A DNA stretch of 59,364 bases from Gemmatimonadales bacterium (GTDB lineage: Bacteria; Gemmatimonadota; Gemmatimonadetes; Gemmatimonadales; GWC2-71-9). The stretch is taken from positions 1-59,364 of the forward strand of contig DASUJH010000033.1 of assembly GCA_036279355.1 (NCBI GenBank). The letters are read 5' to 3'. The notes under the pieces are model-generated. The model saw only the letters and a list, made by a program, of their open reading frames with translations. It made no database searches and had not been told where the DNA came from. The translations under genes were made by a program, and so were the position numbers. Every line of letters begins with the position of its first letter. The stretch's first letter is position 1. Positions 1 through 59,364 of the stretch are shown here, piece after piece.

Positions 1-426
1 GCGCAACGGTCCTCTAACGATGCGCTGTTCATCGTGCCGCCGGGCATGGAAGGCTTCCGCGAGTACGCCCGCCGAAGCATCTACGTCGACTTCAAGCTCT
101 TTCCCGCCTCGACGGTGTCGGCCGTGCCCGAGTGGCGCGAGCGGCTCGATCTCATCTCCGCTCCGGACGGCGCGGCGCGCGCGGCAGCCGGTTGGCCCGC
201 GGTGCCGCTCTGGGACCGGAGCTACGCCAGTCGCAACACGCCTGCGCGCATCGCCGAGCTGCTGCGCACGACGGGCGCCGACTACTTCGTCTGGGACCGC
301 CGCGGGCTCGACGTGCCACCCTATGTGAGCCTGCCGCGGGACCCGGATCCGGCCGTCCACGTGGTGTACGCCAACGACCGCTTCGAGGTGTACGCACTCG
401 CCGGAGCAGCGCATGCGGCCCGCTGA
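1..426 (+). CDS. C-terminal end of an unidentified protein (partial)
   Basis: The reading frame is open to the left window edge, so only the last 141 codons are visible and the start is missing. The visible part runs from a stretch ending DALFIVPPGMEGFREYARR through YVDFKLFPAS to a final segment resembling a small alpha/beta soluble tail (DYFVWDRRGL, VVYANDRFEVYAL). The motif of a protected Phe/Arg/Asp patch followed by a short soluble tail resembles the C-terminal luminal or periplasmic tail of large multi-spanning membrane proteins, and such proteins follow downstream; this is inference only. Its stop overlaps the next gene by 14 nt, which suggests co-transcription. I cannot name the family. 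Confidence 0.6.
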   Translation, partial: AQRSSNDALFIVPPGMEGFREYARRSIYVDFKLFPASTVSAVPEWRERLDLISAPDGAARAAAGWPAVPLWDRSYASRNTPARIAELLRTTGADYFVWDRRGLDVPPYVSLPRDPDPAVHVVYANDRFEVYALAGAAHAAR

Positions 427-1591
427 CGTCGTCGGCCGCCTCGGCGAATCGGCGCTCGCGCTCGGCATGCTCTGCGGCGCGGGCTTCCTCGGGTTCCGCG
501 TGCTTCACCCGCCGGAGCCCTGGAGCACGCCCATCGTGCTGGTCGACAGCGTGGGCCCGCCGCCCGCGTCCCCGAGCGGGCTCTCGCCTTTGCCCGGTGC
601 GCCGCTCGCCTCGGCGCGGCTCGGATTCACCGGCGACCTGATGCAGCACCGGCTCCAGGCCGGCGACGATTTCACGCGCTCCTACGCCGCGCTGGCGCCG
701 CTCCTCCGCGGTTTCGACCTCACGGTGGGGAATCTGGAGTTTCCGGTGGACTCGGCCGCACCGGTGGGACCGGGGCCCAGGTCTGCCACCTTCAACGGCT
801 CGCCGGCGCACCTCGCGGCGCTCGCGGCCGCCGGGTTCGATCTCGTAAGCACGGCGAACAATCACGCATGGGACCAGGGACTCGGCGGCATCGACGCGAC
901 GGTCGCAGCGCTCACTGCCCGGGGTCTCACGCCGGTGGGCACCGGCGGCAGCGCGCGTGACTCGACCGCGCCCGTCGTGCGCGACGCGGGCGGCATCCGG
1001 GTCGCATTCCTTGCCTACACCTTCCCGCCGAACGCACGCACCGACCCATCCGGCGCGAGCGTGCCGCCGAGCCGCGAGGCGCCGGTCGCGACGCTCGTCT
1101 TCAACGACTGGACCGCGGAGTTCCGCACCGCGGGCGTCGCGCGCATTCGCGCGGACGTGGCGCGTGCGCGTGCAGCGGGCGCCGAGTTCGTGGTGGCGTT
1201 CGTGCATTGGGGACGCGAGTGGCACCTCGAGCCCGACGCCGACCAGCGCCGCGCCGCGCACGACCTCGTCGACGCGGGCGTCGATCTCGTGGTCGGCGCG
1301 CATCCGCACGTGCTGGAACCGCCCGAGCTGTATCGCGGACGGCTCATCGCCTACTCCCTCGGCGATTTCATCGCCGACTTCCATCCGCTCGCGGCGCGCA
1401 CGGGCGCTGTGCTGGCGGTCGACATTGCGAAGACCACGGATGGCGTCCGCGCCACGGGCTTCGCCTTTCACCCGACGCTCGTCGTCTCGCCCGGTCACAT
1501 CGTGACCCCCGTCCACGCGTCGGACCCGGGCGATGCGCGGGCCGCGTGGCGCTGGGCCCGCGCGCGGCTCGGCACGGCCGTGGCGCCCTGA
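413..1591 (+). CDS. CapA-family (PGA_cap) metallophosphatase-like protein
   Basis: The 392-residue product has a single N-terminal hydrophobic segment (about residues 10-28) and then a CapA/PGA_cap fold. The hallmarks are FTGDLMQHR, VGNLEFPV, STANNHAWDQG (the NNH/D motif), VVAFVHWGREW, DLVVGAHPHVLEP and YSLGDFIADF. The family has a calcineurin-like fold; members are tied to poly-gamma-glutamate or capsule synthesis and other envelope polymers, but the reaction is not settled for most of them. The N-terminal anchor places the domain outside the cytoplasm. It overlaps the upstream gene by 14 nt and lies ahead of two glycosyltransferases, so a role in surface polymer assembly is likely. The ATG at 413 is the only good start before the anchor. 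Confidence 0.85.
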   Translation: MRPADVVGRLGESALALGMLCGAGFLGFRVLHPPEPWSTPIVLVDSVGPPPASPSGLSPLPGAPLASARLGFTGDLMQHRLQAGDDFTRSYAALAPLLRGFDLTVGNLEFPVDSAAPVGPGPRSATFNGSPAHLAALAAAGFDLVSTANNHAWDQGLGGIDATVAALTARGLTPVGTGGSARDSTAPVVRDAGGIRVAFLAYTFPPNARTDPSGASVPPSREAPVATLVFNDWTAEFRTAGVARIRADVARARAAGAEFVVAFVHWGREWHLEPDADQRRAAHDLVDAGVDLVVGAHPHVLEPPELYRGRLIAYSLGDFIADFHPLAARTGAVLAVDIAKTTDGVRATGFAFHPTLVVSPGHIVTPVHASDPGDARAAWRWARARLGTAVAP

Positions 1592-1752
1592 AGCTTTCGG
1601 GCGGGCCGCCCGGCTGCCGCCGCCTTGCAACAACTGGTGCGCTGGTGGCACATTTTTGGCCGCCCGCGGCCGCGCGCGGCGTGCATCTGTGCGAGGCTCA
1701 TGCGGTTCGCGCCATTCGCCGCAGGGCACAGCGATTGCCCGCTCGGCGCGGC

Positions 1753-2529
1753 ATGGCCCCCGACATCGCAGTCTCGGTGGTCGTCCCCGCCTACAACGAG
1801 GAGGGACGGCTCGAGCCGACCGTACGCGAGATCGCGGAGTATTTCCGCGCGAGCGGCCGATCGATCGAGTGCATCGTAGTGGACGACGGCAGCCGCGACG
1901 GGACGAGCGGGGTCGCAGCCGCGCTGGCCGCTGAATTTCCCGAGGTGCGGCTCATTCGGCTGGCGGAGAACCGGGGCAAGGGTTACGCGGTGCGGAGTGG
2001 AATGGTGAACGCGCGCGGCGCGCTGGTGCTCTTCACCGACGCCGACGGTGCGACGCCCATCGCCGAGCTGGAGCGGCTGGAGGCGGCCGTGGCCGCGGGT
2101 GCCGACGTGGCGATCGGATCGCGCGGTCTCGCGGGTGCCGGCGTCACGGTGCGGGCCAGGACGTATCGGCGCTGGATCGGCCGCGCGTTTCATCTGCTGG
2201 TGCGGCTGCTCGCCACCGGTAAGTACGTGGACACGCAGTGCGGGTTCAAGCTGTTTCGTGGGGAGGTGGCGCACGATCTCTTCTCCCGCATGCGCACCGC
2301 CGGATTCGGCTTTGACGTGGAGCTGCTGGTGATGGCGGAGCAGCGGGGATACGCCGTGGCGGAGGTGCCGGTCAACTGGACCCACCGCGCGGGATCCAAG
2401 GTGAACCTGGCGTCTGATTGCCTGGCGATGGCGTGGGATGTGGCGCGGGTGCGCGCCCGCTGCCTCCGCGGCAACTATCGTACGCCGCACATCGCGCCGT
2501 GGGCGGGGCTCGCAGCCGGCCGCAGCTAG
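1753..2529 (+). CDS. Family 2 glycosyltransferase, dolichyl/polyprenyl-phosphate glucose or mannose synthase-like
   Basis: The 258-residue protein is a GT-A enzyme of family GT2. It opens with SVVVPAYNEEGRLEPT, has the nucleotide-binding VDDGSRDGTS, the RGKGYAVRSGM segment and the catalytic-metal DADGATPI (DxD-like), then CGFKLFRGEVA and GFGFDVELLVMAEQRGY. This order matches ALG5/DPM1-like synthases that move a sugar from an NDP-sugar to a polyprenyl phosphate on the cytoplasmic face. The product would be a donor for GT-C enzymes, and three GT-C-like proteins follow. The frame extends far upstream, but homology begins at the ATG at 1753. The 160-nt gap from the CapA gene has no clear promoter. 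Confidence 0.88.
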   Translation: MAPDIAVSVVVPAYNEEGRLEPTVREIAEYFRASGRSIECIVVDDGSRDGTSGVAAALAAEFPEVRLIRLAENRGKGYAVRSGMVNARGALVLFTDADGATPIAELERLEAAVAAGADVAIGSRGLAGAGVTVRARTYRRWIGRAFHLLVRLLATGKYVDTQCGFKLFRGEVAHDLFSRMRTAGFGFDVELLVMAEQRGYAVAEVPVNWTHRAGSKVNLASDCLAMAWDVARVRARCLRGNYRTPHIAPWAGLAAGRS

Positions 2530-2556
2530 GCACACGCCAAGATCGTGGAGGTGAGC

Positions 2557-3339
2557 GTGACGCGCCTGTCCGTAGTGATCCCGGTGTATAACGAGGCGCC
2601 GACCATCGATGCGCTGGTGCGGCGGGTGCGCGCCGTGCCGCTGCGGCTCGAGATCGTCGCGGTGGATGACGCGTCGCGCGACGGCTCCGACACCGCGCTC
2701 GCGCGGCTCCATGCCGAGGGGCTGGTCGACGTGGTGCTGCGCCACGCGAAGAACCGCGGCAAGGGTGCCGCGATCCGCAGCGGCATCGCGGCCGCGACCG
2801 GCGACGTGATCGTGGTGCAGGATGCCGACCTGGAGTACGACCCGGCCGAGCTGCCGCGCCTGCTCGAGCCGATCGAGCGCGGCCGGGCCGACGCCGTATT
2901 CGGCTCGCGCTTTCTGGGCGGCGATCACCGGGTGCTCTACTTCTGGCACTCGGTGGGCAACTCGGTTCTCACCCTCCTGTCGAACATGTTGACCGATCTC
3001 AACCTGACCGACATGGAGACCTGCTACAAGATGGTGCGCGCGCCGCTGATGAAGTCGCTCGCGCTCACGAGCGATCGGTTCGGTTTCGAGCCGGAGCTCA
3101 CGGCGCGGCTGGCGCAGGCGCGGGCGCGGGTGTGGGAGGTGTCGATCTCGTACTCCGGCCGCACGTATGCGGAGGGGAAGAAGATCGGGTGGCGCGACGG
3201 GGTCGCCGCGGTGTGGCACATCGTGCGATTCAATTTCTTTCCGCCGCGCGCAGCCGCGCCCGCGCAGGCACCGCTTCCCGCCGGATCGGGGTCGCCGGCC
3301 CTCCGCGAGCAGACGCTCGAGCGCACGGCGCGCTCCTGA
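2557..3339 (+). CDS. Family 2 glycosyltransferase, polyprenyl-phosphate sugar synthase-like
   Basis: The product of about 260 residues is a second GT2 enzyme, distinct from its upstream neighbour. Its motifs are [49 protein letters not shown] (the DxD), a FGSRFLGG turn and [13 protein letters not shown] followed by [13 protein letters not shown], typical of bacterial DPM1-like proteins. I chose the GTG at 2557 because a GGAGG Shine-Dalgarno sequence (2547-2551) stands 5 nt ahead; a GTG at 2545 is the alternative. The last 30 residues ([11 protein letters not shown]) are low-complexity and probably disordered. The gene lies 27 nt after the previous GT2 gene and 5 nt before a GT-C-like membrane protein, so all three are likely in one operon. 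Confidence 0.88.
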
Positions 3340-3344
3340 GCGCA

Positions 3345-5045
3345 ATGCGGCGCCCGCTCGGGCCGGGGACGGCGGCGGGGCTGGTCATCGCGTTCGGGGT
3401 GGCGCTCAGGGTCGGGTATTTCGTGCAGCGCCCGTCGCTCTGGGGCGATGAGGCGATGCTCGCGCTCAATATTGGCGGGCGCTCGTTCGGCCGGTTGCTC
3501 TCACCACTGGATTACGCCCAGATCGCCTCGTTTCCCTTCCTCTGGCTCGAGCGTGCGGCGTTTCTCACGCTTGGCGCCAACGAGTACGCGCTGCGGCTAT
3601 GGCCCCTCATCGCGGGTTGCGTGCTGCTGGTGTTGGTCTATCGCCTCGCTGTGCAGATCGTGCCGGCCGGTGCCGCGGTGCTCGCCACCGCGATCGCCGC
3701 GACGGCGTACCCGCTGATCCGCTACTCGGGCGAGGTCAAACCGTACACGCTTGATGCGTGCGTGAGCGCCGTGGTATTGCTCTGCGCGCTGGCCGTGCTC
3801 CGCGAGCCGGACGTGCGGCGCGGCTGGGTACGCTTGGGCGCCATCGGCACTATCGGGATCATCGGCTCACTGTCCGCAGTGTTCACCTGCGCCGCGGCAC
3901 TTGTCACACTCGCCGCGATAGTTTGGACCCGCCGATCCCGCGACGGCATCAGCCGGGTGGCCATGCTCGCGATCACGTGGCTGGTCGCGTTCGCCGGCGC
4001 CTACCGGCTGGCGTTGACCTCGCCCGCCACCGCCGCATACATGCAGCGCTTCTGGGAGGCGGCGTTCCTCCGCCCGGGGACACCGCACTTGAGCCGACGC
4101 GTGGTCCTCGGCTTGGGCGAGTTGGCGTGCAGTGTGAACTGCTGGGGCGGCATCTTCGATCGATTGTGGCTGGTCGCGGGGCTCACCGCTGCTGGGTCGA
4201 CCTGGGTCGCGCTCCGCCGAGGGAGAGCGACCGCGCTCCTGCTGCTCGCTACGCTGACGGCGCCGTTCGGCGCGTCAGTGGCGGGCGAATACCCGATCGC
4301 GGTGCGGTTGCTGCTCTTCACTACGCCCGCGCTCGCCGTGCTGTGCGCCGCCGGCGTATGGTGGGCGGGAACTGCCGTATCGCGCTCGCAGCCGGCTGCC
4401 GGTGCGGCCTTGCTCGGCGTGTTGTTCGTCGGGTCCGCCGCGATCCCGGCGTGGGCTTGGGTCACCGTGCAGTCCCCGATCGAGCCGAGCAAACGGGAGG
4501 AAATCCGGCCCCTGGTCAAAGAGCTCGCTGAACGCGGAGCGCCGGGCGAACCGGTTTACATCTTTGCCCGGACGATCCCCGGCTGGACGTTCTATACGAC
4601 CGATTGGCGCTGGCCCGATCCCAACCAGCTCCGCTGGACCGCGAAGGTGGCTGGACTCGGCGGCCCATCATTTAATAACGGCGCTGCCCGGGGTCGCCGC
4701 TCTCCGGCAATGGCTACCGTTCCCGACTTTAGCTGGCGCCGACACCGCATCGTCATCGGCACATCGACGGGTGCCCAGGCTCGGGCGTGGCTCGGATTCG
4801 TTCCCACTTTCCCCGATACCGGATGGGCCGAGACCGAAGCTGAACGCCTCCATGCGGCGGCGCATGCCCGTGCTTGGGTCCTTCTCAGCGGGTACGCACA
4901 CACTCAGCTCGACGAGTCCGCCCCGTTGCTCGAGGCCATCCGGCGAACCGGTGGCACGGTACATATTGTGTCGGCTAGTTCAGGCGCCGAGCTTCTCTCC
5001 ATCGACTATCCGCAGCCCCCTGCAATTGTCGCCGGTCCCCCATGA
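3345..5045 (+). CDS. GT-C-like (PMT/GT39-type) multi-spanning membrane glycosyltransferase
   Basis: The 566-residue protein has about ten hydrophobic segments in its first 370 residues and then a soluble C-terminal domain. The first extracytoplasmic loop carries WGDEAMLALN, the Asp-Glu pair expected of GT-C glycosyltransferases using polyprenyl-phosphate sugars (PMT_2 class), and later SGEVKPYTLDA. The soluble part contains YFARTIPGWTFYTTDW-like segments and RLHAAAHARAWVLLSGYAH. The sequence fits GT-C architecture; sugar and acceptor are unknown. The ATG at 3345 is preceded by the GT2 stop at 3339, and the stop overlaps the next gene by 4 nt (ATGA). It is clearly paralogous to that next protein. 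Confidence 0.75.
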   Translation: MRRPLGPGTAAGLVIAFGVALRVGYFVQRPSLWGDEAMLALNIGGRSFGRLLSPLDYAQIASFPFLWLERAAFLTLGANEYALRLWPLIAGCVLLVLVYRLAVQIVPAGAAVLATAIAATAYPLIRYSGEVKPYTLDACVSAVVLLCALAVLREPDVRRGWVRLGAIGTIGIIGSLSAVFTCAAALVTLAAIVWTRRSRDGISRVAMLAITWLVAFAGAYRLALTSPATAAYMQRFWEAAFLRPGTPHLSRRVVLGLGELACSVNCWGGIFDRLWLVAGLTAAGSTWVALRRGRATALLLLATLTAPFGASVAGEYPIAVRLLLFTTPALAVLCAAGVWWAGTAVSRSQPAAGAALLGVLFVGSAAIPAWAWVTVQSPIEPSKREEIRPLVKELAERGAPGEPVYIFARTIPGWTFYTTDWRWPDPNQLRWTAKVAGLGGPSFNNGAARGRRSPAMATVPDFSWRRHRIVIGTSTGAQARAWLGFVPTFPDTGWAETEAERLHAAAHARAWVLLSGYAHTQLDESAPLLEAIRRTGGTVHIVSASSGAELLSIDYPQPPAIVAGPP

Positions 5046-6769
5046 CCTCAGCAGCGATGCGGCCCCTCCGGGGAACGCCCGCAACGGCCGCAGCCGGCAT
5101 CACCGCCGGGAGCGCCGTTGTCGCGCTGCTCGTGCTCGGCGCCGCCGTCCGCCTGGCCGCGTATCTCCGCCGGCCGGCACTTTGGGGCGACGAAGCGATG
5201 CTCGCGCTCAACGTGGCGCAGCGCTCGCTCGCCGGCCTCACGCACCCGCTCGACTACGCGCAGATCGCCACGGTGCCGTTCCTGTGGGGCGAGCGGCTCG
5301 CCGTGACGCTCGGCGGCGTGACGGAGTACAGCCTGCGAATCGTGCCGCTCCTGGCCGGTCTCGCACTGCTGCCGCTCGCGTGGGGCGCCGGACGCCGCCT
5401 GCTCGGCCCCCTGGGCGCCGTGGCGTTCGTCGGCCTGCTCGCCACCTCGATCCCGCTGCTGCGCTACTCTGGGGAGCTCAAGCCCTACAGCCTGGACGCA
5501 CTCGTGGCGCTCGGCTTCCTCTGGTACCTGCTCGAGCGCCGCGGCGAATTGCGCCAGGGCCGCGGCTGGCTTCGGCTCGGGCTCGCGGGCGCCGCCGCCA
5601 TCGTGCTCTCGCTCCCCGCCGCGTTCGTCACCGGCGCCGCGGGGGCCGCGCTCGCATGGGACGCTCTCGACCGCTCCCTTCCGCCGGCGCGCCGGCGCGC
5701 GCTGCTCGGGCGCCTCGCGCTTGCGGGCCTTGCCTGGGCCGCGCTCTTCGCGGTCCTCTACGCGGTGTGCTACCGCGCGGTGGCGTCGAGCGAGTACATG
5801 CGGCAGTACTGGCACGCGGCCTTCCTCGTGCCGAGCACGCCGGATCTCGCCGGTCGGATCGGTCGGGCCTGGGAGGAAACGGCGCTCGGCGTCTTCGCCC
5901 TGGCGTTTACGGGCGACGGCGCCGTCGTGCTGGCGGTGGCAGCGCTCGGCGCCGCGGCGTTCGCGCGTCGCATGGGGCGGCCTGCGGCACTCGTAATCAC
6001 CGGCCCCATCGTCGCCGCCTTTGCAGCGAGCGCGCTCGGGCGTTATCCGGTGTCGACACGCACCATGCTCTTCACGGCGCCCTTGCTTGGCCTGCTTGTC
6101 GCGGCCGGTCTGGAGGAGGCCGCAGCCTGGCTCGCTGCGCGGAGGCCCTGGTTTCGGCCGAGATGGCTCATCGGCGCCGCCCTCGTGCCTGGCATCGTAC
6201 TGGTCACCGGACTCTCGATCCGCCCCTCGGGCGGTGAGGATGTGCGAACGCTCGCGCGCGTGCTGGACCGCCGCGCAGCGCCTCACGACCCGGTGTACGT
6301 CTTTCACCGCGCCACGCCGGCGTGGACCTACTACACGACCGGTTGGGATAGCCCCGACTGGAACCGGCTGCGCTGGACCGCGGAGATCGCGAGCCCCGGC
6401 GGCGCCGGGTTCGTAAATGCGCCGAGCCGCGGAGCGCGGCCGGTCGGAGAGGGGCGAGAGCTCACCTACACCGTCGGTCGCAGGCTGCATCTCTATGGCG
6501 TTGCATGCGGCGTGCAGGCCGCGCAATGGGCTGGGTTCACGCCGACCGCGCCGGATGCCGGCTGGGCCGAAAACGAAGCCGACCGCATGCGTGCGGTGGC
6601 TCGTCCCGTCGTCTGGATCGTGCTCGCGGATCATGCGCATCCGACGGCGCACGAAGGCGACGTACTGCTGGCAGCGGTCGAGCGGGCCGGGGCGCGGGTG
6701 ATCCTGGCCGACAGTCTCGAGTACTCGGCGCTCTATCGTGCGGAATTCGCCGCGGGTTCGACACCGTGA
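5042..6769 (+). CDS. GT-C-like membrane glycosyltransferase, paralogue of the upstream gene
   Basis: The 575-residue protein repeats the plan of its neighbour: LWGDEAMLALNVAQRS, PLDYAQIATVPFLWGERL, RYSGELKPYSLDALVAL and, in the soluble tail, PAWTYYTTGWDSPDWNRLRW and AGWAENEADRMRAVARPVVW. About ten membrane spans lie between residues 15 and 390. Tandem duplication followed by divergence explains the pair, and the two probably act on different positions or sugars of the same glycan. Start and stop overlap the flanking genes by 4 nt each (ATGA and GTGA), showing tight translational coupling. No other enzymatic motif is visible. Confidence 0.75.
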   Translation: MTSAAMRPLRGTPATAAAGITAGSAVVALLVLGAAVRLAAYLRRPALWGDEAMLALNVAQRSLAGLTHPLDYAQIATVPFLWGERLAVTLGGVTEYSLRIVPLLAGLALLPLAWGAGRRLLGPLGAVAFVGLLATSIPLLRYSGELKPYSLDALVALGFLWYLLERRGELRQGRGWLRLGLAGAAAIVLSLPAAFVTGAAGAALAWDALDRSLPPARRRALLGRLALAGLAWAALFAVLYAVCYRAVASSEYMRQYWHAAFLVPSTPDLAGRIGRAWEETALGVFALAFTGDGAVVLAVAALGAAAFARRMGRPAALVITGPIVAAFAASALGRYPVSTRTMLFTAPLLGLLVAAGLEEAAAWLAARRPWFRPRWLIGAALVPGIVLVTGLSIRPSGGEDVRTLARVLDRRAAPHDPVYVFHRATPAWTYYTTGWDSPDWNRLRWTAEIASPGGAGFVNAPSRGARPVGEGRELTYTVGRRLHLYGVACGVQAAQWAGFTPTAPDAGWAENEADRMRAVARPVVWIVLADHAHPTAHEGDVLLAAVERAGARVILADSLEYSALYRAEFAAGSTP

Positions 6770-8316
6770 AGCAGCACGCCCAGCCGGCGAAGGCAGTCCG
6801 ATATGGGTGGGCGATCTGGGCGGCGCCGATCGTGGCACTCGGCCTCGCCTCCGAGCTAGCGCGGCCAGCCAACTGGGACGTCGCCTGGCTGGTGTACGTC
6901 GCGCAGGAGCTCACCCGCGGCGCCCACCTCTACACCGATCTCGCCGAAATCAATCCGCCGCTCGCCGTGTGGCTCGATTTTCCGGCCGCGCTGGCCGAGC
7001 GGTGGCTCGGCGTGCCGGCGCTGCTCGCGAACCGCATCGGCGTCGCGTGCATCTGTGTGCTGGCGCTCGCGCTCTGGCAGGCGCTGCGGCCGAGCATGGC
7101 GGCCGATCGTGCTTGGCGCCGGAATGCGGCGGCGATGCTGCTTGCGGCGCTCCTCTTTCTCTGGACCCGGGCCCACTTCGGCCAACGCGAGCATCTCGCC
7201 TTCGCGCTCGTGCTGCCCGCGTCGGCGGCCGTGGCGCGGCGCCGCGACGGGCCGAGTGCACCGCGCGCACTGCGACATGCGGCCGGTCTCCTGGCCGCGG
7301 TCGGCATTGCGCTCAAGCCATACGTCGCGCTGGTGTGGGCGGCGCTCGCGCTGCTTTCGTGGCGCTGGACGGCGGGCAAGCGCGAGCGGCTCGGGCCCGA
7401 GCTGTTCTGGACGCCGGCCTTCGCCGCGATTTACATCGCGGCGTTCGCGTTCCTCGGCCTCCCCGCGTATCTCGACCTGGTGCACCGCCTCGGCGGGACC
7501 TACTGGGGATGGGAGCATCGGTCGCTCTCGCGGTTGTTCGCCGAAGGTCCCGAGCTGGTGTTCGCGTGTCTCGCATTGCTCGCCTACGCCGCCGCGCGAA
7601 ACAATGTCGCTCGCACCGGCCTCACCGACGCCACCGCGGCGGTCACCGCGGGCTTCTTCGCCGCTGCACTCGTGCAGGCCAAGGGCTTCAACTACCACTA
7701 TTACCCGGTAAGCGCGGGCGCCACGTTGCTGCTGGGCTTCGTCGCGCTCGATCCGCGCCGGGCCGCCCGATTGAGCGGGTGCGTCGCGGTTGCGGTGGCG
7801 CGAGTCGGCGCCGTGGTGGTACCCGCGTCCGCCGCGGTGTGGGCTATCGCAGGCATGACAACCCCGCATCCGATGGCGGAGGAGATCGCCGCACTCGCCC
7901 CGACGCTGCGGGCGTACGCGGCCGACGGACCGGTACTCCGGCTCTCAGGGCGGTTCAATTTTCCGCTCGTGAACGAGAGCGGCGCCCGATGGGCCTCGCG
8001 CTTCCCGATGCTCTGGTTCGTGCAGGCCCTCTATCCCGATGCCGTGCACTCCGGCCGGCCGCCGGTGTTTCGGCCGGCTGCCACATTGCCTGCCGCGGAG
8101 CGCTACTGCATTCAGGCGGTCGTGAGCGACTGGGCGCGCTACCGGCCGGGCATCGTGCTGGTGCCCACGCCGATGCCGGGGCGCGAAGAGAACGGCCATT
8201 CCCCGTACGACTACCTTGCATTCCTCGCTCGCGACCCCCGATTTCCGGCGCTCATCGCGCGGTATCGCCGCGGCGCGGACGTCGCGGGGTACCGCGTCTA
8301 TGTCCGGGGCACCTGA
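6766..8316 (+). CDS. GT-C-like multi-spanning membrane protein
   Basis: The protein of about 516 residues starts at a GTG overlapping the previous stop (GTGA). It has many membrane spans, with ANWDVAWLVYVAQELTRGAHLYTDLAEINPPL in its first outer loop, here split by charged residues (WDVAW, DLAEINPP) typical of GT-C enzymes that lack the WGDE form. Then follow a TRAHFGQREHLAF segment, a KPYVALVWAALAL span and an NYHYYPVSAG loop. The soluble C-terminus (residues 400-516) carries RFNFPLVNESGARWASRFPMLW. I read it as a third glycosyltransferase or O-antigen/arabinofuranosyl-type enzyme of the same pathway; this assignment is inference from fold and context. Confidence 0.7.
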   Translation: MKQHAQPAKAVRYGWAIWAAPIVALGLASELARPANWDVAWLVYVAQELTRGAHLYTDLAEINPPLAVWLDFPAALAERWLGVPALLANRIGVACICVLALALWQALRPSMAADRAWRRNAAAMLLAALLFLWTRAHFGQREHLAFALVLPASAAVARRRDGPSAPRALRHAAGLLAAVGIALKPYVALVWAALALLSWRWTAGKRERLGPELFWTPAFAAIYIAAFAFLGLPAYLDLVHRLGGTYWGWEHRSLSRLFAEGPELVFACLALLAYAAARNNVARTGLTDATAAVTAGFFAAALVQAKGFNYHYYPVSAGATLLLGFVALDPRRAARLSGCVAVAVARVGAVVVPASAAVWAIAGMTTPHPMAEEIAALAPTLRAYAADGPVLRLSGRFNFPLVNESGARWASRFPMLWFVQALYPDAVHSGRPPVFRPAATLPAAERYCIQAVVSDWARYRPGIVLVPTPMPGREENGHSPYDYLAFLARDPRFPALIARYRRGADVAGYRVYVRGT

Positions 8317-8327
8317 GGCGCATCGGC

Positions 8328-9068
8328 GTGGAAACCACCGAGTATCTGCGCATGCACGAGGTCGAGCAGACCCACGCCTGGTTCGTGGCTCGGCGCCGCG
8401 CGTTGCTGCGCGCCGCCGCGCGCGCGGCGCCGAACGGTATCGCGCCGCGTCGGGTGCTCGATCTCGGTTCCGGTACCGGCGCGAATACCGCCGCGCTCGC
8501 GGCGCTCGGCAGCGTCGTGAGCCTCGAGCCCAGCGCGGTCGCGGTCGAGCTCGCCGCGCGGAGCGGCGCGGCGGAGTGCTGCCGCGCAAGCGGCACCGCC
8601 ATCCCCCTCGCCGGCGGCGCATTCGATCTGGTGGTGGCCTCGGACGTACTGGAGCACATCGACGACGATCGTGCGGCGGTGCGGGAGGTGGCGCGGGTGC
8701 TCAAGCCCGGCGGTGCGCTGGTATTCACGGTCCCCGCGCACCCCTGGCTCTCCGGGCCGCACGATCGCGCGCTGCATCACTTCCGCCGCTACACCCGGTC
8801 CGCGGTGCGGTCGCTTATGGCGACCGGAGGGCTACGCCTCGTCCGCCTCTCGTACTGGAATGCCGCGCTCTTTCCGATGGTTTGCGCGCGGCGGTTGGTG
8901 CAGCGGTTGCGCCCCGGAAACGGGCGGAGTCAATCCGATCTCAGAATGTACAGCCCGCCCGTGAACGCGATCCTCACGGCCATCCTGAGCGCCGAAAGCA
9001 GCCTCGCCAACGGCATCGGCCTGCCGTGGGGCCTGTCGCTGCTCGGCGTTGCCGAGCGGCCGAAGTGA
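8328..9068 (+). CDS. Class I SAM-dependent methyltransferase
   Basis: The 246-residue protein is a Methyltransf_11-type enzyme. Motif I is VLDLGSGTGANTAAL, motif II begins VVSLEPS, and the post-motif region SDVLEHIDDDRAAVREVARV then LKPGGALVFTVPAH matches UbiE/Tam-like and LPS/glycolipid methyltransferases. The family transfers a methyl group from S-adenosylmethionine, and here the substrate may be a sugar or lipid made by the preceding genes. It follows the GT-C gene by 11 nt. The GTG at 8328 is the only start near the first conserved residues. Its last 237 nt are overlapped on the opposite strand by the read-through end of the next gene. Confidence 0.85.
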   Translation: METTEYLRMHEVEQTHAWFVARRRALLRAAARAAPNGIAPRRVLDLGSGTGANTAALAALGSVVSLEPSAVAVELAARSGAAECCRASGTAIPLAGGAFDLVVASDVLEHIDDDRAAVREVARVLKPGGALVFTVPAHPWLSGPHDRALHHFRRYTRSAVRSLMATGGLRLVRLSYWNAALFPMVCARRLVQRLRPGNGRSQSDLRMYSPPVNAILTAILSAESSLANGIGLPWGLSLLGVAERPK

Positions 9069-10673
9069 ATAGCTCTCGGACCCGTCGCCAGACGGCGGTG
9101 CGCATGCATCGAGCGAGGCCTCAGCGGAGTCCGCGCTGAGCGCTACGGAGCGCGCCGCGGTATCCGGCGCAGCTCGCCGGCGGAGCAGCGCGCCGACCGA
9201 GTCGCAATCCACCAGTTGCCAATCGCCGTCGCGCATCGCCTCGTGGGCCAGCGCCGAGCGGGGCTTGAGCAGCAGCAGATCGATGCGCCAGTGGTCGAGC
9301 CGCTCGCGCCAGCCCGGGTCGAGCCGCATGATGCGCTGGTACTCCTCCAGGAGGCCGGGGCCGTAGAAATCGGTCCCGCCGTCGATGAAGACCTTCTGCT
9401 CCGGCCACGCGTAGAGGATGTAGCCGCCCCAGGAAAAGTCGGTGAAGAGGCGCCCGGTTTCGCCGTCGCGCCGCGCGCGCGCCACTACCGCCGTCGGGAA
9501 GAGCCGCGCACTGAACGAATCGCCCACGACCTGCGCGTTGCCTATCCGGCCGTGCGAGAAGCCGAGCGCCGCCATCGCAGCCGCGGTCGCGGTAATCCAC
9601 GGCCAGGATACGGCCTGCCGGGCCGAGCGGGCGAAGTTGGCCCGGAACGCCCGCGGATCGGGAAGCGCGGCCCATTCCGGCGCCAGGTGCAGGGCGGCAA
9701 CCGGCAGGGCAGTTAGCGCGAAAATTGGAATATTGCGCCGGGAGACGAGTGCCAGCCCCACCCCGGCGGCGATCAGAAGCAGCCTCGGCCAGGTCGGGCG
9801 GCGGCGGGTGAGCGCCAGCGCGCCGAGCAGGACGAGGAGCACCAGCAGGAAGGCCCGCGCCCAAGGCTCGTGGAAGTTGGGCGACTGGAATTCCGCCGTG
9901 TTGTTCACGATGTACGGGTCGGCAAAGAACCCCGCGACATGCCCCGCGAGCGCCAGCCCGTGGGGGTTGAGCAGCGTGGCGATGGCGCCAAGCCCAAGCA
10001 GGAGGCAGAGCGACCGCGTCTCGCGAATCCACCGCGCGCGCGCCGAGGGTGAGTTCGCCGTGAGCGTCTCGAGCGCGGCGCCGGCGGCGTACACGCCGAT
10101 CACGATGAGGCCAAGCAGCCAGCCGCCGTGCAGGTTGGCCCACACCGCAAAGAGCGGCAGGCCGAGCCAAACGTTTCTCTTGAACCGGGGCTCGAGCAGC
10201 CCGAGCAACAGGACGATGCCCAGGAACGTGAAGAGATGCGGCCGGGCAAGCCAGTGGCCCGAGCCCAGCACGACGCTCGCCATTGTGACGAGAAACGTGA
10301 GGACCGGGTCGACGCCGCGCCGGAGCAGAAAGGCGGCGAGGAGCGCGTAGACTGCGCCCAACAGCAGCCCCGCGAAAATGGCGACGCCGGCGAGGCCGCC
10401 GGCGCGGTGCGCCAGCGCGAGCACGAGCTGGCTGCCGTACTCGAAGCCCAGGAACGGCGCGCCCGGCCGGGTAAACGAGAAGGGATCGGCGTGGATGAGC
10501 GCGTGCTGGTCGAGCATCGTGAGCCCGTGGCGGAGGTGGCGGGCCACGTCGCCGTCCGAGTTGAGCAATGGAAACTCGAGGCCGAGCGGAACCAGCAGGG
10601 CCACGGTCGCGAACACGACTGCGGGGAGCGCGGGGGGTCCGAATGGGCTTCGGCGCTCGGGGGGTTTCTGCAT
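8832..10673 (-). CDS. Large multi-spanning membrane protein with an unusual read-through C-terminus
   Basis: The 613-residue frame starts at ATG 10673. It has about eleven hydrophobic segments up to residue 370, an early loop LNSDGDVARHLRHG and a tail with TDFSWGGYILYAWPEQ and VFIDGGTDFYGPGLLEEY. These tail motifs mark a recurring family of unassigned bacterial membrane proteins, possibly GT-C relatives (the early DGD may be catalytic). Recognisable sequence ends near WQLVDCDSVGALLRRR (about 9170). The frame then continues for roughly 110 codons to 8832, through a hairpin at 9120-9140 and antisense to the methyltransferase. In the neighbouring frame a stop lies at 9121. The last 110 residues are therefore doubtful: either a real overlap or a shifted reading frame. 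Confidence 0.65.
   Translation of the reverse strand: MQKPPERRSPFGPPALPAVVFATVALLVPLGLEFPLLNSDGDVARHLRHGLTMLDQHALIHADPFSFTRPGAPFLGFEYGSQLVLALAHRAGGLAGVAIFAGLLLGAVYALLAAFLLRRGVDPVLTFLVTMASVVLGSGHWLARPHLFTFLGIVLLLGLLEPRFKRNVWLGLPLFAVWANLHGGWLLGLIVIGVYAAGAALETLTANSPSARARWIRETRSLCLLLGLGAIATLLNPHGLALAGHVAGFFADPYIVNNTAEFQSPNFHEPWARAFLLVLLVLLGALALTRRRPTWPRLLLIAAGVGLALVSRRNIPIFALTALPVAALHLAPEWAALPDPRAFRANFARSARQAVSWPWITATAAAMAALGFSHGRIGNAQVVGDSFSARLFPTAVVARARRDGETGRLFTDFSWGGYILYAWPEQKVFIDGGTDFYGPGLLEEYQRIMRLDPGWRERLDHWRIDLLLLKPRSALAHEAMRDGDWQLVDCDSVGALLRRRAAPDTAARSVALSADSAEASLDACAPPSGDGSESYSLRPLGNAEQRQAPRQADAVGEAAFGAQDGREDRVHGRAVHSEIGLTPPVSGAQPLHQPPRANHRKERGIPVREADEA
9120..9140. terminator. Possible convergent terminator hairpin
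   Basis: CTCAGCG and CGCTGAG form a perfect 7-bp stem with a 7-nt loop between the methyltransferase stop and the expected end of the convergent membrane protein. There is no T-run on either side, so this is a weak call. Confidence 0.35.
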
Positions 10674-11243
10674 CCGGTTCCGGGCGGTCCCGGGTTTGGG
10701 GAATGGCGCGGTCGCGTGAAACTAAGCCATTGTGGCGTGGCGGGATAGATGCTGTCCCAAGCACCGGAGCCATCGGCCGCCAGGCTGGTCTTGGCCGGTG
10801 CGGTCTCCGGATTCACTTGAAGCGATGCCGCCACAACCTTGGTGTAGGGCTCCGACAAGCGAAAATCGCGCCGGGTGGCCGTCTATGAGCACGTCGCGGG
10901 TCCCGGCCCCCGGCGAAATCTCAGACGGCCGAGCGCCGAGCGCTGGACTCCGGCAAGCGGCAGGCAAGCAAGGGGTTAATGGCGAGCCGCGGGGCGGGTG
11001 CCGGCGCGAGCCGGCGTTTCCGAAGCGGGAGGGAGGCCGGCCGTAGGTTGCCGTTCTGGCCAGGGCCGCATCGTGCGGTGGGCACACCTCTTGCCCGACA
11101 GGGCGCCGGTTTCCCGCAATCTATCGAAAGAACCGCAGACCAAATGGGACGTTCTGACGCTCCGCCTTCGAGGGGCGTCTGCGTCGGGGAAGGTGCGCAA
11201 AAGGCGACCCCCCGCTTTTCCACCACCAGTAGGCGGAGGCAAT
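10674..11243. other. 570-nt intergenic region between divergent units, with flp leader
   Basis: No convincing gene lies here: the possible frames have no recognisable protein and no Shine-Dalgarno sequence. The region separates the minus-strand membrane protein from the Tad operon. It holds a sigma-54-like box (11080-11094) and, downstream, a GC-rich leader of about 138 nt. That leader has a stem at 11156-11163 pairing with 11172-11179 (GACGCTCC with GGGGCGTC, one G-T pair) and a run of C/G pairs just before the pilin Shine-Dalgarno sequence. I compared the leader with the c-di-GMP-I riboswitch and do not see its conserved core. Confidence 0.6.
11080..11094 (+). promoter_or_regulatory. Sigma-54-type (-24/-12) promoter of the Tad operon
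   Basis: The site reads GGGCAC, 5 nt, TTGC, followed by CC. It matches the consensus TGGCAC-N5-TTGC at 9 of 10 positions with the required GG-to-GC spacing. Transcription would begin near 11106, leaving a leader of about 138 nt ahead of flp. Sigma-54 control of pilin genes is well known for type IV pili, and this window encodes an NtrC-type activator at 54784. No activator-binding palindrome was identified. Confidence 0.5.
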
Positions 11244-11426
11244 ATGACGAACGTGGCGCGGATGTTCTGGACGGATGAGTCGGGGCAGGGGCTGTCGGAG
11301 TACGCCCTTCTGCTCGGCCTCATCGTGGTCGGCGTGGTGCTGTTCATCGAGGGCATGGGCAACAGCATCAAGGGCATTTTCAGCAAGGCCAATACTGCGC
11401 TCGCCAGCGCGAACGCGATCAGCTGA
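11244..11426 (+). CDS. flp: Flp-type IVb pilin
   Basis: The 60-residue prepilin is the structural subunit of the Tad pilus. Its leader ends SG and is followed by QGLSEYALLLGLIVVGVVLF: cleavage after Gly14 puts Glu at +5 and Tyr at +6, the Flp signature processed by CpaA/TadV. The mature protein is about 46 residues, one hydrophobic helix plus a short polar tail (NSIKGIFSKANTALASANAIS). A GGAGG Shine-Dalgarno sequence at 11235-11239 stands 4 nt before the ATG. It is the first gene of the operon and the only pilin gene visible. The longer upstream frame is not coding. Confidence 0.95.
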   Translation: MTNVARMFWTDESGQGLSEYALLLGLIVVGVVLFIEGMGNSIKGIFSKANTALASANAIS

Positions 11427-11470
11427 TCAAGCTTTCGAACCCCGTCCGTGTCGCGCCGCCATCGGACTCG

Positions 11471-11698
11471 GTGGCGGCCGGCCCGGAGGTGGAGGCGTGC
11501 AGCGCTGAAATACCCGGCGCCGCAGCGCGCCGGCGGTACAGTAGCGCGGGCCGCGGTCGGGTAAGCGACCTGATCGTGCTCGTGTTCGGCGTCGCCGTGC
11601 TCGCAGTTTTTCTCCAGATGGTGCGCCAGGGCGTCGGGGGCGTGTTCGCCCGCGTGGCGGATGTGCTCGGGCTTGCCACCACACTCGTAGGACGGTGA
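11471..11698 (+). CDS. Small single-span membrane protein of the Tad operon, unknown
   Basis: A 75-codon frame starts at GTG 11471 (a GTG at 11489 is also possible) and lies between flp and cpaA. The first half is polar and Arg-rich, and the second has one clear hydrophobic span (DLIVLVFGVAVLAVFLQMV) followed by RQGVGGVFARVADVLGLATT. It has no pilin-type cleavage site, so it is not a second Flp. The start is weakly supported because no good Shine-Dalgarno sequence precedes it. The stop is 7 nt before the cpaA start and shares its Shine-Dalgarno sequence. I do not recognise a family; it may be a small pilus accessory protein or a chance frame. Confidence 0.45.
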   Translation: MAAGPEVEACSAEIPGAAARRRYSSAGRGRVSDLIVLVFGVAVLAVFLQMVRQGVGGVFARVADVLGLATTLVGR

Positions 11699-11705
11699 GG
11701 ACCCA

Positions 11706-12251
11706 TTGATCGCTGCCGACAGCCGGACCTTGCAGGCCGCCGCGAGCATGAGCCTCACCGGGCTCATGGTGGTGGCCGCGTGGTCCGATCTGCGGACCCG
11801 CCGGATCCCCAACCAGCTCACGATAGCCGGCCTCGTGGCCGCGCTCCTGGTCCGGAGCCTGTTCGGCTGGCCCGCGCTATCCGCGGGCGTGCAAGGCGCC
11901 GGGCTGGCGCTTGCCGCCGGCTTCGTGCTCTACGCCATCGGCGCCATGGGCGCCGGCGACGCCAAACTGCTCGGCGCCATGGGGGCGTTCATGGGTCCGG
12001 ACAATCTGATCGGGGCCCTCGCCCTCATCATGATCGCGGGCATGATCGTCGCCGTCGTGAGCGTGGCGCGCAAGGGCTTGCTGCCCCTGTTGCTGGTCAA
12101 TACACTGGACCTGTTCAGATCGTGGAAAATCTTCGGCGGGGACGGGCAGGGGCGGCGGCTTACGTCGCCCGGCGCCCTGACGGTGCCGTACGGCGTCCCC
12201 ATCGCGCTCGGAACGCTCGTGTGGTGGTTCGCGGGAGGGGTACGCATATGA
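11706..12251 (+). CDS. cpaA: Prepilin peptidase CpaA/TadV (A24 family)
   Basis: The 181-residue integral membrane aspartic peptidase matures Flp and the pseudopilins TadE/TadG. The two catalytic aspartates are seen in WSDLRTRRIPNQLT and in the GxGD-type motif GAMGAGDAKLLGAMGAF. Five to six spans are predicted, and there is no methyltransferase domain, as is usual for the short CpaA form. A TTG start at 11706 has GAGGA 4 nt ahead; an ATG at 11748 would still keep both aspartates. The stop overlaps tadE by 4 nt (ATGA). Confidence 0.92.
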   Translation: MIAADSRTLQAAASMSLTGLMVVAAWSDLRTRRIPNQLTIAGLVAALLVRSLFGWPALSAGVQGAGLALAAGFVLYAIGAMGAGDAKLLGAMGAFMGPDNLIGALALIMIAGMIVAVVSVARKGLLPLLLVNTLDLFRSWKIFGGDGQGRRLTSPGALTVPYGVPIALGTLVWWFAGGVRI

Positions 12252-12751
12252 CGCTCAAGGTCCTCCGGCGCTTCGCGGCCGACCGCTCGGGTCAGAGCCT
12301 CGCGGAGTTTGCCCTTGTCCTGCCGGTGCTGTTGCTCCTGATCGGCGGGATCATCGAGTTCGGGCGTGGGTGGAGCATTTCGCAGGTCGTGACCGACTCA
12401 GCGCGCGAAGGGGCGCGCTCCACGGTGGTCGCCGACGCCGACGTCAAGCCGGACGCGATTCAAACGCGCATCCTCAACCGCCTCCAGGCCGGGGGAGCCG
12501 GCGTCACCGATCTCGTGTACAACTGCGACCTCGACACGACGGACCCTGCCACGGCCAACTACTGCTCGAACATGTTCACCGGCGCCGGCGTCGGCGACAC
12601 GGTCGTGGGCGAGTGGCGCAACACCGGCAACGACGCGATCGTCACCGTTGTCGTCCGCTACAAGCTGCCCCTCGTCAGTACGCTCATGAAGTGGACCAAT
12701 GGTTCCGACGGTATCCTGATCGGCTCGTCGGCCCACATGCGCAACGAGTAA
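12248..12751 (+). CDS. tadE: TadE-family pseudopilin
   Basis: The 167-residue TadE-like protein has the family N-terminus: RSGQSLAEFALVLPVLLLL and then IGGIIEFGRGW, with a processing Gly followed by a Glu at the pilin-like position. One membrane helix anchors a periplasmic domain that contains two cysteines (YNCDLDTT and NYCSNMF), probably a disulfide. TadE is a minor pseudopilin needed for Flp pilus assembly and is cleaved by the CpaA peptidase encoded immediately upstream. The translational overlap with cpaA and the 12-nt gap to cpaB place it firmly in the operon. Confidence 0.9.
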   Translation: MTLKVLRRFAADRSGQSLAEFALVLPVLLLLIGGIIEFGRGWSISQVVTDSAREGARSTVVADADVKPDAIQTRILNRLQAGGAGVTDLVYNCDLDTTDPATANYCSNMFTGAGVGDTVVGEWRNTGNDAIVTVVVRYKLPLVSTLMKWTNGSDGILIGSSAHMRNE

Positions 12752-12763
12752 GCGAGAGCCCTC

Positions 12764-13624
12764 ATGCGAAAGACTCGGCCGTGGGTCATGCTGCTGCTGG
12801 CGCTCATCTCGGGCACGCTCGCCGCGACGCTCGCGCTCCGCTACCTGCGGCAGCAGCCGACGCCGCTGCTCGCGGCCGAGCCGGCCAAGGTGAATCTCGT
12901 GGTGGCCGCGCACGCGCTGCCGGTGGGCGGGATCGTGCGCAATGAGGACGTGAAGACCATTCCCTATCCGGGCAACACGCTGCCGCCGGGGTTCGTGAGC
13001 AATCCGTCGGACGTCGTCGGCCGCGGCGTCCTCACGGCGGTGGCGGAAAACGAACCGCTGCTCACCACCAAACTCGCGGGCATGGACGCGGGCGGCGGGC
13101 TCCCCATCCTCATCAAGGACGGGATGCGCGCCGTGAGCGTCCGGGTGGACGAAGTCGTGGGCGTCGCCGGGTTCGTGCTGCCGGGCACCCGCTCGGACGT
13201 GATCCTGACGCTGCCGCAGAACAAGGAGTACGGCCGGCCGGAGAGTACCACAAAGACCATCCTGCAGAACATCGTCACCCTGGCCGCCGGCCAGATCCTG
13301 CAGCACGACAAGGAGGGCAAGCCGCTCAGCGTGACGGTGGTGACGCTGCTCGTGACGCCGGAGCAGGCCGAGCTGCTGGCGCTGGCATCGAAGGAGGGAC
13401 AGATCCAGCTCGCCCTCCGCAACACGCTGGACACGACGTCGGTGGTGACCCAGGGCGCCAAGGCGGAGCAGCTCTCGCTGGTGGCGCCGCCCAAGGGCTC
13501 GGTCGAGCCGAAGGCTCCCCGGCCCCGCTTCATACCCAGGCCGAGCGAGAATCCGCCGCCGACCGTCATCGAGGGATATCGCGGTGGTGAACGCACGCTC
13601 ACGACGTTTCGGAACAATCCCTGA
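12764..13624 (+). CDS. cpaB: Flp pilus assembly protein CpaB (RcpC), SAF domain
   Basis: The 286-residue periplasmic protein has an N-terminal membrane anchor (WVMLLLALISGTLAATLAL), then a SAF domain starting VNLVVAAHALPVGGIVRNEDV and including PYPGNTLPPGF and VVGRGVLTAVAENEPLL. An RcpC-type region follows: MRAVSVRVDEVVGVAGFVLPG and DVILTL, typical of CpaB. The protein works with the secretin CpaC in the outer-membrane part of the Tad machine. The last 45 residues are Pro/Arg-rich and likely flexible. The gene sits 12 nt after tadE and 20 nt before cpaC. Confidence 0.93.
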   Translation: MRKTRPWVMLLLALISGTLAATLALRYLRQQPTPLLAAEPAKVNLVVAAHALPVGGIVRNEDVKTIPYPGNTLPPGFVSNPSDVVGRGVLTAVAENEPLLTTKLAGMDAGGGLPILIKDGMRAVSVRVDEVVGVAGFVLPGTRSDVILTLPQNKEYGRPESTTKTILQNIVTLAAGQILQHDKEGKPLSVTVVTLLVTPEQAELLALASKEGQIQLALRNTLDTTSVVTQGAKAEQLSLVAPPKGSVEPKAPRPRFIPRPSENPPPTVIEGYRGGERTLTTFRNNP

Positions 13625-13644
13625 CTTCCAACCCCGGGAGCCCC

Positions 13645-15060
13645 GTGCACACGCTACGTCGCGACTCCGCCGCTTCGTGGATGCCACCCCGCGCCCTGAC
13701 GGCGCTCGCCGCGGCGCTGCTGCTCTTGGCCGCGAGCCGGCCGGCCGAGGCCCAGCGGCTCGTGAAGCAGCCCGAGCAGGTGATGTCGGTGTCCAAGGGC
13801 GCGTCGGTGCTGCTGGTGAACCCGGTCAAGATCCAGCGCTTCTCGCTGGGCGATCCGGACGTGGCGGACGTGGTGGCGGTCTCGCCCACCGAGGTGGTGG
13901 TGAGCGGGCGCGCGCTCGGCACGACGAGCCTGTTTCTCTGGGACGACTCCGGCGTGGTGCGGCTCTACAGTATCGAGGTCACGGCCGACGCGACCGGATT
14001 GCAGCGTTATCTCTCGGCCGTGCTTCCGGGGGAGCACATCGACGTGAACGCCACGGGTAACACCGTGACGCTGTCGGGGCAGGTGCGCGACGCGAGCGTG
14101 GCGGCGCGCGCCGTAGAAATCGCCAAGGGCTCGGGTGCCACGATCGTGGACAACCTCACCACGCCGGACGCGGTGCAGGTGGTCTTGCAGGTGCGGTTTG
14201 CCGAGGTGAACAAGAGCGCGCTGCAGGACCTGCGCAGCCAGTTCCTGGTCAGGAATCCGCAGAACCTGAGCGACAACGGCGACTGGCGCGGCTCGAGCAA
14301 CGTGGCGCCGGGCACCTTTGCCTCGCCGGCCGGCACCTTCCAGGACGGCATCCTCGACCTCGGGCTCTTCAACGCGGGGGCGAGCTTCGAGGCGGTGCTC
14401 CGCGCGCTCGAAACCCGCGGCAACTTCAAGAGCCTCTCGGAGCCGAACCTGGTGGCGCTGCCGGGCAAGGAGGCCTCGTTCCTGGCCGGCGGCGAGTTCC
14501 CCTATCCGTCCATCCAGGGCGGCGGCGGCGCCGGCGCGGTGGCGATCCAGTTCCGCGAGTTCGGCATCAAGCTCAAGTTCACGCCCACGATCACGCGGAA
14601 CGGGAGCATCCGGCTCAAGGTGGCGCCGGAGGTTTCCTCCCTCGACTTCGGCAACGCGCTCGTGTTCGGCGGCTTCACGATTCCGAGCCTCCTCACCCGG
14701 AGGGCGGAGACCGAGGTGGAGATGCGCGACGGTCAGCACCTCGCGATCGCGGGGCTGCTGGACAACTCGCTCATCAACAACGTGAGCAAGATCCCCATCC
14801 TGGGCGACCTGCCGATCCTGGGCCAGTTCTTCCGCTCGAAGGACGCGCGGCAGCGGCGCACCGAGCTGCTGGTGCTGGTGACGCCGCGGCTCATCGTGCC
14901 GGGCAACGAGGTCGTGCCGATCCCGACGGGCGAGCCTTCGACGTGGCAGTGGGACAAGTACATGCGGCTGCCGGCGAGCGCCGACAGCGGCAAGGGCGTC
15001 GGCGTGGGCAATCAGTTCGAGCCGAAGGACGCCCAACCGAATCCGGTGGACCAGCAGTAG
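13645..15060 (+). CDS. cpaC: Secretin CpaC/RcpA of the Tad pilus
   Basis: The 471-residue outer-membrane secretin starts at GTG 13645. A signal peptide ends near PAEAQ (residue 31). It is followed by an N-terminal Pil_MshA/BON-like region (LVNPVKIQRFSLGDPDVADV, VVVSGRALGTTSLFLWD) and the secretin domain with VVLQVRFAEVNKSALQDL, LSEPNLVALPGKEASFLAGGE, GIKLKFTPTI and the closing ELLVLVTPRLI. Secretins form the ring through which the Flp fibre crosses the outer membrane, so this gene is direct evidence for a diderm cell. Length is normal for CpaC. A Gly-rich loop at 14520-14535 lies before the membrane-spanning strands. Confidence 0.95.
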   Translation: MHTLRRDSAASWMPPRALTALAAALLLLAASRPAEAQRLVKQPEQVMSVSKGASVLLVNPVKIQRFSLGDPDVADVVAVSPTEVVVSGRALGTTSLFLWDDSGVVRLYSIEVTADATGLQRYLSAVLPGEHIDVNATGNTVTLSGQVRDASVAARAVEIAKGSGATIVDNLTTPDAVQVVLQVRFAEVNKSALQDLRSQFLVRNPQNLSDNGDWRGSSNVAPGTFASPAGTFQDGILDLGLFNAGASFEAVLRALETRGNFKSLSEPNLVALPGKEASFLAGGEFPYPSIQGGGGAGAVAIQFREFGIKLKFTPTITRNGSIRLKVAPEVSSLDFGNALVFGGFTIPSLLTRRAETEVEMRDGQHLAIAGLLDNSLINNVSKIPILGDLPILGQFFRSKDARQRRTELLVLVTPRLIVPGNEVVPIPTGEPSTWQWDKYMRLPASADSGKGVGVGNQFEPKDAQPNPVDQQ

Positions 15061-15089
15061 TGGAGCGGCGGTAGCGGAGGGAGGCTCGT

Positions 15090-16469
15090 ATGCGGGTATT
15101 CGGCGGGACGACCACCGCGCGGCGCGGCGCCACGCTGCCGCTCTTCGCGGTGGCGTTGTTCATGATGCTGGCGCTTGCGGCGATCGCGATCGATCTCGGG
15201 CGGCTGTACGTGGCGCAGACCGAGGCGCAGCGCGCCGCCGATTCGGCGGCGCTCGCGGGGGCGGAGAAATTCAAGGAGCAGTTTGACGCCGACGCGGCTG
15301 CGCCGCTGGCGGACAGCGTGGCGCGAGATTATGCCAAGCGCAACGCCATTCAGCACGTGTCGATCACGGACGCCGATATCGTGAGCGTGAACGCGGATCC
15401 GGCGACGTTGCAGGTGAGGGTGGTCCTCCAGCGCACCGGCATCCAGAACTGGTTCGCCTCGACGCTCGGCTTCGCCACCTCGACCGTCGCCGCGGCTGCG
15501 ACAGCGGAGGCCGCGCCGGCGGGAGAGGTGCAGTGCATCAAGCCGATCGCGGCGCAGGATCTCTGGAACGAGCCGGGAACGCCGACGGGGCTGGACACGC
15601 TCACGTCCACGCGCGATCTGCCCCTGATCAATCCCTCGGCCAACAAGGTCTGGGATCTTCCGCCGCCGCCCTCATCCGGCGGCGCCGGAAACTCCGTGCC
15701 GGTGGACAATCCCCCGCACCCGCGGGAGGAGTGGCGCTGGGACGCGACCGGCTCGATCGATCCCGGTCAGGTCTACGTGCCGCAGACCCAGCAGGGCGCG
15801 ACCGGATGGGGTTCGACCTACCGCGACGGGCTGGCGGGCGCCTATCTGGCCGCGACCAATCACGACGTAGGCCGGCGGCTCGTGCTGATGATCATGGACG
15901 GCAACGGTAACGACGTCGATATCACGCCGCACTCGTTTTTCCAGGCTTGGTTGCCCCAGGGACAAGCCGGCAAAATGGACCTGGCGAACGACATCCGGAA
16001 TGGTTGCGATATCGCATCCGCAGTGGTGGGGGACGTAGAGGGCGAATACACGGTAGAGCAAAACGGCTTGGGCACCGGCCAGGTGGGCAAAGCATGGGAC
16101 GATCTGTATCAGCTCGATCCCAATGCCACGTGGAACGAGAACGTGACCTCGGGCGGCGCCGATCAGATCACGGGATCGAACAAGTGCCCCGCGAGCGGCG
16201 CGTGCGAGTTTTCCGACTGGAAGAACAGCCCGCGGGTGATCACGATCGGCATCTACAATCCGACGCTCTACGGCACGTCGCCGAGCAACAACGATCTCGC
16301 GTTCCTCAACTTCGCGCGGGTGTTCATGGAGCGGCCGTACAAGGTGGGCAACGGCCAGAACGCCAAGCGCTGGGTCATGGGCCGCTTCATCGGCTACGCT
16401 GACGGCGTCGGTGCCGGGGCGGGCGGCGCCACCGGCTCGCTCATCAAGATTCTGCGGTTGGTCAAGTAG
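15090..16469 (+). CDS. tadG: TadG-like pseudopilin with Tad domain, copy 1
   Basis: The 459-residue protein has a TadG/Tad-domain N-terminus: RRGATLPLFAVALFMMLALAAIAIDLGRLY and VAQTEAQRAADSAALAGA, the hallmark of the family (Tad-domain helix, DLGRLY and QRAADAAALAGA). The long periplasmic part carries FVVLQ-like strands, NWFASTLGFATSTVAAAATAEA and conserved pairs of cysteines (EVQCIKPI, NGCDIASA, NKCPASGACEFSDW). TadG proteins are large pseudopilin-like or adhesin-like factors of the Tad machine. A near-identical domain plan follows in the next gene. The start has AGGGAGG upstream (15077-15083). Confidence 0.9.
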   Translation: MRVFGGTTTARRGATLPLFAVALFMMLALAAIAIDLGRLYVAQTEAQRAADSAALAGAEKFKEQFDADAAAPLADSVARDYAKRNAIQHVSITDADIVSVNADPATLQVRVVLQRTGIQNWFASTLGFATSTVAAAATAEAAPAGEVQCIKPIAAQDLWNEPGTPTGLDTLTSTRDLPLINPSANKVWDLPPPPSSGGAGNSVPVDNPPHPREEWRWDATGSIDPGQVYVPQTQQGATGWGSTYRDGLAGAYLAATNHDVGRRLVLMIMDGNGNDVDITPHSFFQAWLPQGQAGKMDLANDIRNGCDIASAVVGDVEGEYTVEQNGLGTGQVGKAWDDLYQLDPNATWNENVTSGGADQITGSNKCPASGACEFSDWKNSPRVITIGIYNPTLYGTSPSNNDLAFLNFARVFMERPYKVGNGQNAKRWVMGRFIGYADGVGAGAGGATGSLIKILRLVK

Positions 16470-16479
16470 TGGCGAAGGA

Positions 16480-16503
16480 CCCGCGCGGGGGCCCCCGCGC
16501 GGG
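16480..16503. repeat. Perfect 24-nt palindrome between the two tadG genes
   Basis: CCCGCGCGGGGG is followed directly by its exact reverse complement CCCCCGCGCGGG, with no loop base. It lies 10 nt after the first tadG stop and 40 nt before the second tadG start. In RNA the centre would open as a short loop. There is no T-run, so it looks less like a terminator and more like an mRNA-stabilising or processing hairpin within the operon, or a cruciform-forming site. Confidence 0.8.
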
Positions 16504-16543
16504 CGGTGCGGACGACGTGCGGGACGGGGTCCCGGAGGCGAAA

Positions 16544-17926
16544 ATGCGGAGGCGCTTTCGTCGTACCCGGAACGAGCGAGGCCAGTCCCTGCCGCTCGTG
16601 GCGGTGGCAATCTTCACGATGCTCGGGCTGTCTGCGATCGCGATCGATCTCGGCATGCTGTACAGCGCGCAAACGGAGGCGCAACGCGCGGCGGACGCGA
16701 GCGCGCTGGCCGGCGCCGGTCAGTACATGTTCATCCCCGACCCGAACGCCGCGGTGCCGTTTGTCGATTCGGCGGCACGGGACTTCGCCAAACTGAACTC
16801 GATTCAGCACGTGCAGGTGAGCGATCCAGACATCGTGAGCGTGGTTCCGGTGCCCGACAGCCTGCTGGTGCACGTGGTCATCCAGCGCGCCGGGATCCGC
16901 AACTGGTTCGCCTCGACGATCGGCTTCAGCAGCTCGACCGTGAACGCGGCGGCCACGGCCCAGGCCTCGCCCTCGGGCAAGGTGCAGTGCCTCAAGCCGA
17001 TCGCGATTCCCGACATGTGGAGTGAGCCCGGGCCGGGCCAGGGAGCTGATACGCTGGTCCCGAACGGTGTGAGCAACAAGGTGTGGGACATCCCGGGGCC
17101 GCCGGCCTCGGGCAACGGCTACCCCTCGCCGCCGAACGACTTCATCGAGGCTTGGCACTACACCGGTGCGGCCGGCCAGTCGTACGGCCAGACGGTCAAC
17201 GGGTACGGCACGGGGTATCGCAATGGCCAGGTCGGCACCTACCAGACGGCGAAAATCAACGACTTCGGCCGCCGTCTCGTGCTCATGATCGAGTCGCCTG
17301 GCAACGGCAACCCCGGCCCGAGCATTCAGCCGTCGTCGTTCTACCAGGCTTGGGCCACCGACGGGAGCCCCGGCGGCGGTAACGGACCGGGCGGCACATC
17401 CGCCGCCTCGGTGGCGGCTGGAATAGGCGCGAGTTGCGGTCTCAGCGAAGCGAGCGTGAATCAGAGCTACCCGGCGGCCAACGGGATCGGTGCCGGCCCG
17501 ATCGGCAACGCATGGGACGACCTGTACAGCGAGGATCCGAACGCGACCTGGGACGACCAGAACAACCAGGTGGTCGGCTCGAACAAGTGCCCGGCGACCG
17601 GCACCTGCACCGAAGACGACTGGATGCAGAGCCCGCGGGTCATCACGGTGGCCGTGTACGACCCAGCGGTGTACGCCACTGCTCCGAACGCCAATGACCT
17701 CACCTTCAACAACTTCGCCACGGTATTCGTGGAGAAGCCGTTCACCGTGGCTAATGGAGGCGGCGGGAACGGCGGCGGCCGGGGGAACGGCGGTGGCGGC
17801 AACGGCGGCGGCGGCAACCCCAAGCGGTGGGTGACCGGCATCTTCCTGCACTTCACCAAGGGCGTGGGCGCGGGCAATGGCGGCACGAACGGCTCGCTGG
17901 TGAAGACGATCCGGCTGATCAGATAA
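16544..17926 (+). CDS. tadG: TadG-like pseudopilin with Tad domain, copy 2
   Basis: The 460-residue paralogue of the preceding gene has the same layout: ERGQSLPLVAVAIFTMLGLSAIAIDLGMLY, then AQTEAQRAADASALAGAGQY, NWFASTIGFSSSTVNAAATAQA, VQCLKPIAIPDMW, NKCPATGTCTEDDW and a shared end (GAGNGGTNGSLVKTIRLIR). I chose the ATG at 16544 because GGAGG (16534-16538) lies 5 nt ahead; a GTG at 16469 is less likely because translation would pass through the 24-nt palindrome. It has a Gly/Asn-rich insert at about residues 404-427 (17753-17824) that copy 1 lacks, probably a flexible spacer. Tandem tadG duplication suggests paired subunits. Confidence 0.9.
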   Translation: MRRRFRRTRNERGQSLPLVAVAIFTMLGLSAIAIDLGMLYSAQTEAQRAADASALAGAGQYMFIPDPNAAVPFVDSAARDFAKLNSIQHVQVSDPDIVSVVPVPDSLLVHVVIQRAGIRNWFASTIGFSSSTVNAAATAQASPSGKVQCLKPIAIPDMWSEPGPGQGADTLVPNGVSNKVWDIPGPPASGNGYPSPPNDFIEAWHYTGAAGQSYGQTVNGYGTGYRNGQVGTYQTAKINDFGRRLVLMIESPGNGNPGPSIQPSSFYQAWATDGSPGGGNGPGGTSAASVAAGIGASCGLSEASVNQSYPAANGIGAGPIGNAWDDLYSEDPNATWDDQNNQVVGSNKCPATGTCTEDDWMQSPRVITVAVYDPAVYATAPNANDLTFNNFATVFVEKPFTVANGGGGNGGGRGNGGGGNGGGGNPKRWVTGIFLHFTKGVGAGNGGTNGSLVKTIRLIR

Positions 17927-17963
17927 CCCGTCCCGCCGAGGCGACGGAAGCGAAACGGAGCGC

Positions 17964-19217
17964 ATGACGAAACCTGCCATTCGGAGCGTCCTGGTCGGCC
18001 ACGACGCGGCCCTGCGTGAAGCGCTCCGGCGCCTGCTCGGGGGCGCGGATCTGGGCGTCGTGATCGACCTCGAGATTCCCGAGCGCTTCGCCACCATCGG
18101 CGAGGCGCACCTCACCGCGCTCCGCCAGGCCAAGCCCGATCTCGTGTTCCTCGACCTGCACGAGGACCCGGAGACCGGGATCCGGTTCGCCCACTTCCTC
18201 GCCGACATGAGCCCCGATCTCAAGATCGTGGCGATCGGGCCTGAGCTGGCGCCCGACCTGCTCATGGCCGCAATGCGCGCCGGCGTGTCGGACTACCTCC
18301 TCCGGCCCATCAATCCCGAGGCGCTCAAGAGCTCGATCGAGCGGTTCTCCCAGAAGATCGGCCGCGCCCAGAACGAGGCCCAGCGGGTCGGCCAGATCCT
18401 GTCGCTCTTCAGCCCCAAGGGGGGTGGCGGCTCGACCACGCTCGCCACCAACCTCGCCATCGTGCTCCACCGGCTCACCGGCAAGAAGACCCTGCTGGTG
18501 GACCTCGACCTGGAGCTCGGCGAGAGCGCCCTCGCGCTGGGCGTGCAGCCGCGGTTCAGCTTCATCGATTTCGTCGAAAACTTCCGCCGGATGGATGCGA
18601 GCCTCCTCGCCTCCTACATCGAGCGGCACGATTCCGGCATCCACCTCCTCTCGGCTCCGTTCCAGCCCGAGAAGGCCGAGACCATCACCGCCGACCAGGT
18701 CCGCCGCATTCTGGGGTTCCTGCGGCAACACTACGAGTACGTGGTAGTGGATACGCCGCGCTCGTTCGCGCCGTCCACCCTGGCCGCATTCGAGCAGTCG
18801 GACCTGGTGTTCATCGTGACGACGGTCGATCTCCCGTCGCTGCGCAACATCCAGCGCGGGTTTCCGCTGCTCAAGCGGGTGCTGCCGAGGGGCGTCGAGC
18901 AGGTTCGGCTGGTGGTCAATCGGTACAACGCGAATGATCCGGTCACGGTGCGCGACGTCGAGGAGAGCCTCGGGATGAAGGTGTTCTCGAAGATCAGCAA
19001 CGACTACGAGGCGGTGATGAGCTCGCTCAACGAGGGCAAGCCGGTGGTGTTGAACGGCAAGTCGGTGTACGCCAAGGATGTGAAGGCGCTGGCGGCGCAG
19101 ATCGCCGGGCTCGGGCCGGGCAAACGCAAGCCCGGGATCACCGGGGCTGTCACGGCACAGTTCCGCACCGTATTGGGCCGCGTAGGAAAGCGGCCGGGAG
19201 GCTCAGGCAATGACTGA
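17964..19217 (+). CDS. cpaE: Pilus localisation protein CpaE/TadZ (receiver-like plus MinD-type ATPase)
   Basis: The 417-residue cytoplasmic protein has an N-terminal response-regulator-like domain (residues 1-125) and a C-terminal ParA/MinD fold. The receiver keeps an Asp in VFLDLHED but has RP instead of the KP lysine (LLRPIN), so it is probably a pseudo-receiver. The ATPase P-loop reads [10 protein letters not shown], with the deviant KGG lysine but a Ser where the GK lysine stands in active ATPases. [15 protein letters not shown] and VVVDTPRSF follow. CpaE/TadZ places the Tad machinery at a cell site, and many members have weak or altered P-loops. The stop overlaps cpaF by 8 nt. Confidence 0.9.
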
Positions 19218-20658
19218 CGTGGCGGGCCGGAGCCCGAACGGCGGGCAGGCGGACGGCGGGCGGCCCACGCTGCCCTGGGAAACGGCGAAGCCGGAGCGAA
19301 TGGCCGCGCCGGGCGCGGCAGCGCCGGCCGGCGGTGCGGCTTCGGACGAGCTGGTCAACATTCACGCGCTCCAGGTCGTGAAAGGCCGGGTGCACCGGAA
19401 GCTGCTCGAGCGGCTCAACCTCTCCAACCTCGACCGGCTCGACCGCCAGCAGGTGGCCGAGGCGATCCGCCGCGTCGTGGGCGACCTCGTCACCCAGGAG
19501 TCGGTGCCGCTCAACTTCGAGGAGCGGGACGTCGTGGTGGGCCAGGTGCTCGACGAGATCTTCGGCTTGGGCCCGCTCGAGCCGCTCATCAAGGACCCCG
19601 AGGTCTCCGACATCCTGGTGAATACCTACAACACCGTGTTCATCGAGCGGCACGGCCGCCTCGAGCGGACCGACGTGCAGTTCCAGGACGACCGCCACCT
19701 GCTCCAGATCATCGACCGGATCGTCTCGGCCGTGGGCCGCCGCATCGACGACTCCTCGCCCATGGTGGACGCCCGGCTGCCCGACGGCTCGCGCGTCAAC
19801 GCCATCATCAAGCCGCTCGCGCTCGACGGCCCCCATGTCTCGATCCGCAAGTTCAAGCGCGACGCGCTCTCGGGCCAAGACCTGATCCGCTACGAGAGCG
19901 CCACCGAGCCGATGCTCGAGCTGCTCCGGGGCGTGGTGCGGGCAAGGCTCAACGTGCTCATCTCCGGCGGCACCGGCGCCGGCAAGACGACGCTGCTCAA
20001 CATCCTGTCGTCATTCATCCCCGGCACCGAGCGGATCGTGACGATCGAGGACTCGGCCGAATTGCAGTTGCGCCAGCCCCACGTGGTGCGGCTCGAAACC
20101 CGGCCCGCCAATATCGAGGGCCACGGCGAGGTGCCGCAGCGGCTGCTGGTCATCAACTCCCTCCGCATGCGGCCCGACCGGATCATCATGGGTGAGTGCC
20201 GCGGCGCCGAAGCCGTCGACATGCTCCAGGCCATGAACACCGGCCACGACGGCTCGCTCACCACCATCCACGCCAACTCGCCGCGCGACGCGCTGAGCCG
20301 TCTGGAGACGATGGTGGCCATGGCGAGCCTCGATCTTCCGGAAAAGGCCATGCGGCAGCAGATCGCGAGCGCCATCAATGTCGTCATCCAGGTCATCCGG
20401 CTCTCCGACGGCACCCGCAAGGTGGCGCAGGTGTCGGAGATCGTGGGCATGGAGGGGGACGTCATCACGATGCAGGACATCTTCCTCTACGAGCGGCACG
20501 GCATCGACGAGCACGACAAGGTGCTCGGCGAGTTCCGCGCCACGGGCATCCGGCCCAAGTTCGCCGACCGCCTCAAGTCGTACGGCATCGACCTCTCCTC
20601 CGTGCTCTTCTCGAACTTCAACGGGAAGGAGCCCGGCCACGGAGGCGGCCGATGGTAA
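19210..20658 (+). CDS. cpaF: Tad pilus motor ATPase CpaF/TadA
   Basis: The 482-residue type II/IV secretion ATPase powers Flp assembly and retraction. It begins with a disordered segment (residues 1-45, which includes octamer-like DNA at 19240-19260). The all-alpha N-domain follows, then [21 protein letters not shown], the Walker A motif GGTGAGKT (residues 253-260), the Asp box [10 protein letters not shown], the Walker B region [16 protein letters not shown] and the His box [15 protein letters not shown]. These are complete, so the enzyme should be active. It acts as a hexamer with the membrane proteins TadB and TadC encoded immediately downstream. It overlaps cpaE by 8 nt and tadB by 7 nt. 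Confidence 0.96.
19240..19260 (+). repeat. Octamer-like repeat in the cpaF N-terminus
   Basis: GGCGGGCA is followed by GGCGGACG and then GGCGGGCGG-like sequence, in phase with the octamer family seen at 27973, 29975 and 44398. It encodes the Gly-rich [10 protein letters not shown] of the disordered CpaF N-terminus. Two units are clear and the rest is degenerate. Confidence 0.4.
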
Positions 20659-21635
20659 AGCTCTCGAGCACGGCGTGGCTCTTCGCGCTCGCGGCCTTTC
20701 TCGTCGTGGCGCTGGCCACGGTGTCTGTGGTGCTCCTCTGGGAGTGGTTCCGCGAGCGGCAGCGCAAGCGGATGATGGTGCAGCAGCTCCGCGAGCTGGC
20801 GGACGGCGTGGGCCAGGAGCAGCAGCGCACGCTCCTCCGGAGCGCGGTGTCGCAGGCGGCGTGGCTCGGGCCGGTCGCCGCGCGGCTGCCCCAGCTCAAG
20901 GATATCGAGCACATGCTGCAGCAGGCCGGGCTCACCTGGACGCTGCAGACGTTCTTCCTGTTGAGCGCGGGGCTCGCCGTTGCGGTGGGCGTCGCGGTGT
21001 TCGCCGTCACCGAGTTCATTCCGGCCGCGCTGCTCGGCACCATCATCGGCGGCGCGCTGCCCTACATCTACGTGAGCCGGAAGCGCGCCCGCCGGCTGGC
21101 GCAGTTCGAGGAAGTCCTGCCCGACTCCATCGACCTGATGGGCCGCGCGCTCCGCGCGGGGCATCCGCTCTCCGCCGGGTTCAAGATGGCAGCCGAGGAC
21201 GGCGCGGAGCCGGTGTCGGGCGAGCTGCGCCGCGTGTTCGAGGAGCAGCGCTTCGGGCTGCCGCTCGACGAGTCGCTGCTCGGGCTCGCCGACCGGATCA
21301 ACCTGGTGGACGTGCGCATCCTGGTGACGGCGATCATGATCCAGCGCGAGGTGGGCGGCAATCTCGCGGAAATCCTCGATAACCTGGCCTCCGTGATCCG
21401 GGCCCGCTTCACCATCCGGCGGCAGCTCCGGGTGTACACGGCGCAGGGCCGCCTCACCGGCTACCTGCTGGCGGCGCTGCCGATCGTGCTGTTCTCACTG
21501 CTCTACACGCTCAACCCGGAATACATGTCGATCCTGTTCAAGGATCCCACCGGCAAGATCGTAACGATGATTGCGGTCTGCCTGCAGCTGGTCGGATTCC
21601 TGTGGATCCGGAAGATCATCAACATCGAGATCTGA
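20652..21635 (+). CDS. tadB: Tad pilus inner-membrane protein TadB
   Basis: The 327-residue T2SSF-domain protein starts at ATG 20652 inside the cpaF end. An N-terminal span ([21 protein letters not shown]) is followed by a cytoplasmic arm, paired spans ([38 protein letters not shown]), and the T2SSF core with [30 protein letters not shown] and [26 protein letters not shown] final span pair closes the protein. TadB and TadC form the platform that couples CpaF to pilin. Length and motif order are standard. Confidence 0.94.
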
Positions 21636-21645
21636 GCGGACGCCC

Positions 21646-22578
21646 ATGCTGATCCTCATTGCGGTCCTGACGGCGGCGGCGGTCGCGCTCCTGGTGCTGA
21701 GCTTCGTGCAGTTCACGCCCAACCGCGCGGCGGTGGTGGTGGAGCGGCTCGACCAGTTCCGCCGCACGGACGGCGGGCTCGACACCCTCGCGCGCCGCCG
21801 GCGCCAGGCCCGGAGCGAACGGCTCCGCAGCCTGCTCCAGGTCCTGGGCGAACGAGTGGAGTCGCGGCGTGGCGACACGGGCGAAGTGCGCCAGTTCCTG
21901 ATCCAGGCCGGTTACTCCGACCCGGCGGCGCTGCCGATCTACTGGGCCCTGCGCGTCATCCTCGGAGCTGGCCTCGGGCTCGGCGCGCTCCTCGTGCTCC
22001 CGGTTCTGGGCGCCCACCCCACGCAGGTGGGGCTCGCCGCGCTCTGGCTCGGCGGACTCGGTTGGATCCTGCCGACCTTCGTCGTGCGGAGCCAGCTCAA
22101 GCGCCGGCAGAAGGAGGTGCAGCTCGCGCTCCCGGACATGCTCGACCTGCTGGTGGTTTGCGTCGAAGCGGGCCTCGGCATCAACCAGGCGCTCACCCGC
22201 GTGGCCGACGAAATCGACCACGTGAGCTCGATCATGTCGGAGGAGCTGACCCTCGCCAACCTCGAGATCCGCGCCGGCACCCCGCGCGAGGAAGCGCTCA
22301 AGCACTTCGCCGATCGCACCGGCCTGGCCGACATCCGCTCGCTCGTCGGCATGATGATCCAGACCGAGCGGTTCGGCACCTCGATCGCCACGGCGCTCCG
22401 GGTCCAGGCGGACACGCTTCGCACCAAGCGGCGCCAGCGAGCCGAGGAGGCCGCGGCCAAGACGACGATCAAGCTGGTCTTCCCGCTCGTGCTGTTCGTG
22501 TTTCCGGCGATGTTCGCCGTCGTGCTCGGGCCCTCGGTGATCGTGATCTTCCGGATGTTCAACAACCTGCACATATGA
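21646..22578 (+). CDS. tadC: Tad pilus inner-membrane protein TadC
   Basis: The 310-residue second T2SSF protein starts at ATG 21646, 10 nt after the tadB stop. After one N-terminal span (LILIAVLTAAAVALLVLSFV) it has the TadC core: RQFLIQAGYSDPAALPIYWALR, LALPDMLDLLVVCVEAGLGINQAL and MMIQTERFGTSIATALRVQADTLRTKRRQRAEEAAAKT, here split by the normal Arg-rich stretch, then a terminal hydrophobic hairpin (LVFPLVLFVFPAMFAVVLGP). It is the last classical tad gene; a further short unit of three genes follows without a break. Confidence 0.94.
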   Translation: MLILIAVLTAAAVALLVLSFVQFTPNRAAVVVERLDQFRRTDGGLDTLARRRRQARSERLRSLLQVLGERVESRRGDTGEVRQFLIQAGYSDPAALPIYWALRVILGAGLGLGALLVLPVLGAHPTQVGLAALWLGGLGWILPTFVVRSQLKRRQKEVQLALPDMLDLLVVCVEAGLGINQALTRVADEIDHVSSIMSEELTLANLEIRAGTPREEALKHFADRTGLADIRSLVGMMIQTERFGTSIATALRVQADTLRTKRRQRAEEAAAKTTIKLVFPLVLFVFPAMFAVVLGPSVIVIFRMFNNLHI

Positions 22579-22585
22579 GCCGGCC

Positions 22586-22945
22586 ATGCGATCGGTGCGG
22601 GTCGTGAACGCGCGGATGGGCGCCGAGCTGGGCGATCGGGTGCGCGTGGCCGACACCTGGTGGGCCCGGCTCCGCGGTCAGCTCGGACGGCCCGCGCCCG
22701 CCCGCGGCGAGGGCCTGGTCCTTTCGCCCTGCCGGTCGGTTCACATGTACGGCATGCCGTATCCGCTCGACGTGGCATTCCTCGACCGCGAGGGCCGGGT
22801 GGTGGCGAGCTACCGCCCGCTGGCGCCGGGCCGCCGCTCCCGGTGGCACCGCGCCGCCGCGTGCGCCGTCGAGCTGCCGGCAGGGACGCTCGATGCCACC
22901 GGCACCGCCAACGGAGACCCGATCGTCCTGGAGGGCTCGGTATGA
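22586..22945 (+). CDS. DUF192-domain protein
   Basis: The 119-residue product contains the compact DUF192 fold (about residues 5-115): ADTWWARLRGQLGR, GLVLSPCRSVHMYGMPYPLDVAFLDREGRVV and a closing AVELPAGTLDATG. Most DUF192 proteins are exported, but this one has no signal peptide, so it would be cytoplasmic. DUF192 genes sit at the ends of Tad operons in several phyla, but their role is not known. It starts 8 nt after tadC and overlaps the following ATPase by 4 nt (ATGA), so it is part of the same mRNA. Confidence 0.85.
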   Translation: MRSVRVVNARMGAELGDRVRVADTWWARLRGQLGRPAPARGEGLVLSPCRSVHMYGMPYPLDVAFLDREGRVVASYRPLAPGRRSRWHRAAACAVELPAGTLDATGTANGDPIVLEGSV

Positions 22946-24282
22946 CGACCGCCACGTTCGCCTCGCCCACGGCGCCGCTCGAGCGGCCCGCCGTGCCCCC
23001 CATGCCCGACACGCTCGCCGACACCGGCCTCTCGGTCGAGCTCGTGCGCGATCTGCTGCTCAAGACCCTGTACGTGCAAGGCGTGCGTACCGGACACGAG
23101 CTGGCCGAAGCCGTGGCGCTGCCGTTCGCGCTGGTGGACGACGAGCTGCTCACGCTGCAACAGCGGCGGTTCATCGAGGTGCGCGGCACCACCGGCACCA
23201 ACCGGGCGAGCTATCGGTACGAGGTGGCGGGCGAGGGACGCGACCGGGCCCGCGGTGCGCTGGAGTCGAGCCAGTACGTGGGGCCGGCGCCGGTGCCGCT
23301 CGCGCAGTACACGGCGTCGATCGTGGCGCAGTCGGTCGTGCACACGCGCTACAATCCGGCGGCCATGCGCACGGGCTTCGCCCATATGGTGCTGGACGAC
23401 GAGGTGCTCGACGCGCTCGGGCCGGCGATCAACTCGGCCAAGTCGCTCTTCCTCTACGGGCACCCCGGCAATGGCAAGAGCGCCATCGCCGACGCGATCG
23501 CGTCCATGCTGGGCGGCGTACTCTACGTGCCGTACGCGGTCGAGGTGGACGGGCAGATCATGGTGGTGCACGATCCGGTGTACCATCGTCCCATCGAGGG
23601 CGCCGGTGACTCGGCGCTGGGCATGGAGGACCTCTGGCTGCACCAGGGAGACGGGCACGACCGCCGCTACGCGAAGGTGCGGCGACCCATCGTGCTCACC
23701 GGCGGCGAGCTCACCCTCGACCAACTCGATCTGCGGTACGACCCGCACGCCAAGCTCTACCAGGCGCCGTTCCAGGCCAAGGCCAACGGCGGCGTGCTCA
23801 TCATCGACGACTTCGGCCGCCAGCGGGTGCCGCCGAGGGACCTGCTCAACCGCTGGATCGTGCCGCTGGAGAAGCGGGTCGACTTCCTCACTCTGCACAC
23901 GGGCGGGAAGTTTCCGCTGCCGTTCGACTGCCTGCTCATCTTCGCGACCAACCTGGAGCCGAAGGAGCTGGTGGAGGAGGCGTTTCTCCGCCGCATCCAT
24001 TACAAGCTCCATATCGGCGACCCGCGCCGGGACCAGTACGACGAGATCTTCCGCCGCTGCTGCGCCGCGGCAGGGCTCACCTACGTACCGGCCGCGGTGG
24101 ATCACGTGTACGAGGAGTACTACGGGCGTCGCGGCATCCCGGCGCGCAACTGCCATCCGCGCGACCTCGTGGCGCACCTCATGGACATCGCAAAGTACCT
24201 CGAGGAGCCCCCGGCGCTCCGGCGCGACCTGCTCGACCGGGCGTGCGTCTCCTACTTCCTCGATCCGACCCGCACTCACTGA
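22942..24282 (+). CDS. AAA-family ATPase linked to the Tad operon
   Basis: The 446-residue protein has an N-terminal winged-helix-like region (about residues 25-110: DLLLKTLYVQGVRTGHELAEA, then LLTLQQRRFIEVRG), a linker and an AAA core. Walker A is LYGHPGNGKSAIADAIA, Walker B is GGVLIIDDFGRQ, and sensor-type sequence is LLIFATNLEPKELVEEAFLRRI, followed by an arginine-rich lid with NCHPRDLVAHLMDIA. I do not know a named function. It resembles ATPases annotated as chaperone-like that recur beside pilus and secretion loci. Its overlap with the DUF192 gene and its position at the operon end suggest a regulatory or assembly role for the pilus; this is inference. Confidence 0.8.
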   Translation: MTTATFASPTAPLERPAVPPMPDTLADTGLSVELVRDLLLKTLYVQGVRTGHELAEAVALPFALVDDELLTLQQRRFIEVRGTTGTNRASYRYEVAGEGRDRARGALESSQYVGPAPVPLAQYTASIVAQSVVHTRYNPAAMRTGFAHMVLDDEVLDALGPAINSAKSLFLYGHPGNGKSAIADAIASMLGGVLYVPYAVEVDGQIMVVHDPVYHRPIEGAGDSALGMEDLWLHQGDGHDRRYAKVRRPIVLTGGELTLDQLDLRYDPHAKLYQAPFQAKANGGVLIIDDFGRQRVPPRDLLNRWIVPLEKRVDFLTLHTGGKFPLPFDCLLIFATNLEPKELVEEAFLRRIHYKLHIGDPRRDQYDEIFRRCCAAAGLTYVPAAVDHVYEEYYGRRGIPARNCHPRDLVAHLMDIAKYLEEPPALRRDLLDRACVSYFLDPTRTH

Positions 24283-24318
24283 GCGCGGCCGCGGCCGCCA
24301 GCCGGCCGGGAGCTCCCG

Positions 24319-25035
24319 ATGACCGAGCCTACCACCACCGACATGACGCGCGAGCTCAAGGCGCTGATGCACGAGCTCGAGCGAGGCATGATCGAGCGGA
24401 TCAACGAAGTCGAGCGCGACAACGAGACCCTGCGCCGCTACGGGACGTACCTGCTGGTGGGGACCGGCGTGCTGCTCGGCATCGCGGCGGCGCTCGTCAT
24501 CGTGAGCGCCCGGCACGGCATTCCGGGCAGCATCGCCGACGTGATCGAGTCGCGCCAGTTCCTGCTGCGCGATGCGCAGGGCCAGATACGCGGCGCCTGG
24601 GGCGTGGACAAGCAGGGCGCGCTGCGCTTCATCCTGCAGGACTCCGCCGGCAAGGCCAGCGTGGCGCTCGCGCTGCTCGGCAACGGCTCGCCCGGGCTCA
24701 CGCTCACCGACCGTGATGGGCATCCGCGCGCCGTGGTCGGCATCCTGCCGGACCAGACGACCACGCTCACCCTGGCCGACCGGAACGGAACCACGCGGAC
24801 GGTGCTCGGACTCTCGGACGACGGGTCGTCCACCCTCGTCTTTGCCGACCAGAGCGGCGCCGCGCGCGCGGGGTTCGGCGTGGATTCACACGGGTTCGGC
24901 ACGCTGAGCGTGGCCGAGCGGCCCAATCAGGCGATGCAGCCGGCGCCCGACACCACGTCCGCGCCCGATACGGCGGCGGCCCGGGGCGGCAAGGCGGCCG
25001 CAAAGCCGCCGGGGCCGGTGCGGCGCAAACCGTAG
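24319..25035 (+). CDS. Coiled-coil membrane protein with five tandem repeats, unknown
   Basis: The 238-residue protein has three parts: an acidic coiled-coil-like N-terminus (MTRELKALMHELERGMIERINEVERDNETLRR), one membrane span (YLLVGTGVLLGIAAALVIV) and an extracytoplasmic domain. That domain (about residues 80-205) is built of five repeats of 22-24 residues of the form LxLxDxxGxxRAxxGxxxDG, for example TLTLADRNGTTRTVLGLSDD. Such repeats are likely beta-hairpins in an elongated stack. A Pro/Ala/Lys tail closes the protein. It lies 36 nt after the ATPase gene and before a strong hairpin, so it looks like the last gene of the Tad transcript. I do not recognise a named family. Confidence 0.7.
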   Translation: MTEPTTTDMTRELKALMHELERGMIERINEVERDNETLRRYGTYLLVGTGVLLGIAAALVIVSARHGIPGSIADVIESRQFLLRDAQGQIRGAWGVDKQGALRFILQDSAGKASVALALLGNGSPGLTLTDRDGHPRAVVGILPDQTTTLTLADRNGTTRTVLGLSDDGSSTLVFADQSGAARAGFGVDSHGFGTLSVAERPNQAMQPAPDTTSAPDTAAARGGKAAAKPPGPVRRKP

Positions 25036-25083
25036 CGCCGGCGGGCGCCGGGCGCCCGGCGGCACGCAGTTGGGTCGGAGCAG

Positions 25084-25117
25084 CGGGCCGGGACGCGGGT
25101 CACAGCGTCCCGGCCCG
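25084..25117 (+). terminator. Terminator-like hairpin at the end of the Tad operon
   Basis: CGGGCCGGGACGC pairs perfectly with GCGTCCCGGCCCG across the 8-nt loop GGGTCACA. It lies 49 nt after the last gene of the Tad unit and is followed by GTGCTTTGT, only a weak T-run. Its position between two genes of the same strand supports termination. Confidence 0.6.
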
Positions 25118-25168
25118 GTGCTTTGTACATTCCGGGCCAGGTACCGGACACCCGACGCCGAGGCCGCC

Positions 25169-33861: not shown

Positions 33862-35223
33862 CTACGCCACGGCCGCCTTCGCGTACGAGGCGTCGAGCAG
33901 CTCGACCGGGTGGGCGACGCGAACCGGGAGCCCCGCCGCGCGAAGGCCGGCGCCGATCTGCATGAGGCAGCCCGGATTGCCGCTGGCCACGACCTCGACC
34001 GGCGGCTCCGCCTCGCGGATGCTGGCGATCTTGGCCGCGAGCACGTCGCGCGCGAGCGCCGGGTGCAGCAGCGAGTAGATGCCCGCGCTGCCGCAGCAGC
34101 GGTCGGAGCCGGGCAGGACACGGAGCCGGAGCTCCGGAATCGCGCCGAGCACGGCGAGCGGTGCCGCGTGCACGCGCTGCGCGTGCTGCAAGTGGCAGGG
34201 CGCGTCGTACGCGACGTCGATCGGGAGCGGGGCGCCGCGCCTTGGCCCCGCCTCCGCCAGCAGCTCCGAGACATCTCGCACCCGCGCCGCCATCCGCTCG
34301 GCCTTGTCGGTGCCGAGGAGATGGCCGCAGTCCTTGAGCAGGGCGCCGCAGCCGGCGCTGTTGACGGCGACGAAGTCGGTCTCGGCCGACCCGGCCGTGA
34401 ACGCGGCCAGGTTGGCGCGCGCGAGCGCCTCTGCTCCGGCGCGGTCGCCGGCGTGCTCGTGCAGGGCGCCGCAGCAGGCCTGGCCCTGCACCTCGATGAC
34501 GCGGTACCCGTTCGCCTCCAGGACGCGGCGGGTGGCCGCGTGGACGTGGGCGAAGAGCGTGTCCATCACGCAGCCGCGGAACAGGGCGACGGATGGGCGG
34601 GCGGACGGCCGGACGAGATCGCTGTGGGGGCGCGGCGCAGAAAGGGACCGGGGCGGAGCCGACTGTCGGTTTGTCGCCGGAGCCCCCGTCCCTTTCTGCG
34701 CCGCGCCCGAGCGAGCTTCGGAGGGTGCGTGCGCGCCTATCCGTGAGCCTCTTGTTGCCGCGAGCATGCCCATCGCGAAGCCGACGCGGCCCGCGCCCGC
34801 GGCGCGGGCAGGAACCCCCGTCGACCGCGCGAGGCGGGCCGCCATGAAGATCGGACGCCAGAGCGCACGGCGGCGGAAGATGGCGAGGACCAGGCGCGCG
34901 AGCGGAGGGAGGCCGCGGGCGTTGAAGAGCTGTTCGCGCGCGGCCTCAAGGCCGCGGCCGTAGCCCACGCCGGAAGGGCAGGCGGGTTCGCAGCCGCGGC
35001 ATCCGAGGCAGGCGTCGAGGTGCTGGGCGAGAGCCGGGTCGCCGGCGCCGAGCTCGCCGCGCTCCAAGGCGCGCATCAGCACGATGCGGCCGCGCGGGCT
35101 GTCCGCCTCGTCGCCGGTGGCGAGATAGGTCGGGCAGGCCGGGAGACAGAAACCGCAATGAACGCAGGGGTCGAGCGCGGAGTAGCCCGTGGCGGCCCCG
35201 TCCGGCGCTGCGACCTCAGCCAC
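33862..35223 (-). CDS. glcF: Glycolate oxidase iron-sulfur subunit GlcF, carrying an in-frame repeat insertion
   Basis: The 453-residue protein has two ferredoxin-like [4Fe-4S] motifs (Cys20, 23, 26 and 30 in CVHCGFCLPACPTY; Cys72, 75, 78 and 82 in CLGCRGCEPACPSG). Two CCG domains follow (RGCVMDTLF, QACCGALHEHAGD, DRCCGSAGIYSLLHP). GlcF passes electrons from the GlcD/GlcE flavins to the membrane quinone pool. Between the halves, residues about 164-210 form a low-complexity stretch (GAAQKGTGAPATNRQSAPP) coded by the hairpin element at 34628-34708. Without it the length is about 407, the usual size. The frame is kept, so the protein is probably still made. The start overlaps glcE by 8 nt. Confidence 0.88.
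   Translation of the reverse strand: MAEVAAPDGAATGYSALDPCVHCGFCLPACPTYLATGDEADSPRGRIVLMRALERGELGAGDPALAQHLDACLGCRGCEPACPSGVGYGRGLEAAREQLFNARGLPPLARLVLAIFRRRALWRPIFMAARLARSTGVPARAAGAGRVGFAMGMLAATRGSRIGAHAPSEARSGAAQKGTGAPATNRQSAPPRSLSAPRPHSDLVRPSARPSVALFRGCVMDTLFAHVHAATRRVLEANGYRVIEVQGQACCGALHEHAGDRAGAEALARANLAAFTAGSAETDFVAVNSAGCGALLKDCGHLLGTDKAERMAARVRDVSELLAEAGPRRGAPLPIDVAYDAPCHLQHAQRVHAAPLAVLGAIPELRLRVLPGSDRCCGSAGIYSLLHPALARDVLAAKIASIREAEPPVEVVASGNPGCLMQIGAGLRAAGLPVRVAHPVELLDASYAKAAVA
34628..34708. repeat. Long hairpin element inside glcF
   Basis: The arms at 34628-34654 and 34682-34708 are 27 nt long and complementary at 26 positions (each has an AGAAAGGGAC-type block). The 29-nt centre (34654-34682) is the conserved core shared with the element at 30023. 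On the minus strand it is translated as GlcF residues 172-199. Degenerate octamers (GGGCGGGCGGACGG-like) lie just to its left on the plus strand, at about 34594-34613. Confidence 0.85.
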
Positions 35224-36433
35224 GCTCCACGCCCTCGAGCGTCACCCGGAAGCTGTGCAGCGGATCGAACGTCTCGCGCAGGCCACCGACCAGGACACCA
35301 ACCCCTTCGCGGTACGCGCCGAAGTGGCCGAGCGCCTGCCGCACCTCCCATGGAGCGCGCTCGACTGTGAGCGGCACCTCGCGCGCCGCTGCAGCGCCGC
35401 GCACCGCGCGCAGCCGCTCCACCGGGGCATCGCCGGTCCAGCGCAGGAGTCCCACACCTGCGCCCGCCGAGATGAGGCCCTCATCCAGCTCGCGGCCGAC
35501 GAGATCGATGGTCTCGTCGAGCCCGTCGGCCAGCGCGCCGAGGCGGATGGTGGTGGGGCCGCCGAGCGCTGCCCGGCGCGCCAGTCCCCAGAACCCGGCA
35601 GTGCGGTCGCTCGCGAGCGCCTCCCAGCCGCCGCCGGTCGCGGTGGTAAGCCCCGTCACCCGCCCGATCTCGGGGCTCAGCGCATCGCCCAGGCCCACGA
35701 GACGCACGGCGAGCACCCAATCGGAATCGGCGGCGAGCGCCGGCGAAAGCAGCTCGAGCGCCGCGACCGTAACGCCGGCCGCGGAGAGATCGCGCGCGAG
35801 CGAGGTGAGCGCGTCGCGGCTCCCGCGGTGGAGCAGCGTCACGTCGCGTTCCGGCACCGCGCGCAACCGGAGGTGCAGCTCGGCCAGGATCCCGAAGCCA
35901 CCGAAGCCGCCGACGTTGAGCTTGGTGAGATCGTACCCCGCGACGTTCTTCACCACGCGTCCACCTGCGCGCACCACTCGGCCGTCGCCGGTCACCACCG
36001 TGCAGCCCAGCACGTGGTCCCGGATCGGGCCGAAGCCGTGGCGGAGCGCGCCGGCGGTGCCGGTGGCCACGACCGAGCCGATGCTGCGTTCCGGGCGGCC
36101 CGGCGGATCCATCGCGAGCCAGGCGCCCTGCTCCGCGAGCCCGCGGCGAATCTCGTCCATGGTGGCGCCGGCCTGCACCGACGCCACGAGGTCGGCGGGA
36201 CTCACCGAGAGGACGGAGTCGAGCGCGCGGGTGCTCACCGCGAGATCGGCCGGCGCGTCTGGCTCCTGCCAGGTGGCGTGGCCCTCGATCCGAATCTTCC
36301 AACCTTCGTCGTGCGCCAGTCGGCAGACGAGCGCGAGCGCATCGACCGACGCGGGCGAGGCGCGCGGCACGTTGTCGAGGTCGCGGTCCACGCTCTCGGG
36401 ACCCAGGAGCGCGCGCAGTCGGGCAAAGCTCAC
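35216..36433 (-). CDS. glcE: Glycolate oxidase FAD-binding subunit GlcE
   Basis: The 405-residue protein starts at GTG 36433, overlapping the glcD stop by 4 nt (GTGA). It is an FAD_binding_4-type flavoprotein: VSPADLVASVQAGATMDEI, the FAD loop RPERSIGSVVATGTAG and GGRVVKNVAGYDLTKLNVGGFG. The end carries the GlcE-type C-terminus with DPLHSFRV. GlcE works with GlcD and GlcF in glycolate dehydrogenase. It is somewhat longer than the E. coli protein (about 350 residues). Confidence 0.87.
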   Translation of the reverse strand: MSFARLRALLGPESVDRDLDNVPRASPASVDALALVCRLAHDEGWKIRIEGHATWQEPDAPADLAVSTRALDSVLSVSPADLVASVQAGATMDEIRRGLAEQGAWLAMDPPGRPERSIGSVVATGTAGALRHGFGPIRDHVLGCTVVTGDGRVVRAGGRVVKNVAGYDLTKLNVGGFGGFGILAELHLRLRAVPERDVTLLHRGSRDALTSLARDLSAAGVTVAALELLSPALAADSDWVLAVRLVGLGDALSPEIGRVTGLTTATGGGWEALASDRTAGFWGLARRAALGGPTTIRLGALADGLDETIDLVGRELDEGLISAGAGVGLLRWTGDAPVERLRAVRGAAAAREVPLTVERAPWEVRQALGHFGAYREGVGVLVGGLRETFDPLHSFRVTLEGVERG

Positions 36434-37878
36434 GGCACCGCCAGCCTTTCTTCGCGCAACGCACGCCACTCGCGGCAGGCGTGTGTGGGGACGACTTTGC
36501 CGGGGTTGGCCCGCTCGGTGGGATCGAACACCCGGCGCACCGCCTGCATCGCGCCGAGCGTCTCGGCGTCGAATATGAGCGGCATGTAGCCCAGCTTGTC
36601 GTTGCCGACGCCGTGCTCGCCGGTGATGCTGCCGCCGGCGGCGACGCATGCGGCCATGATCTCGCGGCTCGCCTCCCGCGCGCGGCGCGCGAGCTCCGGG
36701 TCGCGGCGGTCGAAATTGATGTTCGGGTGCAGGTTGCCGTCACCCGCGTGAAAGACGTTGGCGATGCTGAGCCCGTGCCGGTCGCGAATCTCGCCGATCC
36801 GGTCGAGGATGTCGGGGAGACTCGAGCGGGGCACCACGGCGTCCTGCACCGCGAGGTCGGGGGCGATGCGGCCCATGGCGCCGAACGCCTTCTTCCGTCC
36901 CTGCCAGAGCCGCGCGCGCTCGGCCGCAGCCGTGGCGCCGCGCACCGTGCGGGCGCCGTGCTCCGTGAGCAGCGCCTCGACCCGCCCGGACTCCGCCTCG
37001 ACCTGCGCCGGCGGCCCGTCCACCTCCACCAGCAGCACGGCCGCCGCGTCGGTCGGATAGCCCGCCGCATAGATCGAAGACTCCACGGCGGCCACGCATG
37101 CCTGATCCATCATCTCGAGCGCCGCGGGCACGATGCCCGCCGCGATGATGGCGCTCACCGCCTCGCTCGCCGCACGCACGCTCCCGAAGTCGGCCAGCAT
37201 CGTGCGCACCGCGGCCGGGATCGGCTCGAGGCGCACCGTGATCTCGGTCGCGATGCCGAACATTCCCTCGCTCCCGATGAAGAGGCCGACGAGATCGGGC
37301 CCCCACGGCTCGCCATGGCGCGAGCCGAGTCGCACCACCGTGGCATCGGGCAGCACGACCTCGAGCGCCACGACATGGTTGGTGGTCACGCCGTACTTGA
37401 GGCAGTGCGGTCCGCCCGCGTTCTCGGCCACGTTGCCGCCGATGGTGCACGCGGCCTGGCTGGACGGGTCGGGGACGTACTGGAGGCCGAGGGGCGCGAT
37501 GGCCTCGGAGAGGCGGGCGTTGACGACGCCGGGCTGAACCACCGCGCGGCGCCGCTTCCGATCGACGTGGAGGATGCGGTTCATCCGGGTGAGCGCAATG
37601 AGCACCGTGCCCGGATCGGCCACCGCGCCGCCCGAGAGGCCGGTGCCGGCGCCCCTCGCCACGAACGGCGCGCCGAGGAGGTGCAGCAGGCGGACCACCT
37701 CGATCACCTCGTCGCGATCGGCGGGCATCACGACCGCTCCGGGGGGCGACTCGTGCGTCGGCAGGCCGTCCATCGCAAACGTGGCCAGCTCGGCGCGGCG
37801 ATGCCGCACCCAGCGGTCACCGACGATGCGCCCGAGCGCGTCGATGAGCGAGGGATCGAGAGTTGAGCCGGGGAGCAT
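36430..37878 (-). CDS. glcD: Glycolate oxidase catalytic subunit GlcD
   Basis: The 482-residue FAD-linked oxidase has FAD_binding_4 and FAD-oxidase_C domains. Visible landmarks are VVRLLHLLGAPFVARGAGTGLSGG, SQAACTIGGNVAENAGGPHCLKYG, LFIGSEGMFGIATEITVRL, the substrate region FHAGDGNLHPNI and the C-terminal GEHGVGNDKLGYMP, each given as part of the family's standard order. It oxidises glycolate (or D-lactate) to glyoxylate (or pyruvate). The order glcD-glcE-glcF in overlapping genes makes glycolate the best guess. No close promoter is visible in the 36 nt before it, and the preceding sigma-factor gene runs in the same direction. Confidence 0.93.
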   Translation of the reverse strand: MLPGSTLDPSLIDALGRIVGDRWVRHRRAELATFAMDGLPTHESPPGAVVMPADRDEVIEVVRLLHLLGAPFVARGAGTGLSGGAVADPGTVLIALTRMNRILHVDRKRRRAVVQPGVVNARLSEAIAPLGLQYVPDPSSQAACTIGGNVAENAGGPHCLKYGVTTNHVVALEVVLPDATVVRLGSRHGEPWGPDLVGLFIGSEGMFGIATEITVRLEPIPAAVRTMLADFGSVRAASEAVSAIIAAGIVPAALEMMDQACVAAVESSIYAAGYPTDAAAVLLVEVDGPPAQVEAESGRVEALLTEHGARTVRGATAAAERARLWQGRKKAFGAMGRIAPDLAVQDAVVPRSSLPDILDRIGEIRDRHGLSIANVFHAGDGNLHPNINFDRRDPELARRAREASREIMAACVAAGGSITGEHGVGNDKLGYMPLIFDAETLGAMQAVRRVFDPTERANPGKVVPTHACREWRALREERLAVP

Positions 37879-37914
37879 GCGGAAAATCTAATCCGCCGTA
37901 CTCCCCCGGGCGGG

Positions 37915-38808
37915 CTATGCCGCTACCCAGACTCCCTTGAGCGACTTCACGTCCGGCGAGTCGCGCAGCTTCTCGAAGGCGCGCTCGCGGATCTGCCGGA
38001 TGCGCTCGCGGGTGACGCCGAGCAGCTCGCCGATGCGCTCCAGCGTGAGCGCCTCGGAGCCTTCCTCGAGGCCGTAGTAGAGCGAGAGAATCTTGCGCTC
38101 GCGCGGGGTGAGGTGGCGCTCGAAGAGACGATCGATGAACTCGCGGCGAAGCCGGGTGTCGGTCTGCTCCTCGATGTCGCCGCCGCCGGTGCCGGCCACG
38201 CGCTCGCCGAAGGTGCTGGAGCCGCGGTCCTGCCGCTCCACCGGCGCGTCGAGCGATACCTCGATGCCGGTCATCCGGCGCGCGGCGCGGATGTTCTCGA
38301 CCGTGTCGTTGAGCGCCAGCGCCACCTCGTGATCGGTCGGCTCCCGTCCCAGCTCCTGGGCCAGGAAGCCTTCGGCGCGCGACATCTTGATGAGGGCGGA
38401 GTTCTGATTGAGCGGTACGCGGACACTGCGGGTCTGCTCGGCGAGCGCCTTGAGGACGGCCTGGCGGACCCACCACACGGCGTAGGAAATGAATTTGACG
38501 CCGTGGTCCGGGTCGAACTTCTTCACGGCCTTGAGCAGCCCTTCGTTGCCGATGGCGACGAGCTCGGAGAGGTCGAGCCCGTGGCCCTGATACTTCTTCA
38601 CGTAGGAGATGACGAACCGCAGGTTGGCGGTCACCAGCCGCTCGGCGGCCGCCTGATCGCCCGCCTGGGCGCGCCGGGCGAGGCGCTTTTCCTCGGCGGC
38701 GTCGGTGATCATCGGGAGTCGCTGGATGTCGAAGAGATATTGGTCGAAGGCACCGGTCGGGGCAGGGCGGAAGGACGTGCGTTGGCTCCCGTGATGGACA
38801 GGCGTCAT
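37915..38808 (-). CDS. Sigma-70 family RNA polymerase sigma factor, group 2 (SigB/RpoS-like)
   Basis: The 297-residue protein starts at ATG 38808. It holds the regions 1.2 to 4.2 but no long region 1.1: FDQYLFDIQRLPMIT (1.2), RLVTANLRFVISYVKKYQGHGLDL (2.1-2.2), FDPDHGVKFISYAVWWVRQAVLKAL (2.3-2.4), RTVRVPLNQ-like RSVRVPLNQ at the end of 2.4, and HLTPRERKILSLYYGL then LGVTRERIRQIRERAFEKLR (4.1-4.2). Each agrees with RpoD-like group 2 proteins used for general stress or stationary-phase control. A clear sigma-70-type promoter stands 72 nt upstream. Confidence 0.93.
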   Translation of the reverse strand: MTPVHHGSQRTSFRPAPTGAFDQYLFDIQRLPMITDAAEEKRLARRAQAGDQAAAERLVTANLRFVISYVKKYQGHGLDLSELVAIGNEGLLKAVKKFDPDHGVKFISYAVWWVRQAVLKALAEQTRSVRVPLNQNSALIKMSRAEGFLAQELGREPTDHEVALALNDTVENIRAARRMTGIEVSLDAPVERQDRGSSTFGERVAGTGGGDIEEQTDTRLRREFIDRLFERHLTPRERKILSLYYGLEEGSEALTLERIGELLGVTRERIRQIRERAFEKLRDSPDVKSLKGVWVAA

Positions 38809-38886
38809 GGTAAACCCCAAGGTGAGTTGACCGACCGGCGACGAGGAGTCTGCGAAAACTGATGTCCTAAGCCATTGCGGCGCACG

Positions 38887-38915
38887 AATATAGGAAACGG
38901 TCCCAAATCGGTCAA
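38887..38915 (-). promoter_or_regulatory. Sigma-70-type promoter of the sigma-factor gene
   Basis: On the minus strand TTGACC (38915-38910) is followed by a spacer of exactly 17 nt and TATATT (38892-38887). The region is AT-rich against its neighbours (with AACATTTGTTTC upstream). Transcription would begin near 38880, giving a leader of about 72 nt. This is the best-matched housekeeping-type promoter in the window. Between the leader and the next gene (38916-39043) I see no gene. Confidence 0.75.
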
Positions 38916-39043
38916 GAAACAAATGTTGTCCACATCACAAATAATTCCAAGGCAGGGGCTTCGGATTCTTGTCCACGGGGTCCGCGGAATGGGGAAAACT
39001 CCCGGGGCGGGAAATCGGGGCCCGGATGGGGCCCGGGGGAGGG

Positions 39044-39928
39044 CTAGCGGGGCGGTTTCTGGTCGGCCGGGAGCCCGGCCCAGGGCGCCGGCTCCGCCCG
39101 GTTCGGTCGCAAGAGGATGAGCGCCAGGGCCGGGAGCCAGACGCAGGCGAGCAGGATCGGCCACTCACGCGCGGTGAGCGCCGCGGCAGAGATCGGACCG
39201 GGGATGCCGATAACGAAGTACAGCGCCACCCAACTCGCGGCACCGAGCAGCGCCAGCTCGCGCGGGCTGCGCGGAACGGCGAAGAGCATGAGTGTTTCAT
39301 AGAGTGCCGTCGTCTGCGGCACCGCGGCCAGCGCCAGGAGGAGCCGAGCTTCTGGGCGGCGCCAGCGCACCAATGCTGCGAGCAGCAGAAAGCCACCGGG
39401 CCGCGCGAGCGGAATCACCGAGATCGTGCCCGAGAGTGAATGGAGCCAGGCGCGCGGCCACGCGGGCATGATGGCCAGGCTGGCCGCGAGCAGCAGCAAC
39501 CCGCCGATCACCGCGCCGCGATTGGGCCGCGCAATGAACGCCGCAAGCCCGATCGTGGGCTTGGCGATCCAGAGCCCCGAGATCGCGGGCAGGAAGAGCG
39601 CGGCCAGGCAGAGCGGCGTCCACTGGCCAGCCGCGAGCGCGAACACCGCGCTGCCGCTCGCGAGCGTCAGCAGGCGCCAGCGCTCGCGCGAAAGCGCGAA
39701 GCAGAGGACGGCCGCCGACAGGCCGATCCAGGCGGCGCGTGCGATTGGGAGCGCAAACGATGCGAGCGGGAGCGCGAGCAGGACGGCGGGCAGCGGGTAA
39801 AACAGATGGAACGGCCACCACGCGTTCGGAAACAGGCGATATGGGTCGGTGCCGGCGGCGAGCGCGCGCGCCGCGGCGTGGAACTGGTCGAAGTCGGCGG
39901 CGCGATCGATGCCCGACCATCCGACCAT
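39044..39928 (-). CDS. Membrane protein, GT87-like, probably frameshifted at its N-terminus
   Basis: The 294-residue frame from ATG 39928 has about eight spans with DFDQFHAAARALAAGTDPYRLFPN at its start. This is the loop typical of GT87/mannosyltransferase-like proteins (Asp in the first outer loop, then a DPY). Other features are WWPFHLFYPLPAVLLALPL, AIARAAWIGL-type spans and IAKPTIGLAAF. The natural first span is missing from this frame. It lies in another frame upstream (RVAIAVLVGGVAGRIAW) and joins perfectly if one copy of the 8-bp repeat at 39913-39928 is removed, giving GRIAWSGIDRAADFDQF. The intact gene would begin near GTG 39996, next to aroB. The present start is therefore uncertain. 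Confidence 0.6.
   Translation of the reverse strand: MVGWSGIDRAADFDQFHAAARALAAGTDPYRLFPNAWWPFHLFYPLPAVLLALPLASFALPIARAAWIGLSAAVLCFALSRERWRLLTLASGSAVFALAAGQWTPLCLAALFLPAISGLWIAKPTIGLAAFIARPNRGAVIGGLLLLAASLAIMPAWPRAWLHSLSGTISVIPLARPGGFLLLAALVRWRRPEARLLLALAAVPQTTALYETLMLFAVPRSPRELALLGAASWVALYFVIGIPGPISAAALTAREWPILLACVWLPALALILLRPNRAEPAPWAGLPADQKPPR
39913..39928. repeat. 8-bp tandem duplication (frameshifting)
   Basis: CCGACCAT occurs twice in a row, at 39913-39920 and 39921-39928 (ATGGTCGG on the minus strand). Deleting one copy joins the first membrane span of the minus-strand gene to the rest. Confidence 0.9.
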
Positions 39929-40009
39929 GCGATGCGGCCCGCGACGCCGCCGACCAGAACGGCGATGGCCACGCGGACCGCGAGCTGCCGCGACACGCGG
40001 AAGGCCGCG

Positions 40010-41143
40010 CTAGCGCGAGCGACCGAGGCCGATGTAGCCAATTGCCTCAGCGACCAGCTCGGGCGGCGGCGCCGCGGTCCATGCATCGCCCGGATGCATG
40101 GCGCCAAGTCGAGTGGGGAGCGCAAAGCGCACGACGGAGGCGCGGTTCTTCTTGTCGGCGCTCATCGCGGCAAGCACGCGCTCGGGCGCGAGCGGCGGAT
40201 CGAGCCACACCGGAAGCTCGAGCCGGGCGAGGAGCGCCGCCACGCCCTGGGCGAGGCCATCGTCGGCAATCCCCAGAGCCTCCGCGAGCCGGCACTCGGC
40301 CACGAGGCCGAGCGCCACGGCCTCGCCGTGCGGGAGTGCGTAATCGGAGGCGTGCTCCAGACCGTGCGCCACGGTGTGGCCCGCGTTGAGGATCGCACGC
40401 CGCCCCGCCTCCCGCTCATCCTCGCCCACGACCGCCGCCTTGATCTCGACACTCCGCCGGACCAACTCGGTGAGTGTGCCGAGCTCGCGCGCCATGATCC
40501 GCTCGGCCGATCGATCGATCCACTCGAAATACTCGCGGTCGGCGATGAGCCCGTGCTTCACCGCCTCGGCGAGCCCCGCGCGGAATTCGCGCGCGCCGAG
40601 CGTGAGCAGCGTGCGCGGATCGGCGACAACGGCGGCCGGTGGGTGGAACGCGCCGATGAGATTCTTGCCGTGCGGCGTGTCGACGCCCGTCTTGCCGCCG
40701 ACCGACGCATCCACCATGGCGAGGAGTGTCGTTGGGGCCTGCATGCACGGCACGCCGCGCAGGTACGTCGCGGCGACGAAGCCAGCGAGGTCGCCGATCA
40801 CACCACCGCCGAGCGCCACGACGGCGCTGTCGCGCCCGAGGCCGCGCTGGAGCATCGCGTCGGACAACTCTGCCCACGCCGCTCGGCTCTTGGATGCCTC
40901 GCCGGCCGGCACGCACAGCTCGGCCGCAAAGACCGGGAGCGCGGGTGCGGTGTCCGGCGCACGCCAGGCGCTCGGCGCGCCCGAGCGCCACGCGTCGAAC
41001 AGCGCGCGCACTGTGTGCTCGGTGATGAGCGCGAGCCGGCGGGGCAGGTGCAATTCGGCCAGCGCGCCGAGCCGGCCGAGCACGCCCGGCTCGACGTACA
41101 CCGGATAGCTGCCGAGCGCGTGGCGGACGACGACCGCGCTCAC
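40010..41143 (-). CDS. aroB: 3-dehydroquinate synthase AroB
   Basis: The 377-residue enzyme converts DAHP to 3-dehydroquinate, step 2 of the shikimate pathway, using NAD and a divalent metal. Visible are GEASKSRAAW (nucleotide region), VVALGGGVIGDLAGFVAATYLRGV, PTTLLAMVDASVGGKTGVD, KNLIGAFHPP, the metal-binding GEDEREAGRRAILNAGHTVAHGLEH (Glu and His) and LPHGEAVALGL (His). The GTG at 41143 overlaps the upstream cobalamin adenosyltransferase stop by 4 nt (GTGA). The C-terminus ends GYIGLGRSR just before the membrane gene. Confidence 0.95.
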   Translation of the reverse strand: MSAVVVRHALGSYPVYVEPGVLGRLGALAELHLPRRLALITEHTVRALFDAWRSGAPSAWRAPDTAPALPVFAAELCVPAGEASKSRAAWAELSDAMLQRGLGRDSAVVALGGGVIGDLAGFVAATYLRGVPCMQAPTTLLAMVDASVGGKTGVDTPHGKNLIGAFHPPAAVVADPRTLLTLGAREFRAGLAEAVKHGLIADREYFEWIDRSAERIMARELGTLTELVRRSVEIKAAVVGEDEREAGRRAILNAGHTVAHGLEHASDYALPHGEAVALGLVAECRLAEALGIADDGLAQGVAALLARLELPVWLDPPLAPERVLAAMSADKKNRASVVRFALPTRLGAMHPGDAWTAAPPPELVAEAIGYIGLGRSR

Positions 41144-41685
41144 CAGGTCACGTCGCCGGCGCCCGCGCGGTGGTTGGCGAGCCGTGCCAGGGTGAAGAGG
41201 AGATCGGAGAGGCGGTTGAGATAGACGATGTGCTGTTCCTGACCGGCGGCCGCGTGGGCGAGCCGCACGACGCCGCGCTCGGCGCGGCGACAGACGGTGC
41301 GCGCGAGATGCAATACTGCGGCCTTGGGCGTGCCGCCCGGCAGCACGAAGGCGCGGAGCGGCGGCAGCTCCGCGTCGGCCGCGTCGATGGCCTGCTCCAG
41401 CTCGGCGATGCGCGCGTCGGGGAGCACCGCTTTCGCGATGGCGCCGGCCACGCGCGCGGGGTCCGGGGTCGCGAGCTGGCCGCCGATGGCGAACAGGTCG
41501 CGCTGAATAGACTCGAGCAGCGCGTCGAACGACTCGGCCGGCGCGGTGGCGCGCGCCATGCCGAGCACCGAGTTGAGCTCGTCCACGTCGCCGTAGGCGG
41601 CGACGCGCGGATCGTCCTTGGGCACCCGGCCGCCGCCGAAGAGTCCGGTGTCGCCGGCGTCGCCGGTTCGGGTGTAGATCTTCAT
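41140..41685 (-). CDS. Cob(I)yrinic acid a,c-diamide adenosyltransferase, PduO type
   Basis: The 181-residue enzyme transfers an adenosyl group from ATP to cob(I)alamin. The N-terminal KIYTRTGDAGDTGLFGGGRVPKDD is the PduO ATP-binding loop, cut here by the 20-residue rule into TRTGDAGDTGLFGGGRV; DELNSVLGMARA, FAIGGQLATPD and the C-terminal RTVCRRAERGVVRL with YLNRLSDLLFTLARLANHR complete the family pattern. It forms a trimer with the active site between chains. It stands first in a minus-strand unit with aroB and is divergent from the reductase gene. Confidence 0.93.
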   Translation of the reverse strand: MKIYTRTGDAGDTGLFGGGRVPKDDPRVAAYGDVDELNSVLGMARATAPAESFDALLESIQRDLFAIGGQLATPDPARVAGAIAKAVLPDARIAELEQAIDAADAELPPLRAFVLPGGTPKAAVLHLARTVCRRAERGVVRLAHAAAGQEQHIVYLNRLSDLLFTLARLANHRAGAGDVTW

Positions 41686-41775
41686 GCGTGAGGGTCGTGC
41701 ATGGGCTTATATTTACCCGCCTCGCTACATATCGACCAGGACGCGCGGGGCGCACGCGCCAGCGAAGGAGCGGCA

Positions 41776-42807
41776 GTGACCGAGCGGGACGTACGGGACA
41801 TCAGCATCATCGGCGGCGGGCCCACGGGGCTCTTCGCCGCGTTCTACGCGGGGATGCGCGGCGCGTCCGCCCGCATCGTCGATGCGCTCCCCGCGCTCGG
41901 CGGCCAGCTCATGGCGCTCTACCCGGAGAAGTACATCTTCGACGTCGCCGGATTTCCCAAGGTGCTCGCCAAGGATCTGGTGGCCGGCATGGCGGAGCAG
42001 GCGCTCCAGTTCGGCACGCCGGTGCACCTGAACGAAATCGTCACGGGGCTGAACCGCGTGGAGGAAAACGGCGGCCCCCCGCACTTCGCGCTCGAGACCA
42101 GCGACAACGTGTACTACTCGCGCACCATCGTGATCTGCGCCGGCATCGGCGCCTTCGAGCCGCGCAAGCTCGGCGTCGAGGGCGAGGAGCGGTTCGAGGA
42201 GAACGGCCTCTACTACAAGGTGCTCGACCCGCAGACCTTCGCCGGCCGGCGCGTGCTCATCGTGGGTGGCGGCGACTCGGCGTTCGACTGGGCCGTGAAC
42301 CTGCAGGGCGTCGCCCGCTCGATCATGGTCATCCATCGCCGGGACGCCTTCCGCGCCCATCAGGCCACCGTGGACCAGGTCCACGAGCTCACCCGCGCGG
42401 GCCGCTGCGAGCTGCGCACCTTCTGGGAAGTGAAGGCGCTCCACGGTGAAGACCGGCTCGAGCGCGCCACCCTGGTCCAGAACAAGACCAGGGAAGAGGC
42501 CACGCTCGACGTCGACGCCATCATTCCGCTGCTCGGCTTTCACTCCGACCTCGGCGCCATCAAGGAATGGGGCCTCGACACCGAGAAGGCCGACATCAAG
42601 GTGGACCAGGTCATGTCGACGAACGTGCCGGGCATCTACGCCGCCGGCGACGTCACCAGCTATCCGGGCAAGCTCAAGCTCATCGCCACCGGCGCGGGCG
42701 AGGCGTGCATCGCGGTCAACAACGCGGTGCACTACATCAATCCCAAGGCCAAGGTGAACCCGGGCCATTCCTCCAACATGGCCATCTTCGGCCAGAAGGA
42801 CGACTGA
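41776..42807 (+). CDS. Ferredoxin--NADP reductase (TrxB-like, no CxxC)
   Basis: The 343-residue flavoprotein starts at GTG 41776, with a GAAGGAG Shine-Dalgarno sequence (41764-41770) 5 nt ahead. It has two Rossmann folds: FAD motif ISIIGGGPTGLFAAFYAG and NAD(P) motif VLIVGGGDSAFDWAVNL, then PGIYAAGDVTSYPGKLKLIATG. Thioredoxin reductase's redox CxxC is absent, which identifies the YumC/FNR2 class that reduces ferredoxin with NADPH. A TATATT (41708-41713) lies upstream of the start in the divergent gap, but its -35 is weak. It could supply low-potential electrons for the Fe-S or cobalamin enzymes nearby. Confidence 0.92.
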   Translation: MTERDVRDISIIGGGPTGLFAAFYAGMRGASARIVDALPALGGQLMALYPEKYIFDVAGFPKVLAKDLVAGMAEQALQFGTPVHLNEIVTGLNRVEENGGPPHFALETSDNVYYSRTIVICAGIGAFEPRKLGVEGEERFEENGLYYKVLDPQTFAGRRVLIVGGGDSAFDWAVNLQGVARSIMVIHRRDAFRAHQATVDQVHELTRAGRCELRTFWEVKALHGEDRLERATLVQNKTREEATLDVDAIIPLLGFHSDLGAIKEWGLDTEKADIKVDQVMSTNVPGIYAAGDVTSYPGKLKLIATGAGEACIAVNNAVHYINPKAKVNPGHSSNMAIFGQKDD

Positions 42808-42844
42808 GCGGCAGCACGCGGGGACGCCGTGCGGCGCCGTGCCG

Positions 42845-44464
42845 TCAGCGGCGGCCTGCTTGAGCGCGGCCGCCCAGCGTGCGCGCAACGTCCACCACCG
42901 CCGCATCGATCTGCGCCAGCACCAGTGCATCCGGCAGCGCGTAGTGGTTCGCCATCACCGAGAAGGTGATCGTATGTCCGTCCGGCAGCTCCAGGTAACC
43001 CGAGAGCGTGCTCACCCGCGCGATGCTGCCGGTCTTCGCCACCACGTGGCCGGCCGCGGGCGTGCCGGCAAAGCGGGCCCGGAGCGAGCCGCGGCTTCCG
43101 GCGCGCGGCAGCGCCGCGGCGATGGTGCCGTAGCGCGGATGGTGCCGCATGTAGCGGAGAAGGCGTGTGAACGCGAGCGGCGAGATGAGGTTCGATTCCG
43201 CGAGCCCCGAACCGTCCACCAGGTCGAACTGCGTCGAATCGACGCCCACCGAATCGATCAGGAACCGCCGCTCGACCGCGATCCCCGCGTCCCATGACCC
43301 GCTGTGGCCGAACTGCCGGCCCAGTTGCTTCACCAGCATCTCCGCGAACCAGTTCTGGCTGCTGTTGAGGATCGGAAAGATCCAGTCGGCGAGCGGCCGC
43401 GACACGACCTCCGCGAGCGGCGGCGTGCCGCGCGCGGCGGCGTAGGTGGTGGAGTCCGTGGTCGAGCGCGTGCAGCCAAGCACCGCAATGCCCGCGTCGG
43501 CGAGTGCCGAACGGAGCGCGCGCGCCGTATAGAGGTTGGGGTCGGGCAGGGCAAAGTGCTCGACGCGGCCCGCCGCCGCCTCGGCCACCTGGCCCTGTGC
43601 GTAAACGTGGAGTGTGCCGGGCTCCCGGAAGAAATCGATCGTGGTGCCGGTGGCGCCCGCCACGGTGACGCTGCGGTTGCCGAGTGTGATGCCGGACCAG
43701 GGCGGCCCGTACGCGATCCGCGACGGCCCGCCCACCACCGCCCCCGGCGCCCACTCGATGTCGACGCTGTTGTCGTTGACACCGAGCCCCGAGACCGGGG
43801 CGGCATACCACCAGTTGAGATCGTAGCTGTCCCACGCCGGGTGGACGAGCAGCGGCTCGAACCAGCTCCCGTCGCCCACGAGGTTGCCGGCGATGGTGCG
43901 GACGCCATGCGCGCGCAACGTATCGGCGAGATGGCGGAGCGGCGCCTCCGGGTCGACGTCGCATGCCCCCGCGCGCAGCGTGTCGAGCCCGTAACAGCGG
44001 TGACTGAAGGTCGGATCGCCCCGGCCGTAGAGAATGAGGTCGCCCTGCAGCACGCCGCCCGCGAGCGGCCCTGTGGCGTAGAGGCTCGTGCGCACCGTCC
44101 AGGTGGGCGGCAAGAGCGCCGCCGCGACGCTGCTTACCACAAGCTTGAGCCCGCTTGCGGGCACGAAGAGGCGATCGGCGTTTCGGTTGTAAAGGAGGTG
44201 CCCGGTCTCGTCGACCACGGCCACACCCCACAGGACTCGGTTGAAAGGTGAGGAGTCCAGGCGCCTGTCGAGCGCGCGAGTGAGGTCGCTGCGCGCAGGG
44301 GCAGACGTGGCCTGCGCGTTGGCGGGCGTGGCAGCAAGGTAGGCGGTAGCGGCGGAAAGGGCGGTAAAGGCGGTAAGGACTCGGCGAGCGCTGCTCCTGA
44401 CCGCCTGACCGCCCGTCCGCCAAACGCTACCGCCCCTACCGCCCACCTGACCCCCTTCAGTCAT
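42845..44464 (-). CDS. dacB: D-alanyl-D-alanine carboxypeptidase/endopeptidase (PBP4 type)
   Basis: The 539-residue serine peptidase has the three catalytic motifs: SxxK in PASGLKLVVSS (Ser104, Lys107), SxN in NSSQNWFAEML and KTG in VVAKTGSIARVS. DLILYGRGDPTF and NLVGDGSWFEP are PBP4 landmarks. The class trims or cleaves peptidoglycan cross-links in the periplasm. The N-terminus is odd: before the signal helix (VLTAFTALSAATAYLAATPANA) lie about 25 residues coded by repetitive DNA (GGQVGGRGGSVWRTGGQAVR). The ATG at 44464 overlaps the permease stop by 8 nt; a GTG at 44446 is an alternative. The gene ends 37 nt from the convergent reductase. Confidence 0.9.
   Translation of the reverse strand: MTEGGQVGGRGGSVWRTGGQAVRSSARRVLTAFTALSAATAYLAATPANAQATSAPARSDLTRALDRRLDSSPFNRVLWGVAVVDETGHLLYNRNADRLFVPASGLKLVVSSVAAALLPPTWTVRTSLYATGPLAGGVLQGDLILYGRGDPTFSHRCYGLDTLRAGACDVDPEAPLRHLADTLRAHGVRTIAGNLVGDGSWFEPLLVHPAWDSYDLNWWYAAPVSGLGVNDNSVDIEWAPGAVVGGPSRIAYGPPWSGITLGNRSVTVAGATGTTIDFFREPGTLHVYAQGQVAEAAAGRVEHFALPDPNLYTARALRSALADAGIAVLGCTRSTTDSTTYAAARGTPPLAEVVSRPLADWIFPILNSSQNWFAEMLVKQLGRQFGHSGSWDAGIAVERRFLIDSVGVDSTQFDLVDGSGLAESNLISPLAFTRLLRYMRHHPRYGTIAAALPRAGSRGSLRARFAGTPAAGHVVAKTGSIARVSTLSGYLELPDGHTITFSVMANHYALPDALVLAQIDAAVVDVARTLGGRAQAGRR
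44338..44447. repeat. Imperfect hairpin of octamer-type repeats at the start of dacB
   Basis: The left arm (44338-44355) and right arm (44430-44447) pair at 16 of 18 positions and are made of GGCGGTA-type units. Between them lie three exact minus-strand octamers at 44398-44421 (TGACCGCC twice, then CGTCCGCC on the plus strand). The repeat is translated as the N-terminal 30-odd residues of the carboxypeptidase gene. Confidence 0.75.
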
Positions 44465-45374
44465 ACTCCACTCTCGGATCAGCCGTGGCGTACAGCACGT
44501 CTGCCGCCAGATTCACCAGGACAAACACCAGACTCAAGAACAGGATGCTTCCTTGCACCGCCGGCAAATCCCTCTTCTCGATCGCCGTGAGCACGTAGCG
44601 GCCGACGCCCGGCCACGAGAAGATCGTCTCCGTCAGGATCGAGCCGGTGAGATAGCTGCCGAAGTCCAGGCCCAGCACGGTGAGGACCGGGAGCAACGCG
44701 TTGCGGAAGCCGTGGCCCAGCACGATTGCGATCTCGCCCAGTCCTTTCGCGCGGGCGGTTCGCACGAAGTCGCTCTGGAGCACCTCCTGCATGGCCGCGC
44801 GCGTCATGCGCGAGAGAAATGCAACCGAGCGCATCCCGAGGGTGAGCGCGGGCAGGACGAGATAGATGATGCCGCCGTACCCCGACGGGGGGAACCAGCG
44901 GAGGTTCACCGCGAACACCAGGATGAGCAGGAGTCCCACCCAGTACACCGGAAACGAAATGCCGAGATAGGCGCCGAGGGCGGTGAGCCGGTCGGCCCAC
45001 CCGCCGGGGTGCCACGCGCTCCAGATGCCGATCGAGACGCCGGCGAGTACGGCGAAGAGCATCGCAGCGCCCGCGAGCCGGAGGGTCGCGGGGAACCGCT
45101 CGATGAGATCGCCCAGAATCGGGCGCCGGGTGATGTACGAGGTGCCGAGGTCGCCGCGGACCACGCCGCCCACGTAGTGCACGAACTGGAGCGGCACCGG
45201 ATCGTCGAGGTGCAGCTCGGCGCGGAGGCGGGCGATAGTTTCGGCATCAGCGCGCTCGCCCACCATGGCCTGCACCGGATCGCCGGGTGCCACGTACAGC
45301 AGCACGAAGGTGACCACCAGCACGCCGAAGAGCGTCGGCACGAGCTGCACGAGCCTGAATGCGAGGTAGCGCAT
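44457..45374 (-). CDS. Peptide ABC transporter permease (DppB/OppB type)
   Basis: The 305-residue permease starts at ATG 45374, overlapping the binding-protein stop. It has six spans: MRYLAFRLVQLVPTLFGVLVV at the start, APGDPVQAM, then the EAA-type coupling loop RAKGLGEIAIVLGHGFRNALLPVLTVLG and ETIFSWPGVGRY. These are DppB-family marks. It should form a heterodimer with a DppC-type permease and two ATPases, but none of those genes follows. The next gene is dacB. The rest may be elsewhere. Confidence 0.9.
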   Translation of the reverse strand: MRYLAFRLVQLVPTLFGVLVVTFVLLYVAPGDPVQAMVGERADAETIARLRAELHLDDPVPLQFVHYVGGVVRGDLGTSYITRRPILGDLIERFPATLRLAGAAMLFAVLAGVSIGIWSAWHPGGWADRLTALGAYLGISFPVYWVGLLLILVFAVNLRWFPPSGYGGIIYLVLPALTLGMRSVAFLSRMTRAAMQEVLQSDFVRTARAKGLGEIAIVLGHGFRNALLPVLTVLGLDFGSYLTGSILTETIFSWPGVGRYVLTAIEKRDLPAVQGSILFLSLVFVLVNLAADVLYATADPRVEYD

Positions 45375-46963
45375 TACGGCGGGCGCCGCGTGGGGCGAGT
45401 AGCGACGGCCGGCGCCGTCACGCGCCGCACCTCGGTCCACCGCTGCCCCGTGTAGATGGCCGGGATGCGCCAGCCCTCGATATCGGGGCGCACGGCCCAG
45501 AGATCGACCGGAAACCAGAGGAAGATCCAGGGCGCCGCCGCGAATACGCGGGCGTCGATCTCGCGGGCGAGCGCCGCTTTCTTCGCCGAATCACCCGTGG
45601 CGCGCGACTCCAGGATCAGGCTGTCGAGCGCCGAGTCGGAGTAGAAGGCGTAGTTACCGCCGATCCCGCGGTTGCGAGAGTGAAAAAGGGGATAGGTGAA
45701 GTTCTCGGGGTCGGGATAGTCGGCGTACCAGTCGGTGAGGAAGAGGTCGGCGTCGCCATGGCGGGCGGCAGCGCGGGCGCTCGCGGCGTCGCGCTCGACG
45801 ATCTCGACATTGACCCCGATCCGGCCGAGCCCCTGCTGCACCGCCTGCGCCACGCGGGCGTACTCGGCCCGCGGCGTTCGCCAGAGCTTCACGCTGAAGC
45901 CGTTGGGATATCCCGCCTCCGCGAGAAGCTTCCGGGCGGCGGCGGGATCGTACGTGTACGGCGCGCGGGTCGAATCGTAGCCCACGATGCCGGGCGGGAT
46001 CGCGCCGGCCGCGCGCACGCCGCGCCCCGCCATGACGGTGGCGAGCACCGCCTGCACGTCGACCGCCTGGTTGAGCGCGCGCCGCACCCTCGCATCGCGC
46101 AGCGGCCCGCGGGTCGTGTTGAGCGCGATATACATGTCGCGGAGCGCCGGCCGCCGTTGCAGCTCGGCCGCGTGCTGCTCCTCCCAGCGCCGGGTCTCGC
46201 CCACCGGAATTTCGGCCACGCTGAGCCGGTCCGACTCGTATTCGGCGGCCCAGGTGAGCGGCTCGGGAACGATGCGGATCTGCAGCGTGTCCATCAGCGG
46301 CGCACCGCCCCACCAGTGCGGATTTTTCGCGAGGATGATCCGGTCGTCGTGCGACCAGGAGACGAAGCGCCACGGTCCGCTGCCGGTCGGGTGCTGGTCG
46401 AAATCCTGGGGCACCGGCGTCGGGACGATGGCCGCGACCGGCATCGCCAGCAGCTCGGGAAAAAAGTTGAGCGGCTCCTCGAGTGTGAGCACCAGCGTGG
46501 AGTCGTCGAGCGCGCGGATGCCCGGCACCGAGTCGATCTTGTGCGCCGCAAAGGCGCTCGCGCCCTCGATCGGGAGCAGCGGCAGGGGCCGGCCGCCGGC
46601 GGCATTCGGGGTGAGCGCGCGCTCGAACGACGCGCGGACTTCACGGGCGCCGATCCGCCGCCCGTCCTGGAATGCCGCGTCCCGCCGCAGGTGAAAGGTG
46701 TAAGTCCGGCCGGTCGAGTCCGCCTCCCAGGTGCGCGCGAGGCCGGGCACGAGCCGGCCATCGGGATCGAACTGAGTCAGATTGTCGAACAGGAGCGCGG
46801 CCAGCTCACCGGTGGGCACGTCGGTCGAGAGGGCGGGATCGAGCGAGCGGGGGTCCTGAGAGAAGTAGTAGTTGAGCGTCCCGGGACCGCCGGCCGACTC
46901 GCCGGTGCAGGCGGAGAGGGCAAGGAGCAGAACCGACAGTCGTCGAGCGAGAGATCGTCGCAT
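45374..46963 (-). CDS. Peptide/solute-binding lipoprotein (SBP_bac_5)
   Basis: The 529-residue extracytoplasmic binding protein is a lipoprotein: signal MRRSLARRLSVLLLALSAC with cleavage before Cys19 (lipobox LSAC). The SBP_bac_5 domain runs from YYFSQDPRSLDPALSTD through FHLRRDAAFQDGRRIGAREV, TGSGPWRFVSWSHDDRIIL, DVRVRRALNQAVD-like RDARVRRALNQAVD and LTDWYADYPDPENFTYPLF. Such proteins capture oligopeptides for the permease encoded next (1-nt overlap, TAATG). I chose the ATG at 46963 because the signal peptide begins there. Ligand specificity cannot be read. Confidence 0.9.
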   Translation of the reverse strand: MRRSLARRLSVLLLALSACTGESAGGPGTLNYYFSQDPRSLDPALSTDVPTGELAALLFDNLTQFDPDGRLVPGLARTWEADSTGRTYTFHLRRDAAFQDGRRIGAREVRASFERALTPNAAGGRPLPLLPIEGASAFAAHKIDSVPGIRALDDSTLVLTLEEPLNFFPELLAMPVAAIVPTPVPQDFDQHPTGSGPWRFVSWSHDDRIILAKNPHWWGGAPLMDTLQIRIVPEPLTWAAEYESDRLSVAEIPVGETRRWEEQHAAELQRRPALRDMYIALNTTRGPLRDARVRRALNQAVDVQAVLATVMAGRGVRAAGAIPPGIVGYDSTRAPYTYDPAAARKLLAEAGYPNGFSVKLWRTPRAEYARVAQAVQQGLGRIGVNVEIVERDAASARAAARHGDADLFLTDWYADYPDPENFTYPLFHSRNRGIGGNYAFYSDSALDSLILESRATGDSAKKAALAREIDARVFAAAPWIFLWFPVDLWAVRPDIEGWRIPAIYTGQRWTEVRRVTAPAVATRPTRRPP

Positions 46964-47106
46964 GCAGCGCGGAATGGGCCGAGAGCGGGCCCGAGAGGGC
47001 GGGGCCGCGGCGTTGACACGGGGGTGTAAGGCGGTCAAACTACCGAGCTTAGGTCACAAGGTCAATTGCCGGCGCGGGCGCGACGCGCCGGTCTCCCTCC
47101 GACGGA

Positions 47107-49314
47107 GTGCCGCATTCCGAGTCACCCTCCTCGTCCCGACCGGTGATCCATCCGCCTTCGATGCTGGCGGCGGGTGCGTTCGTCGCAGGCACGCTTCTCT
47201 TGATGCCGAGCGCCGCCCCGGCGCAGCAGCCCGCCGAGCTGCCTTCGGCCGCCCAGGCGCCGCGCGTAGTCCGCCAGCTCGATTTCGAGGGCAACCATGC
47301 GATCGGCAGCGCCACACTCGCTGCGGCAATCGGCACGACCAACTCGAGCTGGTTCGCGCGTTTTCCGCTCTTCCGCTGGATCGGGCTCGGCGCCAAGCGA
47401 TACTTCGACGAGCAGGAGTTCCGGCGCGACGTGCTGCGGCTCGAGGTGCTCTACAAGCGCAGCGGCTATCCCGACGTTCAGGTGGATACCCTGGTGCGGC
47501 GCGATCCCGAGAACGTCTACATCACCTTCAAGATCACCGAGGGCCGCCCCATCCTGGTCACCTCGATCGCGGTGACCGGCCTCGACACCGTCTCCGAGCG
47601 CCTCCGGCACGCAGCGGTGGGGGACCTGCCGCTTCGCGAGGGCGACCCCTTCAACCGCTACCTCATGCAGTTGAGCGCGGACACGATCGGCCAGCGGCTC
47701 CGGAACCGGGGCCGCCCCACTGCCCGTGTCTTTCCGGGATTCGAGAGCAACCGCGAGACGTACACCGCCACGGTGAGCTTCGACGTGCGGCCCGGCGACC
47801 GCGCCGTCTTCGGCGCGGCACGCATCGAAGGCACCCAGCGGCTCGATCCGGACGTGGTGCGCGATCTCCTGACGGCGCGCGAGGGTCGCCCGTACTCTGA
47901 GGATGCGCTGCTCGCGAGCCAGCGCAACCTGTACAAGAGCGATCTGGTCCGCGCCGCCACCGTGACCGTGGACTCGTCCCGCTGGACGCCGGGGGACGAT
48001 TCCGTTCCCGTCCTGGTGCAGGTGGGCGAGAGCCCACCCTACCGGATTGGCGCGGGCGTGGGGTACGCCACGCAGGAGTGCTTCCGCACCACCGCGTCGT
48101 GGACCGCGCGCGACTTTCTCGGCGCCGGGCGCGTCTTCGAGTTGTCGGGGCAGGCATCGCGCATCGGGGTAGGGCGGCCGGTGGATTTCGGGCTGCGCGA
48201 CAACCTGTGCACCGCCGCGCGCGACGACACCGTCGGCTCGTCCAAGGTCAACTACAATCTGACCGCCACCGTGCGCCATCCCGCCTTCCTCTCGCCCTAC
48301 AACACGCTCTCGCTCTCGCTCTTTGCGGAGCGGCGGTCGGAGTTCAAGGTGTATCTGCGGGAGGACGTGGGCGCGAGCCTCGACCTCACCCGCGTGAGCA
48401 CGCGGCGGCGGCTGCCGGTATCGCTGGTGTACACCCTCTCCTACGGCCGCACCGAGGCGACGCCGGCGAGCTTCTGCGCGTTCTTCAACGCCTGTACCCC
48501 GGACATCATCAGCCAGCTCCGGCAGCGGCGGCTGCTCGCGGCGCTCACCGGCCGCATCGCGTGGCCGCGGGCCAATAGCCCGCTCAATCCGACCCGCGGC
48601 TACAACGCCACGATCGAGACCACCTGGGCGTCTCGGCTCATCGGTTCCTCGCCGCTGCAGCAGTTCACCCGCGTCCTGGGCGACATCGCCTGGTACCGGC
48701 CGGTGTCGCGTGACGTGACGTTTACCTGGCGGCTCCGCGGCGGGCTGATCTTTTCGCCTTCGGTCGCGGTGGGCTCGCAGACCAACTCGTTCGTGCCGCC
48801 GGAGCAGCGATTCTACGCCGGCGGTCCCAACGACGTGCGCGGGTTCAATCGCAACGAGCTGGGGCCCGTGGTGTATGTGGTGCGCGACAGCACGCTCATG
48901 AACGCGGGCTCGGTCGCCGCGCTGAGCCAGGACTCGGTGCAGGTGGCGCCCACCGGCGGCAACACGCTCGTGGTGGGCAACGCCGAGCTCAGGGTGCCCT
49001 CGCCGATCTTCCCCACCCGCATGCGGCTGGCGGCGTTCGTCGATGCCGGCGGCCTCTGGGAGCGAGGGCGCACCGACGTGAGCCCGGTCCAGATCCGCAT
49101 TACGCCGGGCATCGGGCTCCGCGTCGCGACGCCGCTGGGTCCGGCGCGGCTCGACGTGGCGTACAACGGCTACGCGCTCTCGCAGGGTGCGCTCTACCAG
49201 TCGAACACCGACGGCAGCCTCACGCTGATCCAGGACAAGTACTCGATCGACCGCCGCAACCGCTTTCTCGGGCTGCCGCTCACCTTTCAATTTTCCGTGG
49301 GCCAGCCGTTCTGA
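47107..49314 (+). CDS. Omp85-family outer-membrane protein (TamA/BamA-like)
   Basis: The 735-residue protein starts at GTG 47107. A signal peptide of about 39 residues (MLAAGAFVAGTLLLMPSAAPAQQ) precedes POTRA-type repeats (about residues 55-320: VRQLDFEGNHAIGSATLAAAI, YKRSGYPDVQVDTL, FGAARIEGTQRLDPDVVRDLL). A C-terminal 16-strand barrel domain follows, with the conserved loop motif NDVRGFNRNELGP (VRGF, the RGF signature) and a Phe at the end (SVGQPF). Omp85 proteins insert beta-barrels or help secrete autotransporters. The immediate tamB neighbour supports TamA rather than BamA. The stop overlaps tamB by 1 nt (TGATG). Confidence 0.9.
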   Translation: MPHSESPSSSRPVIHPPSMLAAGAFVAGTLLLMPSAAPAQQPAELPSAAQAPRVVRQLDFEGNHAIGSATLAAAIGTTNSSWFARFPLFRWIGLGAKRYFDEQEFRRDVLRLEVLYKRSGYPDVQVDTLVRRDPENVYITFKITEGRPILVTSIAVTGLDTVSERLRHAAVGDLPLREGDPFNRYLMQLSADTIGQRLRNRGRPTARVFPGFESNRETYTATVSFDVRPGDRAVFGAARIEGTQRLDPDVVRDLLTAREGRPYSEDALLASQRNLYKSDLVRAATVTVDSSRWTPGDDSVPVLVQVGESPPYRIGAGVGYATQECFRTTASWTARDFLGAGRVFELSGQASRIGVGRPVDFGLRDNLCTAARDDTVGSSKVNYNLTATVRHPAFLSPYNTLSLSLFAERRSEFKVYLREDVGASLDLTRVSTRRRLPVSLVYTLSYGRTEATPASFCAFFNACTPDIISQLRQRRLLAALTGRIAWPRANSPLNPTRGYNATIETTWASRLIGSSPLQQFTRVLGDIAWYRPVSRDVTFTWRLRGGLIFSPSVAVGSQTNSFVPPEQRFYAGGPNDVRGFNRNELGPVVYVVRDSTLMNAGSVAALSQDSVQVAPTGGNTLVVGNAELRVPSPIFPTRMRLAAFVDAGGLWERGRTDVSPVQIRITPGIGLRVATPLGPARLDVAYNGYALSQGALYQSNTDGSLTLIQDKYSIDRRNRFLGLPLTFQFSVGQPF

Positions 49315-52300
49315 TGCGCCGGGTGCTCGGGCACTTTCTGTTCGTTTCCCTGCTCGGCACCATCGCCGCGGTGCTCGGCGTGGCGACCGCCCTCGTGCTG
49401 ACACCGCCCGGGCGCGATCTCCTCGCGCGCACCGTATCGAGCGAGCTGAGCCGGGCGCTGAACGGGAGCATCGAGGTGGGCTCGATCTCCGGCTCGTTCC
49501 TCTACGATCTCACCATCGAGCACCTCGTGGTGCGCGATACCAACGGCGTGCTCCTCGCCGCGCTGCCGAAGGTGCGGGTGGGCTATCGACTGCCCAACCT
49601 GCTGGCGGGGCGGTTCGTCCTGAGCCGGCTGCAGGTCGACCAGCCGGTGCTTCAGATCATCAAGCACCGCAACGGCCGCATGAACTACGAGGACGTGCTC
49701 GGGCTGGGCCGCACGAAGGGGAACACGTCACCGCTCATCGTGTTCAACGACGTGCGGGTGCGGCATGGCACGCTGCGGCTCGCAACGCCCTGGTCGCCGC
49801 CCCCCTCGGTCGACACCCAGCGCGAGCGCGATTCCACGCTCGCGGCGGAGCGCGCCAAGCCGGGACGGCGGATCGAGTCGAGCCCCGAAGGGCTCCGGCG
49901 CGTCATCGAGCTGGCACAGCTCACCGCCGCCCTGCCGCGCATCCAGATCAGCACGCCGGACCGCCAGGCGTTCGCGCTCGATCTCGACACGCTGGCCGCC
50001 TACGTGAGCGATCCGCAGATCGAGGTGCGCGACGCGGCGGGCCGGGTGCGCTTTCCGCACGACAGCGTCGTCTTCAGCCTGAGCCGGGGCGCGCTGCCAC
50101 ACACGCGGTTTTCCGGCGGCGGGGCCGTCACCTGGCCGCGCGACACCGCGCTCTACGATTTCGAGGTGGTCGCCCCGCAGGCGAGCCTGGCCGATCTGCG
50201 CTGGATCTCGCCCAAGTTTCCGGACATGACCGGCAGCGCCGTTGTCGCCGCGCACTCGGAGAGCGGCACGCGCACCGCGTACGTGATCACCGATCTTCAT
50301 CTCCGGCACGGCGACGAGCGGATCGACGGCGGGCTCACCTTCGTTGACGACCACCGCCGCGGGATCGGCGCCCGCGACCTGCACGTCACCCTGCGCAACC
50401 TCGACGTCGACAAGGTGCGCCCGTTCGCGCCGGGACTGCCGTTCTACGGCACGGTCACGGGCTCGCTCGAAGCTTCCGGGTTCCTCGACGCTTTGAACGT
50501 GCGGCTCGACTGGGATTTCACCGATGCCAAGGTGGCCGGCAACCCGGTGAGTCATCTCGAGGGCGAGGGCCGCGTGGCGCTCGGCGGCAAGGCGGGACTC
50601 GCGTTCGACAATTTTGCCGTGCGCCAATCGGACGTGGATCTGGGCACCGTGCGCCGGCTGGCGCCGGCGGTGATCCTGCCCGGCCGGCTTGCGGCCTCGG
50701 GCACGCTCGACGGCCCGCTGCACGACGTCACCTTCGCCGGCACCGCGCGCCAGCAGGACGACGGGCGGCCGCCGAGCGAGCTCCAGGGCACCGTCACGCT
50801 GGACACCCGCGGCGACACGCTGGGCCTCACCACCGACGTGGCGCTCGAGCCGCTCTCGTTCGCCGGGATCCGGCGCGCCTTTCCGTCGCTCACCGCGCGG
50901 GGCTCGGTGACCGGCCGCGTCCGGCTCGACGGCACCCTTGCCGATCTCGCCGTCAACGCGTCGCTGAGCGGCGAGATCGGCACCATCGAAGCGGTGGGCC
51001 ACGCGACGGTGCTGCCGCCGCTCTGGGGCGCGGACGGGCTCCGGCTCAACTTCCGTTCGCTCAACCTCGCGGCCGTGCGCGACACCGGCCCGCCCACGCT
51101 GCTCAACGGCACGGCGGTGCTCACCGGCACCGCCGATTCGGCGCGTGCGCCCGAGGGCCAGTTCATGCTGGCGCTCACCCGCAGCCGAGTGAGCGACTAT
51201 CTGCTCGACACGCTCACCGCACGCGGCGCGGTGCACGACAGCGTCATCGCGCTCGACACGCTTGCCTTTCGCGCCGCGGCCGTGACGGTGCAGGGCGGCG
51301 GCACACTCGGCTGGGCCCCGCCGCACGATGGCCGCATGCATTTCGCCTTCACCGCCGACAGCCTCGGCATCTTCGATTCGCTCCTCGCGAGCGCCACGGG
51401 GCTCGCCCCCGACACCGCGGCCGACTCGCGACCGCTGGGCGGCGCCGCCAGCGGCACCGTGCTCCTTTCGGGCAATCTCGATTCGCTCGCGATGAACGGC
51501 ACGGCGGCTGGGCGGGACCTCGTGTGGCGCCGGTTCCGGACGCCCGCGGCCACCATGGCGGCGGCGTGGGATGGCGGCGTGCGGCCGCGCGTGACCGGAA
51601 GCGCGCGGGTGGATTCGCTTCTGTGGGGCCAGCGTGTCTTTCACGACGCTACCGCCGCCGTCTCGGGCTGGGCCGATTCGCTCGGGTGGACCGGCGGCGT
51701 CACCATCGGGACCGGCGTGCGGTCCTCGCTCGCGGCCCAGGGTCGCTGGTGGAAGCGCGACTCGACCCGCGGCGGCATTCAGGTGGTGGCGGTGGACACC
51801 CTCACCGCGCGCCTGGCCGCGCACGCGTGGCGGCTCGCCGCGCCGGCCACGGTGACGCTCAGCGATTCGGCGCCGGCCGTAACACCCGTGACGCTCAACG
51901 CGACCGACGGCTCGGGCCGGATCAGGCTGAGCGGCCGCGTGCCCGGCGAGCGCGCCGGTGCGGTCGAGATCGAGGCGTTCGGCGTCGGCGTGCGCGATCT
52001 CTATGGCCTCCTGCAGAAGGACACCACGGGTGTCTCCGGCGTGCTCGGCACCTCGCTCCGGCTGGCCGGCACGGCGCGAATGCCGGTGGTAAAGGGCACG
52101 GCGTGGCTGGAGGATCTGATCCTGGGTGATTTCCACGCGCCCTTCGCGCACGCCATCGTGGACTACGCCGATCGGCGCCTGCACGCGCACGCGGGCATCT
52201 TCCGGACCGGCAACGAGGTCGTGGAGGTGAACGGCGAGCTGCCGCTCGACCTCGCACTCACCGGCGCGACCCGGCGCCAGTTGCCGGGGCCGCTGCTCGT

Positions 52301-53726
52301 GCGGGCCCGCGCCGACAGCGCCGACTTGAGCATCCTCGAAGCGGTCTCGAGCGGAATCCGCGACGTCCAGGGCCAGCTCGTGGCCGAAGCGACCATTCAA
52401 GGGACCTGGGACGATCCGCAGGTGAGCGGCTCGGCCAGCGTGAGCCGCGGTGCGATGACGATTCCGGGCATCGGCGTCCGCTACGCGGCCATTCTGGGGC
52501 GCGCCGAGTTCCGCCGCGACTCACTGCTCATCCCGTACGCACTGGTGACGAGCGGCGGTGGCACGCTCGAGATCACGGGCGGCATCCGGCTGGAGAACCT
52601 CTCGCGCCCGCTGCTGCACCTCGACCTCGAGGCCAACCAGTTCCGCATGCTGGACATCCGGAACTTCCTCGCGGCCACGGTGAGCGGCCACGTCGAGCTG
52701 CGGGGACCGGTGCTCAATGCCACGGCCACCGGGCACGCCACCGTGGATCAGGGAGTGCTCTACTTTGCCGACCTCGTCAACAAGAGCGTGATCGACCTCT
52801 CCGATCCCTCGATCGCCGACCTGGTCGACACCACGCTCATCCGCCAGCAGAATCTCGGGACCGGGTTCGAGAACCGTTTCCTCGATTCCCTCCGGGTGGA
52901 CAGCCTCCGGCTCGACATGGGGAACGGCGTGTTCCTCCGCTCCAACGAGGCCAACATCCAGCTCACCGGCCAGCTCACGCTCAACAAGGTCCGCCGCGAG
53001 TACCGCCCGGCGGGCACGCTCGAGGCCGTGCGCGGCATCTATACGCTCAAGATTCCGCCGATCACCCGCGACTTCACGGTCGACCACGGAACGGTGCGCT
53101 ACTTCGGCACCCCCGATCTCAACGCCGAGCTCGATATCGCGGCGGAGCACACGGTGCGAAGCCGGCAGGGCGACGAGATTCCGATCACGGCGCACATCAC
53201 CGGCACGCTCCGAGCACCCCAGCTCTCGCTCGAGAGCACCGCGGCGGGGCAGCTCTCGGAGACCGACCTCCTGTCGTATCTCGTCACCGGCGTGCCGGCG
53301 TCTGAGGCGGCCACCTTCGGGCAGCAGCAGGCGCTGAGTCTCGCGCAGTCGTACCTCGCGAGCGCCGCGTCGAGCGAGCTGGAGCGCGCGTTGATCTCGG
53401 ACCTGGGCGTGCCGATCGACTACGTCGAGATTCAGCCGGGGCTGGCGCAGGTGGGCGGCGGCGCCGCATCGCTCACCCGTCTTGCGTTCGGGTGGCGCAT
53501 CGGCCCCAAGACGTTCGTCACCCTGAACGCCGGGTACTGCTCCGGCCAGCAGACGACCACGAGCACGGTCAACTTCGGCGCGAGCCTCGAGTATCACTTC
53601 AGCCGCGCGTGGCGGGCGCAGACGAGCTTCGAGCCCACGTTCAGCTCCTGCATACCCGGGAATGCGACGAAGCTCAACAACAGCTACCAGATCGGCGCCG
53701 ACCTCTTCTGGCAGCGGGAGTTCTGA
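49314..53726 (+). CDS. tamB: TamB-like inner-membrane protein
   Basis: The 1470-residue protein has one N-terminal span (FLFVSLLGTIAAVLGVATALVL) and then a very long beta-rich periplasmic region of AsmA/TamB type (SGSFLYDLTIEHLVVRDTNG, PLYVGLRV-like and many repeated amphipathic strands). The C-terminal DUF490 domain spans about residues 1100-1470 (LRGTYTLK-type VRGIYTLKIPPITRDFTVDHG, TEHTVRSRQGDEIPITAHITG, LLSYLVTGVP, then YVEIQPGLAQVGGGAASLTRL). TamB bridges inner and outer membranes and moves lipids or helps TamA insert proteins. Its coupling to the Omp85 gene by a 1-nt overlap is the classical tamAB arrangement. Confidence 0.92.
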   Translation: MRRVLGHFLFVSLLGTIAAVLGVATALVLTPPGRDLLARTVSSELSRALNGSIEVGSISGSFLYDLTIEHLVVRDTNGVLLAALPKVRVGYRLPNLLAGRFVLSRLQVDQPVLQIIKHRNGRMNYEDVLGLGRTKGNTSPLIVFNDVRVRHGTLRLATPWSPPPSVDTQRERDSTLAAERAKPGRRIESSPEGLRRVIELAQLTAALPRIQISTPDRQAFALDLDTLAAYVSDPQIEVRDAAGRVRFPHDSVVFSLSRGALPHTRFSGGGAVTWPRDTALYDFEVVAPQASLADLRWISPKFPDMTGSAVVAAHSESGTRTAYVITDLHLRHGDERIDGGLTFVDDHRRGIGARDLHVTLRNLDVDKVRPFAPGLPFYGTVTGSLEASGFLDALNVRLDWDFTDAKVAGNPVSHLEGEGRVALGGKAGLAFDNFAVRQSDVDLGTVRRLAPAVILPGRLAASGTLDGPLHDVTFAGTARQQDDGRPPSELQGTVTLDTRGDTLGLTTDVALEPLSFAGIRRAFPSLTARGSVTGRVRLDGTLADLAVNASLSGEIGTIEAVGHATVLPPLWGADGLRLNFRSLNLAAVRDTGPPTLLNGTAVLTGTADSARAPEGQFMLALTRSRVSDYLLDTLTARGAVHDSVIALDTLAFRAAAVTVQGGGTLGWAPPHDGRMHFAFTADSLGIFDSLLASATGLAPDTAADSRPLGGAASGTVLLSGNLDSLAMNGTAAGRDLVWRRFRTPAATMAAAWDGGVRPRVTGSARVDSLLWGQRVFHDATAAVSGWADSLGWTGGVTIGTGVRSSLAAQGRWWKRDSTRGGIQVVAVDTLTARLAAHAWRLAAPATVTLSDSAPAVTPVTLNATDGSGRIRLSGRVPGERAGAVEIEAFGVGVRDLYGLLQKDTTGVSGVLGTSLRLAGTARMPVVKGTAWLEDLILGDFHAPFAHAIVDYADRRLHAHAGIFRTGNEVVEVNGELPLDLALTGATRRQLPGPLLVRARADSADLSILEAVSSGIRDVQGQLVAEATIQGTWDDPQVSGSASVSRGAMTIPGIGVRYAAILGRAEFRRDSLLIPYALVTSGGGTLEITGGIRLENLSRPLLHLDLEANQFRMLDIRNFLAATVSGHVELRGPVLNATATGHATVDQGVLYFADLVNKSVIDLSDPSIADLVDTTLIRQQNLGTGFENRFLDSLRVDSLRLDMGNGVFLRSNEANIQLTGQLTLNKVRREYRPAGTLEAVRGIYTLKIPPITRDFTVDHGTVRYFGTPDLNAELDIAAEHTVRSRQGDEIPITAHITGTLRAPQLSLESTAAGQLSETDLLSYLVTGVPASEAATFGQQQALSLAQSYLASAASSELERALISDLGVPIDYVEIQPGLAQVGGGAASLTRLAFGWRIGPKTFVTLNAGYCSGQQTTTSTVNFGASLEYHFSRAWRAQTSFEPTFSSCIPGNATKLNNSYQIGADLFWQREF

Positions 53727-53728
53727 GG

Positions 53729-54634
53729 GTGGCGCGCGCGCTCATCATCACCAACCCGGCCGCCGCGCGCACCGCGCCGCTCGCGATGGACGCGGTGCGC
53801 CGGGCGCTGCGCGCGGCGGGCTGGCACGCCGAGGTGTGCGCCACGGGGGGCCCGGGCGACGCGCGCCGCTTGGCCGAAGAGGGCGTGCGCGACGGCGTGG
53901 ACGTGGTCGCGGTGTTCGGTGGAGACGGCACCACCATGCAGGCTGCCGCCGCGCTCGTGGGGACCGAGGTGGCGCTCGGCGTGATCCCCGGCGGCACCGG
54001 CAACTTGCTGGCCGGCAATCTTCGCATCCCCACGTCGCCGGCGCGCGCCGCCCGCGTGCTCGCGCGGGGGCGCGCGCGCCCATTCGATCTCGGGCGGATG
54101 CAGCGCCCCGGCAGCACCGAATATTTCGCCGTCTGCTGCGGCGCCGGCATGGACGCGCGGGTCATGGCCGGCACCGCGTCCCATCACAAGCGGCGCTGGG
54201 GCATGGCCGCGTACGTGGCGACGACATTGCGGCTGATCGGGGACGTGCGCAGCACGCCGCACAGCGTGACGGTGGACGGCGTCGAGTACGAAGCCACCGC
54301 CGCAATGCTCCTCATCGCCAATTGCGGCGAGATCATCCCGCCGCTGGTGCGGCTCCGCTCCGGCATCGTGCCGGACGACGGATTGCTCGACGTGGTCGTC
54401 ATGCGTGCCGACACCGTGGGCCAGAGTGTCCGGGCCATCTGGGACCTCCTCCGCGAAACGCCGTCGACCGGTGGCCCCGAGGCGTACGTGGGGCACGCCC
54501 GCGGGCGCGAGATCCGGGTCGAGACGCTCGCACCGGAACCGGTGCAGCTCGACGGCGAGCTGGCGGGCGAGACCCCGTTCACGGCCACCGTGGTGCCTGG
54601 GGCCATCAAGGTCGTCGCACCGGACGCGGCGTGA
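53729..54634 (+). CDS. Diacylglycerol/lipid kinase family protein (YegS/DagK type)
   Basis: The 301-residue enzyme is a DAGK_cat-fold kinase. It starts at GTG 53729, 2 nt after tamB, and opens RALIITNPAAARTAP. The ATP-binding FGGDGTTMQAAAALVGT (GGDGT) and GVIPGGTGNLLAGN (GGTGN) are clear, and the C-terminal half has PDDGLLDVVV and the usual VQLDGELAGETPF. Members phosphorylate diacylglycerol, undecaprenol or other lipids on the inner membrane. Position after tamB fits lipid or outer-membrane maintenance. Substrate is unknown. Confidence 0.88.
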   Translation: MARALIITNPAAARTAPLAMDAVRRALRAAGWHAEVCATGGPGDARRLAEEGVRDGVDVVAVFGGDGTTMQAAAALVGTEVALGVIPGGTGNLLAGNLRIPTSPARAARVLARGRARPFDLGRMQRPGSTEYFAVCCGAGMDARVMAGTASHHKRRWGMAAYVATTLRLIGDVRSTPHSVTVDGVEYEATAAMLLIANCGEIIPPLVRLRSGIVPDDGLLDVVVMRADTVGQSVRAIWDLLRETPSTGGPEAYVGHARGREIRVETLAPEPVQLDGELAGETPFTATVVPGAIKVVAPDAA

Positions 54635-54644
54635 TCAGCACGGT

Positions 54645-54686
54645 CGGGCCGGGCGCCGAGGCCCGGCCCGGGGTGTTCCCGTTTTT
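54645..54686 (+). terminator. Terminator after the tam/lipid-kinase unit
   Basis: CGGGCCGGGC (54645-54654) pairs with GCCCGGCCCG (54661-54670) across the 6-nt loop GCCGAG. After a short GC spacer a TTTTT run follows at 54682-54686. This is the best intrinsic-terminator match in the window and ends the tamA-tamB-kinase transcript. Confidence 0.7.
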
Positions 54687-54783
54687 GACAGCCGGTACTA
54701 GTTTCACAACTGCTCGCGGATCATAGGGATCATCCCCGCAATCGTTTTCCTCCCAGCCGGGAGAGCGGCTGGACGTGGTGTCG

Positions 54784-56130
54784 ATGGCTGATTCAGTTCT
54801 CCTGATTGACGACGATGTCGATGTGCTCCGCGCCATCGGCAGCTACTTCGAGCGGGTGGGATACGAAGTCACCCGCGAGCTGAGCGGCGAGGCCGGGCTC
54901 GCCACCTTCGAGCGCCTGCGCCCGGAGGTGGTGATCCTCGACCTCCGCCTGCCCGGCATGGACGGCATGGAGGTGCTCGAGCACCTTCGGCTTCGCGACG
55001 CCGCCGTCATCCTGCTCACCGGCAACACCGACGTCTCCACCGCCGTCCGTGCCATGCAGCTCGGTGCCGAGAATTTTCTCACCAAGCCGGTGGACATGGC
55101 CCACCTGGCCGCCGCCACCGCGCGCGTCGCCGACAAGGTTCGGCTCCGCCGGGTGAACGAGGCATTGCTGGAGCAGAGCGCCCCCGGCCACGGCCTCGAC
55201 TCCCTCGGCAGCTCCTCGGCCATGCAGGAGTTCGGGCACCAGGTTTCGCTGCTCGCGCAGAGCGAGCGGACCACGGTGCTCCTCAACGGCGAGAGCGGCA
55301 CCGGCAAGGGCTGGGTGGCGCGAATGATCCATGACCTGAGTCCGCGGGCCCGCGCGCCGTTCGTGGAGGTGAACTGCGCGGGCCTCAACGCCACCTTCCT
55401 CGACTCCGAGCTGTTCGGGCACGAGAAGGGTGCGTTCACCGACGCCAAGGACCGCAAGCAGGGTCTCTTCGAGATCGCCGACCGCGGGACGATTTTCCTG
55501 GACGAGATCGGCGACCTGGCGCCCGAGCTGCAGCCCAAGCTGCTCAAGGTGCTCGAGACCAAGACTTTCCGGCGCCTCGGCGGCACCCGCGAGCTCACCG
55601 TGGACGTGCGCCTCATCGCCGCGACCAACAAGACGCTCCAGACCGAAGTCGAGGCGGCCCGCTTCCGCGAGGACCTGTACTACCGGCTGAGCGTCATGCC
55701 GCTCACGCTGCCGCCGCTCCGCGAGCGCTCGCGCGAAGACCGCCTCGCGCTCATCACCCGGATCCTGAACGACCTGAGCAAGGAGCTGCCCGAGAGCCCG
55801 TCGGTGCTCTCGAGCGAAGCGCTCGAGCGGCTCCTGGGTTATGCCTGGGCCGGCAACGTGCGCGAAATGCGCAATGTGCTGGAGCGCGCGATGATCCTGG
55901 GGCGGGGGCAGCAGACCTTGAGCGTGGAGCACCTGCCCGGCGAGTTCCGCGCCCGCCCCGGCATCGGCGATCGGCGCCACACGCCGCTCAGCCTGGACGA
56001 TCTCGAGCGGCAGCACATCGAGCGCACGCTCAAGCACCACAGCGGCAACCGCACCCGCGCGGCGCTCGAGCTCGGTATCTCCCGTGCGACGCTCATCAAC
56101 AAGATCAAGCGGTACAGCATCTCGGCCTGA
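54784..56130 (+). CDS. NtrC-family sigma-54-dependent response regulator (GAFTDA variant)
   Basis: The 448-residue regulator has three domains. The receiver (residues 1-120) keeps LIDDDVDVL, the phospho-acceptor Asp53 in VVILDLRLPGMDG and the KP of FLTKPVDM. The AAA+ domain (about 150-370) has Walker A NGESGTGKGWVARMI, Walker B GTIFLDEIGDL and the arginine finger region FREDLYYRLSVMPLTLPPLRER. The Fis-type helix-turn-helix (about 400-448) has LELGISRATLINKIKRY. The sigma-54 contact loop, usually GAFTGA, reads GAFTDA (216-221). No sensor kinase gene is adjacent. A TTGACA at 54685 lacks a good -10. I chose ATG 54784; GTG 54775 and 54778 are possible. Confidence 0.92.
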   Translation: MADSVLLIDDDVDVLRAIGSYFERVGYEVTRELSGEAGLATFERLRPEVVILDLRLPGMDGMEVLEHLRLRDAAVILLTGNTDVSTAVRAMQLGAENFLTKPVDMAHLAAATARVADKVRLRRVNEALLEQSAPGHGLDSLGSSSAMQEFGHQVSLLAQSERTTVLLNGESGTGKGWVARMIHDLSPRARAPFVEVNCAGLNATFLDSELFGHEKGAFTDAKDRKQGLFEIADRGTIFLDEIGDLAPELQPKLLKVLETKTFRRLGGTRELTVDVRLIAATNKTLQTEVEAARFREDLYYRLSVMPLTLPPLRERSREDRLALITRILNDLSKELPESPSVLSSEALERLLGYAWAGNVREMRNVLERAMILGRGQQTLSVEHLPGEFRARPGIGDRRHTPLSLDDLERQHIERTLKHHSGNRTRAALELGISRATLINKIKRYSISA

Positions 56131-56139
56131 GGAGGTCGC

Positions 56140-56319
56140 ATGGGCGAGCATGAGGTCAAGGAGCACGATGCGATGCGCTGCCGCGCCTGCGACCGCGAGG
56201 AGCGCGCCTCCGAGGGCTACCCCTGCACGGATTGCGGGACGTTCATCTGCCTCATCTGCACCTTTCGCGGCGTGACCCGCTGCGCCGCGTGCTCCGCCAA
56301 GGCCCAGTCGACCACCTGA
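56140..56319 (+). CDS. 59-residue protein with four CxxC pairs (zinc-binding)
   Basis: A GGAGG Shine-Dalgarno sequence (56131-56135) lies 4 nt before ATG 56140, and 9 nt separate it from the regulator stop. The 59 residues contain exactly eight cysteines in four CxxC pairs: CRAC (14-17), CTDC (29-32), CLIC (37-40) and CAAC (48-51). This fits two zinc knuckles of treble-clef or B-box/zinc-ribbon type. No other domain is visible and the family is not recognised. It shares 31 nt with the NlpC/P60 frame if that protein starts at GTG 56289. A role in the same transcript as the regulator is likely, but its function is unknown. Confidence 0.75.
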   Translation: MGEHEVKEHDAMRCRACDREERASEGYPCTDCGTFICLICTFRGVTRCAACSAKAQSTT

Positions 56320-57119
56320 CCACCACCGCCGTCGCCGTCGCAGCTTTCGCACCGCTCCTCGCGGAGCCCGCGGTGCGTGCCGAGCAGGTGAGCCAGCTCG
56401 TCCTGGGCGAGACGGCCGCCGTGCTCGAGAGCCGCGGCGACTGGCGGCTCCTCCGCGGACACACCGACGGCTACGGGGGCTGGGCTCACCGCGGCTACCT
56501 GCGCGAGCTGGCCGATGCCGACGCGGCGCGCTGGGCGGCCGATGCCGCAGGGTACAGCGAGGGCGCCGAGATCGACGCCGATGGTGCCACGGCGCGACTG
56601 CCGCTGCGGGCGCGTGTGCGATTGGGAGCGGCTGGAGGCGCGGGCGACACGAAGGTCGGTCTGCCCGACGGGCGCGAAGGCCGCGTGCTTCGTGGATCGG
56701 TCCGCCCGCTCGCGGAGATCGTGGCAGGTGCGCGGCGGCTCCCGCCCGAGGAGTGGGCCGCGCTGCATTTCATGGGGGCGCCGTACCAGTGGGGCGGAGT
56801 CACGCCGTGGGGTGTGGACTGCTCCGGCCTGGTGCAGACCACGTTCGCCGCGCGCGGCGTGGCGCTGCCGCGCAACTCGTCCCAGCAGATCGGGGCCGGC
56901 GCTCCGGTGGACGCGGCCGCCATCCGCCCGGGCGATCTCATCTTTTTCCGGAGCGAATCCGGCACCCACATCAACCACGTCGCCTTTGCCGCGGCGGATC
57001 ACATGCTGGTCCACGCGACGCTCGCGCGCGGCGGCGTGGTGCGCGAGCCCTGGGGCCCCGGCACCCGCGCGGCGGTGCTGCGCGAGCGGCTGGCCGGCGT
57101 GCGCCGTATCGCGCCGTGA
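56289..57119 (+). CDS. NlpC/P60-family peptidase with SH3-like domains
   Basis: The protein of about 276 residues has an N-terminal SH3-like region (AEPAVRAEQVSQLVLGETAAV and DWRLLRGHTDGYGGWAHRGYL), then a second SH3-like part (AGGAGDTKVGLPDGREGRVL) and the NlpC/P60 core. The catalytic Cys is in GVDCSGLVQTTF, and the His in NHVAFAAADHMLVHATL. These YkfC-like enzymes cut the gamma-D-Glu-diamino acid bond of peptidoglycan peptides. No signal peptide is seen, consistent with cytoplasmic muropeptide recycling. The start is uncertain: GTG 56289 is the nearest in-frame candidate, with CTG later, and it overlaps the four-CxxC gene. Confidence 0.85.
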   Translation: MLRQGPVDHLTTTAVAVAAFAPLLAEPAVRAEQVSQLVLGETAAVLESRGDWRLLRGHTDGYGGWAHRGYLRELADADAARWAADAAGYSEGAEIDADGATARLPLRARVRLGAAGGAGDTKVGLPDGREGRVLRGSVRPLAEIVAGARRLPPEEWAALHFMGAPYQWGGVTPWGVDCSGLVQTTFAARGVALPRNSSQQIGAGAPVDAAAIRPGDLIFFRSESGTHINHVAFAAADHMLVHATLARGGVVREPWGPGTRAAVLRERLAGVRRIAP

Positions 57120-57144
57120 GCGGCGGGCCGGTACCATTCGCGCC

Positions 57145-57840
57145 ATGAGCCACAAGCTCGTGCTGTTCGACATCGACGGCACCATCCTGCTCACCGCCGG
57201 CGCCGGCCGCCGCGCGATCACGGCCGCCCTCGGTGAGGCGATCGGCGATCACGCCGCCTTCGAGCGGATCAGATTCGACGGCAAGACCGATCCCCAGATC
57301 ATCGCCGAGCTGCTGACGGCCGCGGGGCACCACCCGCCGCACAACGCCGGCCGCGTGCGGACCCTCTGCGAGCGCTACGTCGCGCTGCTCGAGCGCGAGC
57401 TCCAAGTGACGATCGGCACCCGGCTCATGCCCGGCTTTCCCGCCATCCTCGACCGGCTCGAGGCCCACGACGGCGTCGTGCTCGGACTCCTCACCGGCAA
57501 TCTCGCGCGCGGCGCCGCGCTCAAGCTGCGGGCGGCCGGCATCGACCCCGCGCGTTTCCGGATCGGCGCCTTCGGCTCGGACGCGGCCGACCGGCCCGAG
57601 CTGCCGGCCATCGCCGCCCAGCGCGCCGCGCCGCTCTTCGGCCGAACACCCGAGGGCAGCGATGTCGTCATCATAGGCGACACCCCGGCCGACATCGCCT
57701 GCGGCGGCAATATCGGCGCGCGTGCCGTCGGCGTCGCCACCGGGAGCTTCACCGCAGCCGAGCTGGCCGCCTGCCATCCGCACGCGGTGTTCGAGGATCT
57801 CGCGGACACCGGGCGCGTGCTCGACGCGATTCTCGCCTGA
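57145..57840 (+). CDS. HAD-superfamily phosphatase, phosphoglycolate phosphatase-like
   Basis: The 231-residue enzyme starts at ATG 57145. Motif I is VLFDIDGTILLTAG (DxD intact), followed by a helical cap (residues 15-90), GLLTGNLARGAALKL (motif II), a Lys-less motif III segment RPELPAIAAQRAAP and motif IV VVIIGDTPADIACG. Gph-type enzymes hydrolyse 2-phosphoglycolate to glycolate, which is the substrate of the glcDEF enzymes in this window, but the specificity is not proven. It lies 25 nt after the NlpC/P60 gene. Confidence 0.83.
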   Translation: MSHKLVLFDIDGTILLTAGAGRRAITAALGEAIGDHAAFERIRFDGKTDPQIIAELLTAAGHHPPHNAGRVRTLCERYVALLERELQVTIGTRLMPGFPAILDRLEAHDGVVLGLLTGNLARGAALKLRAAGIDPARFRIGAFGSDAADRPELPAIAAQRAAPLFGRTPEGSDVVIIGDTPADIACGGNIGARAVGVATGSFTAAELAACHPHAVFEDLADTGRVLDAILA

Positions 57841-57842
57841 CC

Positions 57843-58634
57843 GTGGCCGACAAAACCAACGCGGAGCCGGTCGCCCCAGAGGCCTCCGAACCGGGTGGTG
57901 GCTTGCGAGTGCCCGAGCTGGGTCCGTCGCTCGGCCACCTGTGCGCGCCGCCCGATGCCGTGCCACCGCCCGGCCGGTGGATTCGGCTCGACGATCTGCG
58001 GCTCGAGCTGGCGACGCGCCTCTTCGAGCTGGCCGGCGCTGCGCGCGGCTTCGCCTCTGCCGGCGACCGCGCGGGCGCCATCGCATCGCTCAACCGCGTC
58101 GCCTGGCTCTCCGAGTGGGAGCGCACCGTGCGCGCGGCGACCGCTCGTCTCGCCGGCATCATCGAGGCCCGCCTCAACGCGGCCGCATCCGAGGCCCGGC
58201 TCCCCGGCAAGCGGCGCCTTGCGCTCGCGCTCACCGACGCCGATCGCCGCGCGCTGACCGGCCGGCTGGGCAGCGGCGGACTCGCGTTCGTGCAGAGCCT
58301 CGACGCGCTGGAGAGGACGGTTCCGGCCGCGATTTCGCCCGGCGCGCGCGGCGCCGCAGCGGAGGCCGAATGGCGGGATGCGCTCACCGCGTCCGCACGC
58401 CGGCTCGAGTCGGCGTGGCTCGCGCTCGAGACGGCGGCCGATCGCGAGCAGACCGCCTGGGCAGCGGAGGTCGAGCGGGTGCGCGCCTGGCGCCGGCCGA
58501 CGCGCTGGCTCTGGATCGCCACGGCCGGCGTGCTCATCGTCGCCGCCTACCTGGGGCTTGTGTTCGGGGGCTATCTGCCGGTGCTGGGTCCGCTCCGCGG
58601 ACTCGCCCAGGCGTGGTGGCGGCACCTTCCGTAG
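57843..58634 (+). CDS. Hypothetical protein with one C-terminal membrane span
   Basis: The 263-residue frame starts at GTG 57843, 2 nt after the HAD gene, so it is translationally linked. The first 45 residues are acidic and Pro/Gly-rich. A long helical region (about residues 48-215, such as LATRLFELAGAARGFASAGDRAGAIASLNRV) follows, then one span (WLWIATAGVLIVAAYLGLVFGGYL) and a short tail. The protein would lie in the cytoplasm with a C-terminal anchor. I do not recognise a family. Ala/Leu/Arg richness is high but matches the genome. Confidence 0.6.
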   Translation: MADKTNAEPVAPEASEPGGGLRVPELGPSLGHLCAPPDAVPPPGRWIRLDDLRLELATRLFELAGAARGFASAGDRAGAIASLNRVAWLSEWERTVRAATARLAGIIEARLNAAASEARLPGKRRLALALTDADRRALTGRLGSGGLAFVQSLDALERTVPAAISPGARGAAAEAEWRDALTASARRLESAWLALETAADREQTAWAAEVERVRAWRRPTRWLWIATAGVLIVAAYLGLVFGGYLPVLGPLRGLAQAWWRHLP

Positions 58635-58729
58635 CTGCCCGATCCCTTGCCGGCATCGCACTCGATCGCCTCTTCCAAATCCGATAGCCGCACTCTACTT
58701 TCAGGCACCTTAATGCAAACCGGTTGGAA

Positions 58730-59364
58730 ATGGTTCTCAGCGGTGCAGGTGCTAGGATCGTGGTCGCGGCGGCTATGGCCGTGCTCCAAGCGCAGGGCGG
58801 GCCGGCGCAGGCGCCGACCGTTCGGCGGGTGGCGTCCACCGCCGTTCTTGCCGCGCAGGAGTATCGGTCGGGAATCAGGAACGGGCGGGTGGTGGCACCC
58901 GCAGAAGTAGAAGAGGCGAAGCTCTTCCTTTCAGAGGCCCGTCGGAGCGCCGGTCTTCTGCCGGCAGACGGCAACCAGGCCGTCATCGCCTCGATCGATT
59001 CGCTGCTCGGCCTCGTCGGCGCGACCGCTCTGCCCGATTCCCTCGACGCCCGCGTCCAGCGCTTCACTGCCGCCCTTGCGAGCCGGTTCGGCGTGTCGCT
59101 CGTCGACGTTCCGGCCACCGCGCCGTCGCTCGCGCGGGGCGCAAAGGTGTATCAGGAGAACTGCGCAGGGTGTCACGGCTCCGCCGGGCGCGGCGATGGC
59201 CCCCTCGCCGCCGGGCTCGAGCCCAAGCCGGCCAACCTGACGGACGCCGCAGCGCTGAGCGGCGCATCGCCGCTCGACTTCTATCGCCGCATCGCCATCG
59301 GCGTCGCGGGCACCGCGATGCCGGCGTTCGAGACCCGACTCTCCGCTCAAGACCGGTGGGCCGC
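58730..59364 (+). CDS. Cytochrome c/FTR1-type iron permease, N-terminal part (cut by window edge)
   Basis: The frame is open from ATG 58730 to the end of the window (211 codons) with no stop, so the protein is incomplete. A hydrophobic N-terminus (IVVAAAMAVLQAQ) may be a signal. An alpha-helical domain (ASTAVLAAQEYRSGIRNGRV and ALASRFGVSLVDVPAT) follows, then a class I cytochrome c domain: haem motif CAGCH (145-149), GRGDGPLAAGLEPKPANL and GTAMPAFE with a likely Met ligand. This order is typical of cytochrome c/FTR1 fusions in which a seven-span Fe permease would follow, but the permease itself is not in view. Confidence 0.8.
   Translation, partial: MVLSGAGARIVVAAAMAVLQAQGGPAQAPTVRRVASTAVLAAQEYRSGIRNGRVVAPAEVEEAKLFLSEARRSAGLLPADGNQAVIASIDSLLGLVGATALPDSLDARVQRFTAALASRFGVSLVDVPATAPSLARGAKVYQENCAGCHGSAGRGDGPLAAGLEPKPANLTDAAALSGASPLDFYRRIAIGVAGTAMPAFETRLSAQDRWA

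Follow-up and report, generated by a model that had tools for sequence, protein, structure and literature searches.

Rickettsia palindromic elements (RPEs) and the protein-coding palindromes of Wolbachia and Methanocaldococcus are dispersed palindromic repeats that often sit in frame within unstructured segments of unrelated proteins (PMC10969869, PMC2996958); RPEs end in CGTC (PMC3733652). The GTAG/CGTC REPs are repeats of 20–40 bp with a stem of 5–13 bp, a GTAG or CGTC tag, and RAYT transposases. They are dispersed hairpins, mostly intergenic, although several bacteria also have some inside genes. In the recB genes of two Xanthomonas species, REPs are reported at nearly matching positions (PMC3733652), which sets a precedent for recurrence at one place. 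The STRR sequences of cyanobacteria consist of ~7-nt units whose arrays form hairpins; they are dispersed and of unknown function (PMC2670836), and one is placed inside the RNase P RNA gene in a passage of PMC2858038 that cites Vioque 1997. Long hairpins also lie in the coding sequence of many mitochondrial protein genes of hairworms (Nematomorpha; PMC10380579).

The palindrome analyzed here lies in glcF (ORF 33862–35223; coding sequence 33865..35223), on the minus strand of the window, by which we mean the whole 59,364-nt stretch of DNA that was analyzed. The 453-aa ORF comprises a Fer4 half, a linker, and two CCG domains; a Pfam search placed Fer4 (Fer4_8) at residues 16–85 and the two CCG domains from residue 211 onward. 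This predicted domain make-up fits GlcF, and the ORFs next upstream look like GlcE and GlcD. With 30 aligned GlcF sequences as input, AlphaFold2 gave a model with a mean pLDDT of 86, with values >90 in most blocks of both halves and a coil at residues ~161–207 (pLDDT 43–62, mostly <60), which places the insert in a disordered linker between two confidently modeled halves.

The hairpin element spans 34628..34708 (81 nt), and its translation on the minus strand is GAAQKGTGAPATNRQSAPPRSLSAPRP. Its arms are 36 nt long, 86% complementary, and separated by a 9-nt spacer, and the outermost 21 bp form a perfect stem (arm 1, 34628..34648; arm 2, 34688..34708; plus strand). Within the element, at 34652..34684 on the minus strand, sits the glcF copy of a conserved family core, GGCTCCGGCGACAAACCGACAGTCGGCTCCGCC, with 2 mismatches to the family pattern. 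On one side, at 34590..34627 (minus strand), lie the remnant of a short tandem array and a GCGATCTC spacer, which appear in the linker translation as SDLVRPSARPS; these flank other copies as well, and BLAST matches to other copies extend into this side of the glcF hairpin. The fold z-score is −6.4 for the plus strand and −7.9 for the coding strand, and none of 200 dinucleotide shuffles folds as well. The hairpin is the strongest found in a scan of the window (score 29); the same scan of five shuffled windows returned no match at a score of ≥20.

The hairpin is in frame and free of stop codons and encodes ~27 residues (about 172–199). The open frame suggests that it is translated as a short disordered stretch rich in Gly, Ala, Pro, Ser, and Gln. 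The original prediction of an in-frame hairpin inside the GlcF linker is borne out by the inverted repeat, the fold statistics, and the uninterrupted 453-aa ORF. Its figure of ~46 added residues is too high for the hairpin itself, since that number also takes in the flanking array remnant and native linker. In the GlcF tree, the linker of 60 aa compares with mostly 26–32 aa among the relatives of its eight-row clade. Two of these nearest relatives (G012, 57 aa; G003, 48 aa) have linkers that are long for other reasons, so the empty site in GlcF is less clean than the one in the M16 peptidase described below.

A BLAST search of the organism's own genome (3.25 Mb in 60 contigs) with the glcF hairpin region found ~16 related places. 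The core pattern GGCTCCGCCGACNNGNNNACAGTCGGCTCCGCC (33 nt, ≤3 mismatches allowed) has 12 matches in this genome and none for the reversed control. The same pattern has no match in 60 relatives, and the core family is lineage-specific. The list of copies comes from BLAST and pattern searches, and the true number is probably higher because some of the contigs, several in all, break off within a copy. Eleven copies, when aligned, show a nearly invariant core and divergent arms, and the two arms of one copy match each other better than arms taken from different copies do (permutation p = 5e-5). Beyond the hairpin itself, many copies carry the GCGATCTC spacer and arrays of GGCGGACA-like 8-nt units, inverted on the two sides.

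A second copy in the window, at 30022..30105 (core at C33:30047–30079), is intergenic between the convergent genes at 29346–29969 (plus strand) and 30137–31639 (minus strand). Sequence inspection showed a (GGCGGACA)n tandem array of repeat family D12 to its left, at 29975..30003 on the plus strand. A further (GGCGGACA)n array, which lacks a hairpin core, occupies 27952–28000, just upstream of an MFS-like ORF (28067–29344) and near a minus-strand VWA-type ORF. A MITE would show terminal inverted repeats of a known transposase and a target-site duplication; the ends of the element vary among the compared copies, and no such duplication could be defined. A search of the window against Rfam gave no match, and neither the element nor its core matched phage, plasmid, or viral-contig collections.

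Simple gene calls place six copies inside ORFs. One of these, at C60:148431 (L014:1501–1565), is at the 5′ end of a lipoprotein-like gene or immediately precedes it, and so may be outside the gene; if the start codon is within the repeat, the residues RRSVRLSAG may belong to the signal peptide of the gene product. The other five are in frame in unrelated proteins, all in linkers or low-complexity stretches: between the Fer4 and CCG halves of GlcF; between the two halves of an MFS transporter (C59); between the M16 and M16_C domains of an M16 peptidase (C56); between domain III and the C-terminal domain of DnaX (C60:24448), where only half an element is present; and in a low-complexity stretch behind the kinase domain of a Ser/Thr kinase (C28). 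Stop codons are absent from nearly all six frames of the element, but a single phase (AAQKG.GA...SAP) serves in all five genes; it is rich in Ala, Gly, Pro, Ser, and Gln, in contrast to the Arg-rich alternative. Were all phases equal, such agreement would arise about once in 81 cases, which is suggestive of a nonrandom phase but is not proof of it. The M16 linker is 49 aa long here and 19–29 aa in 29 relatives, none of which has a hairpin there; the MFS loop is 64 aa long here, as against 20 aa in the two relatives whose first half of the protein is the most similar (76–81% identity in that half). The M16 and MFS positions are thus clean empty sites in these relatives. Together, the ~16 related places, the five in-frame genes, and the two empty sites uphold the proposal of an inserted, dispersed palindrome.

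The alignment of GlcF homologues that the original prediction had proposed as its check found no conserved linker common to all relatives, the result that would have spoken against insertion: length (26–60 aa) and sequence both vary, and many linkers hold hairpins unlike the present one in sequence. The hairpin units include GGAGGTTG in G024 and L078, GGCGGATC in G022, GCGGAACG in G018, GGCATGGC in G033, GCGGAATG in L079, and ACGGCATT in L084. A hairpin score of ≥14 is reached by 14 of 62 GlcF linkers, as against 2 of 675 segments of matching length drawn from the rest of those glcF genes, and 12 linkers score above all 200 codon shuffles of themselves. On a GlcF tree computed without the linker, the hairpin label needs ~10 changes, at least 7 of them forced by well-supported branches, where changes of any kind, not gains only, are counted. 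Two further linkers contain repeats of another kind (CATTGCGAGG...CCTCGCAATG in that of G031, L038; TGTCATCCCGAG...GGATGACA in that of G012, L035), which look like widely seen bacterial palindromes. Separately, within a few kilobases of glcF, an inner hairpin of similar sequence is found at L182:16696–16811 (G024) and L183:8947–9084 (G018), bordered by inverted CAGACGCC-type arrays; each may represent a terminator with repeats on either side, and the locus is the same in the two genera.

G024 and L079 are sister species. Their glcF flanks are 89 and 91% identical at the DNA level, as against 57% for the linker in a gapped alignment. The two linkers are unrelated in sequence, and both are hairpins with tandem arms. 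The outgroup L078 has the G024 type of hairpin (80% linker identity), and the simplest reading of these sequences is a swap in the L079 line, with one type replacing another. Neither type is confined to glcF, and each is dispersed in the genomes: the GCGGAATG hairpin has 30–65 matches per genome in four species and the GGAGGTTG hairpin 34, 23, 10, and 0 matches per genome, the number of places being smaller because the counts list both strands of some hairpins.

The MFS loop likewise holds unrelated tandem-armed hairpins in eight relatives and in L301. The L301 gene (G061:C210), with its hairpin in the TM6–7 loop, has a change of frame further downstream and has partly lost its second half; it is either a pseudogene or an assembly error. 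Apparent in-protein copies in MacB, QueA, and a cyclase of relatives were discarded, as Pfam searches of the open frames put the copies upstream of the domain. In 554 kb sampled from G033, 17 hairpins score ≥19, as against none in shuffled sequence, and ~10 of the 17 have 7–9-nt tandem arms of different units; the idea that each genome has one characteristic unit was dropped, since G033 alone has many. Among 46 distinct tandem-armed hairpins in relatives, which represent fewer than 46 independent units because most come from two searched families, the periods are 7–10 nt, and 44 have a G-rich 5′ arm and a C-rich 3′ arm. Translated linkers therefore tend to begin rich in Gly and Arg and to finish rich in Pro, Ala, and Ser. 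We tentatively consider the GlcF linker and the MFS TM6–7 loop as standing landing sites at which hairpins are exchanged over short evolutionary times, perhaps by hairpin recombination; this is possible, though on balance doubtful. If it held, a disordered segment would be rewritten wholesale while the flanking domains stayed almost unchanged.

The tandem construction of these arms bears on a different origin, in which the hairpins are made on the spot by slippage of a tandem array and a fold-back (template-switch) copy onto the opposite strand, and nothing moves. Such an origin would account for arms that consist of short tandem units in relatives, for arms that vary from copy to copy while each still pairs with its partner, for the kinase copy (C28), whose arms are unlike those of every other copy, and for a unit sequence that seems to drift between relatives (L081, L043, L117). 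Fold-back copying alone leaves unexplained how a near-invariant 33-nt core came to be present in a single genome both within unrelated genes and at intergenic sites, or why similar loops recur among the full-length dispersed copies of relatives. We regard local formation as the complete explanation as unlikely.

That position is kept while sequence changes, in both GlcF and MFS, and that the fold is very strong could also point to a functional mRNA hairpin held at a domain boundary, for example to pause the ribosome while the first domain folds, with structure selected and sequence free. The same repeats are scattered between genes. Hairpins are lacking in most GlcF linkers of the set, in most MFS loops, and in every other M16 linker, which makes a general RNA role at domain boundaries unlikely; we give this reading only a slim chance. 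A third alternative is that ribosomes skip the hairpin, or that the RNA loses it, so that the protein does not contain it. Hairpin-bearing inserts that ribosomes skip are known in the mitochondrial byp elements and in T4 gene 60. A skipped insert needs neither frame nor openness, whereas all five copies in genes, like the linker hairpins of relatives, keep the frame and contain no stops, and the mild phase employed is always the same, with the caveat that in-frame cases are the most easily found by the search used; skipping is very improbable. Simple low complexity of a GC-rich linker, or an artefact of assembly, to which the variable, low-complexity linkers throughout the family and the draft state of the genomes (hairpins can mislead assembly) would lend themselves, has a negligible probability, as a reading without any repeat family is refuted by the dispersed core (12 places, none in the control), the structure is never reached by shuffles, and the same picture is seen in genomes from independent studies.

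The reading we favor, with a probability of about 80%, is that the glcF hairpin belongs to a lineage-specific family of dispersed palindromic repeats and was inserted in frame into a tolerant linker, and that the same process operates family-wide. The element consists of the conserved 33-nt core within long complementary arms, beside which 8-nt units often form inverted arrays. Copies would have spread through the genome to many sites and would persist between genes, or in genes only where the structure tolerates disordered residues and the phase is mild; the inserts are probably near-neutral. Fold-back copying may re-match or lengthen the arms after insertion, which would explain why arms differ between copies yet pair within each copy. 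In other species, other hairpin repeats, with arms of 7–10-nt tandem units, the G-rich arm first, and a conserved loop, occupy tens of places and would have reached this GlcF linker and this MFS loop in independent events, once replacing one another. No transposase tied to the family was found: the only Y1_Tnp gene in the genome (C59:9598–9936) is ~7 kb from the nearest copy, with none adjacent. A RAYT was considered as the carrier and was rejected, as this sole Y1 transposase gene has no copy beside it.

Compared with the described systems, the element resembles an RPE in being a palindrome of many copies dispersed in one genome and inserted in frame in five protein genes that are unrelated to one another; relatives have empty sites for two of these, M16 and MFS. 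It differs in that it belongs to another phylum, in that its core is confined to its own lineage (0 of 60 relatives), and in that one linker holds unrelated hairpin families in different species; CGTC is absent directly at either foot of the glcF, MFS, and M16 copies. Thus, the likeness to RPEs that was originally proposed holds for behavior and not for membership: the element works like an RPE and is set apart from them by the described foot tag and stem size. With the REPs it shares dispersed hairpins that lie mostly between genes and sometimes inside them, but at 81 nt, with a perfect 21-bp stem instead of 5–13 bp and no GTAG or CGTC at the foot, it is of another build, and a RAYT gene flanked by copies is not present. 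The likeness to STRRs is one of form only, in the 7–10-nt periods of the 46 hairpins of relatives and the 8-nt arrays that flank the organism's own copies; here, both arms are made of 7–10-nt units placed about a loop or core, and protein genes contain copies in frame. The hairworm inverted repeats are similarly embedded in coding genes but are mitochondrial, AT-rich, and perfect. The combination of many tandem-armed hairpin families at the same linkers across a bacterial family was not found in the open-licence literature searched.

For this soil-type bacterium of the Gemmatimonadota, with in-frame copies in at least five unrelated proteins, and for its relatives, these results suggest that repeated DNA repeatedly rewrites the disordered segments of functional proteins. 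Reports of translated palindromic repeats have come mostly from Rickettsia and a small number of further microbes; in the present case they are family-wide, with many repeat families in the same linkers. The comparative series from empty to occupied to swapped site makes the birth of disordered segments from selfish or mutational DNA datable and testable.
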